A stretch of 38,325 nt of DNA from Planctomycetales bacterium. Its GTDB lineage: Bacteria; Planctomycetota; Planctomycetia; Pirellulales; S012-138. Under the pieces are notes generated by a model. The model was not told the origin of the DNA. It did no database searches and was given only the letters and a program-made list of their open reading frames with translations. The position numbers were made by a program, and so were the translations under genes. Shown piece after piece: positions 1-38,325 of this stretch (the first letter of the stretch is position 1; each line of letters opens with the position of its first letter). The stretch spans positions 1-38,325 of the forward strand of contig WFOE01000091.1 in assembly GCA_015488215.1 (NCBI GenBank), given 5' to 3'.

Positions 1-17
1 GCCTGCGCTTTGCATGA

Positions 18-87
18 GGAGCTTCTGCTCCAATAGGAAAAACACGCGCCAAAACAATTGGCTCCCCGGACCGAAGTCCGGAGAGCC
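18..87. repeat. Palindromic repeat cluster 1 (two hairpins)
   Basis: Two short inverted repeats lie downstream of the FKBP gene. At 18-31 GGAGC and GCTCC flank the loop TTCT. At 60-87 an outer GGCTC/GAGCC pair encloses CGGAC/GTCCG around the loop CGAA. Both belong to the hairpin family repeated at 1551, 3251, 9115, 26566 and 35622. No T-tract follows on either strand, so a simple intrinsic terminator for the FKBP gene is not supported. Bases 1-175 hold no convincing gene. Confidence 0.75.
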
Positions 88-175
88 AAGAAGAATCATC
101 GCCGCAGAGGGCAGTTTCTCTGACCCTAGCGAACGACAGCTTGCCCGGCCGGTTCCCGGGCAAGTGGCGGCGTAC

Positions 176-928
176 TTACGGTTTGATGCGCAATTGGGGC
201 TGCTTGGGTTGTTGCGGCGGTTTGATTTCCAGCAGCTCAATCTCGAAAATCAGCGTGGCGTTGGGCGGAAGCCCCGGCGGCGGGTTCTCCCCGTAGGCCA
301 GTTCGGCCGGGATGAACACCTTGTATTTGGAGCCCACGTTCATTTGCTGCACTGCTTCGCTCCAGCCTTTGATCACGCGGTTCAGCGGGAACGTGGCCGG
401 TTGTTTTCGCTCGTAGCTGCTGTCGAACACGGTGCCGTCGATCAGCGTGCCGTGGTAGTGGACGGTCACCGTGTCGGTGGCCTTGGGCTTGGGGCCCTTG
501 CCCTGCTTGAGCACTTGGTACTGCACGCCGCTGGGCAGCACTTTCACGCCCGGCTTTTTGGCGTTGGCCGCCAGGAACTCTTGGCCTTTTTTCTTGTTCA
601 TTTCGGCTTGGGCCTTTCGTTTGGCGAGAAGTTCTTTCACGAACGCTTGGATAACCGCCTGGGACTTTTCCCTTGGGATACGGGACTGCTTGCCTTGCAG
701 CACGTCGGTCAGGCCCAGCAGCAGCGCTTCGGGATCGATGTCGAATCCCCGTTGCTTCATCGATTCGCCGATGTCCCGACCGAACAAGTAGCTGGCTTGC
801 TGCTTGACCGTCTGGAGTTTCGGGTCCGACTTTTGCGTTTGCTCTTTCTGGCCCGGAGCGGCCTGCTGAGCCAAGGCCGTTCCGCCACACACCATCAGGG
901 CCGCCAGGGCCACCATCGACCATCGCAT
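176..928 (-). CDS. Secreted FKBP-type peptidyl-prolyl cis-trans isomerase
   Basis: The product (250 aa) should catalyse cis-trans isomerisation of X-Pro bonds in exported proteins. Residues 1-20 form a signal peptide ending in ALAQQ. Residues about 35-115 form the helical FKBP_N dimerisation region found in Mip/FkpA-type enzymes. Residues about 135-235 form the FKBP domain, recognisable by VTVHYHGTLIDGTVFDSS, VIKGW, the IPAELAYGE stretch and a closing LIFEIELLEI. Length and order match periplasmic FKBPs of the Mip/FklB type. The ATG is preceded on its strand by GGTGAGGA, a good ribosome site. It is the last gene of the minus-strand suf cluster, 200 bases after the Rieske gene, and may have its own promoter. 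Identification is firm; the specific substrate is unknown. Confidence 0.95.
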   Translation of the reverse strand: MRWSMVALAALMVCGGTALAQQAAPGQKEQTQKSDPKLQTVKQQASYLFGRDIGESMKQRGFDIDPEALLLGLTDVLQGKQSRIPREKSQAVIQAFVKELLAKRKAQAEMNKKKGQEFLAANAKKPGVKVLPSGVQYQVLKQGKGPKPKATDTVTVHYHGTLIDGTVFDSSYERKQPATFPLNRVIKGWSEAVQQMNVGSKYKVFIPAELAYGENPPPGLPPNATLIFEIELLEIKPPQQPKQPQLRIKP

Positions 929-1128
929 GAGACAATCCTCACCTCACAGTGAAACAGACGCAGCATCGCTTCTCTGCACTCAGAGAACCGGCGATGCGGA
1001 AAAAACCGTAAGTTTCCATTGTGGCATTCGGCCGAGCCGATGAAAACAGCAGTTGCCCGGGAAAAGCAAAATGGGCAGAGGTTCGTTCCCGCCCCGGTGT
1101 GGAAGCACCGGCGCAAGCCCCCTTACTT

Positions 1129-1443
1129 TCAGTCCCGCAGACGCACCAGCACCGTGTCGCCTTCGATTTTGACTTCGTGGGCTGTGGTCGGCTCGGTGGC
1201 CGGCATGGTGAGTGCTTCCCCGGTGCGGATGTCGAAACGGGCGCCGTGTCGGGGGCAGATGATGTGGTAGCCATCAAGCTGTCCTTCGGCCAGCGGTCCG
1301 CCGTCGTGCGTGCACACGTCGTCCAGGGCGTAGAACTGTCCTCCGACGTGGAACACCGCCACCAAGCGGTCGTCCACTTCCACGAGCTTTTTGCCTGGGT
1401 CGGGAATCTCCGACACCTTGGCCACAGGAACGAACTCGGACAC
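1129..1443 (-). CDS. Small Rieske-type [2Fe-2S] ferredoxin (NirD/biphenyl-dioxygenase-ferredoxin type)
   Basis: The 104-residue protein is a free-standing Rieske domain. The two ligand motifs are C44-T-H46 and C63-PR-H66, enough to bind a [2Fe-2S] cluster with two Cys and two His. There is no signal peptide or membrane segment, so it is a cytoplasmic electron carrier. The start is the GTG at 1443, preceded by GAGGAG at the right distance; the open frame continues upstream to 1689, but that part is repeat-derived sequence and does not resemble the family. It sits after sufD in the same direction, as Rieske ferredoxins often do in suf loci, but 347 bases of palindromic repeats separate them. 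Its redox partner cannot be told from sequence. Confidence 0.93.
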   Translation of the reverse strand: MSEFVPVAKVSEIPDPGKKLVEVDDRLVAVFHVGGQFYALDDVCTHDGGPLAEGQLDGYHIICPRHGARFDIRTGEALTMPATEPTTAHEVKIEGDTVLVRLRD

Positions 1444-1550
1444 GGTTGGGCTCCTCGATTTGGCTAGCGGACAACGGGTGCGATTCTGTGGTTCCGGTCG
1501 ATGAATGTTGGTGGCTCGCCGGTTGTGTGTAGTCGGTTTATTCTCGCTGT

Positions 1551-1780
1551 GGCGAGCCCCGGACTTCAGTCCGGGGGGGCAAGAGGAAGCGCTTTTCAAC
1601 GGATTTTTCCTCCCCGAGCTAAAGCTCGGGGCTCGCCGGGTGCAAGAATAAACACGTATTCTTGCGTCGGTGCGGAAGCACCACCCCATCCCCCCATGCC
1701 CTCAAGCCTCCACGCCTCCCGGAGCGGAAGCTCCTCTCGCACGGCGCAAGACGCAAGACTTGCCGGTGCGTCAGCACCGG
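1551..1780. repeat. Palindromic repeat cluster 2 between sufD and the Rieske gene
   Basis: This fills most of the 347-base space between the two genes. Five hairpins are visible: CCCCGGAC/GTCCGGGG around TTCA (1557-1576), CCCCGAGC/GCTCGGGG around TAAA (1612-1631), GGTGC/GCACC around GGAA (1669-1682), GGAGC/GCTCC around GGAA (1721-1734), and CCGGTGC/GCACCGG around GTCA (1763-1780). The stretch 1669-1734 recurs in the opposite orientation at about 35701-35751, and part of it at 26731-26785. The short words attcttgc and gcaagacgcaag also recur near other clusters. No gene is supported here. Confidence 0.85.
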
Positions 1781-1790
1781 CCCACGCCGC

Positions 1791-3098
1791 TTACGCATAA
1801 TACCGCACGCGGCGGCGGATGGCCGCGCCCAGGGCTTCAGCCACGCTGGGGATGGGGATGCGGTCGAACACCTGCTGGAAAAACCCGGTTACGATGACCC
1901 GGCTCGCCTCGCCACGGCTTAGTCCCCGGGTCTGGGCATAGAATATCTGCTCCTGGTCCACGTGTCCGGTGGTGGAACCGTGCGTGCAGACCACGTCGTC
2001 GGCTTCGATTTCCAGTCCGGGGATGCTGTCGGCCCGGGCATGGTCCGAAAGCATCAGGTTGTCGTTCCGCTGGTAGCCGTTGGTTTTTATGGCACCGGGG
2101 TCCACGCGGATCATGCCCCGCCAGACAATCCGCGAGTGGTCCTGCAAAGCTCCCTTGTAGAGCAGGTCGCTGGTGCACTCGGGCACCTGGTGGTGCTGCA
2201 TCGTGTGGTAGGAAAGGTGTTGGCGGCCTTCGGTGAACATCACGCCGTTGACCTGGGCTTCGGCCCCCCGGCCCGAGAGTGCCACGTGCTGGTTCACCTT
2301 GGCCAGCCGGGCCCCCAGGGCGCCGATGGTCCACTGAATCCGGCCTTGCTGCTGTACCACGGCCCGATGGTGGGCAAAGTGCCATACCCGCTGGGACCAG
2401 TTTTGCAGGCTCACCAGGCGGAGTGAGGCACCGGGGCCGACCAGCACTTCGATTGCCCCGCAGTGCAGCCCCCCGGACTCGCCCCCGGCCATTTCCAAAA
2501 GCAGCGTGGCTTCCGCTTCCGCTTCCAGCACCACCAACAGGTGGCCGAAATCCGAAGCTCCCGGCTGCCGAAGCGTGTTGAACACGTGAAACGCCTGCTC
2601 CACCCGCACGCCTCGGGGCACGTAGAGCAGCGTTCCCGGGGACCAGAACGCACCGTGCAACGCGGCAAAGCGGTCGTAGCTCAGATTGACCACCTGGCCC
2701 AGGTGGGGTTGGACCGCCTCGGGGTGCTGGGCGGCCAGCGGTCCCAACGGGCCGAAAAGCACCCCGGCATCGGCCGCCTGGGAATCCAACTGCTGCTCGA
2801 CCACGCGGCCGTCCACGGTGCTTACCCGACCGGCCACCTCGACCCCTTGGGTCAGCAGCGGCTGGGCAGCCACTTCCGCCGCGGGCGCGGTCCCGGGCAG
2901 GGCGAACCGCTCCAGGTGAAACGTGCGGATGTCGGTTCGCCGCCATTCTTCTTCATCTCGGCCGGGCCAGGCCATCTGCTGGAACTGCTCGAAGCACTGG
3001 CGGCGCTTTTGCAGCAGCCAGTCCGGTTCCTGAAGCGAGCCGAGGAACTGCTCGAACGCCTGGGCGTCCCAAGTGGTGGCTGTGGTGGTTCCGCTCAT
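1791..3098 (-). CDS. sufD: Fe-S cluster assembly protein SufD
   Basis: SufD (435 aa) is the beta-helical partner of SufB in the SufBC2D scaffold complex that builds Fe-S clusters in the cytoplasm. The family is shown by the conserved C-terminal core, including SRIVWRGMIRVDPGA, QRNDNLMLSDHARADSIPG, the EIEADDVVCTHGSTTG stretch with its His, and the closing LSRGEASRVIVTGFF. The N-terminal helical part is variable, as is normal. The start chosen is the second Met of the open frame, preceded by AAAGAGAA; starting at 3122 would add only eight residues. It lies 405 bases after sufB, a gap filled with repeats, so hairpins within the transcript could uncouple its level from sufB. Confidence 0.96.
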   Translation of the reverse strand: MSGTTTATTWDAQAFEQFLGSLQEPDWLLQKRRQCFEQFQQMAWPGRDEEEWRRTDIRTFHLERFALPGTAPAAEVAAQPLLTQGVEVAGRVSTVDGRVVEQQLDSQAADAGVLFGPLGPLAAQHPEAVQPHLGQVVNLSYDRFAALHGAFWSPGTLLYVPRGVRVEQAFHVFNTLRQPGASDFGHLLVVLEAEAEATLLLEMAGGESGGLHCGAIEVLVGPGASLRLVSLQNWSQRVWHFAHHRAVVQQQGRIQWTIGALGARLAKVNQHVALSGRGAEAQVNGVMFTEGRQHLSYHTMQHHQVPECTSDLLYKGALQDHSRIVWRGMIRVDPGAIKTNGYQRNDNLMLSDHARADSIPGLEIEADDVVCTHGSTTGHVDQEQIFYAQTRGLSRGEASRVIVTGFFQQVFDRIPIPSVAEALGAAIRRRVRYYA

Positions 3099-3250
3099 GG
3101 TTCTCTTTTGCCGGGAAAACACGCCGCCGGCTCAATTGGCCGGCGGGAGGATTTACGTTGGGGAGGGTTCGCGTTTGGTGGTTCCGCGGCCGGTCAGGCC
3201 CGCGGGTTTGCCGGTTCGGTCACGGTGCAACGTAACCGATTATGGCCGCT

Positions 3251-3498
3251 GGCGAGCCCCGGACTTCAGTCCGGGGAGGCCCGATATTCTTGCAAGTTCT
3301 TCCATCGGAGCGGAAGCTCCCAATCGCCGACGGCCGTGCCGCCCTCCGCCGACTGAAGGCGGCGGCTCGCCGTTGGGTGTTGTCACGTTTGTTCTTGCCC
3401 GGAGCGGAAGCTCCTGCGCGCCACAGGGCACAAGCTGCTTCTTGCGTCGGTGCGGAAGCACCGTGCGCAAGTCGCACGGCGCAGGTCGCAAGTCGCAC
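3251..3498. repeat. Palindromic repeat cluster 3 between sufB and sufD
   Basis: The 405-base sufB-sufD gap carries a composite array: CCCCGGAC/GTCCGGGG around TTCA (3257-3276), GGAGC/GCTCC around GGAA (3307-3320), a GACGG/CCGTC-like segment at about 3329-3345, CCGCCGAC/GGCGGCGG around TGAA with one mismatch (3346-3365), GGAGC/GCTCC around GGAA (3401-3414), GGTGC/GCACC around GGAA (3449-3462) and CCGTGCG/CGCACGG (3461-3479). The order of the first four modules is the same as at 26566-26690 and, inverted, at 9205-9332. Bases 3099-3250 show nothing recognisable. Confidence 0.85.
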
Positions 3499-3503
3499 CT
3501 CCG

Positions 3504-4928
3504 CTAGCCGACCGAGCCTTCCATCTGCAACTGGATCAGTCGGTTCATCTCCACGGCGTATTCCATGGGCAGCTCGCGCACTAGCGGTTCGATGAACCCG
3601 TTGACGATCATCGCGCTGGCTTCGGCCTCGGAGAGCCCACGACTCATCAGGTAGAACAACTGCTCTTCGCCGATGCGGGAGACACTGGCTTCGTGGCCGA
3701 TGAGCACGTCGTCTTCTTCGATTTCGATGTAGGGGTAGGTGTCGCTCCGGCTGTGGGGATCGAGGATTAGCGCGTCGCAGACCACGTTGCTCTTGGCGTG
3801 GTGGGCTCCCCGCTGCACTCGCACCAGCCCGCGGTAACTGGAACGCCCGCCGTTCTTGGAGATGCTCTTGGAGACGATGCGGCTGCTGGTATGCGGGGCG
3901 CAGTGGACCACCTTGGCCCCGGCGTCCTGATGCTGGCCGCGGGAAGCAAACGCGATGGAGAGGATTTCTCCTCGGGCGCCCGGCTCCAGCATGTACACGG
4001 CCGGATACTTCATCGTCAGGCGGCTGCCCAGGTTGCCGTCGATCCACTCCATGGTGGCGTCCTGGTAGGCCACGGCCCGCTTGGTCACCAGATTGTAGAT
4101 GTTGTTGGCCCAGTTCTGAATCGTGGTGTAGCGGCAGCGGGCGCCGCGCTTGACGATAATCTCCACCACGGCCGAGTGCAGGCTTTCGCTGGAGTACATG
4201 GGGGCGGTGCACCCTTCCACATAGTGCACGTAGGCCCCTTCATCGACGATGATGAGCGTCCGCTCGAACTGGCCCATGTTCTCCGCATTGATGCGGAAGT
4301 AGGCCTGAAGCGGGTACTCCACCTTCACGCCCGGGGGCACGTAGATGAACGACCCGCCGGACCACACGGCCGAGTTGAGCGCGGCGAACTTGTTGTCCGA
4401 AGGCGGCACAATCGTGCCGAAGTATTCGCGGAACAGGTCGGGGTGTTCTTTCAGGGCCGTGTCGGTGTCCAGAAAGATTACTCCCTGCTTGGCCAGCTCT
4501 TCGCGCAGCGAGCCATAGACCACTTCGCTTTCGTACTGGGCCTTCACGCCGGCCAGGTATTTCTTTTCAGCCTCGGGAATGCCCAGGCGGTCGAAGGTGC
4601 GTTTGATTTCCTCGGGCACTTCTTCCCAGGTGCGCCCCTGGCGGTCGGCCGGCTTGATGTAGTAGTAGATGTCCTGGAAGTCGATCTCGTCCAGGTTGCC
4701 TCCCCAGCGCGGCAGGGGCTTGCTCTGGAAGATCTTCAGCGATTGCAGCCGGAACTGCCGCATCCAGTCCGGCTCGCCCTTGAGGTCCGAAATCTGGTTG
4801 ACGATCTCCTCGTCGAGTCCCTTGCGGGCCTTGTAGACGTAGCGCTCCTCGGTGTGGAAATCGTACTTGTTGATTTCCACCTGGGCGATGTCCGCTTCGG
4901 GCTTCTTTTTGCCGGTATCGGTAATCAT
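3504..4928 (-). CDS. sufB: Fe-S cluster assembly scaffold SufB
   Basis: SufB (474 aa) is the sulfur-accepting scaffold of the SufBC2D complex. Full family length is present, with the N-terminal helical region ([10 protein letters not shown], residues 51-60), the beta-helix core and the C-terminal SufBD signature. C240 in [15 protein letters not shown] matches the conserved Cys that accepts sulfur in the family. C384 in [10 protein letters not shown] and the acidic EIEEDD segment lie where the cluster site is formed with SufD. The ATG at 4928 lacks a clear Shine-Dalgarno site. sufC lies 94 bases upstream. No cysteine desulfurase (sufS) or sulfur carrier (sufE/sufU) is in the window, so sulfur delivery is encoded elsewhere. 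Confidence 0.98.
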
Positions 4929-5022
4929 GGCTAGTCGGTGGTCTTACCAAGAGGAAACGCGGGACCGTTCCGCGGTGGTTCCACCCAGCCCGGGCCGGGG
5001 GAGGCGTGCGCCCGTTCCCGAG

Positions 5023-5841
5023 CTACGGCGCCTGGGCCGTTTCCGCCCGCATGGCTCGTTCCGCTTCGGCCGCCTCGGGGTGTTCGGCCCGAATGCGGTC
5101 GTAGCCTTTCTGGTGCAGTTCCTGGGCCAGTTCCGGGCCGCCGGTTTCGACGATGCGGCCACCTAGCATCACATGCACCCGGTCCGGCGGATTGTGTTCC
5201 AGCAGTTTGTCGTGGTGGGTGATGATGAGCAGCCCCATTTCTTTTCGGCCGATTTCGGCGATGCTCTGGCTGGCCAGCCGCACGGCGTCCACGTCCAGGC
5301 CGCTGTCGGTTTCGTCCAGGATGGCGAACTTGGGCTTGAGGATGGCCATTTGCAGGATTTCGGCCCGTTTCATCTCCCCGCCGGAAAAGCCGTCGTTCAC
5401 ATACCGCCGGGCGAACTCCACGTCCATCCGCAGTTGCTTCATCTTTTCCAGCAGCTCTTTGCGGAACTGCCGCATGGGGATCAGCTCCTCGCCCTCCTGG
5501 CGGTCCGGGTTGCGCATGTTGCTGGCCGCCAGGCGCAGAAAGTCGGCCATCCGCACTCCCGGGATGGCCACCGGCCGCTGGAAAGCCATGAACAGCCCCA
5601 ACCGGGCCCGTTCGTGCGGTTCCAGCTCCAGCAGATTTACGTCGTTGAGCCAGATGGCCCCTTCGGTCACCTCGTAGCCGGGATGGCCCATGATGGCAAA
5701 GCCCAGCGTGGACTTGCCCGATCCGTTGGGGCCCATCAGCGCGTGAACTTCGCCGCGGTGCAGTTCCAGGTCCACGCCGCGGAGGATGGGCTTGTCGGCG
5801 ACGGAAACGTGCAGGTTTTCGATTCGCAGTACGTCGGTCAT
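5023..5841 (-). CDS. sufC: Fe-S assembly ABC ATPase SufC
   Basis: SufC (272 aa) is the soluble ABC-type ATPase that drives conformational change in SufBC2D. Walker A is GPNGSGKST (37-45), the Q-loop lies at AFQRPVAIPG, the signature is FSGGEMKR (152-159), Walker B and following D-loop are ILDETDSGLD (174-183), and the switch His is in THH (208-210). The long insert with FLRLA and MRQFRKEL before the signature is typical of SufC rather than of transporter ATPases. The start used begins MTDVLRIENL, matching the family; an in-frame ATG 15 bases upstream (5856) is possible and neither has a ribosome site. It follows the nuoB-like gene by 28 bases, suggesting one transcript. Confidence 0.97.
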   Translation of the reverse strand: MTDVLRIENLHVSVADKPILRGVDLELHRGEVHALMGPNGSGKSTLGFAIMGHPGYEVTEGAIWLNDVNLLELEPHERARLGLFMAFQRPVAIPGVRMADFLRLAASNMRNPDRQEGEELIPMRQFRKELLEKMKQLRMDVEFARRYVNDGFSGGEMKRAEILQMAILKPKFAILDETDSGLDVDAVRLASQSIAEIGRKEMGLLIITHHDKLLEHNPPDRVHVMLGGRIVETGGPELAQELHQKGYDRIRAEHPEAAEAERAMRAETAQAP

Positions 5842-5869
5842 CGCAGGTGCAATCATGGGAAGGAAAGGG

Positions 5870-6517
5870 TTACTTCTTGCCGGTGAGTTTCTGGTGATGG
5901 AATACCACCTGCCGTTCCTCGGCGGCCACATAGCCGGTGTGGTGCGGCAGCGGCAGTTCGTCTTCCACTTTCACGCTGGGGTCTTCCACCGGGCCGGTCC
6001 AGCCGGGGTCCGGGGCGTCCTTGCGGCGGGCGATGCGGTGCCCTTTCACCTTGTCCTGGATGCGCATCAGCCCTTCCAGCAGGGCTTCCGGCCGGGGCGG
6101 GCAGCCGGGCACGTACACGTCCACCGGCACCACCAGGTCTACGCCCTTGACCACGTGGTAGCCCCACTTGAAGTAAGGCCCCCCGCCCACGGTGCAAGCG
6201 CCCATGGCGATGACGAACTTGGGATCGGGCATCAGGTGGTAAAGCCGACGCACGCGACTGGCCATTTTGTGCGTGACCGTACCGGCCACGATCATCAAGT
6301 CGGCCTGCCGGGGCGTGGCCCGCATGGCTCCTGCTCCGAAACGGTCCATATCCCCCCGGTTGGCCGCCGTGGCCATCATCTCGATGGCGCAACAGGCCAG
6401 CCCGAAGGTCAGCGGCCACAGACTGGACTGCCGGGCCCAGTTGATCGCCTGTTCCAGCGTGGTGACGATCACGCTGTCTTCAAACCGGCCTTCGATCCAG
6501 GGCAGCGGTTGGTTCAT
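5870..6517 (-). CDS. nuoB: NuoB/PSST-type [4Fe-4S] subunit inside the suf operon
   Basis: The protein (215 aa) is the complex I subunit that carries cluster N2, the last Fe-S centre before quinone. All four cluster ligands are visible: the adjacent pair C42-C43 in [12 protein letters not shown]108 in [10 protein letters not shown], and C139 in [15 protein letters not shown]. The C-terminal 55 residues are a charged extension beyond the common core. The start is the ATG at 6517; the frame is open upstream to 6697 but would overlap sufR. No other nuo gene is present. It lies between the sufR-like gene and sufC and is co-directional with both, so it is either a displaced complex I gene or a dedicated Fe-S client. 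NuoB identity is firm; the reason for its position is open. Confidence 0.93.
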
Positions 6518-6588
6518 CGTCCTGATCCACCCTTCCTGCAAGCGTTTCCGAACCTTTCCAAGCACCGCGGAAACGCCAGTATAGCCAG

Positions 6589-7218
6589 CTAGCACCCGGG
6601 TTGAAACTGGCAATAACTCTTTCCCTGGAAGCGGCACTCCGAAAGCCGAAGCGGCGATTGCACCACCTGGGCAAGCGCCATCCGCTCCAGGGCACAAATG
6701 CTCCGGTCCTGCTCGGCCAACGCCCCGTAGGGGCAGTCATGCACCGTTAGCACCGGAAGCTGGTCCCCGGCGCTGGGTTCCACTTGGGCGTGGATGTTTC
6801 GGGCCTGGAGCATCCGGGCCAGGGACTCCAGCCGCTGCTGGGGCGTGGAACCGCTTACCTGCCCGGCCAGCTCTTCGGCCACGGCCTGGGCCACCCGTTG
6901 CAACAGCCCCCGCTGGTCCACGGCGGAGCGGCTGCGGCGCAACTCCTGCCACAAGGCCACGGCCAGCTCGGGCATTACTCGCCGTAACGCGTTGCGGCCC
7001 AAGGTGCTCAGCTCGTACTGGTGAGCCGGTCGGCCGGGACCCCGGCTCTGGCAAACCTGCCGCTGCACCAAGCCCTGGGCCTCCAGGCGTCCCAGCCGGG
7101 AACGCACCGCGGAGCGGGTTACTCCCAGCCGGCTGGCCAACTGCTCCACGCTCATCGGCCCCGGCTGAAGCAGCCGCAGCAAGGCCCAGTCGGCTTCGGT
7201 CACTTGGGCACCGGACAC
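6589..7218 (-). CDS. sufR: SufR-like HTH regulator with C-terminal cysteines
   Basis: The product (209 aa) is a DNA-binding regulator that probably senses Fe-S status. Residues 8-75 form a winged helix-turn-helix: [20 protein letters not shown] is the recognition region and [15 protein letters not shown] the wing, as in SufR/DeoR-like proteins. The C-terminal third has C162, C175, C195, C203 and C209. The C162-X12-C175 spacing recalls, from memory, the cluster-binding cysteines of cyanobacterial and mycobacterial SufR. The start is GTG at 7218, preceded by GAGGTG. It heads the minus-strand suf cluster and faces a divergent promoter region with palindromes, consistent with autoregulation. Fe-S binding is inferred, not shown. 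Confidence 0.85.
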
Positions 7219-7262
7219 GTTGCACCTCGCAGTGGCCCGCGGTTCGGGAACGGCTTACCCCT

Positions 7263-7290
7263 ATGGTAGCGGATTGCGCAATTTCGTCAA
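7263..7290 (-). promoter_or_regulatory. Candidate sufR/suf promoter with palindrome in spacer
   Basis: Read on the minus strand there is TTGACG (plus 7285-7290), a 16-base spacer and TACCAT (plus 7263-7268), giving a start about 38 bases before the sufR GTG. The spacer contains the perfect palindrome ATTGCGCAAT (7273-7282), well placed for repression. The -10 box is weak (four of six). Confidence 0.45.
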
Positions 7291-7338
7291 TTCAATTTGC
7301 CAAAATCGCACACCAAAGCGTTCCTTTTTCATAAATTG

Positions 7339-7368
7339 TTGACTTGCAACATGTTGCTTCGATATAAC
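7339..7368 (+). promoter_or_regulatory. Candidate symporter promoter with 12-bp palindromic operator
   Basis: TTGACT (7339-7344), an 18-base spacer and TATAAC (7363-7368) form a good housekeeping-type promoter for the plus-strand symporter, with a start near 7376. The perfect palindrome GCAACATGTTGC (7346-7357) lies wholly in the spacer, where a bound dimer would block RNA polymerase. Its CAAC/GTTG half-sites are those I recall for cyanobacterial SufR, but here they are 2 rather than 6 bases apart. Confidence 0.55.
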
Positions 7369-7448
7369 CGAACCCGTCCGGGATGGTTTCCGGCACGGGG
7401 GGCACGAGTCGCACGTGGGTCAGCCTTGTCTTGGGAGTAAGTGCTTCG

Positions 7449-9050
7449 ATGAGTCAATCGCAACGGCCACGTCAGGACGGTTGGGCTTCGCGGATTGGGG
7501 TGATTCTGGCCGTGGCCGGTTCGGCCGTCGGGTTGGGCAATTTCCTGCGGTTTCCCGGCAATGCGGCTCAAAACGGTGGCGGGGCGTTCATGCTCCCCTA
7601 CTTCATCTCCTTGCTGGTGTTGGGGATTCCGCTCTGCTGGGCCGAGTGGACGATGGGCCGGTACGGCGGCCGCCACGGGTTCAATTCCTCGCCAGGCATC
7701 TTTACGGCCATCTGGCCCCATCGGGCGGCCAAGTACTTCGGAGCCATCGCCCTGGCCATCCCGCTTTTCATTTACATGTACTATGTGCAAATCGAAGCGT
7801 GGTGCCTGGGCTACGCCCTGAACTACTTGAACGGCACCTTGACCGATCCGGCTTCGCTCCGTCAGACGCTCCAACTGGCCCCCACGGCGGAAGAAACCAA
7901 GGTGTTCGGCGAGTTTTTCTCCCGTTACGTGGGCAGCCATGAAGACGGAGCCCTGTTTCATCCCCAGGGCCGCAGCACGCTGTGGGTGGTGGTCGTTGCC
8001 TTTTTGCTTAACTTCGCGCTGATTTACCGAGGCATCAGCAAGGGGATTGAAAGCTTCTGCAAAGTGGCCATGCCGCTGATGGTCTTTTGCGCCTTGTGCG
8101 TGCTGGTGCGCGTGCTGACGCTTGATCCTCCGCCAGGAAAACCCGACCAGACGGTGCTGGCCGGCCTGGGCTTCATGTGGAACCCGCAGCCGAAAAAGCT
8201 GCTTGATCCCGGCACCTGGCTGGCCGCCGCCTCGCAGATTTTCTTCAGCCTTTCGGTGGGTTTTGGCATCATCATCAACTACGCCAGCTACCTGAAAAAA
8301 GACGACGACGTGGCCCTGAGCGGTCTGACCGCCAGCAGCATGAACGAGTTCTTCGAGGTGTGCCTGGGCGGGCTGATTACCATTCCGGCGGCGTTTGTTT
8401 TCTTCGGGCTGGCGCTACGAGAATACGCCGGCAGCACGTTCAACATGGGCTTTATCGTGTTGCCCAACGTGTTCGCCCAGATGCCGGCTGGGCGGTTCTT
8501 CGGCTTTTTGTGGTTTTTCATGCTGTTCCTGGCCGCCATTACCAGCAGCGTGTCGATGCTTCAGCCGGTGATTGCTTTCCTGGAAGAAGGCTTCGGGCTG
8601 CGGCGGCACGCTTCGGCCACGATTTTGGGACTGATTACCGCCTTAGGCTGCGGCTACGTGCTGTATTTCTCCGGAGAAACGAAGGCCCTGGCCGAGTTCG
8701 ATTTCTGGTCCGGCACGCTGATGATCTATGTGTTGGCCCTATTCCAGATTCTGCTTTACGGCTGGGTGTTCGGCATCCAGCGGGGCGAGCAGGAGCTGCA
8801 CCAGGGAGCCCATATCCGCGTGCCGCGAGTGGTGCAGTGGAACCTGAAGTACGTGGCGCCGGTGTTTCTGTTGGCCATCTTCGGCAGTTTTTGCTGGCAG
8901 TCCGGCAAGCAGCAGCTTGTGGCTACGTGGAAAGACCCGGTCAAGTTCGGCTCGGTACTGTTCATGCTGGTGGTGTTCGGCTTTTTGCTGGGAATGGTCC
9001 ACATCGCCGGCCGTCGCTGGGAACGCCAGGGCAAGGTCAAGTACGAATAA
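7449..9050 (+). CDS. NSS-family Na+-dependent amino-acid-type symporter
   Basis: The product (533 aa) is a multi-helix membrane protein of the neurotransmitter:sodium symporter (LeuT-like) family that imports a small organic solute, often an amino acid, with Na+. Helix 1 carries the family signature, with [13 protein letters not shown] followed by [10 protein letters not shown] in helix 2. About eleven to twelve hydrophobic helices can be counted, including the conserved [15 protein letters not shown] Na+/substrate region in helix 6. The start is the ATG at 7449, with GGGAG about 11 bases upstream; the open frame begins at 7383 but that overlaps the promoter region. A one-helix protein downstream may be its small subunit. 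The substrate cannot be assigned. Confidence 0.94.
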
Positions 9051-9114
9051 GCAGGTAGCAGTTCGTTTCTTGAGCAGACGCGATTGGATAGTTCCGCAGC
9101 AAGCACTTGGAAAG

Positions 9115-9332
9115 GTCTTGGGTCTTGCGTCTTGCGTTTTGGGCAGGAGCTTCCGCTCCGACTGCAAGAACCAACGCCAGTTTGCAGACATTGGTTTGCA
9201 GACATTGGCGAGCCGCCGACTTCAGTCGGCGGAGGACGGCACGGCCGTCGGCGACTGGGGGCTTCCGCTCCAGTGCGAGACCTAGCGTTTATTCTCGCAA
9301 TCGGTTCTCCCCGGACTGAAGTCCGGGGCTCG
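9115..9332. repeat. Palindromic repeat cluster 4 after the symporter
   Basis: The 444-base gap between the symporter and the next small gene is largely repeat. Visible are cttgcgtcttgcg-type words (9122-9137), GGAGC/GCTCC around TTCC (9146-9159), CCGCCGAC/GTCGGCGG around TTCA (9213-9232), GACGG/CCGTC (about 9235-9250), a GGGGC/GCTCC stem with a G-T pair (9258-9271), and CCCCGGAC/GTCCGGGG around TGAA (9309-9328). Bases 9205-9332 are the inverted form of the composite unit at 3251-3372. Bases 9333-9494 contain nothing recognisable beyond the leader of the small gene. Confidence 0.85.
9181..9208. repeat. 14-bp tandem duplication
   Basis: The 14-base word tttgcagacattgg occurs twice without a gap (9181-9194 and 9195-9208), directly at the left edge of the composite palindromic unit. 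It could be a replication slip or a small duplication made at an insertion point. Confidence 0.8.
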
Positions 9333-9494
9333 CGTGCACAAGAACAGACGCACAACGACACCGGCAGTCGGCACGCCCGGAAAACACAACCGCCAATTTG
9401 AAAACGGCACTGTTGCCCGTCCGGAACCCCTAAGACAACCGGCACACGACACGACAAGCCACCTGAACCAACACAAACACCGGAGATACGAACC

Positions 9495-9665
9495 ATGACG
9501 CTCACTCCGGCCGGTTGGGCCATCATGATTGTTTCGATGACCACGGTGCTGGCCCTGGTCGGCTTTTCGCTTTACAAGGTGCTTACGCTTCCGCCGGTGG
9601 ATGTGGAAGAACACCTGAAGGCCCCGCCGGATATCGACACCGGCGATACCGAAAACGCCGATTGA
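9495..9665 (+). CDS. One-helix small membrane protein, candidate NSS symporter small subunit
   Basis: A 56-residue protein starting MTLTPAGWAIMIVSM. Residues 7-28 form one transmembrane helix, followed by YKVLTLPPVDVEEHLKAPPD and an acidic tail ending DTENAD. The ATG has GGAG nine bases upstream. Small one-helix proteins of this size accompany some bacterial NSS transporters (the MetS-type subunit of MetPS), and this gene is the next plus-strand gene after the symporter. The 444-base repeat-filled gap weakens the operon argument, and similarity to MetS is only in length, topology and the aromatic-rich helix edge. Coding status is likely; the role is inference. Confidence 0.65.
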   Translation: MTLTPAGWAIMIVSMTTVLALVGFSLYKVLTLPPVDVEEHLKAPPDIDTGDTENAD

Positions 9666-9707
9666 CCCTCCGGCCGAGAAAGGCGCCTCGGGAAGCGATT
9701 TGCCGCG

Positions 9708-9790
9708 TGTCACAAAACGCTCCGGTGCCGCTTCCATCCTCGGATGGGGCGTCGTCGGCTGTGGCGTCTGCCGCCGGAAGCTTCGAGACA
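9708..9790. repeat. Inverted-repeat element family 2, copy 1 (decayed right end)
   Basis: It begins TGTCACAAAACGCTCCGG and ends CCGGAAGCTTCGAGACA. The centre has CATCC/GGATG, and the right terminal repeat is mutated relative to the copy at 20018. Bases 9666-9990 contain no gene; this element and the half copy at 9899 fill much of that space. Confidence 0.7.
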
Positions 9791-9898
9791 GCCTCTTGCT
9801 CCTGGGGTGTCTTCGTTCGCTTTCGGCGTTTTGCTTCCGGGTTGGATTTGTGGGACAATAAGCGCGTGTTACCAATCCTTCCAGCGTCGCTCTAACGT

Positions 9899-9941
9899 TC
9901 GGGCGTGGCGCTTGCATCCGGAAGTTTTGTGACGGTCTGTA
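9899..9941. repeat. Inverted-repeat element family 2, right-half copy
   Basis: The segment CTTGCATCCGGAAG followed by TTTTGTGACGG and TCTGTA matches the right half of the 20018-20085 element and its 3' flank. The left half is not recognisable. It lies just upstream of the universal stress protein gene. Confidence 0.7.
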
Positions 9942-9990
9942 CGACTTTAGCGGGGACGGGAACGGGACACTTGGAACGGACGGCCTTCCG

Positions 9991-10425
9991 ATGGCCTGGC
10001 TGCCCAAAAGCAAAATCGTGGTGCCGACGGATTTTTCGGCCGAGTCGTTCCGCGCGCTGGAGGTGGCGCTGGAACTGGCCACCGGGCCGGAAGCGATTCA
10101 CCTGCTGCATGTGCTGCCCATCCTGGAACCGGCCGCACCCGGGGTGCTTTGGACCACGATCGACGAGCCGGCCCGACAACGCCACGCCGAAGAGGCCCTG
10201 CGCAAACGGCTCCAGGAGCTGCGCTACCCGGGCGTGCAGGTGGTGGTCCGCTTCGGCGATCCCGGGCGGGAAATCACCGACTACGCCGAGGAGATTGGGG
10301 CCGAACTAATCGTGATGCCTTCGCACGGGGCCACGGGACTGAAGCGGCTGCTGATTGGTTCGGTGGCCGAACGCACGGTCCGGCTGGCCACCTGTGCCGT
10401 GCTGGTCCTTCGCGGAGAGGAGTAA
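9991..10425 (+). CDS. Universal stress protein (UspA family)
   Basis: A single Usp domain of 144 residues, cytoplasmic, expected to act as a dimer and perhaps bind ATP. D14 in VVPTDFS sits at the end of strand 1 where the family has its conserved Asp. The C-terminal nucleotide motif reads PSHG then nine residues then GSVAERTVRLATCAVLVL. The usual G-X2-G-X9-G(S/T) is therefore kept except that the first Gly is Pro110, which may reduce ATP binding. It is transcribed alone; no strong ribosome site precedes the ATG. The function in stress tolerance is a family-level inference. Confidence 0.93.
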   Translation: MAWLPKSKIVVPTDFSAESFRALEVALELATGPEAIHLLHVLPILEPAAPGVLWTTIDEPARQRHAEEALRKRLQELRYPGVQVVVRFGDPGREITDYAEEIGAELIVMPSHGATGLKRLLIGSVAERTVRLATCAVLVLRGEE

Positions 10426-10552
10426 CCCTGAGCGGGTTGGCGCTGGCAATACAAATGGATCATCCGGGCATCTTCTTTGCCTGGCCGATTGGAAAGCTGG
10501 GGCGGGGCCGGAAAACACCTCGTTACCGGCGCTTTTGCCCCCGGACCGCGGG

Positions 10553-10561
10553 TGCTAGAAT
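10553..10561 (+). promoter_or_regulatory. Candidate extended -10 promoter for the Ser/Thr kinase
   Basis: TGCTAGAAT has the extended -10 form (TG-N-TAGAAT). The -35 is poor; TTGCCC at 10535-10540 is only 15 bases upstream. It would give a leader of about 140 bases before the kinase start. Confidence 0.35.
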
Positions 10562-10708
10562 GGAAAGAGGCACTTGGGCGGTGTTTGAAGAAAGGGGCGA
10601 TGCCAGGGCCAGGGCGAACAATTGCCAGGGGAGGCCCTTCACTGCAGCGTTGCCGTCGGGAAACGGCGTTTGCGGCGGGCGGAACTGTGCACACAGGCGG
10701 TGCCCAGC

Positions 10709-12241
10709 ATGGCGAAGGTTTCCACACAGCGATTCATGGCATGCCTGAAACACAGCAAGTTGCTGGATGCGGCTGTGTTTCAGAAGCTCACCGCCCAGGT
10801 GGCCAAGCTGAGCCAGAATGCGGGCGGTAAAGAACCTTCGCCGGAAAAGCTGGCCGAATATCTGGTGGCCAAAAAGCTGCTCACCCGCTGGCAGGCGGAC
10901 AAGCTGCTGGAAGGGCGGCACAAGGGCTTCTTCCTGGGGAAATACAAGCTGCTGGACCACCTGGGCACCGGCGGCATGAGCAGCGTCTATCTGGCCGAAC
11001 ACGTGTTGATGAAGCGTCGCGTGGCCATCAAAGTGCTGCCCCACCGGCGCGTGGGCGAATCGTCCTACCTGGACCGGTTCTACCGCGAGGCGCAAGCGGC
11101 CGCGGCCCTGAAGCACCCCAACATCGTCATGGCCCACGACTTCGGCAAAGAAGACGGCACGTACTACCTGGTGATGGAGTACGTCGAAGGCCAGGACCTG
11201 CAACAGATGGTTAAGCAGGAAGGCCCTCTGCCGGCGGAAAAAGCTGCTTATTACATCCGCCAGGCCGCACTAGGACTGCAACATGCCCACGAAGCCGGCA
11301 TGGTGCACCGGGACGTCAAGCCGGGCAATCTGCTGGTTGATGCCACCGATACGGTCAAGGTGCTCGACCTGGGTCTGGCCCGCTTCGTCGAAGAGGACAG
11401 TGGCGAAAAGGCTTCGCTGACCCTGGAACACAACGAAACGGTGCTGGGCACGGCCGACTACCTGGCTCCGGAACAGTGCCTCAACAGCCATCAGGTGGAC
11501 CATCGGGCCGACATCTACAGCCTGGGCTGCACGCTCTATTTTCTTTTGACCGGCCGCCCTCCGTTCAACGAAGGGACGATGGCCCAGCGGATGGTCAAGC
11601 ATGTCAACGAGGAGCCCCCGGACCTGCTGGAGCTTCGGCCCGACTTGCCGCTGGAACTGGTCGAGCTATGCCGCCGGATGATGGCCAAAAAGCCCGAAGA
11701 ACGGCCGCAAACGATGCAGGAGGTGGCCGAGCTGCTGCTTCCCTTGTGTCCTTCGGGTACCGGTGGCGAGAGTTCTTCCGGCAGCCTGGTCCCGGTAACT
11801 CCGGCAGCCGAAGCGGGTGTGGCCGGCGGCTCGGCCAGGCGCCGCGTGGTACGGCGAGTTCGGCGTTCGCGGGCTGAAGCGAAGCCCACTTCGGCAACTC
11901 CGCCTCCGGTGCAAACCGCCGAGCCGGAGTCGCCTTCGGCTTCCTCGTCGTCTGCGGGTCCACCGGAGAGTACCGCAAAAGACAGCGGTGTTACCGAAAC
12001 GGTTGAGCTTGGAGAAACCGCTCCGAGCGCCCGTTCGGTTCCCGCCGCGGAATCTCCGCCGGGGCGTGCGGCAGCCGGGGTGACCGAGCAAGCGGAAGCG
12101 TCCGCCCCGCGGATTTCGCCGGAGGAAGTGCTTGCCCGGCGAAGAAGGACCAAACGCAATCAGCTTGTGGTGCTGGGCGTTCTGGTCTTGCTCACGCTGG
12201 TAGCCGTAGGCGCCGCGGCGGCGGTGCTGTTGAGCAGTTAG
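10709..12241 (+). CDS. Planctomycete-type Ser/Thr protein kinase with C-terminal membrane anchor
   Basis: The protein (510 aa) has a complete Hanks-type kinase domain at about 79-345: LGTGGMSSVYLAEH glycine loop, K108 in VAIKVL, E127, the catalytic loop HRDVKPGNLL (200-209), DLGLA replacing DFG (220-224), APEQ (254-257) and DIYSLGC. Residues 1-78 form a helical module with the LTRWQADKLLEGR motif that planctomycete kinases carry before the kinase domain. After residue 345 comes a Ser/Pro/Ala-rich linker and then one hydrophobic helix at the very C-terminus, so the kinase is tail-anchored with the catalytic part in the cytoplasm and no extracellular sensor. The ATG at 10709 is preferred because it starts this N-terminal module; the frame is open from 10622. 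Confidence 0.94.
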   Translation: MAKVSTQRFMACLKHSKLLDAAVFQKLTAQVAKLSQNAGGKEPSPEKLAEYLVAKKLLTRWQADKLLEGRHKGFFLGKYKLLDHLGTGGMSSVYLAEHVLMKRRVAIKVLPHRRVGESSYLDRFYREAQAAAALKHPNIVMAHDFGKEDGTYYLVMEYVEGQDLQQMVKQEGPLPAEKAAYYIRQAALGLQHAHEAGMVHRDVKPGNLLVDATDTVKVLDLGLARFVEEDSGEKASLTLEHNETVLGTADYLAPEQCLNSHQVDHRADIYSLGCTLYFLLTGRPPFNEGTMAQRMVKHVNEEPPDLLELRPDLPLELVELCRRMMAKKPEERPQTMQEVAELLLPLCPSGTGGESSSGSLVPVTPAAEAGVAGGSARRRVVRRVRRSRAEAKPTSATPPPVQTAEPESPSASSSSAGPPESTAKDSGVTETVELGETAPSARSVPAAESPPGRAAAGVTEQAEASAPRISPEEVLARRRRTKRNQLVVLGVLVLLTLVAVGAAAAVLLSS

Positions 12242-12318
12242 TGGGCAGTCGCCCGGTGGTCGTCATCCGCGGGCCGGTCCGAAGGCGGCCCCGCTTGCTT
12301 CGTGGCCCCGATGCTCAC

Positions 12319-12347
12319 TTGGGAGCGGTTCCGGCGTAGCTTATGAT
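12319..12347 (+). promoter_or_regulatory. Candidate kdsA operon promoter
   Basis: TTGGGA (12319-12324), 17-base spacer, TATGAT (12342-12347). The -10 matches five of six and the spacing is ideal. The expected start near 12354 gives a leader of about 48 bases to the kdsA ATG. Confidence 0.55.
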
Positions 12348-12401
12348 GGAGAGAGGTAGGAGCCTTTCTGGCACGGTTCGTTGGCCCGCAAACGTGGCGA
12401 T

Positions 12402-13241
12402 ATGGTTGTCGAGGTTGCCAATCCGGTGCAAATCGGTCCTTGGCGGTGTGGCCGGGGGGAGCCCCTGCTGGTCATCGCTGGCCCCTGCGTGATGGAATCG
12501 CGGGAGCTGGTTCTCCAGGTGGCCGAAGCCCTGGCGGAAATCTCCCAGCGGTTGCAGGTGCCACTGGTGTTCAAAAGCTCTTTCGACAAGGCCAACCGCA
12601 CCAGCGTGCATTCGTTCCGAGGCCCCGGGCTGGAACAAGGACTGCAGTGGCTGGAAGAAGCCCGACGCCGCAGTGGTTTGCCCGTAACGACCGACATCCA
12701 CGAATCGCACCAGGCTGCACCGGCCGGGGAGGTGGTCGATCTGGTGCAGGTGCCGGCCTTTCTGGCCCGACAGACCGACTTGCTCCAAGCCGCGGCCCGG
12801 ACCGGAAAGCCCGTCCATGTAAAGAAACCCCAGTTTGCTGCACCTTGGGACATGCGGCACGTGGTGGAGAAACTCGTCCACTTTGGCGCCGCTGGGGTGC
12901 TGCTGGGCGAGCGGGGGACGCTGTTCGGTTACGGGCGGCTGGTCAACGACATGCGGAGCATCCCCCAGATGCAGTCCCTGGGCGTGCCGGTGGTTTTCGA
13001 CGCCACGCACAGCGTGCAGGAACCGGGTGGGCTGGGCCACGCCAGCGGCGGCTGCCGGGAGATGGTCGAGCCGCTGGCCCGAGCCGCCGTAGCCGTGGGC
13101 GCCGATGCTCTGTTTTTTGAAGTGCACCCGGAGCCGGACCAGGCTCTGAGCGACGGACCGAACATGTTGCCGCTGTCCCAGTTTGCTCCCGTTCTGGAAC
13201 GCCTTCTGCGAATTCGTCGCACCGTGGAGAGCCTTGCATGA
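12402..13241 (+). CDS. kdsA: 3-deoxy-8-phosphooctulonate synthase KdsA, metal-dependent type
   Basis: KdsA (279 aa) condenses phosphoenolpyruvate with arabinose 5-phosphate to Kdo-8-phosphate, a precursor of the lipopolysaccharide inner core. Motifs include [25 protein letters not shown] (57-68), [12 protein letters not shown] and [11 protein letters not shown]29 occupies the position that separates metal-dependent (Cys) from metal-independent (Asn) enzymes, and H203, E240 and D251 are the expected remaining ligands. The KANRTS motif favours KdsA over a DAHP synthase. The ATG at 12402 is used; a TTG at 12381 would add seven residues. The stop overlaps the next start by four bases, so the two genes are translationally coupled. 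Its presence supports an outer membrane with Kdo-containing LPS. Confidence 0.94.
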
Positions 13242-15109
13242 ACCGCATCGAGCAGCCCCAGGGACTGAGCGAGTGGATTCAATACCTGTTCCAGCGCCAT
13301 CCGCTGCTGAGCTGGGCGGTGGTGGGTGTTTCGCTGGTGTTGTTTTTGTTGTGGCTGCTGGCTCCGGACGTGCCCGAGGTCGATCCACTGCAACAGCAGT
13401 CGCAAAAGGAAATCGAGCAGCGCGAGCAGAAGCTGCTGGCCTACGTGGTGAACATGCTGGAACGGTGCGACGAATACGAGCTGGAACACGTAACCACCCG
13501 CGTGGTGGAACGGCTCAACCAGTGGTTGGAGTTCCGCCGTTCCGCGCGTTCGTGGAAGCTGCCGCAGGTGGTGGCCCGTTACGTGCCGTCGGATATCCAG
13601 CGGCAACTCGGCTTTTCCCGGCTGGGCCGCCTTCAGTTCGAGCATCACGAGGGGGTGGCGCTGCTGGAGTCGGTCTGGCTGCGGTGGATTTCCGAACAAG
13701 CGGTGCGGCAGCAAAGCCCCGGCGAAACCCAGGACTCGCTCCAAGTGGCCCAGCGATTGTTCGACTGGACCGTGCGGAACATTCAGATGGAAGACGTGGG
13801 CGAGCGGGAGGTGTACGAGCTGCCGTGGCAGACGTTGCTCTTCGGGCGGGGGCATCCGCTGAATCGGGCATGGGTGTTCATGTTGCTGGTCCGACAGCAA
13901 GGCATGGAAGCCGTGTTGCTGGCTTTCCCGGGCAAGAAGAAAGACGAGCCGCCCCGGCCTTGGATTCCCGCGGTGTACGTCGATGGGGAACTGTACCTGT
14001 TTGACCATATGCTGGGGCTGCCCATTCCCGGTCCCGGCGGACGCGGCGTGGCCAGCTTGCGGCAGGCGGCCGAGGATCCGCGCATCTTGCGCCAGTTGGA
14101 CGTGCCGGGGCGTTTTACTTATCCGGTGAGGGCCGAGCAACTGGAGCAGGTGATTGCCCTGTTCGAAGCCTCGCCGCATTTTCTCAGCCGTCGAATGCGG
14201 ATGCTGGAAGACCAACTGGCCGGTTCGCATCGGCTGGTGCTGAGCATCCATGCCGACTACCTGGCCGAAGAACTGGGACGCTGCGCCCACATCAAACAAG
14301 TGCGTCCCTGGCTGTGGCCGTACCAGTGCCGGTTGCGACAAAGCAAATTGCAAAGCCAGGAGCGGCAAGCCGCCTTGCGGAAGCTGGTCCCCTTCTTGCA
14401 GCTTTCCGGGCAACGGATCAAGGGGAAGCGGAGCTTCAACCTGGAAAAGGCTCTAGCGAAAGCCGGCTGGAAGTTCCTGGAGCAGCGGGAGGAAGGACAG
14501 ATTCCTGACGCCGACTCTCCCGAGCAGGAAAAAGAGAAAGACCGCAGGACCGAGGTGGAAGTGGTCGAACGCCCTCTGTGGCGAGCCCGGATTCTGCACT
14601 TCCGCGGCGAGTTGGAGGGCGAACAGGGAGCCGTCCACCACTACCAGTTGGTCCGGGTGCCCGACCGGGAGTTGCAGCGATTGCGCCAGCAGATGCGCCA
14701 GCGGCTCGACCGGCAACTGGAGCAATTGCAGCGCAATCCCGCCCTCTCGGCCCAACAACGTGAGGAAATCCAGCGGCAAATCCAGCAGCAGGCCGAAACC
14801 CTCTGGCAAGCCATGACCCAGGCCAAAGAAGACGCCACCTACTGGCTGGGGCTGGCTTCCTATGACCGCGGGGACTATCCGCTGGCCGTGGAGTATTTCA
14901 AGCAGCGGATTCTCCAACATTCGGAGTACCGCCGCTGGATCGACGGCGCGCGGTACAACTTGGGCCGTTCCTACGAAGCGCTGGGCAAGTACGCCGAAGC
15001 GGTGGCCGCCTACGAGTCGGACACTTCGCTCCAGCGGCACGGCAACGTGCTGCGGGCGCTGCGGCTGCAACGCAAGCTGACCACCACGCAACCGGCAGAC
15101 GCTCAATGA
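13238..15109 (+). CDS. Membrane-anchored transglutaminase-like/TPR protein, catalytic residues missing
   Basis: A 623-residue protein with one helix at about 22-44 ([20 protein letters not shown]), so most of the chain is probably outside the cytoplasm. Residues about 180-260 resemble a transglutaminase fold: [19 protein letters not shown] followed by [17 protein letters not shown]. In that alignment the nucleophilic Cys is Pro and the His is Arg, leaving only the Asp, so it should be inactive. A Gln/Glu/Arg-rich helical region follows, then tetratricopeptide repeats at about 535-605 ([40 protein letters not shown]). It overlaps kdsA and the next gene by four bases each. No precise function is recognised; a scaffolding role in the envelope is a guess. 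Confidence 0.85.
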
Positions 15110-15480
15110 GTTGGACGATGGACCAGGAAAAAGCCGCTGCCGACACGTTTATCCTCATCCCCGGCCGTACCAGCCGGCAGGGATGCGGAATCAGCCAGGG
15201 AAAGTTCACCGCCGAGTACCAGGAAGAGACATCCCGAGTGCAAATGGCTCCCGCCGACATGGAACGGCTGGGCTTGGAAGCCGGCATGCGCGTGCGGCTT
15301 CGCAGCTCCGCCGGCGAAGCCGAAGCGGTGGTCATCCCGGCCAAGGACGGCGAACTCCCCCCCGGGGTACTCTTTGTCCCCTACGGCGACCTGTCCAGCC
15401 GGCTAATGGACTCCGACACGCACGGCTCGGGCATGCCTACCAGCAAGGGATTCGAAGTCCGGTTGGAACGGTGCGAGTAA
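15106..15480 (+). CDS. Formylmethanofuran dehydrogenase subunit D-like (molybdopterin dinucleotide-binding) protein
   Basis: The 124-residue protein is a single molybdopterin-dinucleotide-binding beta-barrel of the FwdD/FmdD type. Characteristic stretches are LIPGRTSRQG (18-26), MAPADMERLGLEAGMRVRL, PPGVLFVPYGDLSSRL and the C-terminal SGMPTSKGFEV, close to the TGMPSFKG motif of FwdD. In archaea and in planctomycete C1 metabolism this subunit helps hold the Mo/W cofactor of the formylmethanofuran dehydrogenase or formyltransferase/hydrolase complex. No other subunit is nearby; instead it is coupled by a four-base overlap to the transglutaminase-like gene. An ATG at 15118 is an alternative start. 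The family call is good; whether it joins a complex encoded elsewhere is inferred. Confidence 0.82.
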   Translation: MSWTMDQEKAAADTFILIPGRTSRQGCGISQGKFTAEYQEETSRVQMAPADMERLGLEAGMRVRLRSSAGEAEAVVIPAKDGELPPGVLFVPYGDLSSRLMDSDTHGSGMPTSKGFEVRLERCE

Positions 15481-15514
15481 AACGGGGCTTTCCGCTCGGC
15501 TGGATTCCGACCGG

Positions 15515-17323
15515 CTAGCGGCGGACCGGGGGAGGCTCTTGTTCCGGGGAATGGGCCACGGCGGGAGAAGTTGCCGACTCCGGCCCGACAAACAGCCAAT
15601 ATGCCCCTACGCGCAAGGGGCGCCGCGTTTTCCCGGCCGGGTGGCGCTGAAACGGTTGGGCGTATCGCTCGGGCACGACGGCTACGACCTGTTCGGGCAG
15701 CTCGGCGGCCACTTCATCCAGCAGCTTGCGTTGCGGAGGGCGGCGGCGCAATTGCTCCCGAAGCTCCGGCCGCAGATAGAAGACGAACGAGGCCACGCGT
15801 CCTTGGATGAACATCATCTGTTCCGGCAACGCGCCGCGGCGGTTGAAGTACTCGGCCAGTGGCTTGGCCGTCACCTTCTGGCTCAGCGGTGGGATGACCA
15901 CCGTCATTACGAAAGCCAGGTGCAAGGCCAGCGAAACATAGGCAGTGTGGAGGCTGCGGCGAAAGCTCCCTCGCCACCAGAACAGCAGCACCAGCCAGCC
16001 GCTCAAGGCGACGGGCAAGGCGAACAGATAGGCCTCGCCCCCCAAGCGAAAGCCGAATTTGCGCTCGACCACCGCCATGGCAGCGGGGAGGGCGACCGGC
16101 CCGATGGCACAGGAGAGCACCAGCGTCCACGCCAGCACCCGCCGGGCAAAGGGGGCCAGGCGGCCCCGGAACAGTCGGCTCCAGCCCACGGCGGCCAGCA
16201 TCGCCACGGCGGGAAACACCGGCCACAGATAGGTAACCAGCTTGGCCTTCGACAACGAAAAGAACGCCACGCCGCCAATTAGCCAACACCAGACCAACAC
16301 CAGGGCCCGGCGTGTGGTTCCTGGTTCGGCACCCGTGCCCGTTGTGGCAGCTCGCGAGCGGATCAGCCGCCACGATTCGACGGCTGTTGCCGGCAGATAG
16401 CAAATCCAGGGCAATCCCCCGCCCAGAAGCACCGGCAGGTAGTACCACCAAGGATGATGGCCGTGCCACTGCCGGGCGGTCAGATAGCCCAGAAAATGAC
16501 GCTGCACGAAGAAGTAGTACAGATAGCCGGGATTACGGAACTCCATGGCCACATACCACGGAGCGGCCACCAGAGCGGCCACCAGCAGGACGCCCACCCC
16601 CTGCAAGACGACTCGCCCGTGGAGCTGGCCTGTTAGCAGCAAGTAGCCGCCGAAGCCCACTCCCACCAGGGCCACGCCCACCAGCCCCTTGGTCAGTGCG
16701 GACATTCCCAAGGCAAATCCGGCAGCCAGGACGTAGCCGAGCTGGCGGGCTGTGGTGGCGGCGGTGTGCATGTGCCACAGGGCCAGGAGTGCCAGGTTGG
16801 TCCAGAGGACCAGGGCCACATCGTGAGCGGCCGCTTGCACCAGCGAGGCCGGCAGCACCATCGTGGCATAGCACAATCCGGCCAGAAAGCCGGTGCCGGA
16901 ATCGAACAGCCGCCGCCCGAGCCACGCGGTGCTCAACACGCCCAACAGGCCGAACAACAAGCCGGGCAGTCGCACGGCCGCTTCCTGCATTCCCAGCAGC
17001 CGCAAGGAGCTGGCCTGCACCCAGAAGTAGAAAATAGGTTTGTCCCAGAACGCATGTCCCAAAAGACGTGGCACGATCCAATCGCCCCGTTCCACTATCT
17101 CCTGGGCAATGCTGGCATGGAGTCCCTCGTCCGGATCCAGCAGCGGAATGTCGAGGCTCAACGGATAGAAAAACACCGCACCCAGCACGAACAGGGCCAC
17201 CAGGTAGTCTGTCCACCCTGGCCGAAAGGCTGGAAATAACCCGGGCTCCTCGGATTTCGATGGGGTCGAAACCGCGGCGGACGGGCAAGCGGATTGGGAA
17301 GGATCAACTGGCTGGTTGCTCAT
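15515..17323 (-). CDS. ArnT/PMT-type (GT39/GT83) integral membrane glycosyltransferase
   Basis: A 602-residue polytopic membrane protein of the dolichyl/undecaprenyl-phosphate sugar transferase superfamily. It should move a sugar from a polyprenyl-phosphate donor to lipid A, protein or another acceptor on the outer face of the inner membrane. The first external loop has the family's acidic motif DPDEG (63-67), then IAQEIVERGDWIVPRL and FWDKPIFYFW (92-101), which contact donor and metal in ArnT. About twelve hydrophobic helices follow and the C-terminal 110 residues form a soluble domain. The first 35 residues are Ser/Pro-rich and cytosolic. It converges with the FwdD-like gene and diverges from the histidine kinase. 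Donor and acceptor are unknown. Confidence 0.9.
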   Translation of the reverse strand: MSNQPVDPSQSACPSAAVSTPSKSEEPGLFPAFRPGWTDYLVALFVLGAVFFYPLSLDIPLLDPDEGLHASIAQEIVERGDWIVPRLLGHAFWDKPIFYFWVQASSLRLLGMQEAAVRLPGLLFGLLGVLSTAWLGRRLFDSGTGFLAGLCYATMVLPASLVQAAAHDVALVLWTNLALLALWHMHTAATTARQLGYVLAAGFALGMSALTKGLVGVALVGVGFGGYLLLTGQLHGRVVLQGVGVLLVAALVAAPWYVAMEFRNPGYLYYFFVQRHFLGYLTARQWHGHHPWWYYLPVLLGGGLPWICYLPATAVESWRLIRSRAATTGTGAEPGTTRRALVLVWCWLIGGVAFFSLSKAKLVTYLWPVFPAVAMLAAVGWSRLFRGRLAPFARRVLAWTLVLSCAIGPVALPAAMAVVERKFGFRLGGEAYLFALPVALSGWLVLLFWWRGSFRRSLHTAYVSLALHLAFVMTVVIPPLSQKVTAKPLAEYFNRRGALPEQMMFIQGRVASFVFYLRPELREQLRRRPPQRKLLDEVAAELPEQVVAVVPERYAQPFQRHPAGKTRRPLRVGAYWLFVGPESATSPAVAHSPEQEPPPVRR

Positions 17324-17679
17324 TGCAGGTTCCGAAGGCTTGCGTCCGGAGTGTCACGGCGCAGGGCGAGCCTGCTGCCGCGGCACTCCCAGGTCCCCTG
17401 GCTGGTGTGGTGGGCCTTCGAACCAAGGGCTGCGACTTTGCCCAAACCGGCTCTTGCCGTCCAGACCAATTCGAGAGGTAGCGGACAAAAACTGGCTCCG
17501 GTCCATCTGGGGCGAGAAACGACGGCGGCGAGGCCAAAACCGTTTTTCGGCTTCAATTCTTCCTTTGGCCGGGACGATAAAAAACAGCGGCAGCGCTACG
17601 AAACCGCTTGGAAATAGGACACATCGGCGCAGTCGAGGAAGCGCAGGCAATTTGGCCCTTTTGGGAACACCCGCCGACG
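17324..17679. other. Intergenic region between divergent glycosyltransferase and histidine kinase
   Basis: The 356 bases should carry both promoters. A GATAAA at about 17574-17579 could be a -10 for the kinase, without a convincing -35. No repeat of either family and no conserved-looking reading frame was seen here. Confidence 0.4.
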
Positions 17680-18507
17680 ATGAAGACGCCCAACCCTGGT
17701 ATTTCCGGCAACTCCCCTGCTGAAACTTTTCCCGGTGCCGCCGAGGAACGACAGCAGTTGCTGCAACAACTTCAGCAGTTGCAGCAGCGGCTCGTGCAGT
17801 CTCAGCGGCTTGTCAGCCTGGGAGAGCTGGTCGGCACGGTGGCCCACGAGTTCAACAACGTGCTGACGACCATCATCAACTACGCCAAGCTGGGACTGCG
17901 TCACGGGGACGAAGCGACGCGGGAAAAAGCGTTTCGGAAAATCCTGGACGCGGGGCAGCGGGCTTCGCGGATTACCCAGGGCGTGTTGGGGCTGGCACGT
18001 CGCAGCTCGGAACGCCGCGAGGCGGTTTCGCTGGAAAACCTGGTCGAAGACACCCTGTTTTTACTGGAGCGGGAGCTGAACAAGCATCGGGTTTCGGTAG
18101 AACGCTACTTTCGGCCCGCTCCCCAGGTCTGGATTAACCCCCAGCAAATCCAGCAAGTGCTGGTCAACCTGCTGGTCAACGCCAGGCAAGCCATGCCCAA
18201 CGGAGGCAGGGTCATCCTGAAAATTGAACAAGACCCGCAGCATGAATTTGTCAACCTGACGGTGCGCGACACGGGCGTGGGTATCCCACCGGAACGTCTG
18301 CCGCACATCTTCGAGCCGTTTTTCACCACGAAGCAGGGACCCGATGCCACCGGCAAAGGCGGAACCGGCCTGGGGCTGGCCATGTGCCGGGACATCATTC
18401 AAAAGCACAACGGGCGTATCCGGGTGGAGAGCACCGTCGGCAAGGGGACGGCGTTCACGTTACGACTGCCCGTAGCCGTGCCCGAAGAACAGAAAAAAGC
18501 CGGCTAA
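17680..18507 (+). CDS. Soluble sensor histidine kinase without visible sensor domain
   Basis: The product (275 aa) autophosphorylates on His and would pass phosphate to a response regulator. Residues 22-44 are a Gln/Leu coiled coil. The HisKA dimerisation helix follows with the phosphoacceptor H56 in VAHEFNNVL. The ATPase domain shows the N box (VLVNLLVNARQAM), G1 (RDTGVGIP), F box (FEPFFTTK) and G2 (GGTGLGLAM). No transmembrane or PAS segment is present, so the signal may arrive by a partner protein. The ATG at 17680 is preferred over an in-frame ATG at 17608 because homology-like sequence starts after it. No response regulator adjoins it, so it is an orphan kinase. Confidence 0.92.
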   Translation: MKTPNPGISGNSPAETFPGAAEERQQLLQQLQQLQQRLVQSQRLVSLGELVGTVAHEFNNVLTTIINYAKLGLRHGDEATREKAFRKILDAGQRASRITQGVLGLARRSSERREAVSLENLVEDTLFLLERELNKHRVSVERYFRPAPQVWINPQQIQQVLVNLLVNARQAMPNGGRVILKIEQDPQHEFVNLTVRDTGVGIPPERLPHIFEPFFTTKQGPDATGKGGTGLGLAMCRDIIQKHNGRIRVESTVGKGTAFTLRLPVAVPEEQKKAG

Positions 18508-18574
18508 AGCCTCTCCTTCCGAACATGCCTCGCCGCTGGGAAGAGGCTGGCCGTCGCGGAGCAGGGAGCCGCCG

Positions 18575-19969
18575 TCACGGTTGTTTGGCGGTTTGTTTCT
18601 TTTGGTTCTGGGAAGAACCGTCAATCCGCCGCACCACCTTGCCACGGCGATAGACGACGGTGAACTGCTTGCCTTCTTTGTCCCAGTAGGTCCACTCTCC
18701 TTCTTCTTCTCCGTCGAGGAACTGGCCCTGGGAGCGGAGTTGGCCGTTTTCGTACCATTCCTTCCACAGACCGTGCTGTTTTCCGTTGCGGTACTCGCCC
18801 TCGCGTTGTTTCTGTCCGCTGAGGAAGTAATACACCGCCGGACCGTGCTTTTGGTCTTGCTGGAAGTGTTCGACCCTGGCCACTTTTCCGTTGCTGTAGT
18901 AAGTAATCCAGCGGCCGGTCTTTTTCCCCTGGGCGTAAGTGCCCTGCTGGCGCAAGTTGCCCTGTTGGTCCCAGTGCTTGTATGGGCCGTCCCGTTTGCC
19001 GTTCCGCATGACCCATTCGTGTTCTTTTTTCCCGTCGGGATAGTAAGCCACGCGGGGACCGTGCTCTTGTCCGTTGCGGTGGTGGGCTTCCAGGACGAGG
19101 TTTCCTTCCTTGTCCCAGACTCGTTCGAGCCCGTCCTGCTTTCCTTTGCGGAAAGTGGCTTCGAAATTCAGCTTGCCGTTTTCGTACCACTGTCGGGCCA
19201 CTCCCTCGGCCAGCCCGTCGACGAAGGAAACCTGGGACATGAGCTTGCCGTTTTCGTAGTATTTTTTCCATTCGCCTGCCCGGCGCCCGGATTCCCAGCG
19301 TCCCGTTTCGCGCAATTGCCCGTTGGCATACCACACCCGAAACACGCCGTGACGCAAACCGCGGCGGTAGGGGATTTCGGCTTTCAACGTGCCGTTTTCG
19401 TGCCAGAGGCGAGCCACCCCCTCTTGCAAGTCCCGAACGAAATGCTCTTCGCGTTTAAGCTGCCCCGATTCGTAGTATTCCCGCCACGTTCCGTGTTTGA
19501 GCCACCCGATGGCCAAGTTGTCTTTACGCACATCGCCGCTGCGCACCGGAAAGGGCAGAAAGTAGCCTTCTTCCTTGAGCTGTCCCTTGGGATAAAACAC
19601 CTGCCACCGGGGCAGCCAGTACATCTGGTTCCACTGGGGCTGGAACTCTCCGACCCGAAGGTCCTCGGGGATCAAAAACCCTCGGCGTTTGAACACGGTG
19701 ACCTGGCCCAGCGTCCCTTGTTCGTTTTTTTCGTTGAAGACCAAGGGAGGCTGCAAATACCCGCTCCACCATCCGGCTGCCCAGCAGCCGCCCAGCAGCA
19801 CCAACACAAGCAACAACACGGCCAGCCGTTTGCGGGAAACGGTTTGCTCCGGCCGGGAAGAGTCGGCGCGTTGCGAGGCGGGCGGGACCGGAGCCGTTTC
19901 CACCGAAGAAGCGCTGTCCGAATCCACCGCAGCCATCATCCAGGCAGACCACCCAGGGAACCGGTGCAT
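18575..19969 (-). CDS. Membrane-anchored MORN-repeat protein
   Basis: The product (464 aa) has one transmembrane helix at about residues 47-70 (LAVLLLVLVLLGGCWAAGWW) after a Ser-rich cytosolic start. From about residue 110 to 450 it is built of about eleven repeats of 23-24 residues with the pattern YYENGKL...FxxGxxxG, the MORN-type/YwqK-like repeat. Such repeats form elongated beta sheets that bind proteins or lipids. The frame is open upstream to 20890, but only the part from the ATG at 19969 (GGAG eight bases before) resembles a protein. It converges with the histidine kinase. YwqK-family proteins are sometimes called antitoxins, but nothing here supports a toxin partner. Its partner and role are unknown. 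Confidence 0.88.
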   Translation of the reverse strand: MHRFPGWSAWMMAAVDSDSASSVETAPVPPASQRADSSRPEQTVSRKRLAVLLLVLVLLGGCWAAGWWSGYLQPPLVFNEKNEQGTLGQVTVFKRRGFLIPEDLRVGEFQPQWNQMYWLPRWQVFYPKGQLKEEGYFLPFPVRSGDVRKDNLAIGWLKHGTWREYYESGQLKREEHFVRDLQEGVARLWHENGTLKAEIPYRRGLRHGVFRVWYANGQLRETGRWESGRRAGEWKKYYENGKLMSQVSFVDGLAEGVARQWYENGKLNFEATFRKGKQDGLERVWDKEGNLVLEAHHRNGQEHGPRVAYYPDGKKEHEWVMRNGKRDGPYKHWDQQGNLRQQGTYAQGKKTGRWITYYSNGKVARVEHFQQDQKHGPAVYYFLSGQKQREGEYRNGKQHGLWKEWYENGQLRSQGQFLDGEEEGEWTYWDKEGKQFTVVYRRGKVVRRIDGSSQNQKKQTAKQP

Positions 19970-20479
19970 GAACGGGACTCCGTAGTCTTTCCTAAGACGT
20001 GCAAACCCATAAGAGCATGTCACAAAGCCCTCCGGGGCTGCTCCCATCCTCGGGCGTCGCACTTGCGGCCGGAAGTTTTGTGACAGCCTGTAAAACACTC
20101 CGCCCGGCTTTCTCCGTTCCCAGACCTCCTCAGTTTCCATTGTTGACCCCCGGCTCCCGATTGAGCAAGGTCCCAAGCCCCAAGAAAGCCGCTTTTTGCC
20201 TTCTGCCTTTCTGGGGCGCCAACGGCTTCGGGCAGCTTGCCGCTCTGGGCCTGGAGGGGCTGTCGCTGCCGATTTGCTTCCGGGCACGGTACGTCCCCTC
20301 TGCAGCGAAAGACCTGACCGGCCCCTGGAAAGATCGGCGTTGACCCGGTCCGGCGGATTAAGTAGCTGAAGCGATGCTCCTGGCCGGGGCGAGCTGGCAA
20401 TGGCAGCATCTCCCCGCCGGCCCGAGAAGATCGGGCAAAGTTCGTCAGGTTCGCCGCTGCCGGATGGAACCCAGAACCG
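19970..20479. other. Divergent intergenic region with one repeat element
   Basis: These 510 bases between the MORN gene and the TPR gene contain the family 2 inverted-repeat element at 20018-20085. A TTGACC (20340-20345) with 17-base spacing to TAGCTG (20363-20368) is a weak candidate promoter for the TPR gene. No convincing gene was seen in the rest. Confidence 0.5.
20018..20085. repeat. Inverted-repeat element family 2, intact copy
   Basis: A 68-base element starting TGTCACAAA and ending TTTGTGACA (perfect 9-base terminal inverted repeats), with a second inner CCGG/CCGG pair. The middle reads CTGCTCCCATCCTCGGG and GCACTTGCGGCC. It matches 9708-9790 along its length and 9899-9941 over its right half. 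No coding capacity is evident. Confidence 0.8.
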
Positions 20480-22930
20480 ATGGCCGACATGCCGCCGGGA
20501 TCGCAGAAAAACCAGCCCTCGGAACCCAAACGCGGCCGGTGGTTCAGGCGGCTTCCGGAACCGCTGCGCACCAGGCTGCGGCAGGCGGGACGCTGGGCGG
20601 CCCACCGCAAGTGGACCTTGCTGGCACTGTTCATCCTGGTCAGCGTGCCGCTGGTGCAAACCTGGGTCCTGGGTGTGCTCTTTCTGCCCAAGCCCCCGCA
20701 ACACTACGTCGAGCTGGCCTACAAAGCCCTGGAACGGGAAGACTGGCAAGCGGCCCAACGCGTGCTGGAGCGGACGCCTCGGGTTTACACCTATCCCGGC
20801 CCGTGGAGAAAGGACTTTTTGTTCATCCGGGCGGCCGTTGCGTATTACCGGGCCAAAGACTCCGGGCCGCCGGGGACCGAGTGGCGGCAAGCGTTACGGC
20901 ATCTGCGGATTTCCCAACAGGCAGGCTTTCCCCGCCGGTGGCAAGCCAAGGCGCTAAGCTGGCTAGTCGATTGTTACTTCCGGCTCGGGCGGTTGGACCG
21001 GGTTCTGGACGTGCTGGAACAAGCCCCCCAGCAGTCCGAGCTTTCCGCGGAAGCGTTGCTCCAGGGGCTCGAAGCCGCCCTTGGGCTCCATCCGCCGCGG
21101 GGGAAAGTGGTCGAACAACTGCTGGCTCTCCTGGCCAGCAAGCCCCTGTCCATGGAGCAACAGTACCGGTTGAAGCTGGCCCGGGCCCAGTGGCAGCTCT
21201 ATCGGGGTAAGCCCCACGCGGCGCTAGAGCGTCTCAAAGGTTTACCTCCCCAAGGGCAACTGGCCGCCAGAGCGGCCCTGCTGCGAGGAGAGGCTCTGTT
21301 AGAGTTGGCCCTCCGCTCCGATGGCCCTCAGCAAGAAAAAAACGCCCCGGACGCCGAACGCCTGCAAGCCGCCTACCAGGCGCTGAAACAAGCCCTGGCT
21401 CGGGATGGCCAAGGCCAACAAGTTACGGTGGCGGCGTTGTACCATCTGGGCCGCGTGCTTCGCCTGCAAGGCAAAATGCACGAAGCGGTTGCCACGTGGT
21501 TGCATCTCCGGGAGCAGCACGGCGAACATGTAGCCGCACGCGCCGCCTCGTGGCAGTTGGCCAGGCTCTTTGCCCAACAGGGCCAGTGGCCCGAGGCGCT
21601 GGACATGTGGGCCGACCTGGCCCAGCAGGCCGAACAGCTCGAGCAACCCAACCCCTACCTGACCCATGAACAAGCCCGTGCCGACGTCCTGGCCGCCCAC
21701 GACCAACTGCTAGCCCAAGGCCGATTTGCCGAAGCGGTGCGGCACCTGAAAGCCGTCGAGCCGCTCATCGGCCAGGTGGAGCGGTTGCTGCGGGAAGCCA
21801 GAACCTACGAGCGTTGGGCTCAGAGCACGCAGGCGGATCCCCAGGCCGATCCTCAGCAGCAGCGGCGTCAACTGCGGCTGCGGCTTTTGCGGTTCTATCG
21901 GGCCGGGTTGGCTTGGGCCCGTCTAGCCACAAGGCGCTTCGATACGGCCGAATACCCCGACGACCTGTGGCGCGCGGCCGAAGCTTTCTTGCAAGCCCGA
22001 CGCTACGATTTGGTGTTGCGGGTGCTGGCCGTCTATCGCCGGGCAGTGGAGCCCAACCCGCGCGAAGTGGAAACCGCCGTGCTGGCCGCCACGTGCCATC
22101 TGGCTCGCAACAAGCCCCAGCAGGCCCTGGACGTGCTGCGCCCGGTGCTTGAGGAAGTGAGCAACCACCCGCTGCTGTTTTCGGCCCGGCTGCTCGGGGC
22201 CGAGGCCCACGTACAACTGGACCAGTGGCCGGAGGCCCAACGGCTGCTGGAAGAAAACCTCTACGGCGGGCATCTCAGCCCCGAGAGCGTCGAGTGGCGG
22301 CAATCGCTGTTCCGACTCGGCTGGCTGCATTACGTACAGGGGCAGTGGGATTCGGCCATCCTCCGCCTGGAAGAAGCCGTGGCCCGCTACCCCCAAGTAC
22401 CCGAAGCCCTGCGCGCCCGCTACCAACTGGCTCAGGCTTATTACCAAAACGCCCGAAAGCAGCGGGCGGTGATTGACGGGTTGCGTTTGGCCTCGGGCCG
22501 GGAGACAGCCGCCCGTAAGGTAACGCTTCAGTTGCAAATGGCGCGCGACCATTTCATGCAGGTGCTGGCCCAACTCCACCAGCGGCGCAGCACCAAGCGG
22601 CCCGACCCGGAAGAAGAACTCATCTACTTGAACTCCCTGTTCGCATTGGCCCAGATTCACCGCGACCTGGGACATCCCGAGGACGCCATTGCCACCTATC
22701 TGGAACTGACGCGGGTGTTCGGCTCCTGGCCCGCGGTGCTGGAAGCCTACGTGCAACTGGCCGACCTGTACCAGAGCCTGCAGCGTTATCGGGAAGCCAA
22801 AGCCGCGGTGGCCCAGGCGCAGCGGGCACTGAAACAACTGCCGGCCGAAGCCCCTTTCCGCCAGCAAACCACCCGCACCCGGCAGCAATGGACCGACTAC
22901 CTGAGCTGGCTGTTGCAAGCGATTCCCTGA
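20480..22930 (+). CDS. Large membrane-anchored TPR protein
   Basis: An 816-residue protein with a basic, Pro-rich cytosolic start and one helix at about 47-70 (WTLLALFILVSVPLVQTWVL). The rest is alpha-helical repeats of the tetratricopeptide kind, for example HYVELAYKALEREDWQAAQR near 75, and VEWRQSLFRLGWLHYVQGQW and ATYLELTRVFGSWPAVLEAY later on. A short QADPQADPQQQ low-complexity insert interrupts the array near residue 455. Such proteins usually act as scaffolds in the envelope. It is the first gene of a plus-strand run that ends in flgB, with only 44 bases to the next gene, so a link to flagellar assembly is possible but not shown. Confidence 0.88.
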   Translation: MADMPPGSQKNQPSEPKRGRWFRRLPEPLRTRLRQAGRWAAHRKWTLLALFILVSVPLVQTWVLGVLFLPKPPQHYVELAYKALEREDWQAAQRVLERTPRVYTYPGPWRKDFLFIRAAVAYYRAKDSGPPGTEWRQALRHLRISQQAGFPRRWQAKALSWLVDCYFRLGRLDRVLDVLEQAPQQSELSAEALLQGLEAALGLHPPRGKVVEQLLALLASKPLSMEQQYRLKLARAQWQLYRGKPHAALERLKGLPPQGQLAARAALLRGEALLELALRSDGPQQEKNAPDAERLQAAYQALKQALARDGQGQQVTVAALYHLGRVLRLQGKMHEAVATWLHLREQHGEHVAARAASWQLARLFAQQGQWPEALDMWADLAQQAEQLEQPNPYLTHEQARADVLAAHDQLLAQGRFAEAVRHLKAVEPLIGQVERLLREARTYERWAQSTQADPQADPQQQRRQLRLRLLRFYRAGLAWARLATRRFDTAEYPDDLWRAAEAFLQARRYDLVLRVLAVYRRAVEPNPREVETAVLAATCHLARNKPQQALDVLRPVLEEVSNHPLLFSARLLGAEAHVQLDQWPEAQRLLEENLYGGHLSPESVEWRQSLFRLGWLHYVQGQWDSAILRLEEAVARYPQVPEALRARYQLAQAYYQNARKQRAVIDGLRLASGRETAARKVTLQLQMARDHFMQVLAQLHQRRSTKRPDPEEELIYLNSLFALAQIHRDLGHPEDAIATYLELTRVFGSWPAVLEAYVQLADLYQSLQRYREAKAAVAQAQRALKQLPAEAPFRQQTTRTRQQWTDYLSWLLQAIP

Positions 22931-22974
22931 AGCGTTTTCGCCGTGGCACACCAGCCCGGAAAGGAACTTCCGCG

Positions 22975-23418
22975 ATGGCCGTCAAAGACCCTCGCCTGGC
23001 TCTGGCCCAAAAACGCGTGCAAGCCCTGGACCATCTGCACCAGTGCACCAGCCGCCAGGCAGAGCTAATCCGCCAAGGCGACCTGGACGGACTGCTGGCG
23101 CTGCTGCAAGGCGAGAAGCAGCGGGCGCTGCTCCTCTGGGGCCAGATAGAAAAGCAGTGGAAAACGGCCGCCCAGGACGACCGGCCCTGGCCGGATGCGG
23201 GCCAGCACCGGCTCTACCGGGAACAGGTACAACGGGGCCACGAGCTGCTGGAGCGAATCGTCCACCTGGAGCAACAGTGCCAGCAGCACATGCACGCGCG
23301 TCGCCAGGAACTTTCCGCCCAGATGCAGCAGGCCAATCGGGCCAACCAGGCGGCCCAGGCTTACACTGGGCAACCGCAGCCAGCCAGCGGGCAACTGGAC
23401 TTGCTTTCCGACGCCTGA
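22975..23418 (+). CDS. Coiled-coil protein resembling FlgN/FliT flagellar export chaperones
   Basis: The product (147 aa) is almost entirely helical, with a pattern like the FlgN/FliT family: repeated heptads, a QGDLDGLLALLQGEKQRALL segment near 42-61, a second helix pair at about 80-125 and a Gln-rich tail. FlgN chaperones bind hook-associated proteins before export. Sequence alone is weak for this family because they are poorly conserved. Context helps: next come an FlrB/FlrC-like pair and flgB. The ATG at 22975 has AAGGAA nine bases upstream; the frame is open from 22888 but that part overlaps the TPR gene. Confidence 0.7.
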   Translation: MAVKDPRLALAQKRVQALDHLHQCTSRQAELIRQGDLDGLLALLQGEKQRALLLWGQIEKQWKTAAQDDRPWPDAGQHRLYREQVQRGHELLERIVHLEQQCQQHMHARRQELSAQMQQANRANQAAQAYTGQPQPASGQLDLLSDA

Positions 23419-23503
23419 GTCCCTATGAGAACCAAGCGGCCGCTTGCGCAAGTGGCCCGCCCCAAGCCCACGGTACGGATTGCCCGTGCGGAGAACCTTC
23501 CCG

Positions 23504-24412
23504 ATGGAACCCGGCAACGAATCTCCCCGACTGCAAAGGTTTCAGCCGGAGGAACCCCCTTTCCCTGGACGCGGCTCCGCCCCGGCCGAGCATCTGGAGC
23601 CGGTGCTGGCCGCCTGGTACGAAGCCACGGTCAAGCTAGAGCGGACTCACCGCTTGCTGCAAGCCGAAGTGCGGCGGCTTTCCGAGGAGCTGGCCGCCAA
23701 GAATCGCCAACTGCAACGCAAAACCCGGCTGGAAGACCTGGGCCGGATGGCTTCGCACGTGGCCCACGAAGTCCGCAACTCGCTGGTGCCGCTGACGCTC
23801 TATGTGAGCCTGCTCCGCCGCCACACGGCTCAGGACGCCGCTTGCCAGGAGCTACTGGACAAAATGCAAGGAGCCCTGACCGGATTGGACGCCATGGTGC
23901 AAGACCTGCTGCATTTCGCCGCCGACCGCCGGCCCCAGTGCCAGCCGGTGGAGGTGGCCCCGGTGGTTCGCCGATTGTGCGAGGACTTGGCCCCTCAGTT
24001 TCAGGCCCAAGGCATCGACCTGGTGCTGGACCTGCCGGAGGGGGCTTGCGTTTGGGCCGACCCGGACATGTTCCGCCGCGCGGTGCTCAACCTGCTCTTT
24101 AACGCCCTGGATGCGATGCCCGACGGCGGCACCGTCTCCGTCACCGCGGTGGAAACTCCCCACGGACTGGAACTGGAAGTGGCCGACACCGGGCCGGGGC
24201 TTTCCGACGAGGCTCGCCGCCGGGCCTTCGAGCCGTTTTTCAGCACCAAAAGCAACGGAACCGGCTTGGGGCTGGCCATCGTGGCCCACATCCTGGAACA
24301 ACATCACGGAAGTGTGCTGGCCTGCAACTGCCCGGAAGGGGGAGCCGCCTTTACGCTGCGGTTTCCGCCGATGCCCCAGCCGGCGGAGCTTCCTCTGGCA
24401 AGAGCCGCATGA
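23504..24412 (+). CDS. FlrB/FleS-like histidine kinase
   Basis: The product (302 aa) is a soluble histidine kinase. A Pro-rich start is followed by a coiled coil (about 38-75, LERTHRLLQAEVRRLSEEL), the HisKA helix with H88 in MASHVAHEVRNSLVPL, and a HATPase domain with the N box (NLLFNALDAM), G1 (ADTGPGL), F box (FEPFFSTK) and G2 (GTGLGLAI). The HEVRNSL form and the coiled coil directly before it match the kinases that pair with flagellar sigma-54 activators. The ATG at 23504 has GGAGAA 11 bases upstream. It precedes its presumed partner regulator by 153 bases in the same direction. Input signal unknown. Confidence 0.9.
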   Translation: MEPGNESPRLQRFQPEEPPFPGRGSAPAEHLEPVLAAWYEATVKLERTHRLLQAEVRRLSEELAAKNRQLQRKTRLEDLGRMASHVAHEVRNSLVPLTLYVSLLRRHTAQDAACQELLDKMQGALTGLDAMVQDLLHFAADRRPQCQPVEVAPVVRRLCEDLAPQFQAQGIDLVLDLPEGACVWADPDMFRRAVLNLLFNALDAMPDGGTVSVTAVETPHGLELEVADTGPGLSDEARRRAFEPFFSTKSNGTGLGLAIVAHILEQHHGSVLACNCPEGGAAFTLRFPPMPQPAELPLARAA

Positions 24413-24565
24413 CGCGGTCGCCCACGTGCGACCGGCCGTCCCGGGCCTCCGGACGGAAAGGTCAGCCAGAGCCGCTCCGCTTGCCGCCCAATGGGTGCCA
24501 GAGGCCCAAGCACCGCCGGTCCCTGAGCCAAATCCCCAGCTTCCTCCAACGGTTCGTCGCATCCC

Positions 24566-25999
24566 ATGAGCAGCACCGTCTGCCAGAGCAACTCGTCGCC
24601 AAAGCTCCAGACCACCGGCCGCGTGCTGGTGGTGGACGATCATGCTCCGGCCCGCGAGTCGATCCTCCTGGCCCTGCGCCACGCCGGGCATCACGCCTGC
24701 GGCTGCGCCAGTGGGGCCGAAGCCCTGGAACGGCTCCAGGAAGAGCCGTTCGACGTGGTGATTACCGACCTGCAAATGCCCGGCATGGATGGGCTGGAAC
24801 TAATCCGCACCATCCAGCGGCGGCGGATTGGAACCCAGGTGGTGATGATTACGGCCCACGCTTCGGTGGCCACGGCCGTGGAAGCGATGCGGCACGGAGC
24901 GTTGGATTACATCGAAAAACCGTTCGATGTGGCCCAGTTGGAAGCGCTGGTCCGCCGTGCCGTGGAGCGGGCGGCGTTGCTGGACGGCCAGCACCTGGAA
25001 CCCCCGCCCGCCGAGGGAGAACAAGGAGCGGTGCTGGTTGGCTCCAGTCAGGTGATGCAGCAGTTGCGCCGCCGTGTGGCCCAGGTGGCTCCCACGCCCG
25101 AGACGGTGCTCATCACCGGCGAGAGCGGCACGGGTAAGGAACTGGTAGCCCAGTTGATTCACCAGTGGAGCGACCGCGCGGCCCGGCCGATGATTAAGGT
25201 CAATTGTCCGGCCCTGCCGGCCCAGTTGGTCGAAAGCGAGCTGTTCGGACACACACGCGGGGCTTTCACCGGAGCCGACGCTCCGCGCAAAGGGCGCTTC
25301 GAGCTGGCTCACGAAAGCACGCTGCTGCTGGACGAAGTGACCGAAACCGACCTGGCTCTCCAGGCCAAATTGCTGCGCGTGCTGCAACAGGGCGAAATCC
25401 AACCCGTGGGCTCGGACCGCACGCTGGTGGTGGACGTACGCGTGCTGGCCACCACGAACCGCAACCTGCGCGAAGAAGTCCAACAAGGGCGTTTTCGGCA
25501 GGATTTGTTCTACCGGCTCAACGTGTTGCCGCTGGCCGTGCCTCCGCTGCGGCAACGCCGGGAAGACGTGCCCGAGCTGGTGGAACACTTCACCACCCAG
25601 GCGGCCCGACGGCTGGGACGCGACCCGGTCCGCCTCGCCCCTTGCGCCCAGCAGTTGTTGCAGGAATACCATTGGCCGGGCAACGTGCGGGAACTGGAAA
25701 ACCTGATTAAGCGGGCCACGGTGCTGGACCCGGGACGCCCCTACACGGCCGACGATCTCCGTCCCTGGCTTATCGACCCGGAAGGCGATTCGGCCGAACG
25801 GCTCCAGGTGCCCGTGGGAGTCAGTCTCCAGGAGATGGAACGGCGGTTGATCGAAGCCACGCTGGCCCATTTCGGCGGCCACCGTCGCAAAACAGCCGAA
25901 GCGTTGGGCATCGGCCTGCGCACGCTCACCGGCAAGCTGAAAAGCTACGGGCTGACCGGCTCGGCGGCTCGTTGCACGGCCACGCCCGAGGCCGCCTAG
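24566..25999 (+). CDS. FlrC/NtrC-type sigma-54 response regulator
   Basis: The product (477 aa) activates sigma-54 promoters when phosphorylated. Receiver domain at 18-135: acidic pair D24-D25, phosphoacceptor D68 in ITDLQMPGMDG, T97 and K118. AAA+ domain at about 157-385: Walker A GESGTGKE (185-192), the sigma-54 contact loop GAFTGA (232-237), Walker B LLLDEV (253-258) and the arginine-finger region ending in WPGNVRELENL. The C-terminal Fis-type helix-turn-helix is present (KTAEALGIGLRTLTGKLKSYGL). Together with the upstream kinase and downstream flgB it is probably the flagellar class activator. No strong ribosome site precedes the ATG. Confidence 0.93.
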   Translation: MSSTVCQSNSSPKLQTTGRVLVVDDHAPARESILLALRHAGHHACGCASGAEALERLQEEPFDVVITDLQMPGMDGLELIRTIQRRRIGTQVVMITAHASVATAVEAMRHGALDYIEKPFDVAQLEALVRRAVERAALLDGQHLEPPPAEGEQGAVLVGSSQVMQQLRRRVAQVAPTPETVLITGESGTGKELVAQLIHQWSDRAARPMIKVNCPALPAQLVESELFGHTRGAFTGADAPRKGRFELAHESTLLLDEVTETDLALQAKLLRVLQQGEIQPVGSDRTLVVDVRVLATTNRNLREEVQQGRFRQDLFYRLNVLPLAVPPLRQRREDVPELVEHFTTQAARRLGRDPVRLAPCAQQLLQEYHWPGNVRELENLIKRATVLDPGRPYTADDLRPWLIDPEGDSAERLQVPVGVSLQEMERRLIEATLAHFGGHRRKTAEALGIGLRTLTGKLKSYGLTGSAARCTATPEAA

Positions 26000-26020
26000 C
26001 ACGTTCCCGGAGGGTGAACC

Positions 26021-26473
26021 ATGTTTCTGCAAGGCATGTTTTCCGGCAGCCCCATCCCTCTGCTGGAGCAGGTGGTTCGCTTCACCGAACACCGGCATCA
26101 CATTCTGGCCGGGAACATCGCCAACCTGGACACGCCCGGGTACCGCGTGCGCGACCTGTCGGTGCCGAAGTTCCAGCAGCAGCTTCGCCAGGCGGTGGAG
26201 GCTTCGCGCCGCCGGGGGCTTCCCGGCCCGGCGTCGGCCCTGCCGGCGATAAGCAGCGTGTCGGGTTTTTCCTCCCCGGGAAGCGAACTGCCGCTGGACC
26301 AGGTGGCCGAAAACCTCAGCTCGCTGCTGTACCACGACCAGAGCAACGTCAGCCTGGAACGGCAGATTGCCGAGATGGTAAAGAACCAGCTCCAGCACAA
26401 TCTGGCCTTGTCGATTATGGCCAATCAGTTCCGGCTACTGCGGGCGGCCATCGGCGAATCGGCCGACGTGTAG
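26021..26473 (+). CDS. flgB: Flagellar basal-body rod protein FlgB
   Basis: FlgB (150 aa) forms the proximal rod and is exported by the flagellar type III system without a signal peptide. The N-terminal rod motif HHILAGNIANLDTPGYRVRD (26-45) is diagnostic, and the C-terminal helix (LERQIAEMVKNQLQHNLALS) is the matching half of the coiled coil. The ribosome site GGAGG lies 10 bases before the ATG, and the gene starts 21 bases after the sigma-54 activator stop. In most genomes flgC and fliE follow directly; here a 526-base repeat-rich gap and a DUF3179 gene follow, so flgB is separated from the usual partners. Confidence 0.95.
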   Translation: MFLQGMFSGSPIPLLEQVVRFTEHRHHILAGNIANLDTPGYRVRDLSVPKFQQQLRQAVEASRRRGLPGPASALPAISSVSGFSSPGSELPLDQVAENLSSLLYHDQSNVSLERQIAEMVKNQLQHNLALSIMANQFRLLRAAIGESADV

Positions 26474-26565
26474 CCCAGGGCCGGTAAAAAATCGTCCCCG
26501 GACGGGAACTGAGTCCCCGGCCAATCGTCCTTGAGCAAATCAGCAGACGCTTCGGCTCGGCGCAT

Positions 26566-26744
26566 CGGCGAGCCCCGGACTTCAGTCCGGGGAGGCGATT
26601 GCATGAATCAACGTCGATTCTTGCACTGGAGCGGAAGCTCCCAGTGGCTGCGGCTGGAGCCGCCTCCGCCGACTAAAGTCGGCGGCTCGCCAGGTGCGAG
26701 AATGCAGGAACCGGCGCTGATTCTTGCCTTGGTGCGGAAGCACC
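26566..26744. repeat. Palindromic repeat cluster 5 after flgB
   Basis: In order: CCCCGGAC/GTCCGGGG around TTCA (26573-26592), GGAGC/GCTCC around GGAA (26628-26641), GCGGCT/AGCCGC (about 26649-26662), CCGCCGAC/GTCGGCGG around TAAA (26666-26685) and GGTGC/GCACC around GGAA (26731-26744). The first four modules match the order at 3251-3372. The stretch to about 26800, with cacgcctccacgcc, recurs inverted at 35695-35751. The rest of 26474-26999 holds only the leader of the next gene. Confidence 0.85.
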
Positions 26745-26896
26745 CTGCTCATCCCCCCACGCCTCCACGCCTTCACACCCTTCGCATGAGCCGGCGGTTC
26801 GCCGGAAAACAATGCGACCTGCGTCTGCTAAGAAACTAATCCCCACTTCTCTTCCCCGCTGCGTATCGGGTTCTCAACGGCAGCACGAGTGGTTCG

Positions 26897-26926
26897 TTGG
26901 CACAGAGGGTGCGGACTCGGTAAAGT
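26897..26926 (+). promoter_or_regulatory. Candidate promoter of the DUF3179 selenoprotein gene
   Basis: TTGGCA (26897-26902), 18-base spacer, TAAAGT (26921-26926). The same place also reads TGGCACAGAGGGTGC (26898-26912), which has the GG-N10-GC spacing of sigma-54 promoters, although the -12 element is GTGC rather than TTGC. Either would give a leader of roughly 65-75 bases. Confidence 0.4.
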
Positions 26927-26999
26927 AGAAACAGGCGGCGCCGGGACTGGGCAGGGGTGGGCTTTTCCGGGGCCGGAGTTGGCTGGTGAGGAGCTCGTG

Positions 27000-28091
27000 G
27001 TGAGCTGGCGTCTTAAGAGGGTTGGGTTCCACTGGCCGGCAATCCTGTTGGCCGGAGTCGCGTTGGTTGCGGCCGGAGGAGTCTTTTTCTGGAACCGCTT
27101 GCTCCAGCAATCGGCGGCCCAGCTCGGTCGCCAAACCGACCCAAAACCTACCAACGAATTGCTTGCTCGGGTCGGGAACAACGTGGACCGGGACTTCCGG
27201 CCTGCAATCATCTTCGAGCGTCCTTTCCCCACAATTACCAAACTGACCGTCAAAACTGTCCGGGAAGCGGAAAAGTTGCTCCGTGCCGATGAGCTGGTCC
27301 TGGGGGTGGAGATTGAGGGCCAGGCGAGGGCTTATCCGATCAACTCCCTGACCGGGCCTCGCCGCGAAGTGTTCAACGATACGCTGGCCGGCCAGCCCAT
27401 TGCCGCCACGTGGTGACATCTGTGTTTCAACGGCATCGTGTATGCCAGACGGGTCGGAGGGCGGACGCTGACGTTGGGCGTCTCGGGCATGTTGTGGCAG
27501 TCCAGCGTGGTGCTGTACGACAAAGAAACCGGCAGCTTGTGGAGCCATCTGCTGGGCGTGGCCAAAGGGGGCCCACTGCGCGGAACGCGGCTGAAACAAA
27601 TCCCCTCGACAATCACCACCTGGGAACAATGGGTGGCCACCCACCCGCAGAGCACGGTGGGTTTTCTGCCACGCAGTGCAAGGCGATTCACCCGCGGGTT
27701 TTACCAGTTGCGGCCGGGGCAGTTCGTCGTCGGCCTGCGCCGCGGAAAACACGCCCGAGCCTGGGACCTGGCCGAGTTGGCCGCGTTGGATTCCCCCAGC
27801 GTGAACGAAACCTGGCAGGGAATCCCCCTGGTCGTGGTGCTGGAGAAGGAAAGCTACACCGCCCGCATCTTCTCCCGCCGCGTGGGCAACCGGGTGCTGG
27901 AGTTTTCCTGGCAGGGGGACCGCTGGGTGGACCGGCAAACCGGCACCTCCTGGCATCCGGTCACGGGGCTGGCCCTGGACGGGGAGCTGAAAGGAAAGCG
28001 GCTCGAAGCCCTGGATGGCATTCTTTCCTACCGCCGCGCGTGGCAGGATTTCCATCCCGGGAGCAGCTATTGGCCTTCCCGGTCCCGTTGA
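27000..28091 (+). CDS. DUF3179 protein with in-frame TGA, candidate selenoprotein (UxxC)
   Basis: Read through the TGA at 27414-27416 the product has 363 residues. Residues 13-30 form a membrane helix, and the rest is a DUF3179 domain, probably outside the cytoplasm. Conserved stretches lie on both sides of the TGA in the same frame: VFNDTLAGQPIAATW before it, and FNGIVYARRVGGR, LGVSGMLWQSSVVLYD, ETGSLWSHLLG and GTRLKQIP after it. The family normally has C-P-L-C after that Trp/Tyr; here it reads TGA-His-Leu-Cys, giving Sec139-x-x-Cys142. The frame stays open for 225 codons after the TGA. GTG at 27000 is used because GAGGAG lies six bases before it. The DUF3179 function is unknown, but UxxC suggests a thiol/selenol redox centre. 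A point-mutated pseudogene or sequencing error is the main alternative. Confidence 0.8.
27414..27450 (+). promoter_or_regulatory. Candidate bacterial SECIS hairpin
   Basis: Directly after the TGA the mRNA can form GGCAU (27432-27436), loop CGUGU (27437-27441) and AUGCC (27442-27446), with a possible lower GUU/GAC pairing (27424-27426 with 27448-27450). The loop starts 20 bases after the TGA and has G in its second position followed by U. As I recall, bacterial SECIS models ask for a loop 16-37 bases from the UGA, an upper stem of at least four pairs and a G among the first two loop bases; all are met. The stem is short, so this alone is weak evidence. Confidence 0.6.
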
Positions 28092-28140
28092 AAAAGGCGT
28101 GGCGACTTGGGGTCGTGAACGAGCGGCAAGGGCGGCATAA

Positions 28141-28620
28141 TCAAGCCGACTCAGCATTTGGCTGGGAACGCCGCTTGCGCATGGTGACCTGGTTGCCTTT
28201 TTCGTTGTAGGCCACCTCGGACATGAAGTTGCGCATCAGCATCAGCCCGCGGCCACAGGGGCGTTCCAGATTCTCCGGCGCGGTGCAGTCGGGCACATCT
28301 TCCGGGTTGAAACCGGCCCCCTGATCCGTGATGCGGATGTGGAACTCATCCCGGGAGACACGGCACCAGATGTGGACCTGTTTATTGGGGTCCATCCGAT
28401 TGCCGTGTTTCATGGCGTTGACCAGGGCTTCTTCCAGTGCCAGGTGGATACCGAACAGGTCGCGCTGCCCCCATTGGAATTGTTGCAGTTTCTCCAGAAT
28501 CTGGTTTAGGACCTGGCTGGCTATTTCCAGATCGGTCGGGATGCGTTGTTCCCAGACCCAATCCGATTGCGTGTTGGCTTGATTCACGGGTTTGACATCC
28601 GAGGTGGGCACGGAGTTCAT
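28141..28620 (-). CDS. RsbW-like anti-sigma/ATP-binding serine kinase
   Basis: The product (159 aa) is a stand-alone GHKL ATPase of the anti-sigma-factor kinase type. It has the N box LALEEALVNAMKHGN with Glu and Asn, G1 in DQGAGFNPED and G2 in GRGLMLMRNFM. There is no His phosphoacceptor domain, which separates it from histidine kinases. Such proteins bind a sigma factor or phosphorylate an STAS antagonist on Ser. The ATG at 28620 is chosen because homology starts after it; an upstream ATG at 28671 is possible. An STAS-domain gene lies upstream in the same direction, 224 bases away, making a likely partner-switch pair. No sigma factor or phosphatase is nearby. Confidence 0.88.
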   Translation of the reverse strand: MNSVPTSDVKPVNQANTQSDWVWEQRIPTDLEIASQVLNQILEKLQQFQWGQRDLFGIHLALEEALVNAMKHGNRMDPNKQVHIWCRVSRDEFHIRITDQGAGFNPEDVPDCTAPENLERPCGRGLMLMRNFMSEVAYNEKGNQVTMRKRRSQPNAESA

Positions 28621-28844
28621 CGCAGTGGGTCCATCAAGTTCTCTTCGTAACCCGGGCGGATCGAACATCACCGGAGCGAGCTCCGGCGGCCGAACCGCCT
28701 TGAACGCTGTGTTCCGTGGGATCGGTCAGGTCTTTCGCAGCGGCTACACCGGCGCGGACGGCCGCTTCGAGCAGCCGTTAGGCTACTCGGTTTGCGGACT
28801 TTTGGCAAATAAGTCGCCCTCTCCTCTGCGGTCGAACCGCCGGT
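28621..28844. other. Spacer between the STAS and RsbW-like genes with small palindromes
   Basis: It contains CCGGAG/CTCCGG around CGAG (28671-28686), GGCGG/CCGCC around CCGAA (28685-28699) and GCGGT/ACCGC around CGA near 28829-28841. These are of the same size as the intergenic hairpins elsewhere but do not share their sequence. No gene is seen. Confidence 0.45.
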
Positions 28845-29222
28845 TCATTTAGCCGGATCCGCCTCGGCCGAAGCAGCTCCGGCGATGGCCTGCTCTCGAT
28901 CCGGAAAAACCTGGAAAAGCTTGCCCAGTTGGGTAATGCGGAACAATTCCTGCAAATAGTTCGATAGCCGACACAAGCGAATCCAACCGCCCATCTTCGC
29001 CAGATTGCGTTGGAAGACGACCAGCTTGCCCAACGCGCGGCTGCTGACCAGTTCCACCTGGTGCAAGTCGAGCACCAGTCGGGTGTGTCCTTTCTTGACT
29101 AAGGCGTTCAGCGTGGCGAAGAACTGGTCGATGCCTTCGCTTTCGGAAATCCGCGGCAATTGCACCGTCACAACGGTCGCTTCGCCGTGCGACTCCACTT
29201 GGAAAAACTCGTTGCTGCTCAT
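28845..29222 (-). CDS. STAS-domain anti-sigma factor antagonist (RsbV/SpoIIAA-like)
   Basis: The product (125 aa) is a single STAS domain. The core reads RLVLDLHQVELVSSRALGKL; the Ser pair in VSSRALG is at the phosphorylation loop of SpoIIAA/RsbV proteins, where an RsbW-type kinase acts. A C-terminal Ala-rich tail follows residue 112. The frame is open far upstream to 30071 but the upstream part is antisense to nothing conserved and has no family resemblance; MSSNEFFQVE is the natural start. There is no clear ribosome site. The next gene in the same direction is the RsbW-like kinase. Confidence 0.87.
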   Translation of the reverse strand: MSSNEFFQVESHGEATVVTVQLPRISESEGIDQFFATLNALVKKGHTRLVLDLHQVELVSSRALGKLVVFQRNLAKMGGWIRLCRLSNYLQELFRITQLGKLFQVFPDREQAIAGAASAEADPAK

Positions 29223-29428
29223 TGCTGAAAGCCGTTCTTCTGCCAGAAGGGAACTGCCCGTTGCCGGGCGAGGGAAGATATGGGCCAGGGATATGCTCTT
29301 TCTTGCCGGCGGCCCGGACCACTCCATCTTCAAGGATTCCACTTTTCCTGTCAAACAAAAACCTCTTTCAAAAGTCGCTTCCGCGCGGAGTCTTCTCGTG
29401 TCGGCGACCTTACAACCGTTACCAAAGC

Positions 29429-30331
29429 TTAAGGTTCCCGGACTGGTTCGATCCGCCGCAACAGTTCGGCAATCTGCCGCCGGAGTGGCGCGTCGGCCAG
29501 CGGCCACGCCTGGCGGCAGAAGGCTCGGGCCGTTTTCAGCTTGCCTTGGGCGAAATACTGCTGGGCTTGTTGGAACAGCCGGGCGGCTCGTTCCCGATCC
29601 GCTTTGCGTTGCTGGACGGCCCGACGCCGCAGGGCGGCAAGCGAACCGCCCGGGTGATCGTTCCGCCAGGCAGTCCCGACCGGCTGCGAGCCGCCGCGAT
29701 GCTTGTGTTTTTTTCCAGACGCATGTCGTAGCGGAGCAGCCCGTCGAGCACGAGCAGGTGGCCGAACGGGGGCCGGAGGAAGCCGCAGCCGGCCCCGGGG
29801 CAAAGCGGCCGCAGCGCCGGCTCCCATGCCGGGAAGCGAAGTGGCCGCCTGGCGGGAGGGCAACTGTTCGATGGCCATTTGCAGCGGGCTCTTGTAGGGC
29901 ACTCCCGGCCAAGGGCGGCCCACCACCGGCACCACGCCCATCACAAAGGGGCTCCAGGTGCCGGCGAACATCGTGCCCGGCATCCCTTGCGTGACGGTAA
30001 GGCTTGGGGCCACCGTGGTGAACGAAGTGCGGGCGCCTTGACCGGCAAAAAAGTGCAACTGTCCCCGCCACGGGCTACCCTGGAAACCCACTCCCCCTTG
30101 AATACCCGCCCCCGGCTGAAAGCGGCCAAAGGGAGGCACAGCCGGCCCGCCGCCGAATCGGGCGAAAAAACCCGGTCCGTGCAACGACCACTGGGTACCC
30201 ATTTGCTCGAAGTAGCTATGCCCCACCGCGTGCATCGGCGTGGTGACGGTCACCTGCGGGGGGACCTGGGCCTGGGCCCCTGAGGCCACAACGGCCCAAG
30301 CGGCCACCAGTCCGCAGAGGGTTCGGCGCAT
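29429..30331 (-). CDS. Secreted protein of unknown function with TPR-like tail
   Basis: A 300-residue protein with a clear signal peptide (MRRTLCGLVAAWAVVASG, cleavage after AQA). The following 130 residues are Gly, Phe, Pro and Gln-rich (YFEQMGTQWSLHGPGFFARF, GGVGFQGSPWRGQLHFFAG) and look low in regular structure. A basic Arg/Pro stretch follows at about 185-235, and the last 65 residues are helical with one TPR-like motif (AARLFQQAQQYFAQGKLKTA). The ATG has GGAGGGAG eight bases upstream, the best ribosome site on this strand. It diverges from the dsbB-like gene. I do not recognise a described family; it may be a planctomycete-specific exported protein. Confidence 0.8.
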   Translation of the reverse strand: MRRTLCGLVAAWAVVASGAQAQVPPQVTVTTPMHAVGHSYFEQMGTQWSLHGPGFFARFGGGPAVPPFGRFQPGAGIQGGVGFQGSPWRGQLHFFAGQGARTSFTTVAPSLTVTQGMPGTMFAGTWSPFVMGVVPVVGRPWPGVPYKSPLQMAIEQLPSRQAATSLPGMGAGAAAALPRGRLRLPPAPVRPPARARRAAPLRHASGKKHKHRGGSQPVGTAWRNDHPGGSLAALRRRAVQQRKADRERAARLFQQAQQYFAQGKLKTARAFCRQAWPLADAPLRRQIAELLRRIEPVREP

Positions 30332-30468
30332 CGAACGGCTCCCTCCGGCAAGAGAATCCGGCCCGAGAGACATTGTGCAAAATCCCACGGCCGGGAGCAA
30401 ACCGATTCGCCGCTACGGCTTGTTCCGGCCCCGGAGAAGCAAAAAATCGGCACGCCAGTTGCAACATT

Positions 30469-30498
30469 TTGGCTCCGGCTGCCCCGTCCGGCTACACT
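30469..30498 (+). promoter_or_regulatory. Candidate promoter of the dsbB-like gene
   Basis: TTGGCT (30469-30474), 18-base spacer, TACACT (30493-30498), about 55 bases before the likely RNA start-to-ATG end. Both boxes match only four of six bases. Confidence 0.35.
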
Positions 30499-30561
30499 GG
30501 GAGTCCGGGCTGACGGTCCGGATGTGTCCATCCCCCACGGGTTGCGAAGGAGGACCAGGAG

Positions 30562-31146
30562 ATGCTGTTGGCACAAACGGGAGCCGGCACACAGGAAGCC
30601 CTGTGGTTCTGGATCGCTCTGCTGATTGCCGCCGGCGGCACAGGAGGAAGCCTGTGGCTGAGCCTGGGCAAAAAGCTCAAAGCCTGCCCGTTGTGTTTCT
30701 ACCAGCGGTCGTTTGTCATCGCCCCGTTGGGCGTGCTGCTGTTGGGGGCGTTGAGCGGCACGGGCCAGTGGGACCTGTTCGCCCTGCTTGCGCTGCCCGC
30801 GGCCACGCCCGGGCTGGCGATTGCCGTGTTTCACGTGTATCTGGAACTTTCCGGCAAGCTGGAATGTCCGCCGGGAGCCTTGAACCTGGGCAGTGTGCCC
30901 AAGCAGAGCTGCTTGATGTTCGTGCTGCTTACCGCGGCACTGGTGCTTCAGGCTCTGGGAGCCGAAGTGCCCGGGGCCTTGGGTACCGGGGGGCTGATCG
31001 CCATCGCCGTGCTCTTCGGCGTGTTGCTTGCCGCCGGTAGTGTGGCCGCCACCCCGGGACCGCCTCCGCCGCCGAAAGAACCGTACCCGGGACCGCCCGA
31101 GACTTGCCGTCCCCCGTACCGCGGGAGTGAACCCGCCGCCGCATAA
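30562..31146 (+). CDS. dsbB: DsbB-like disulfide oxidoreductase
   Basis: The product (194 aa) is a four-helix inner-membrane protein of the DsbB/BdbC family that reoxidises a periplasmic thiol oxidase and passes electrons to quinone. The first redox pair is C42 and C45 in ACPLCFYQRS, the family signature; the second is C102 and C117 in LECPPGALNL and PKQSC. A fifth hydrophobic helix near residues 128-158 and a Pro-rich tail extend beyond classical DsbB. A strong AAGGAGG ribosome site precedes the ATG. No DsbA-type partner is adjacent. The nearby DUF3179 selenoprotein could be a redox partner, but that is only proximity. Confidence 0.88.
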   Translation: MLLAQTGAGTQEALWFWIALLIAAGGTGGSLWLSLGKKLKACPLCFYQRSFVIAPLGVLLLGALSGTGQWDLFALLALPAATPGLAIAVFHVYLELSGKLECPPGALNLGSVPKQSCLMFVLLTAALVLQALGAEVPGALGTGGLIAIAVLFGVLLAAGSVAATPGPPPPPKEPYPGPPETCRPPYRGSEPAAA

Positions 31147-31417
31147 CCGGCCCGGAAAAACAAGCGCCGGGCCGAAAAGCGGCCAATGGCGAAGCCGCAG
31201 CAAGCCGCCACAATCCCGGGGAAGGAACACCGCTTCCTTCCCCGGCAAGGGCCCAGTACCGGCTGAAAGTCGTCTTGCCAGCAGGAGTCCTCAGCTTTCG
31301 GCGGGCTGGAGGCTTCCTCGTTTTTTCCTGGTTGCTTTACAGGACGGCCGAACCCGCAGTCGGTCGCTACCGTATTGGCACCGTAAGAGCTTCCGCCCGC
31401 TGAGCCAGAAGTTGCTT

Positions 31418-32536
31418 GTGTCCCTGATTTCGCTTGCTTTGCTGCTAGGTGTGCTGGCGTTGGCCTGGGCCAACGGGGCCAACGATAACTTCAAGGGAGT
31501 AGCCACCCTGTACGGTAGCGGTCTGCGCGACTTTGCCCGGGTGCGGCTCTGGACCACGCTGGCCACGGCAGCCGGTTCGCTGCTGAGCGTGGCACTGGCA
31601 GCCCGGTTGCTTGAGCACTTTAGCGGCAAGGGGCTGGTACCGCCGGAAGTACTCCAATCGCCCCAGTTCGCCACCGCCGTGGCCCTGGGAGCGGCGGCGA
31701 CGGTGCTTCTGGCCACCTGGGCGGGGTTGCCGATTTCCACCACACACGCCTTGGTCGGGGCGCTGGTGGGAGCCGGGATAGCTTCCGGACAGGGAGTGGC
31801 CTGGGGCGTGCTGGGCATGGTGTTCCTCGTTCCGCTACTTTTCTCTCCGTTGGTAGCCCTAGCGGCCACCGGCAGCCTGTATCCCCTGCTGCACTGGGCA
31901 CGGCGGCGATTGGGCGTTACTTCGGGCCGGTGTATTTGTGTGGGTACCGAAGTGGTGGAAGTGCTTCCCGATTGCTGCCAGCCGTCGGCGGCCACGGCCC
32001 TGGTGGAGAAGTGGTCGGTTCGGGTGGACGATTCGGTCCAGTGCCGCTATCGCTACCAGGGGCGCGTGCTGGGGGTGGACGTGGACCGGTTGCTGGACTC
32101 CCTGCACCACCTGTCGGCGGCGGCCGTGTGCTTTTCCCGAGGGGTGAACGATACGCCCAAGATTGCCGCGCTGCTGTTGCTTTTGCCCTGGAGCGGCTCG
32201 CCGGTACTGTGGACTGTGCTGGTGGCTGGGGCAATGGCCGCCGGTGGGTGGTTCCACGCGCGTCGCGTGGCCGAAACGCTGGCCCACCGCATCACCACTA
32301 TGAACCCAGGCCAGGGACTTGCGGCCAATCTGGTCACGTCGGCCGTGGTGTTGGGCGCAAGCGGACTGGGGATGCCGGTTTCCACCACCCACGTAAGCTG
32401 CGGGACGCTGTTTGGGGTGGGAGCGGTCACTCGACAGGTCCGATGGAAGTGGATTGGTACCATCCTGCTGGCCTGGGGAGCCACGTTGCCGCTGGCGGCG
32501 CTGGTGGCCGGACTGTTGGTTCGGCTTTGGAGCTGA
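31418..32536 (+). CDS. pit: PiT-family inorganic phosphate transporter
   Basis: The product (about 372 aa) imports phosphate with H+ or Na+. It shows the internal duplication of the family: first half ANGANDNFKGVATLYGSG and GLPISTTHALVGALVG, second half FSRGVNDTPKIAALLLL and GMPVSTTHVSCGTLFG. The central cytoplasmic loop is Cys-rich (GRCICVG, DCCQP, VQCRY), as in related archaeal-type PiT proteins. The start is unclear because no ATG is available near the first helix; GTG at 31418 gives MSLISLALLLGV, TTG at 31412 adds two residues, and neither has a ribosome site. The 271 bases after dsbB are open in frame but not protein-like. Confidence 0.92.
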   Translation: MSLISLALLLGVLALAWANGANDNFKGVATLYGSGLRDFARVRLWTTLATAAGSLLSVALAARLLEHFSGKGLVPPEVLQSPQFATAVALGAAATVLLATWAGLPISTTHALVGALVGAGIASGQGVAWGVLGMVFLVPLLFSPLVALAATGSLYPLLHWARRRLGVTSGRCICVGTEVVEVLPDCCQPSAATALVEKWSVRVDDSVQCRYRYQGRVLGVDVDRLLDSLHHLSAAAVCFSRGVNDTPKIAALLLLLPWSGSPVLWTVLVAGAMAAGGWFHARRVAETLAHRITTMNPGQGLAANLVTSAVVLGASGLGMPVSTTHVSCGTLFGVGAVTRQVRWKWIGTILLAWGATLPLAALVAGLLVRLWS

Positions 32537-32899
32537 AGGGGAGCAGCCGCCAACCCAACGGCAAGTCTTTTGTATCTAATTGTCCTCAAAGAGGTTGGGG
32601 GTTGCTGCTTCGGGCGCTCCCCCTGGTCGCACCAGGGGAAAATCCGGTAAACTCTAGAAGCTTGACATCAATCCCTGGTTGCATCTGACCGAAATTGGCT
32701 TCTTGAGCCACCAGGGTTGCCTTTTCCGGATTTACGATAGATTTGGTCGGGCCTGGTGCGCCTGCGCTGCACCAGCCGGAACAGTGCGCGCTAAAACGCA
32801 CGCACCCAACTGAGCCGAATTGCAACAACTGGCTGCTTTTGGCTAGAGTAGCTGGCAATTATTTCCCTCTGTTTTCGACTTGCGAGACTGAGAAAAATC
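32537..32899 (+). promoter_or_regulatory. Long aceE leader with repeated CTGGT/ACCAG palindromes
   Basis: These 363 bases hold no gene. They contain CCCCTGGT/ACCAGGGG around CGC (32620-32638), CCCTGGT at about 32676 paired with ACCAGGG at about 32710, and CTGGTGC/GCACCAG (32753-32775), then a GTGCG/CGCAC pair near 32784-32801. A weak promoter TTGCAA-N18-TAGAGT lies at 32820-32849. The shared CTGGT/ACCAG words could be operator half-sites or alternative RNA stems before aceE. None is followed by a T-tract. Confidence 0.45.
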
Positions 32900-35608
32900 A
32901 TGGCACAAGTGCTCAACGGTCAGATTACCAAACCGGACATTCCTCCTAGCCCCAACGACATCGATCCCCAGGAAACCCAGGAGTGGCTGGAATCGCTCCG
33001 CTGGGTCGTGGAGGCCCGGGGGCGCGAGCGGGCCGCCTACCTGCTTCAGTTGCTCCAGCGGGAAGCCCAACGCCGCGGGGTAAAGCTGCCGTTTCGGGCC
33101 ACCACCCCGTATGTGAACACCATTCCGGCCGACCAGCAGCCCCCCTTTCCCGGCAACCGCGAGCTGGAACGGCGGATCAAAAGCATCATCCGCTGGAACG
33201 CGATGGCGATGGTGGTTCGGGCCAATCGGGAACATCCGGGCATCGGCGGCCATATTTCCACCTACGCCTCGGCCGCCACGCTCTACGAGGTGGCCTTCAA
33301 CCACTTCCTGCGCGCCCGGGGGGAAAACTTCGACGGCGACGTGGTCTATTTCCAGGGGCACGCCTCGCCGGGCATCTACGCCCGGGCGTTCCTGGAAGGC
33401 CGGTTGAGCGAAACCCAACTGGAAAACTTCCGCCGCGAGCTGGCTCCCGGCGGCGGGCTGTCCAGCTATCCCCACCCGTGGCTCATGCCCGACTTCTGGG
33501 AGTTCCCCAGCGTTTCGATGGGCCTGGCTCCCATCATGGCCATCTACCAGGCCCGCTTTAACAAGTACCTGCACGACCGCGGAATCAAGGACACCAGCCG
33601 GCAGCGGGTTTGGGCCTTTCTGGGCGACGGCGAGTGCGACGAGCCGGAAACCCTGGGGGCGATTACCCTGGCCGCACGCGAGCAGTTGGACAATCTCATC
33701 TTTGTCATCAACTGCAATCTCCAGCGGCTCGACGGGCCGGTACGCGGCAACGGCAAGATTATTCAGGAACTGGAAGGGCTGTTCCGCGGGGCGGGCTGGA
33801 ACGTGATTAAGGTTATCTGGGGCAGTGATTGGGACCCGCTGCTGGCTCGCGACACCACCGGCCTGCTAGTGAAACGCATGGAGGAGGTGGTCGATGGCCA
33901 GTACCAGAAATACACCTGTAGCGACGGGGCCTATATCCGCAAGCACTTCTTCGGCAAGTATCCGGAACTGTTGGACCTGGTCCGCCACCTGAGCGACGAA
34001 CAGCTCCAGCGGCTTCGTCGCGGCGGGCACGACCCGGAAAAGGTCTATGCCGCTTACAAAGCTGCCGTGGAGTCCGACCGCCCGACGGTCATCCTGGCCA
34101 AGACGATTAAGGGTTACGGGCTGGGCGAAGCCGGCGAAGGGCGCAACATCACCCACCAGCAGAAAAAGCTCAACGAAGAAGAGCTGCGACAGTTCCGCTC
34201 CCGGTTCAGCATCCCCATCTCCGACGACGAAGTGGCCAGCGCCCCGTTCTACAAGCCGCCTGAGGACAGCCCGGAGATGCGCTACCTGCACCAGCGGCGC
34301 AAGGCCCTGGGCGGCTACCTGCCGGCCCGAAGCACCCGAAAAATCACCACCGAAGTGCCCACGCTCCAGGAGTTTCAGAACGACGCCACCATCCAGGGCA
34401 GCGGGGACAAGGAGTGGTCCACCACGATGGGCTTTGTGCGACTGTTTACCAAGCTGCTGCGGGACAAACGGATTGGCCGCTACATCGTGCCCATCGTGCC
34501 GGACGAGTCGCGCACCTTCGGCATGGAAGGGCTGTTCCGGCAAATCGGCATTTATTCCCACGTGGGCCAGCTCTACGAGCCAGTGGATTCCCACCTGGTC
34601 AGCTACTACAAGGAGGCCAAAGACGGCCAACTGCTGGAAGAAGGGATCACCGAAGCCGGCTCCATGTGCTCGTTCATCGCCGCCGGCACCGCGTATGCCA
34701 CGCACGGGATCAACATGATTCCGTTTTTCATCTACTATTCGATGTTCGGCTTCCAGCGGATTGGCGACCTGATTTGGGCCGCCTGCGACACTCGGGCCAA
34801 GGGGTTCATGATTGGCGGCACGGCGGGCCGGACCACGCTCAACGGCGAAGGCTTGCAGCACCAGGACGGCCACAGCCTGCTGTTCGCTTCGGCCTATCCC
34901 ACCGTGCGGCCTTACGATCCGGCTTTCGCCTACGAAACCACCACCATCATCCTGGAAGGGCTCAACCGGCTCTACCAGCAGGACGAAACGGCCATCTACT
35001 ACATCACCGTGGAAAACGAAAACTACCACCACCCGCCCATGCCGGAAGGCGTTGCCGAAGGAATTATCCGCGGCGCGTACCGGTTCAACTCGGTGGATCT
35101 GGGAGGCGACCGGCCGCGGGTGCAACTGCTGGGCTCCGGGCCTATCCTCCGCTGCGTGCTGGATGCCCAGAAGCTGCTGGCCGAACGCTACGGGGTATCC
35201 AGCGACGTGTGGAGCGTGACCAGCTACACCATGCTGCGGCGCGAGGCGCTGGAGTGCCAGCGGTGGAACATGCTCCACCCGGAGGAAGAGCCTCGCCGCT
35301 CCTACGTGGAACGGCTGTTTGAGGACACCGAAGGCCCCTTCGTGGCCGCCAGCGACTACGTGCGCAACGTGCCCGAGCAGATTGCCCCTTGGGTGCCCGG
35401 CGGGCTGTTCACCTTGGGAACCGACGGGTTCGGCCGCAGCGACCTGCGCAGCTCGCTACGGCGGTTCTTCGAGGTGGACGCCCAGTCGATTACCGTGGCC
35501 GCGCTGTACCAGTTGGCCCTGCGAGGAAAACTGCCTCGGGCCACCGTGGCCCAGGCCATCCGCGACCTGGACATCGACCCGGAGAAGATTAACCCCATGA
35601 CCGCATAA
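32900..35608 (+). CDS. aceE: Pyruvate dehydrogenase E1 component, homodimeric type
   Basis: AceE (902 aa) decarboxylates pyruvate with thiamine diphosphate and transfers the acetyl group to the lipoyl arm of E2. Length and order match the homodimeric family. The thiamine-diphosphate motif is GDGECDEPETLG with the distal INCNLQRLDGPVRGN. GGHISTYASAATLYEVAFNH near residue 115 and the C-terminal TDGFGRSDLRSSLRRFFEVD are diagnostic. The ATG follows a weak AGACTGAGAAAAA leader. E2 follows in the same direction after 365 repeat-filled bases; no dihydrolipoamide dehydrogenase is in the window. Assignment is firm. Confidence 0.97.
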   Translation: MAQVLNGQITKPDIPPSPNDIDPQETQEWLESLRWVVEARGRERAAYLLQLLQREAQRRGVKLPFRATTPYVNTIPADQQPPFPGNRELERRIKSIIRWNAMAMVVRANREHPGIGGHISTYASAATLYEVAFNHFLRARGENFDGDVVYFQGHASPGIYARAFLEGRLSETQLENFRRELAPGGGLSSYPHPWLMPDFWEFPSVSMGLAPIMAIYQARFNKYLHDRGIKDTSRQRVWAFLGDGECDEPETLGAITLAAREQLDNLIFVINCNLQRLDGPVRGNGKIIQELEGLFRGAGWNVIKVIWGSDWDPLLARDTTGLLVKRMEEVVDGQYQKYTCSDGAYIRKHFFGKYPELLDLVRHLSDEQLQRLRRGGHDPEKVYAAYKAAVESDRPTVILAKTIKGYGLGEAGEGRNITHQQKKLNEEELRQFRSRFSIPISDDEVASAPFYKPPEDSPEMRYLHQRRKALGGYLPARSTRKITTEVPTLQEFQNDATIQGSGDKEWSTTMGFVRLFTKLLRDKRIGRYIVPIVPDESRTFGMEGLFRQIGIYSHVGQLYEPVDSHLVSYYKEAKDGQLLEEGITEAGSMCSFIAAGTAYATHGINMIPFFIYYSMFGFQRIGDLIWAACDTRAKGFMIGGTAGRTTLNGEGLQHQDGHSLLFASAYPTVRPYDPAFAYETTTIILEGLNRLYQQDETAIYYITVENENYHHPPMPEGVAEGIIRGAYRFNSVDLGGDRPRVQLLGSGPILRCVLDAQKLLAERYGVSSDVWSVTSYTMLRREALECQRWNMLHPEEEPRRSYVERLFEDTEGPFVAASDYVRNVPEQIAPWVPGGLFTLGTDGFGRSDLRSSLRRFFEVDAQSITVAALYQLALRGKLPRATVAQAIRDLDIDPEKINPMTA

Positions 35609-35621
35609 GCGGCATAAACGG

Positions 35622-35869
35622 CTTGCGTCTTGCGTCTTGCGCGGGAGCTTCCGCTCCGAAGTGAAAGCAAACGGCGCTGCACCAACGGCGAGCCGCCAGC
35701 TTATGCGAAGGGCGTGGAGGCGTGGGGGAATGGAGGGGGTGCTTCCGCACCAATACACGATCAAGCGCTGATTCTCGCAATCGGCGAGTCCCGAGCTCTA
35801 GCTCGGGGAGGAAAAACAACTGCAAGCGTTTTGCTTGGCTCTCCCCGGACTGAAAGTCCGCCGAGAGCC
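35622..35869. repeat. Palindromic repeat cluster 6 between aceE and aceF
   Basis: The 365-base gap contains cttgcgtcttgcgtcttgcg (35622-35641), GGAGC/GCTCC around TTCC (35644-35657), a tatgcgaagggcgtggaggcg segment (from 35702) shared inverted with 26750-26790, GGTGC/GCACC around TTCC (35738-35751), CCCGAGC/GCTCGGG around TCTA (35790-35807), and GGCTCT/AGAGCC enclosing CGGAC/GTCCG (35837-35869). The last resembles the hairpin at 60-87. Confidence 0.85.
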
Positions 35870-35973
35870 GAAGCAGCCAGGAGAGTCACCTGCCCGTGTG
35901 CCCGAAGGTCATTGGCCGGGCGTTCGACAAACACCAGAAGAACTTACCCCGAACCAGAACGAAGAGCGCGATC

Positions 35974-37395
35974 ATGGCCGAACAGTTCACGCTGCCTAAC
36001 CTGGGTGAAGGCTTCGAAAGCGGCGACGTGGCCGAGGTGCTGGTGGAAGAAGGCCAGGTAATCGAGCCGGGCCAGGACGTGATTGAGGTAGAAACCGAAA
36101 AGGCCGTGGTGCCGGTCCCTTGCCCGCTGGGTGGCCGCGTGGTGCGGCTGCTGGTAAACCGCGGCGACACGGTAAAAGAAGGCACGCCTATCCTAGAAGT
36201 GGAAGCGGCTGAAAGCCCCGCCGAAGAAGCGCCGCCTGAGGCGGAAGCTCCCGCGGCCCAGCAAGCTCCGGCGGCCGAAGCCCCTGCCGAGCCGACGCCA
36301 GCCGCTGCTCCGGCAGGCGCTTCCAGCGATGGCCAGCCGGCGGTGGTTCCGCCTGCTTCCGCTCCTGTGGCTCCGGTGGTCCAGCCGGCCCCGGCTCCCG
36401 CCGCAACGGCGGTGGCCCCGGCTCCTGGCCCGGGGGAATCGACGCTCCCCCCGCCGGCCAGTCCCGAGGTGCGGCGGCGAGCCCGCGAACTGGGCATCAA
36501 CATCTACGAAGTGCAGGGCACGGGGCCCGGTGGCCGCATCACGATGGAAGACGTAGAACGCACCGTGCGGCAGCGTCTGGCCGGACTTTCCGCTGCCCCG
36601 GCGGTGGCCACGGCTACGGTACCGCCTCCGCCCGCGGGAACCGCTCCGGGGGCCGCGACGGCTCCCGAGCAGACGGCCACGGACCAGGACGCCTTCGGCC
36701 CGGTGCGCCGGGAACCGATGCCCAAGATCCGGGAAACCATCGCCCGGAACATGGTTCGCTCGGTGCAGACGATTCCCCACGTGACCAACTTCGACCAGGC
36801 CGACATTACCGAGCTGGACCGCATCCGCCGCGAGAGCATGGCCGATTATTCCGGCGAAGTGAAGCTGACGCTCATGCCCTTTATCATCAAGGCGGTGGCC
36901 CTGGCCCTGAAGCGGCACGAAACGCTCAACGCTTCGCTGGACATGGAAAACCGCCAGATTATCTACAAGCAGTACGTGAACCTGGGCATCGCCGTCGATA
37001 CGCCCCGGGGGCTGGTGGTGCCGGTGCTGCGCAACGCCGACCGGCTGAGCATCCGCGACATCGCCTTCGCTATGCACGAGATGGTGCAACGGGTGCGCGA
37101 CGGCCGCTTCAGCATGGACGAGCTGCGCGGCGGCACCTTCACCATTTCCAACCTGGGCGCAATCGGTGGCATGTATTCCACGCCGATTATCAACCATCCG
37201 GAAGTGGCCATCCTGCTTACCGGCCGGGGGAAGAAGATGCCCGTGGTGGTCGACGACCAAATCCAGGTGCGGCTCATCCTGCCGCTTTCGCTTTCCTACG
37301 ATCACCGCCTGGTGGACGGGGCCACGGCCGGGCGGTTCCTGAACGAAGTGATTGGTTTCCTGGAAAACCCGGGCCGGTTGCTGCTGGCTCCCTGA
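35974..37395 (+). CDS. aceF: Pyruvate dehydrogenase E2, dihydrolipoamide acetyltransferase
   Basis: The product (473 aa) moves the acetyl group from lipoamide to CoA. One lipoyl domain at 1-80 carries the lipoylated K43 in VETEKAVVP. An Ala/Pro/Glu linker covers 80-160. The E1/E3-binding domain is at 163-202 (SPEVRRRARELG, GTGPGGRITMEDV). A second flexible linker precedes the catalytic domain at about 242-473, with the active-site SYDHRLVDG giving H444 and D448. The start is the ATG at 35974; sequence before it in frame is not conserved. A single lipoyl domain, not the three of E. coli, is present. It lies downstream of aceE with a repeat array between, so co-transcription is likely but could be attenuated. 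Confidence 0.96.
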   Translation: MAEQFTLPNLGEGFESGDVAEVLVEEGQVIEPGQDVIEVETEKAVVPVPCPLGGRVVRLLVNRGDTVKEGTPILEVEAAESPAEEAPPEAEAPAAQQAPAAEAPAEPTPAAAPAGASSDGQPAVVPPASAPVAPVVQPAPAPAATAVAPAPGPGESTLPPPASPEVRRRARELGINIYEVQGTGPGGRITMEDVERTVRQRLAGLSAAPAVATATVPPPPAGTAPGAATAPEQTATDQDAFGPVRREPMPKIRETIARNMVRSVQTIPHVTNFDQADITELDRIRRESMADYSGEVKLTLMPFIIKAVALALKRHETLNASLDMENRQIIYKQYVNLGIAVDTPRGLVVPVLRNADRLSIRDIAFAMHEMVQRVRDGRFSMDELRGGTFTISNLGAIGGMYSTPIINHPEVAILLTGRGKKMPVVVDDQIQVRLILPLSLSYDHRLVDGATAGRFLNEVIGFLENPGRLLLAP

Positions 37396-37590
37396 GAGGT
37401 GCCAGGACCGAAACTTGGCCGGAAGTGCCCTGTTCCGACCCCACGACGACAAGCCGTCGGCATTGCATGACGGGCCGGGACGTGTGCCCCGGGAATGTAC
37501 CCCGGGAAAGCGTCCTTGTTCCGCGAGGCGTTTTCCTGGAAGATAAGGGGCGCGTTGCCATTTGACGTCCCTCGTAGTGGAGCTTCCGGT

Positions 37591-37950
37591 GTGTCCGAAT
37601 CCGCCGAGCCTTATCCGGTGGCCTTTGCCCGCTACGTCCAGAATCGCAAACTGTTCGAGCAACTGCGGCCTGGGGATCGGGTGGCCGTGGACCACGAAGT
37701 CAAAGTGGGCTTCCGGCGCTGGCATACCCGGACCGAAGGGACTGTGGTCCGCACCCACCGCGTGCGGGAAGGACTGCACTACCGCCGCAACTGGGACGAC
37801 AAGGCGTTTGCCGACCAGATTGTGCTCCGCCGCGACGATGGCGAGCTGACCACCGTTACCCTGGACGAGTACAGTCGGTTGGAGCTTCTGCAACGGGCCG
37901 CTTCGGAACCGTCCGAGCAGCAGGGCGAACCCGGGGCAAACAACAAATAA
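37591..37950 (+). CDS. Small basic protein of unknown function
   Basis: A 119-residue protein if the GTG at 37591 is used, which has GGAG eight bases upstream; the open frame runs from 37495. The central part is rich in beta-forming residues (RPGDRVAVDHEVKVGFRRWH, EGTVVRTHRVREG, QIVLRRDDGELTTVTLDEYS) and could be a small barrel like those that bind RNA or DNA, but I recognise no family. The last 20 residues are Glu/Gln/Asn-rich and probably disordered. It follows aceF by 195 bases in the same direction. Coding is supported by compositional pattern and ribosome site only. Confidence 0.7.
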   Translation: MSESAEPYPVAFARYVQNRKLFEQLRPGDRVAVDHEVKVGFRRWHTRTEGTVVRTHRVREGLHYRRNWDDKAFADQIVLRRDDGELTTVTLDEYSRLELLQRAASEPSEQQGEPGANNK

Positions 37951-38124
37951 AACCGGCGCCCGAAAAGCCAGGCCCGCCCCGGCCCACGGCAAGCCCCTTC
38001 TCTTCCGGTCCAAGACGACTGGCAGCATTGCCCCGGGGCCTCGTCTAGCACCATTGGCAACGATGCGTCACAATCGGGGCTCGTTTCGGAAGCCCTGTTG
38101 CCCGTGGATCGGTTCTTTCTGCCG

Positions 38125-38325
38125 ATGAGCTCCGTGGTGGATCGCATCACCCGGCCCGGATGGCCGCTGCTGGGCTTTTGCGCCGCGGGGGCGGCGGCTC
38201 TTTGGGCCAGTTTGCCCCCGGCGGAATGGTGGCCGCTGGTTTGGGTGGCACTGATTCCCTGGCTTTGGGTGGCCCTGGTGCTTGCCCGGCGCAAGCACGA
38301 ACCCGCCCCTGCCCAAGCATCCTCC
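38125..38325 (+). CDS. N-terminal fragment of a probable apolipoprotein N-acyltransferase, cut by the window end
   Basis: An open frame from ATG 38125 runs off the window (67 codons). It starts MSSVVDRITRPGWPLLGF and continues with two hydrophobic segments containing LWASLPPAEWWPLVWVALIP. A Leu-Pro-Pro followed by an aromatic-rich WPLxWVALIP segment is the usual N-terminus of Lnt, the enzyme that adds the third acyl chain to lipoproteins. An in-frame GTG at 38104 is an alternative start. Only the first helices are seen, so the family call is tentative. Confidence 0.5.
   Translation, partial: MSSVVDRITRPGWPLLGFCAAGAAALWASLPPAEWWPLVWVALIPWLWVALVLARRKHEPAPAQASS

Follow-up and report, generated by a model that had tools for sequence, protein, structure and literature searches.

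Here we describe a DUF3179 gene of a planctomycete in which a single in-frame TGA codon is almost certainly read as selenocysteine (Sec), a judgement drawn from the gene, its relatives and the genome that carries it. The gene lies in the window, by which we mean the whole stretch of 38,325 nucleotides analysed, contig C91 of a draft genome of 303 contigs that comes to 4.29 Mb and is 96.5% complete. From the likely start codon, GTG at 27000, to the TGA stop at 28089-28091, the frame is interrupted only by the TGA at 27414-27416, which has 138 codons ahead of it and 224 behind. A preliminary description of this DNA had reported two open frames of 175 and 217 codons, in the same frame and parted by one TGA, with no second stop or frameshift; the two frames correspond to the mechanical open reading frames 26889-27416 and 27438-28091, and the rest of the frame is indeed uninterrupted over 27000-28091. 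The features of the locus are as follows.

26988-26993, plus strand: likely ribosome-binding site GAGGAG, 6 nt ahead of GTG 27000, inferred from reading the sequence.
27000-28091, plus strand: DUF3179 selenoprotein coding sequence of 363 residues, with GTG start, internal UGA as Sec and UGA stop (PF11376 match; dN/dS below 1 before and after the TGA).
27042-27128, plus strand: N-terminal hydrophobic helix, residues 15-43, a membrane anchor or signal (AlphaFold2 helix, of low confidence there; homologues).
27246-27674, plus strand: N-terminal DUF3179 repeat, residues 83-225, with the Sec/Cys pair (hhalign; folds alone).
27414-27416, plus strand: Sec codon TGA, residue 139, in the column of the invariant first Cys (alignment of homologues).
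27417-27456, plus strand: SECIS-like hairpin, apical stem 27432-27446, loop CGUGU 27437-27441, 20 nt past the UGA, -8.7 kcal/mol (bSECIS model, family-level evidence).
27423-27425, plus strand: Cys142 (TGT), probable resolving Cys of the UxxC pair (Cys at +3 in most TGA homologues).
27711-28088, plus strand: C-terminal DUF3179 repeat, residues 238-363, without the redox pair (hhalign).

Read through the TGA, the frame gives one match to PF11376 that spans the codon and covers profile positions 4-291 of 292 (E 1.3e-55, 189 bits), and the protein belongs to the family by the curated cut-off of 27 bits. The motif around the codon is W-U-H-L-C, with U at the first Cys of the family CxxC; the placement of the TGA at that first Cys, with the second Cys kept, thus stands as it had been described. 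An antisense open reading frame of 427 amino acids (26874-28157, minus strand) covers the same DNA, and it was rejected as the coding frame because congeners differ mainly at third positions of the plus frame, and these would be first positions in the antisense frame.

One line of evidence is the same column in other genomes. Among 392 genomes of the phylum searched, DUF3179 was found in 139, and 53 of these 139 carry the TGA form; in the contig scan for relatives a single-protein query returned no match, and an alignment query gave matches. When the N-terminal repeats are aligned, all TGAs share a single column, the one that holds the first Cys (69 U rows, with 60 distinct downstream sequences), and this Sec/Cys column counts among the five that are invariant in the alignment. 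Named relatives tell the same story across many phyla: the Sec column holds TGA in 59 of 80 and TGT or TGC, and so Cys, in the other 21, the TGA forms including members of the Chloroflexota, Nitrospinota, Methylomirabilota and Acidobacteriota, while the nearest named relatives are Gemmataceae, Planctomycetaceae and other Planctomycetota. The preliminary description had proposed asking whether this column in related genomes holds Cys or TGA, and homologues do have one or the other, with no TAA or TAG there and no stops elsewhere in the domain apart from two TAG cases, of which one replaces a residue elsewhere and the other is found at the C-terminus. The second Cys, at +3, is kept by 50 of the 63 TGA rows from planctomycetes and by 55 of the 59 named relatives with TGA; the rest have mostly Ala, Thr or Glu. 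Two TGA members (L096 and L097) have USSE in place of UxxC, so the second Cys appears dispensable in some lineages. In a tree of 168 rows, built by a quick method that leaves the deep branches weak, the window's protein falls with those of its congeners in a clade made up mostly of Sec forms, and at least 13 exchanges between Sec and Cys are needed, of which well-supported branches force four.

Some genomes carry more than one copy. On the minus strand of L100 (3610-7707), four DUF3179 copies stand in tandem, with TGA at the Sec column in three and Gly in one, and the intervening sequences suggest separate genes. In a Dehalococcoidia genome (L134, near 4399 and 5183), two adjacent DUF3179 domains each have TGA at the Sec column.

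That the TGA stands for a TGT, TGC or TGG misread in sequencing or assembly would be conceivable in a draft of 303 contigs, and is of negligible probability because the codon is also present in independent assemblies of the same genus (G392 and G393), family (G395) and order (G398), as well as in named genomes; a miscalled TGT or TGC, which had been named as a possible refutation, is therefore not what the congeners point to. Decay of a pseudogene, with the TGA as a nonsense mutation and both halves drifting, is very improbable as well. One stop does split the frame, but congeners share it, the frame is otherwise intact, and 60 distinct sequences have their TGA in one column, in which TAA and TAG never occur. 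Moreover, the sequence beyond the TGA is under coding constraint, with dN/dS of 0.21 (window and G392), 0.30 (window and G393) and 0.19 (G392 and G393) and changes mostly at third positions, and dN/dS is also below 1 ahead of the codon. Since relatives keep the TGA and dN/dS past it is low, decay and sequencing error can both be set aside.

The genome also has what is needed to insert Sec. The genes selA and selB adjoin each other on contig C165 and both exceed their curated cut-offs, a tRNA-Sec with anticodon TCA lies on contig C255, and selD lies on contig C147 (G000:C147:11647-12573, locus L234), so that all four of selA, selB, selC and selD, for which a search had been proposed, are present. 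The selD gene carries one in-frame TGA of its own, in NCAGUAGK, and SelD of this genome is therefore probably itself a selenoprotein; the position of that TGA is one which we take to be the catalytic Cys of SelD. Across the phylum, a strong selA match (E below 1e-70) was found in 48 of 53 genomes with TGA-form DUF3179 against 37 of 68 that have DUF3179 but no TGA among the matches listed (counts taken by hand; Fisher p 1.6e-5, which is only a guide, since the genomes are related). The five TGA-DUF3179 genomes without a strong selA match (four with none, one with a weak one) are all drafts. Taken alone, an in-frame TGA might also mean that UGA has been reassigned in this organism, perhaps to Trp or Gly, or is suppressed genome-wide, but of nine further genes examined in the window five end in TGA as an ordinary stop, and the in-frame TGAs occur where a known selenoprotein family has its Cys, and within SelD, in a genome with complete Sec machinery, which makes reassignment hardly credible. 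The original suggestion that Sec replaces a redox Cys, rather than random decay having struck there, is supported by the conservation of the column, by the Sec machinery and by selection past the TGA.

A further line of evidence is the RNA directly downstream of the codon. In the bSECIS model, an apical loop, 3-9 nt long and with a G in its first two positions, lies 16-37 nt past the UGA, on an upper stem of at least four pairs, with an energy of -7.5 kcal/mol or lower (PMC13188914). The window hairpin, with an apical stem of five pairs, fits this model; taken alone it is not distinguishable from chance, its stability being no greater than that of shuffled sequences (z 0.05), and its fold varies with the length of sequence taken. 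At the level of the family a SECIS-type hairpin does follow the UGA: 55 of 60 TGA sequences pass the bSECIS model against 36.5 expected and 43 at most under shuffling of synonymous codons, whereas Cys homologues show no excess by the same shuffles (11 of 24 against 10.9 expected). The apical loop starts 20-22 nt past the UGA in 53 of the 60 TGA sequences, and 81% of cells in the stem are paired in register across the TGA family, against 30-65% when the pairing is slid and 52% in Cys homologues. Several different standard pair types occur at most stem positions across the TGA family. A search of the window against Rfam returned no match.

By profile comparison, the DUF3179 domain is an internal duplication with its redox pair confined to the N-terminal copy, the two halves being homologous at an hhalign probability of 99.8 (E 1e-28). 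An AlphaFold2 model from an alignment of 46 rows reached a pLDDT of 87 and a pTM of 0.82, and the N-terminal half modelled alone reached 96.3 and 0.90. The predicted fold is all-beta, and UxxC is placed in a hairpin turn between strands 132-139 and 144-149; a site in such a turn between strands is therefore not of the thioredoxin type, and no thioredoxin fold was among the Foldseek matches listed. At the position equivalent to Sec, the C-terminal half has Ser, Asp, Glu or Asn in relatives and, in Nitrospinota, Cys; a Cys at this place may therefore go back to the ancestral repeat. The C-repeats with this Cys, from Nitrospinota and relatives, are at L126, L127, L138, L140, L145, L148, L154, L159 and L160. 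Of 73 homologues, 55 have a hydrophobic stretch ahead of the domain, some of them with a lipobox-like motif, so that export of the protein is quite likely.

A sequence search of the PDB found no relative of the protein. With Foldseek, Rieske domains were the only coherent matches among solved folds, at probabilities up to 1.00 and E-values of 0.02 and above, the N-terminal repeat aligning with a TM of 0.44 by query and 0.59 by target. Profile-profile comparison with Rieske (ISP) domains (PF00355) gave no match (probability 0.4% and 3.9%), and the cluster ligands CxH and CxxH are absent from the conserved columns of DUF3179, so that we take the relation to be at most a weak likeness of the modelled fold. 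Two giant-virus proteins, Indivirus A0A1V0SD44 and Hokovirus A0A1V0SF28, resemble the N-terminal repeat by Foldseek (TM 0.66 and 0.52 by query).

Judged from the UxxC motif alone, the protein probably acts in redox catalysis. It is rather unlikely that Sec is inserted into a protein with no redox role, one that binds a metal or small molecule through Sec or Cys together with other residues. Such binding would suit a U-x-x-C modelled in a beta-hairpin turn, much like a CPxC knuckle, as well as the weak similarity to Rieske domains and the loss of the second Cys in some homologues, but the Rieske ligands and any profile match are missing, and Sec and Cys have been exchanged repeatedly, as the tree indicates. 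Repeated exchange of this kind is the usual behaviour of catalytic redox positions.

For the redox enzyme that we favour, we envisage that the UGA at residue 139 would be decoded as Sec by SelB and tRNA-Sec, with the short hairpin directly downstream as the guide. The product would be an exported, probably membrane-anchored protein, a tandem of two similar all-beta repeats with an active site only in the first. Sec139 would most likely serve as the catalytic selenolate of an enzyme that acts outside the cytoplasm, either a thiol/selenol oxidoreductase or one of peroxidase-like type. For Cys142 we infer a resolving role: it would resolve Sec139 as a selenenylsulfide, to be re-reduced by an extracytoplasmic or membrane thiol donor, and homologues that have no second Cys would require an external thiol. 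More tentatively, the model raises the thought that DUF3179 might be a domain that is duplicated, lacks a cluster and is built on a Rieske-like beta scaffold, with the Sec/Cys pair in a hairpin turn of its N-terminal copy, and thus an exported class of selenol redox protein outside the thioredoxin fold.

The neighbourhood gave no conserved operon partner, since clustering the frames around about 145 loci yielded, for the most part, scattered families and frames that shadow DUF3179 on the antisense strand. A DsbB-like gene with a CPLC motif (30562-31146; PF02600, E 1.4e-11) lies 2.5 kb downstream in the window; as a candidate partner it was rejected, none being recognised near the copies of congeners.

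Two reviews (PMC9312934, PMC13188914) include DUF3179, with the motif UxxC/T, among the selenoprotein families, which bears out the remark in the preliminary description that entries of the family had been labelled as selenoproteins; these reviews attribute DUF3179 selenoproteins to Zhang and Gladyshev 2007 and the Olavius algarvensis symbiont. Because the reviews list it, the selenoprotein family is not new. The planctomycete protein shares with the listed selenoproteins (PF11376) the full-length domain and Sec at the first CxxC position, but has UHLC where they have UPLC; the clade to which it belongs shares about 45-50% identity with the named relatives closest to it, and the TGA form and its hairpin are here documented across one phylum. 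Cys-form DUF3179 proteins share the architecture and the invariant residues, yet have Cys, encoded by TGT or TGC, in the Sec column, no excess of SECIS-type hairpins, and genomes with or without selA. With thioredoxin-fold UxxC selenoproteins (DsbA-like, thiol-disulfide isomerase-like) DUF3179 has in common the UxxC motif and a probable extracytoplasmic site, but its fold is predicted to be all-beta and its UxxC lies in a hairpin turn rather than at a helix start. In the literature searched, mostly without subscription papers, we found no description of the duplication, of the place of UxxC in the predicted fold or of the family hairpin, and none of a function, structure or partner for DUF3179.

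The planctomycete gene is thus a well-supported addition to an already known selenoprotein family, one whose Sec form is widespread. Annotation would split this gene, like many of its relatives, into two fragments or take it for a pseudogene. From the sequences collected in this work come a hairpin consensus, invariant residues and domain boundaries for DUF3179. If the tentative scheme of a cluster-less, Rieske-like scaffold were true, a class of selenol redox enzymes outside the thioredoxin fold would be common in Planctomycetota and several other phyla.

Follow-up and report, generated by a model that had tools for sequence, protein, structure and literature searches.

A DUF3179 gene with an in-frame UGA

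The window, the whole 38,325-nt stretch of DNA analysed here, carries a probable membrane-anchored DUF3179 gene whose reading frame runs through an in-frame TGA codon (Table 1). In the read-through frame, the Pfam match to DUF3179 (PF11376) covers residues 76–354 and spans both sides of the TGA (E 9e-56), scoring 189.9 bits against a Pfam gathering score of 27. The start codon is probably GTG 27000 (or GTG 26997), 3′ of a GGAG at 26990–26993. From GTG 27000 the read-through product is 363 aa long, with the predicted selenocysteine (Sec) at residue 139; it has a hydrophobic stretch at its N-terminus that looks like a membrane anchor, and the protein probably works outside the cytoplasm. Downstream of the hairpin described below, base differences between the window gene and three relatives fall mostly at third codon positions (51, 43 and 83 differences at positions 1, 2 and 3 for one of them, L010), a pattern showing that the frame beyond the TGA is selected, as it would be in a translated gene.

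Table 1 Features of the DUF3179 gene and its hairpin in the window
Feature	Position	Strand	Basis
Probable membrane-anchored DUF3179 selenoprotein coding sequence	27000..28091	+	Reading frame; PF11376 across the TGA; purifying-selection codon pattern after the TGA
N-terminal DUF3179 repeat, with UxxC	27225..27683	+	
In-frame UGA, predicted to be read as Sec, first residue of U-x-x-C	27414..27416	+	Aligned Cys and TGA homologues
Putative SECIS, 5′ stem arm GGCAU	27432..27436	+	Homologues preserve the pairing through double changes
Putative SECIS, apical loop CGUGU, whose second base is G 27438 (+22 from the UGA)	27437..27441	+	G present in each of the 33 TGA rows from the order
Putative SECIS, 3′ stem arm AUGCC	27442..27446	+	Homologues preserve the pairing through double changes
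C-terminal DUF3179 repeat, without a Sec/Cys motif	27708..28061	+	Second match; hhalign against the first repeat

The TGA codon aligns with a conserved cysteine in 37 distinct homologues. In most relatives that do not belong to the Sec lineages, the U-x-x-C site of the product is C-x-x-C, so a thiol/selenol redox function is its most likely role. Among 73 Sec forms, 11 have no partner cysteine and instead read UxxE, UxxG, UxxV or UxxA (L074, L075, L077, L070 and L073 among them); in these forms the selenol may function with no resolving cysteine.

Several other genes in the window were assigned. A DsbB-family protein (30562–31143, Pfam E 1.4e-11) lies on the same strand, 2.5 kb downstream of the DUF3179 gene, and is possibly an extracytoplasmic redox neighbour of it. 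On the minus strand, an RsbW-like ATPase (HATPase_c_2, 28141–28671) is adjoined by an open reading frame at about 28850–29300, the C-terminal part of which resembles a STAS anti-anti-sigma factor; the two are probably a partner-switch pair. A Rieske-domain protein is encoded at 1186–1434, also on the minus strand (PF00355, E 1.7e-18).

Geometry and stability of the hairpin

A sequence-only reading of the window had pointed to a GGCAU/AUGCC stem enclosing the loop CGUGU after the TGA, a loop in which the second base is G and the third U. This hairpin lies at 27432–27446 as described, and it encodes part of the FNGIVYA region, as that reading had also remarked. The distance of 20 bases from the TGA given there holds for the loop; the stem itself begins 15 nt from the TGA.

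The same reading had judged that these dimensions suit a bacterial SECIS element, and the published model bears this out. The model used by bSECISearch calls for a loop of 3–9 nt, an upper stem of 4–16 bp, a G within the first two loop positions that is usually followed by G or U, 16–37 nt between the UGA and the apical loop, and a minimum free energy of −7.5 kcal/mol or lower (as quoted in PMC13188914). The window hairpin has a 5-nt loop, a 5-bp stem, GU at the expected place in CGUGU and a spacing of 20 nt; the segment from the UGA to +39 folds at −8.7 kcal/mol, with the hairpin present in the optimal fold. It departs from the model in that the end bases of the loop (C and U) are unpaired in most DUF3179 copies, whereas the model has them mostly paired, and in a very fixed register, with G at +22 in every one of the 33 TGA copies of the order. 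A scan of 27380–27520 with the Rfam covariance models returned no match up to E 5, and no SECIS family.

Taken by itself, the window hairpin is unremarkable and within chance. The 48-nt fold starting at the TGA is no better than dinucleotide shuffles (z = +0.61), and over these 48 nt another fold is optimal by about 1 kcal/mol (−10.3 versus −9.2 kcal/mol with the hairpin enforced), the five pairs having a probability of roughly 0.34. When the segment was recoded at random with synonymous codons, 10.8% of the versions had a stem in the same register together with the loop G, and 76% had some loosely bSECIS-like hairpin. A match to the published SECIS model alone would not convince; it is the comparative evidence that decides.

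Selenocysteine machinery in the genome

The genome that carries the window encodes a tRNA-Sec (75.3 bits; anticodon tca, that is UCA, by ARAGORN), a SelB scoring over the cut-off and a SelA adjoining SelB. Its selenophosphate synthetase SelD (G000:C147:11647-12573, L053) has an in-frame TGA within the motif CAGUAGK, followed by the good SECIS-like hairpin CCGCAC-AGGUG-GUGCGG, and is thus itself predicted from sequence to be a selenoprotein. Like the DUF3179 hairpin, that of SelD stands after a UGA and presents a 5-nt loop with G in second position (AGGUG), and the same SelB presumably serves both. The two differ in that the SelD stem has 6 bp and its loop begins 31 nt after the UGA, compared with 5 bp and 20 nt in DUF3179.

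Across the order, SelB accompanies the TGA form of DUF3179 in all 26 genomes that have it. The C-terminal domain of SelB was found in 24 of them and an N-terminal fragment in the other two, where the gene is apparently cut by a contig end. Among the 50 other DUF3179-bearing genomes of the order, the C-terminal domain was found in 23 (Fisher p 5e-5).

These observations bear on the possibility that the UGA is decoded in some other way, as tryptophan, as cysteine or by general readthrough, and that the hairpin has another role. We regard this as very unlikely. Nothing beyond the in-frame TGA itself speaks for it; the site aligns with cysteine and not with tryptophan, the tRNA-Sec, SelA, SelB and SelD are all present, SelB is found in each of the TGA genomes, and the hairpin conforms to the bacterial SECIS rules.

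Comparative analysis of the hairpin

The comparison covered 396 genomes of the window's order, in which DUF3179 loci were searched for, fetched and aligned; a degenerate copy that contains a TGA (L078, genome G143) and a locus that ends at an ordinary TGA stop (L083, genome G175) were left out of the counts. At the position of the window TGA codon, the distinct homologues have TGA in 33 cases (26 genomes), cysteine in 37 and tyrosine in 4.

First, the hairpin follows the TGA. All five pairs are present at the fixed register, with the loop 20 nt after the TGA, in 28 of the 33 TGA rows and in none of the 37 Cys rows, so that the absence from Cys-bearing homologues asked for by the sequence-only reading was indeed found. 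In four further TGA rows (L079–L082) the stem is 6 bp long, lies one base off this register and closes on the loop GGUCU; in the remaining row (L070) a single pair is mismatched. The loop G at +22 is present in 33 of 33.

Second, the stem covaries among the UGA homologues, the other pattern that reading had anticipated. In an alignment of 29 rows, 99.3% of the pair cells are paired and 29 cells carry double changes (0 of 500 shuffles); both sides vary in four of the five pairs, and the fifth pair is invariant. Covariation scores 0.666 in this alignment; the shuffles average 0.187, none of 500 comes as high, and controls in which the helix was slid reach at most 0.156. The comparative test thus removes chance as an explanation of the hairpin.

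Third, the hairpin recurs outside the order. A second set of 40 TGA homologues was fetched from the rest of the phylum after the order set, and 35 of these have the strict hairpin with a loop start at 20–22. Under a looser definition (loop start at 20–22, at least 5 pairs), the combined sets give 67 of 73 TGA homologues and 4 of 37 Cys homologues (Fisher p ~1e-17, a value that ignores relatedness). The strict hairpin is missing from the site in 6 of the 73, and the 4 Cys homologues, which include L087, have some hairpin of 5–6 bp nearby. One TGA-DUF3179 locus, L116 (G511:C165:42650-43750), shows by eye a 7-bp stem in the expected position with the loop ACCUUC, which has no early G; this locus either departs from the loop rule or is a copy that does not work.

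Fourth, the third base of the tyrosine codon that follows the loop behaves as a stem base. This wobble position (+27) matches the base at +19 in 51 of 51 TGA homologues, comprising 34 A–U and 17 G–C combinations: every one of the 34 copies with A at +19 uses TAT, and every one of the 17 with G there uses TAC. Because TAT and TAC are synonymous, constraint on the protein cannot explain this match, and pairing does.

The last result weighs directly on the idea that the RNA plays no role and that the bases are conserved only through protein-level constraint or codon preference. Such an idea draws on the conservation of the NGIVY amino acids and on the loop G and U, which derive from a valine codon (GUN) at +22 that the Cys homologues share, giving G in 36 of 37 and U in 30 of 37. 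Besides the silent tyrosine base, it has against it that the Cys homologues do not have the stem and that stems remain paired where the encoded peptides differ, as in SVVYG (UCCGU-GGUCU-ACGGA), LVVHE (CGCUCGU-CGUGC-ACGAGCG), LIVYQ (CUGAU-CGUGU-AUCAG) and GVGLT; we consider it extremely improbable. Equally remote is the reading of the TGA as a real stop, a nonsense mutation or an assembly error in a decaying gene, with the hairpin a by-product of the FNGIVYA codons: the hairpin of the window alone is within chance by the folding and recoding tests above, but the TGA recurs at the same codon in the 33 order homologues and in the 40 from across the phylum, the stem undergoes double changes and selection acts on the frame beyond the TGA.

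Proposed mechanism

Together, the UGA, the hairpin with its covariation, the absence of this hairpin from Cys homologues and the Sec machinery, all of them read from sequence, support the interpretation that the hairpin is a bacterial SECIS element predicted to direct Sec insertion at the UGA of the DUF3179 gene (probability about 0.96). In the mRNA the hairpin would sit just 3′ of the UGA. SelB carrying Sec-tRNA(Sec), with the anticodon UCA, would bind the CGUGU loop, with the G at +22 as the key base, and would deliver Sec at the UGA. Translation would then go on to the full-length DUF3179 protein instead of stopping at residue 138.

Evolution of the Sec and Cys forms

In a tree of 74 DUF3179 proteins, the window gene groups with two relatives from its genus (L060 and L076), all three being Sec forms. 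Seven changes of the Sec/Cys label are needed on this tree, and at least four are imposed by supported branches. One Cys homologue, L087 (G143:C14:127700-129700), is nested in a Sec clade and comes from a SelB-bearing genome; it does not have the stem at the fixed register, and the other 5-bp hairpin nearby may be a relic or a product of chance. The degenerate copy L078 (G143:C14:122500-124300), a related sequence, lies about 5 kb from it. A second Cys homologue, L088, falls in the same broad Sec group at a poorly supported fork, and its genome (G278) has no SelB match.

One tentative reading, to which we give somewhat less than an even chance, is that DUF3179 gained Sec several times and that a SECIS was built each time at the same register. 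The conserved valine codon already supplies the loop G and U in Cys homologues, so only the stem bases would have had to change. A single old gain of Sec followed by many losses is a possible alternative history.

Fold of the DUF3179 repeats

DUF3179 is an internal duplication: the two repeats align with an hhalign probability of 99.8%, and UxxC occurs in the first only. AlphaFold models (pLDDT 84 for the whole protein, 87 for the first repeat) consist of two similar beta repeats. Comparison with VIA-align retrieved almost only Rieske-fold proteins for both repeats, with best Z scores of 8.3 and 8.1, but a Z near 8 is within the range that unrelated folds can reach. Foldseek gave no hit with E below 0.001 for either model. 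The DUF3179 protein has no match to PF00355 (Rieske [2Fe-2S]) at E ≤ 1 and does not contain the CxH/CxxH cluster-ligand pair of Rieske proteins. Compared by hhalign with the profiles of eight Rieske proteins from the same genome, it gave nothing significant. A Rieske-like fold of the repeats, suggested by the models, is a lead only. The protein has no usable match in NCBIfam and no match by sequence among solved structures.

Discussion

DUF3179 (PF11376) is already listed as a selenoprotein family with the motif UxxC/T, and both reviews that list it credit its discovery as a selenoprotein to Zhang and Gladyshev 2007, in an Olavius algarvensis symbiont (PMC9312934, PMC13188914). Neither DUF3179 nor Planctomycetes is mentioned in PMC12013277 or PMC5029168. 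The window gene shares with the listed selenoproteins the Pfam family, the U-x-x-C site and the in-frame UGA; it differs from them in coming from Planctomycetota, where the motif is mostly UxxC and also UxxA, UxxE, UxxG and UxxV, compared with the UxxC/T of the reviews. The addition of a Planctomycetota member to the known family is well supported. Judged by the papers searched, what is new here is the evidence from covariation, the register fixed at +22, the motif variants UxxA, UxxE, UxxG and UxxV, and the extent of the family in Planctomycetota.

The finding has practical consequences for annotation. Standard pipelines will split or truncate the window gene at the TGA, and will do likewise in many Planctomycetota genomes: 33 distinct TGA-DUF3179 copies occur in a single order and dozens more in the phylum. 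It also draws attention to DUF3179 as a family with a probable redox role outside the cytoplasm. Finally, the stem variants, the Cys homologues and the register variants offer material on target recognition by SelB outside E. coli, and the covariation set as a whole provides an unusually clear case of a SECIS within a coding region, in which RNA pairing dictates silent codon choice.
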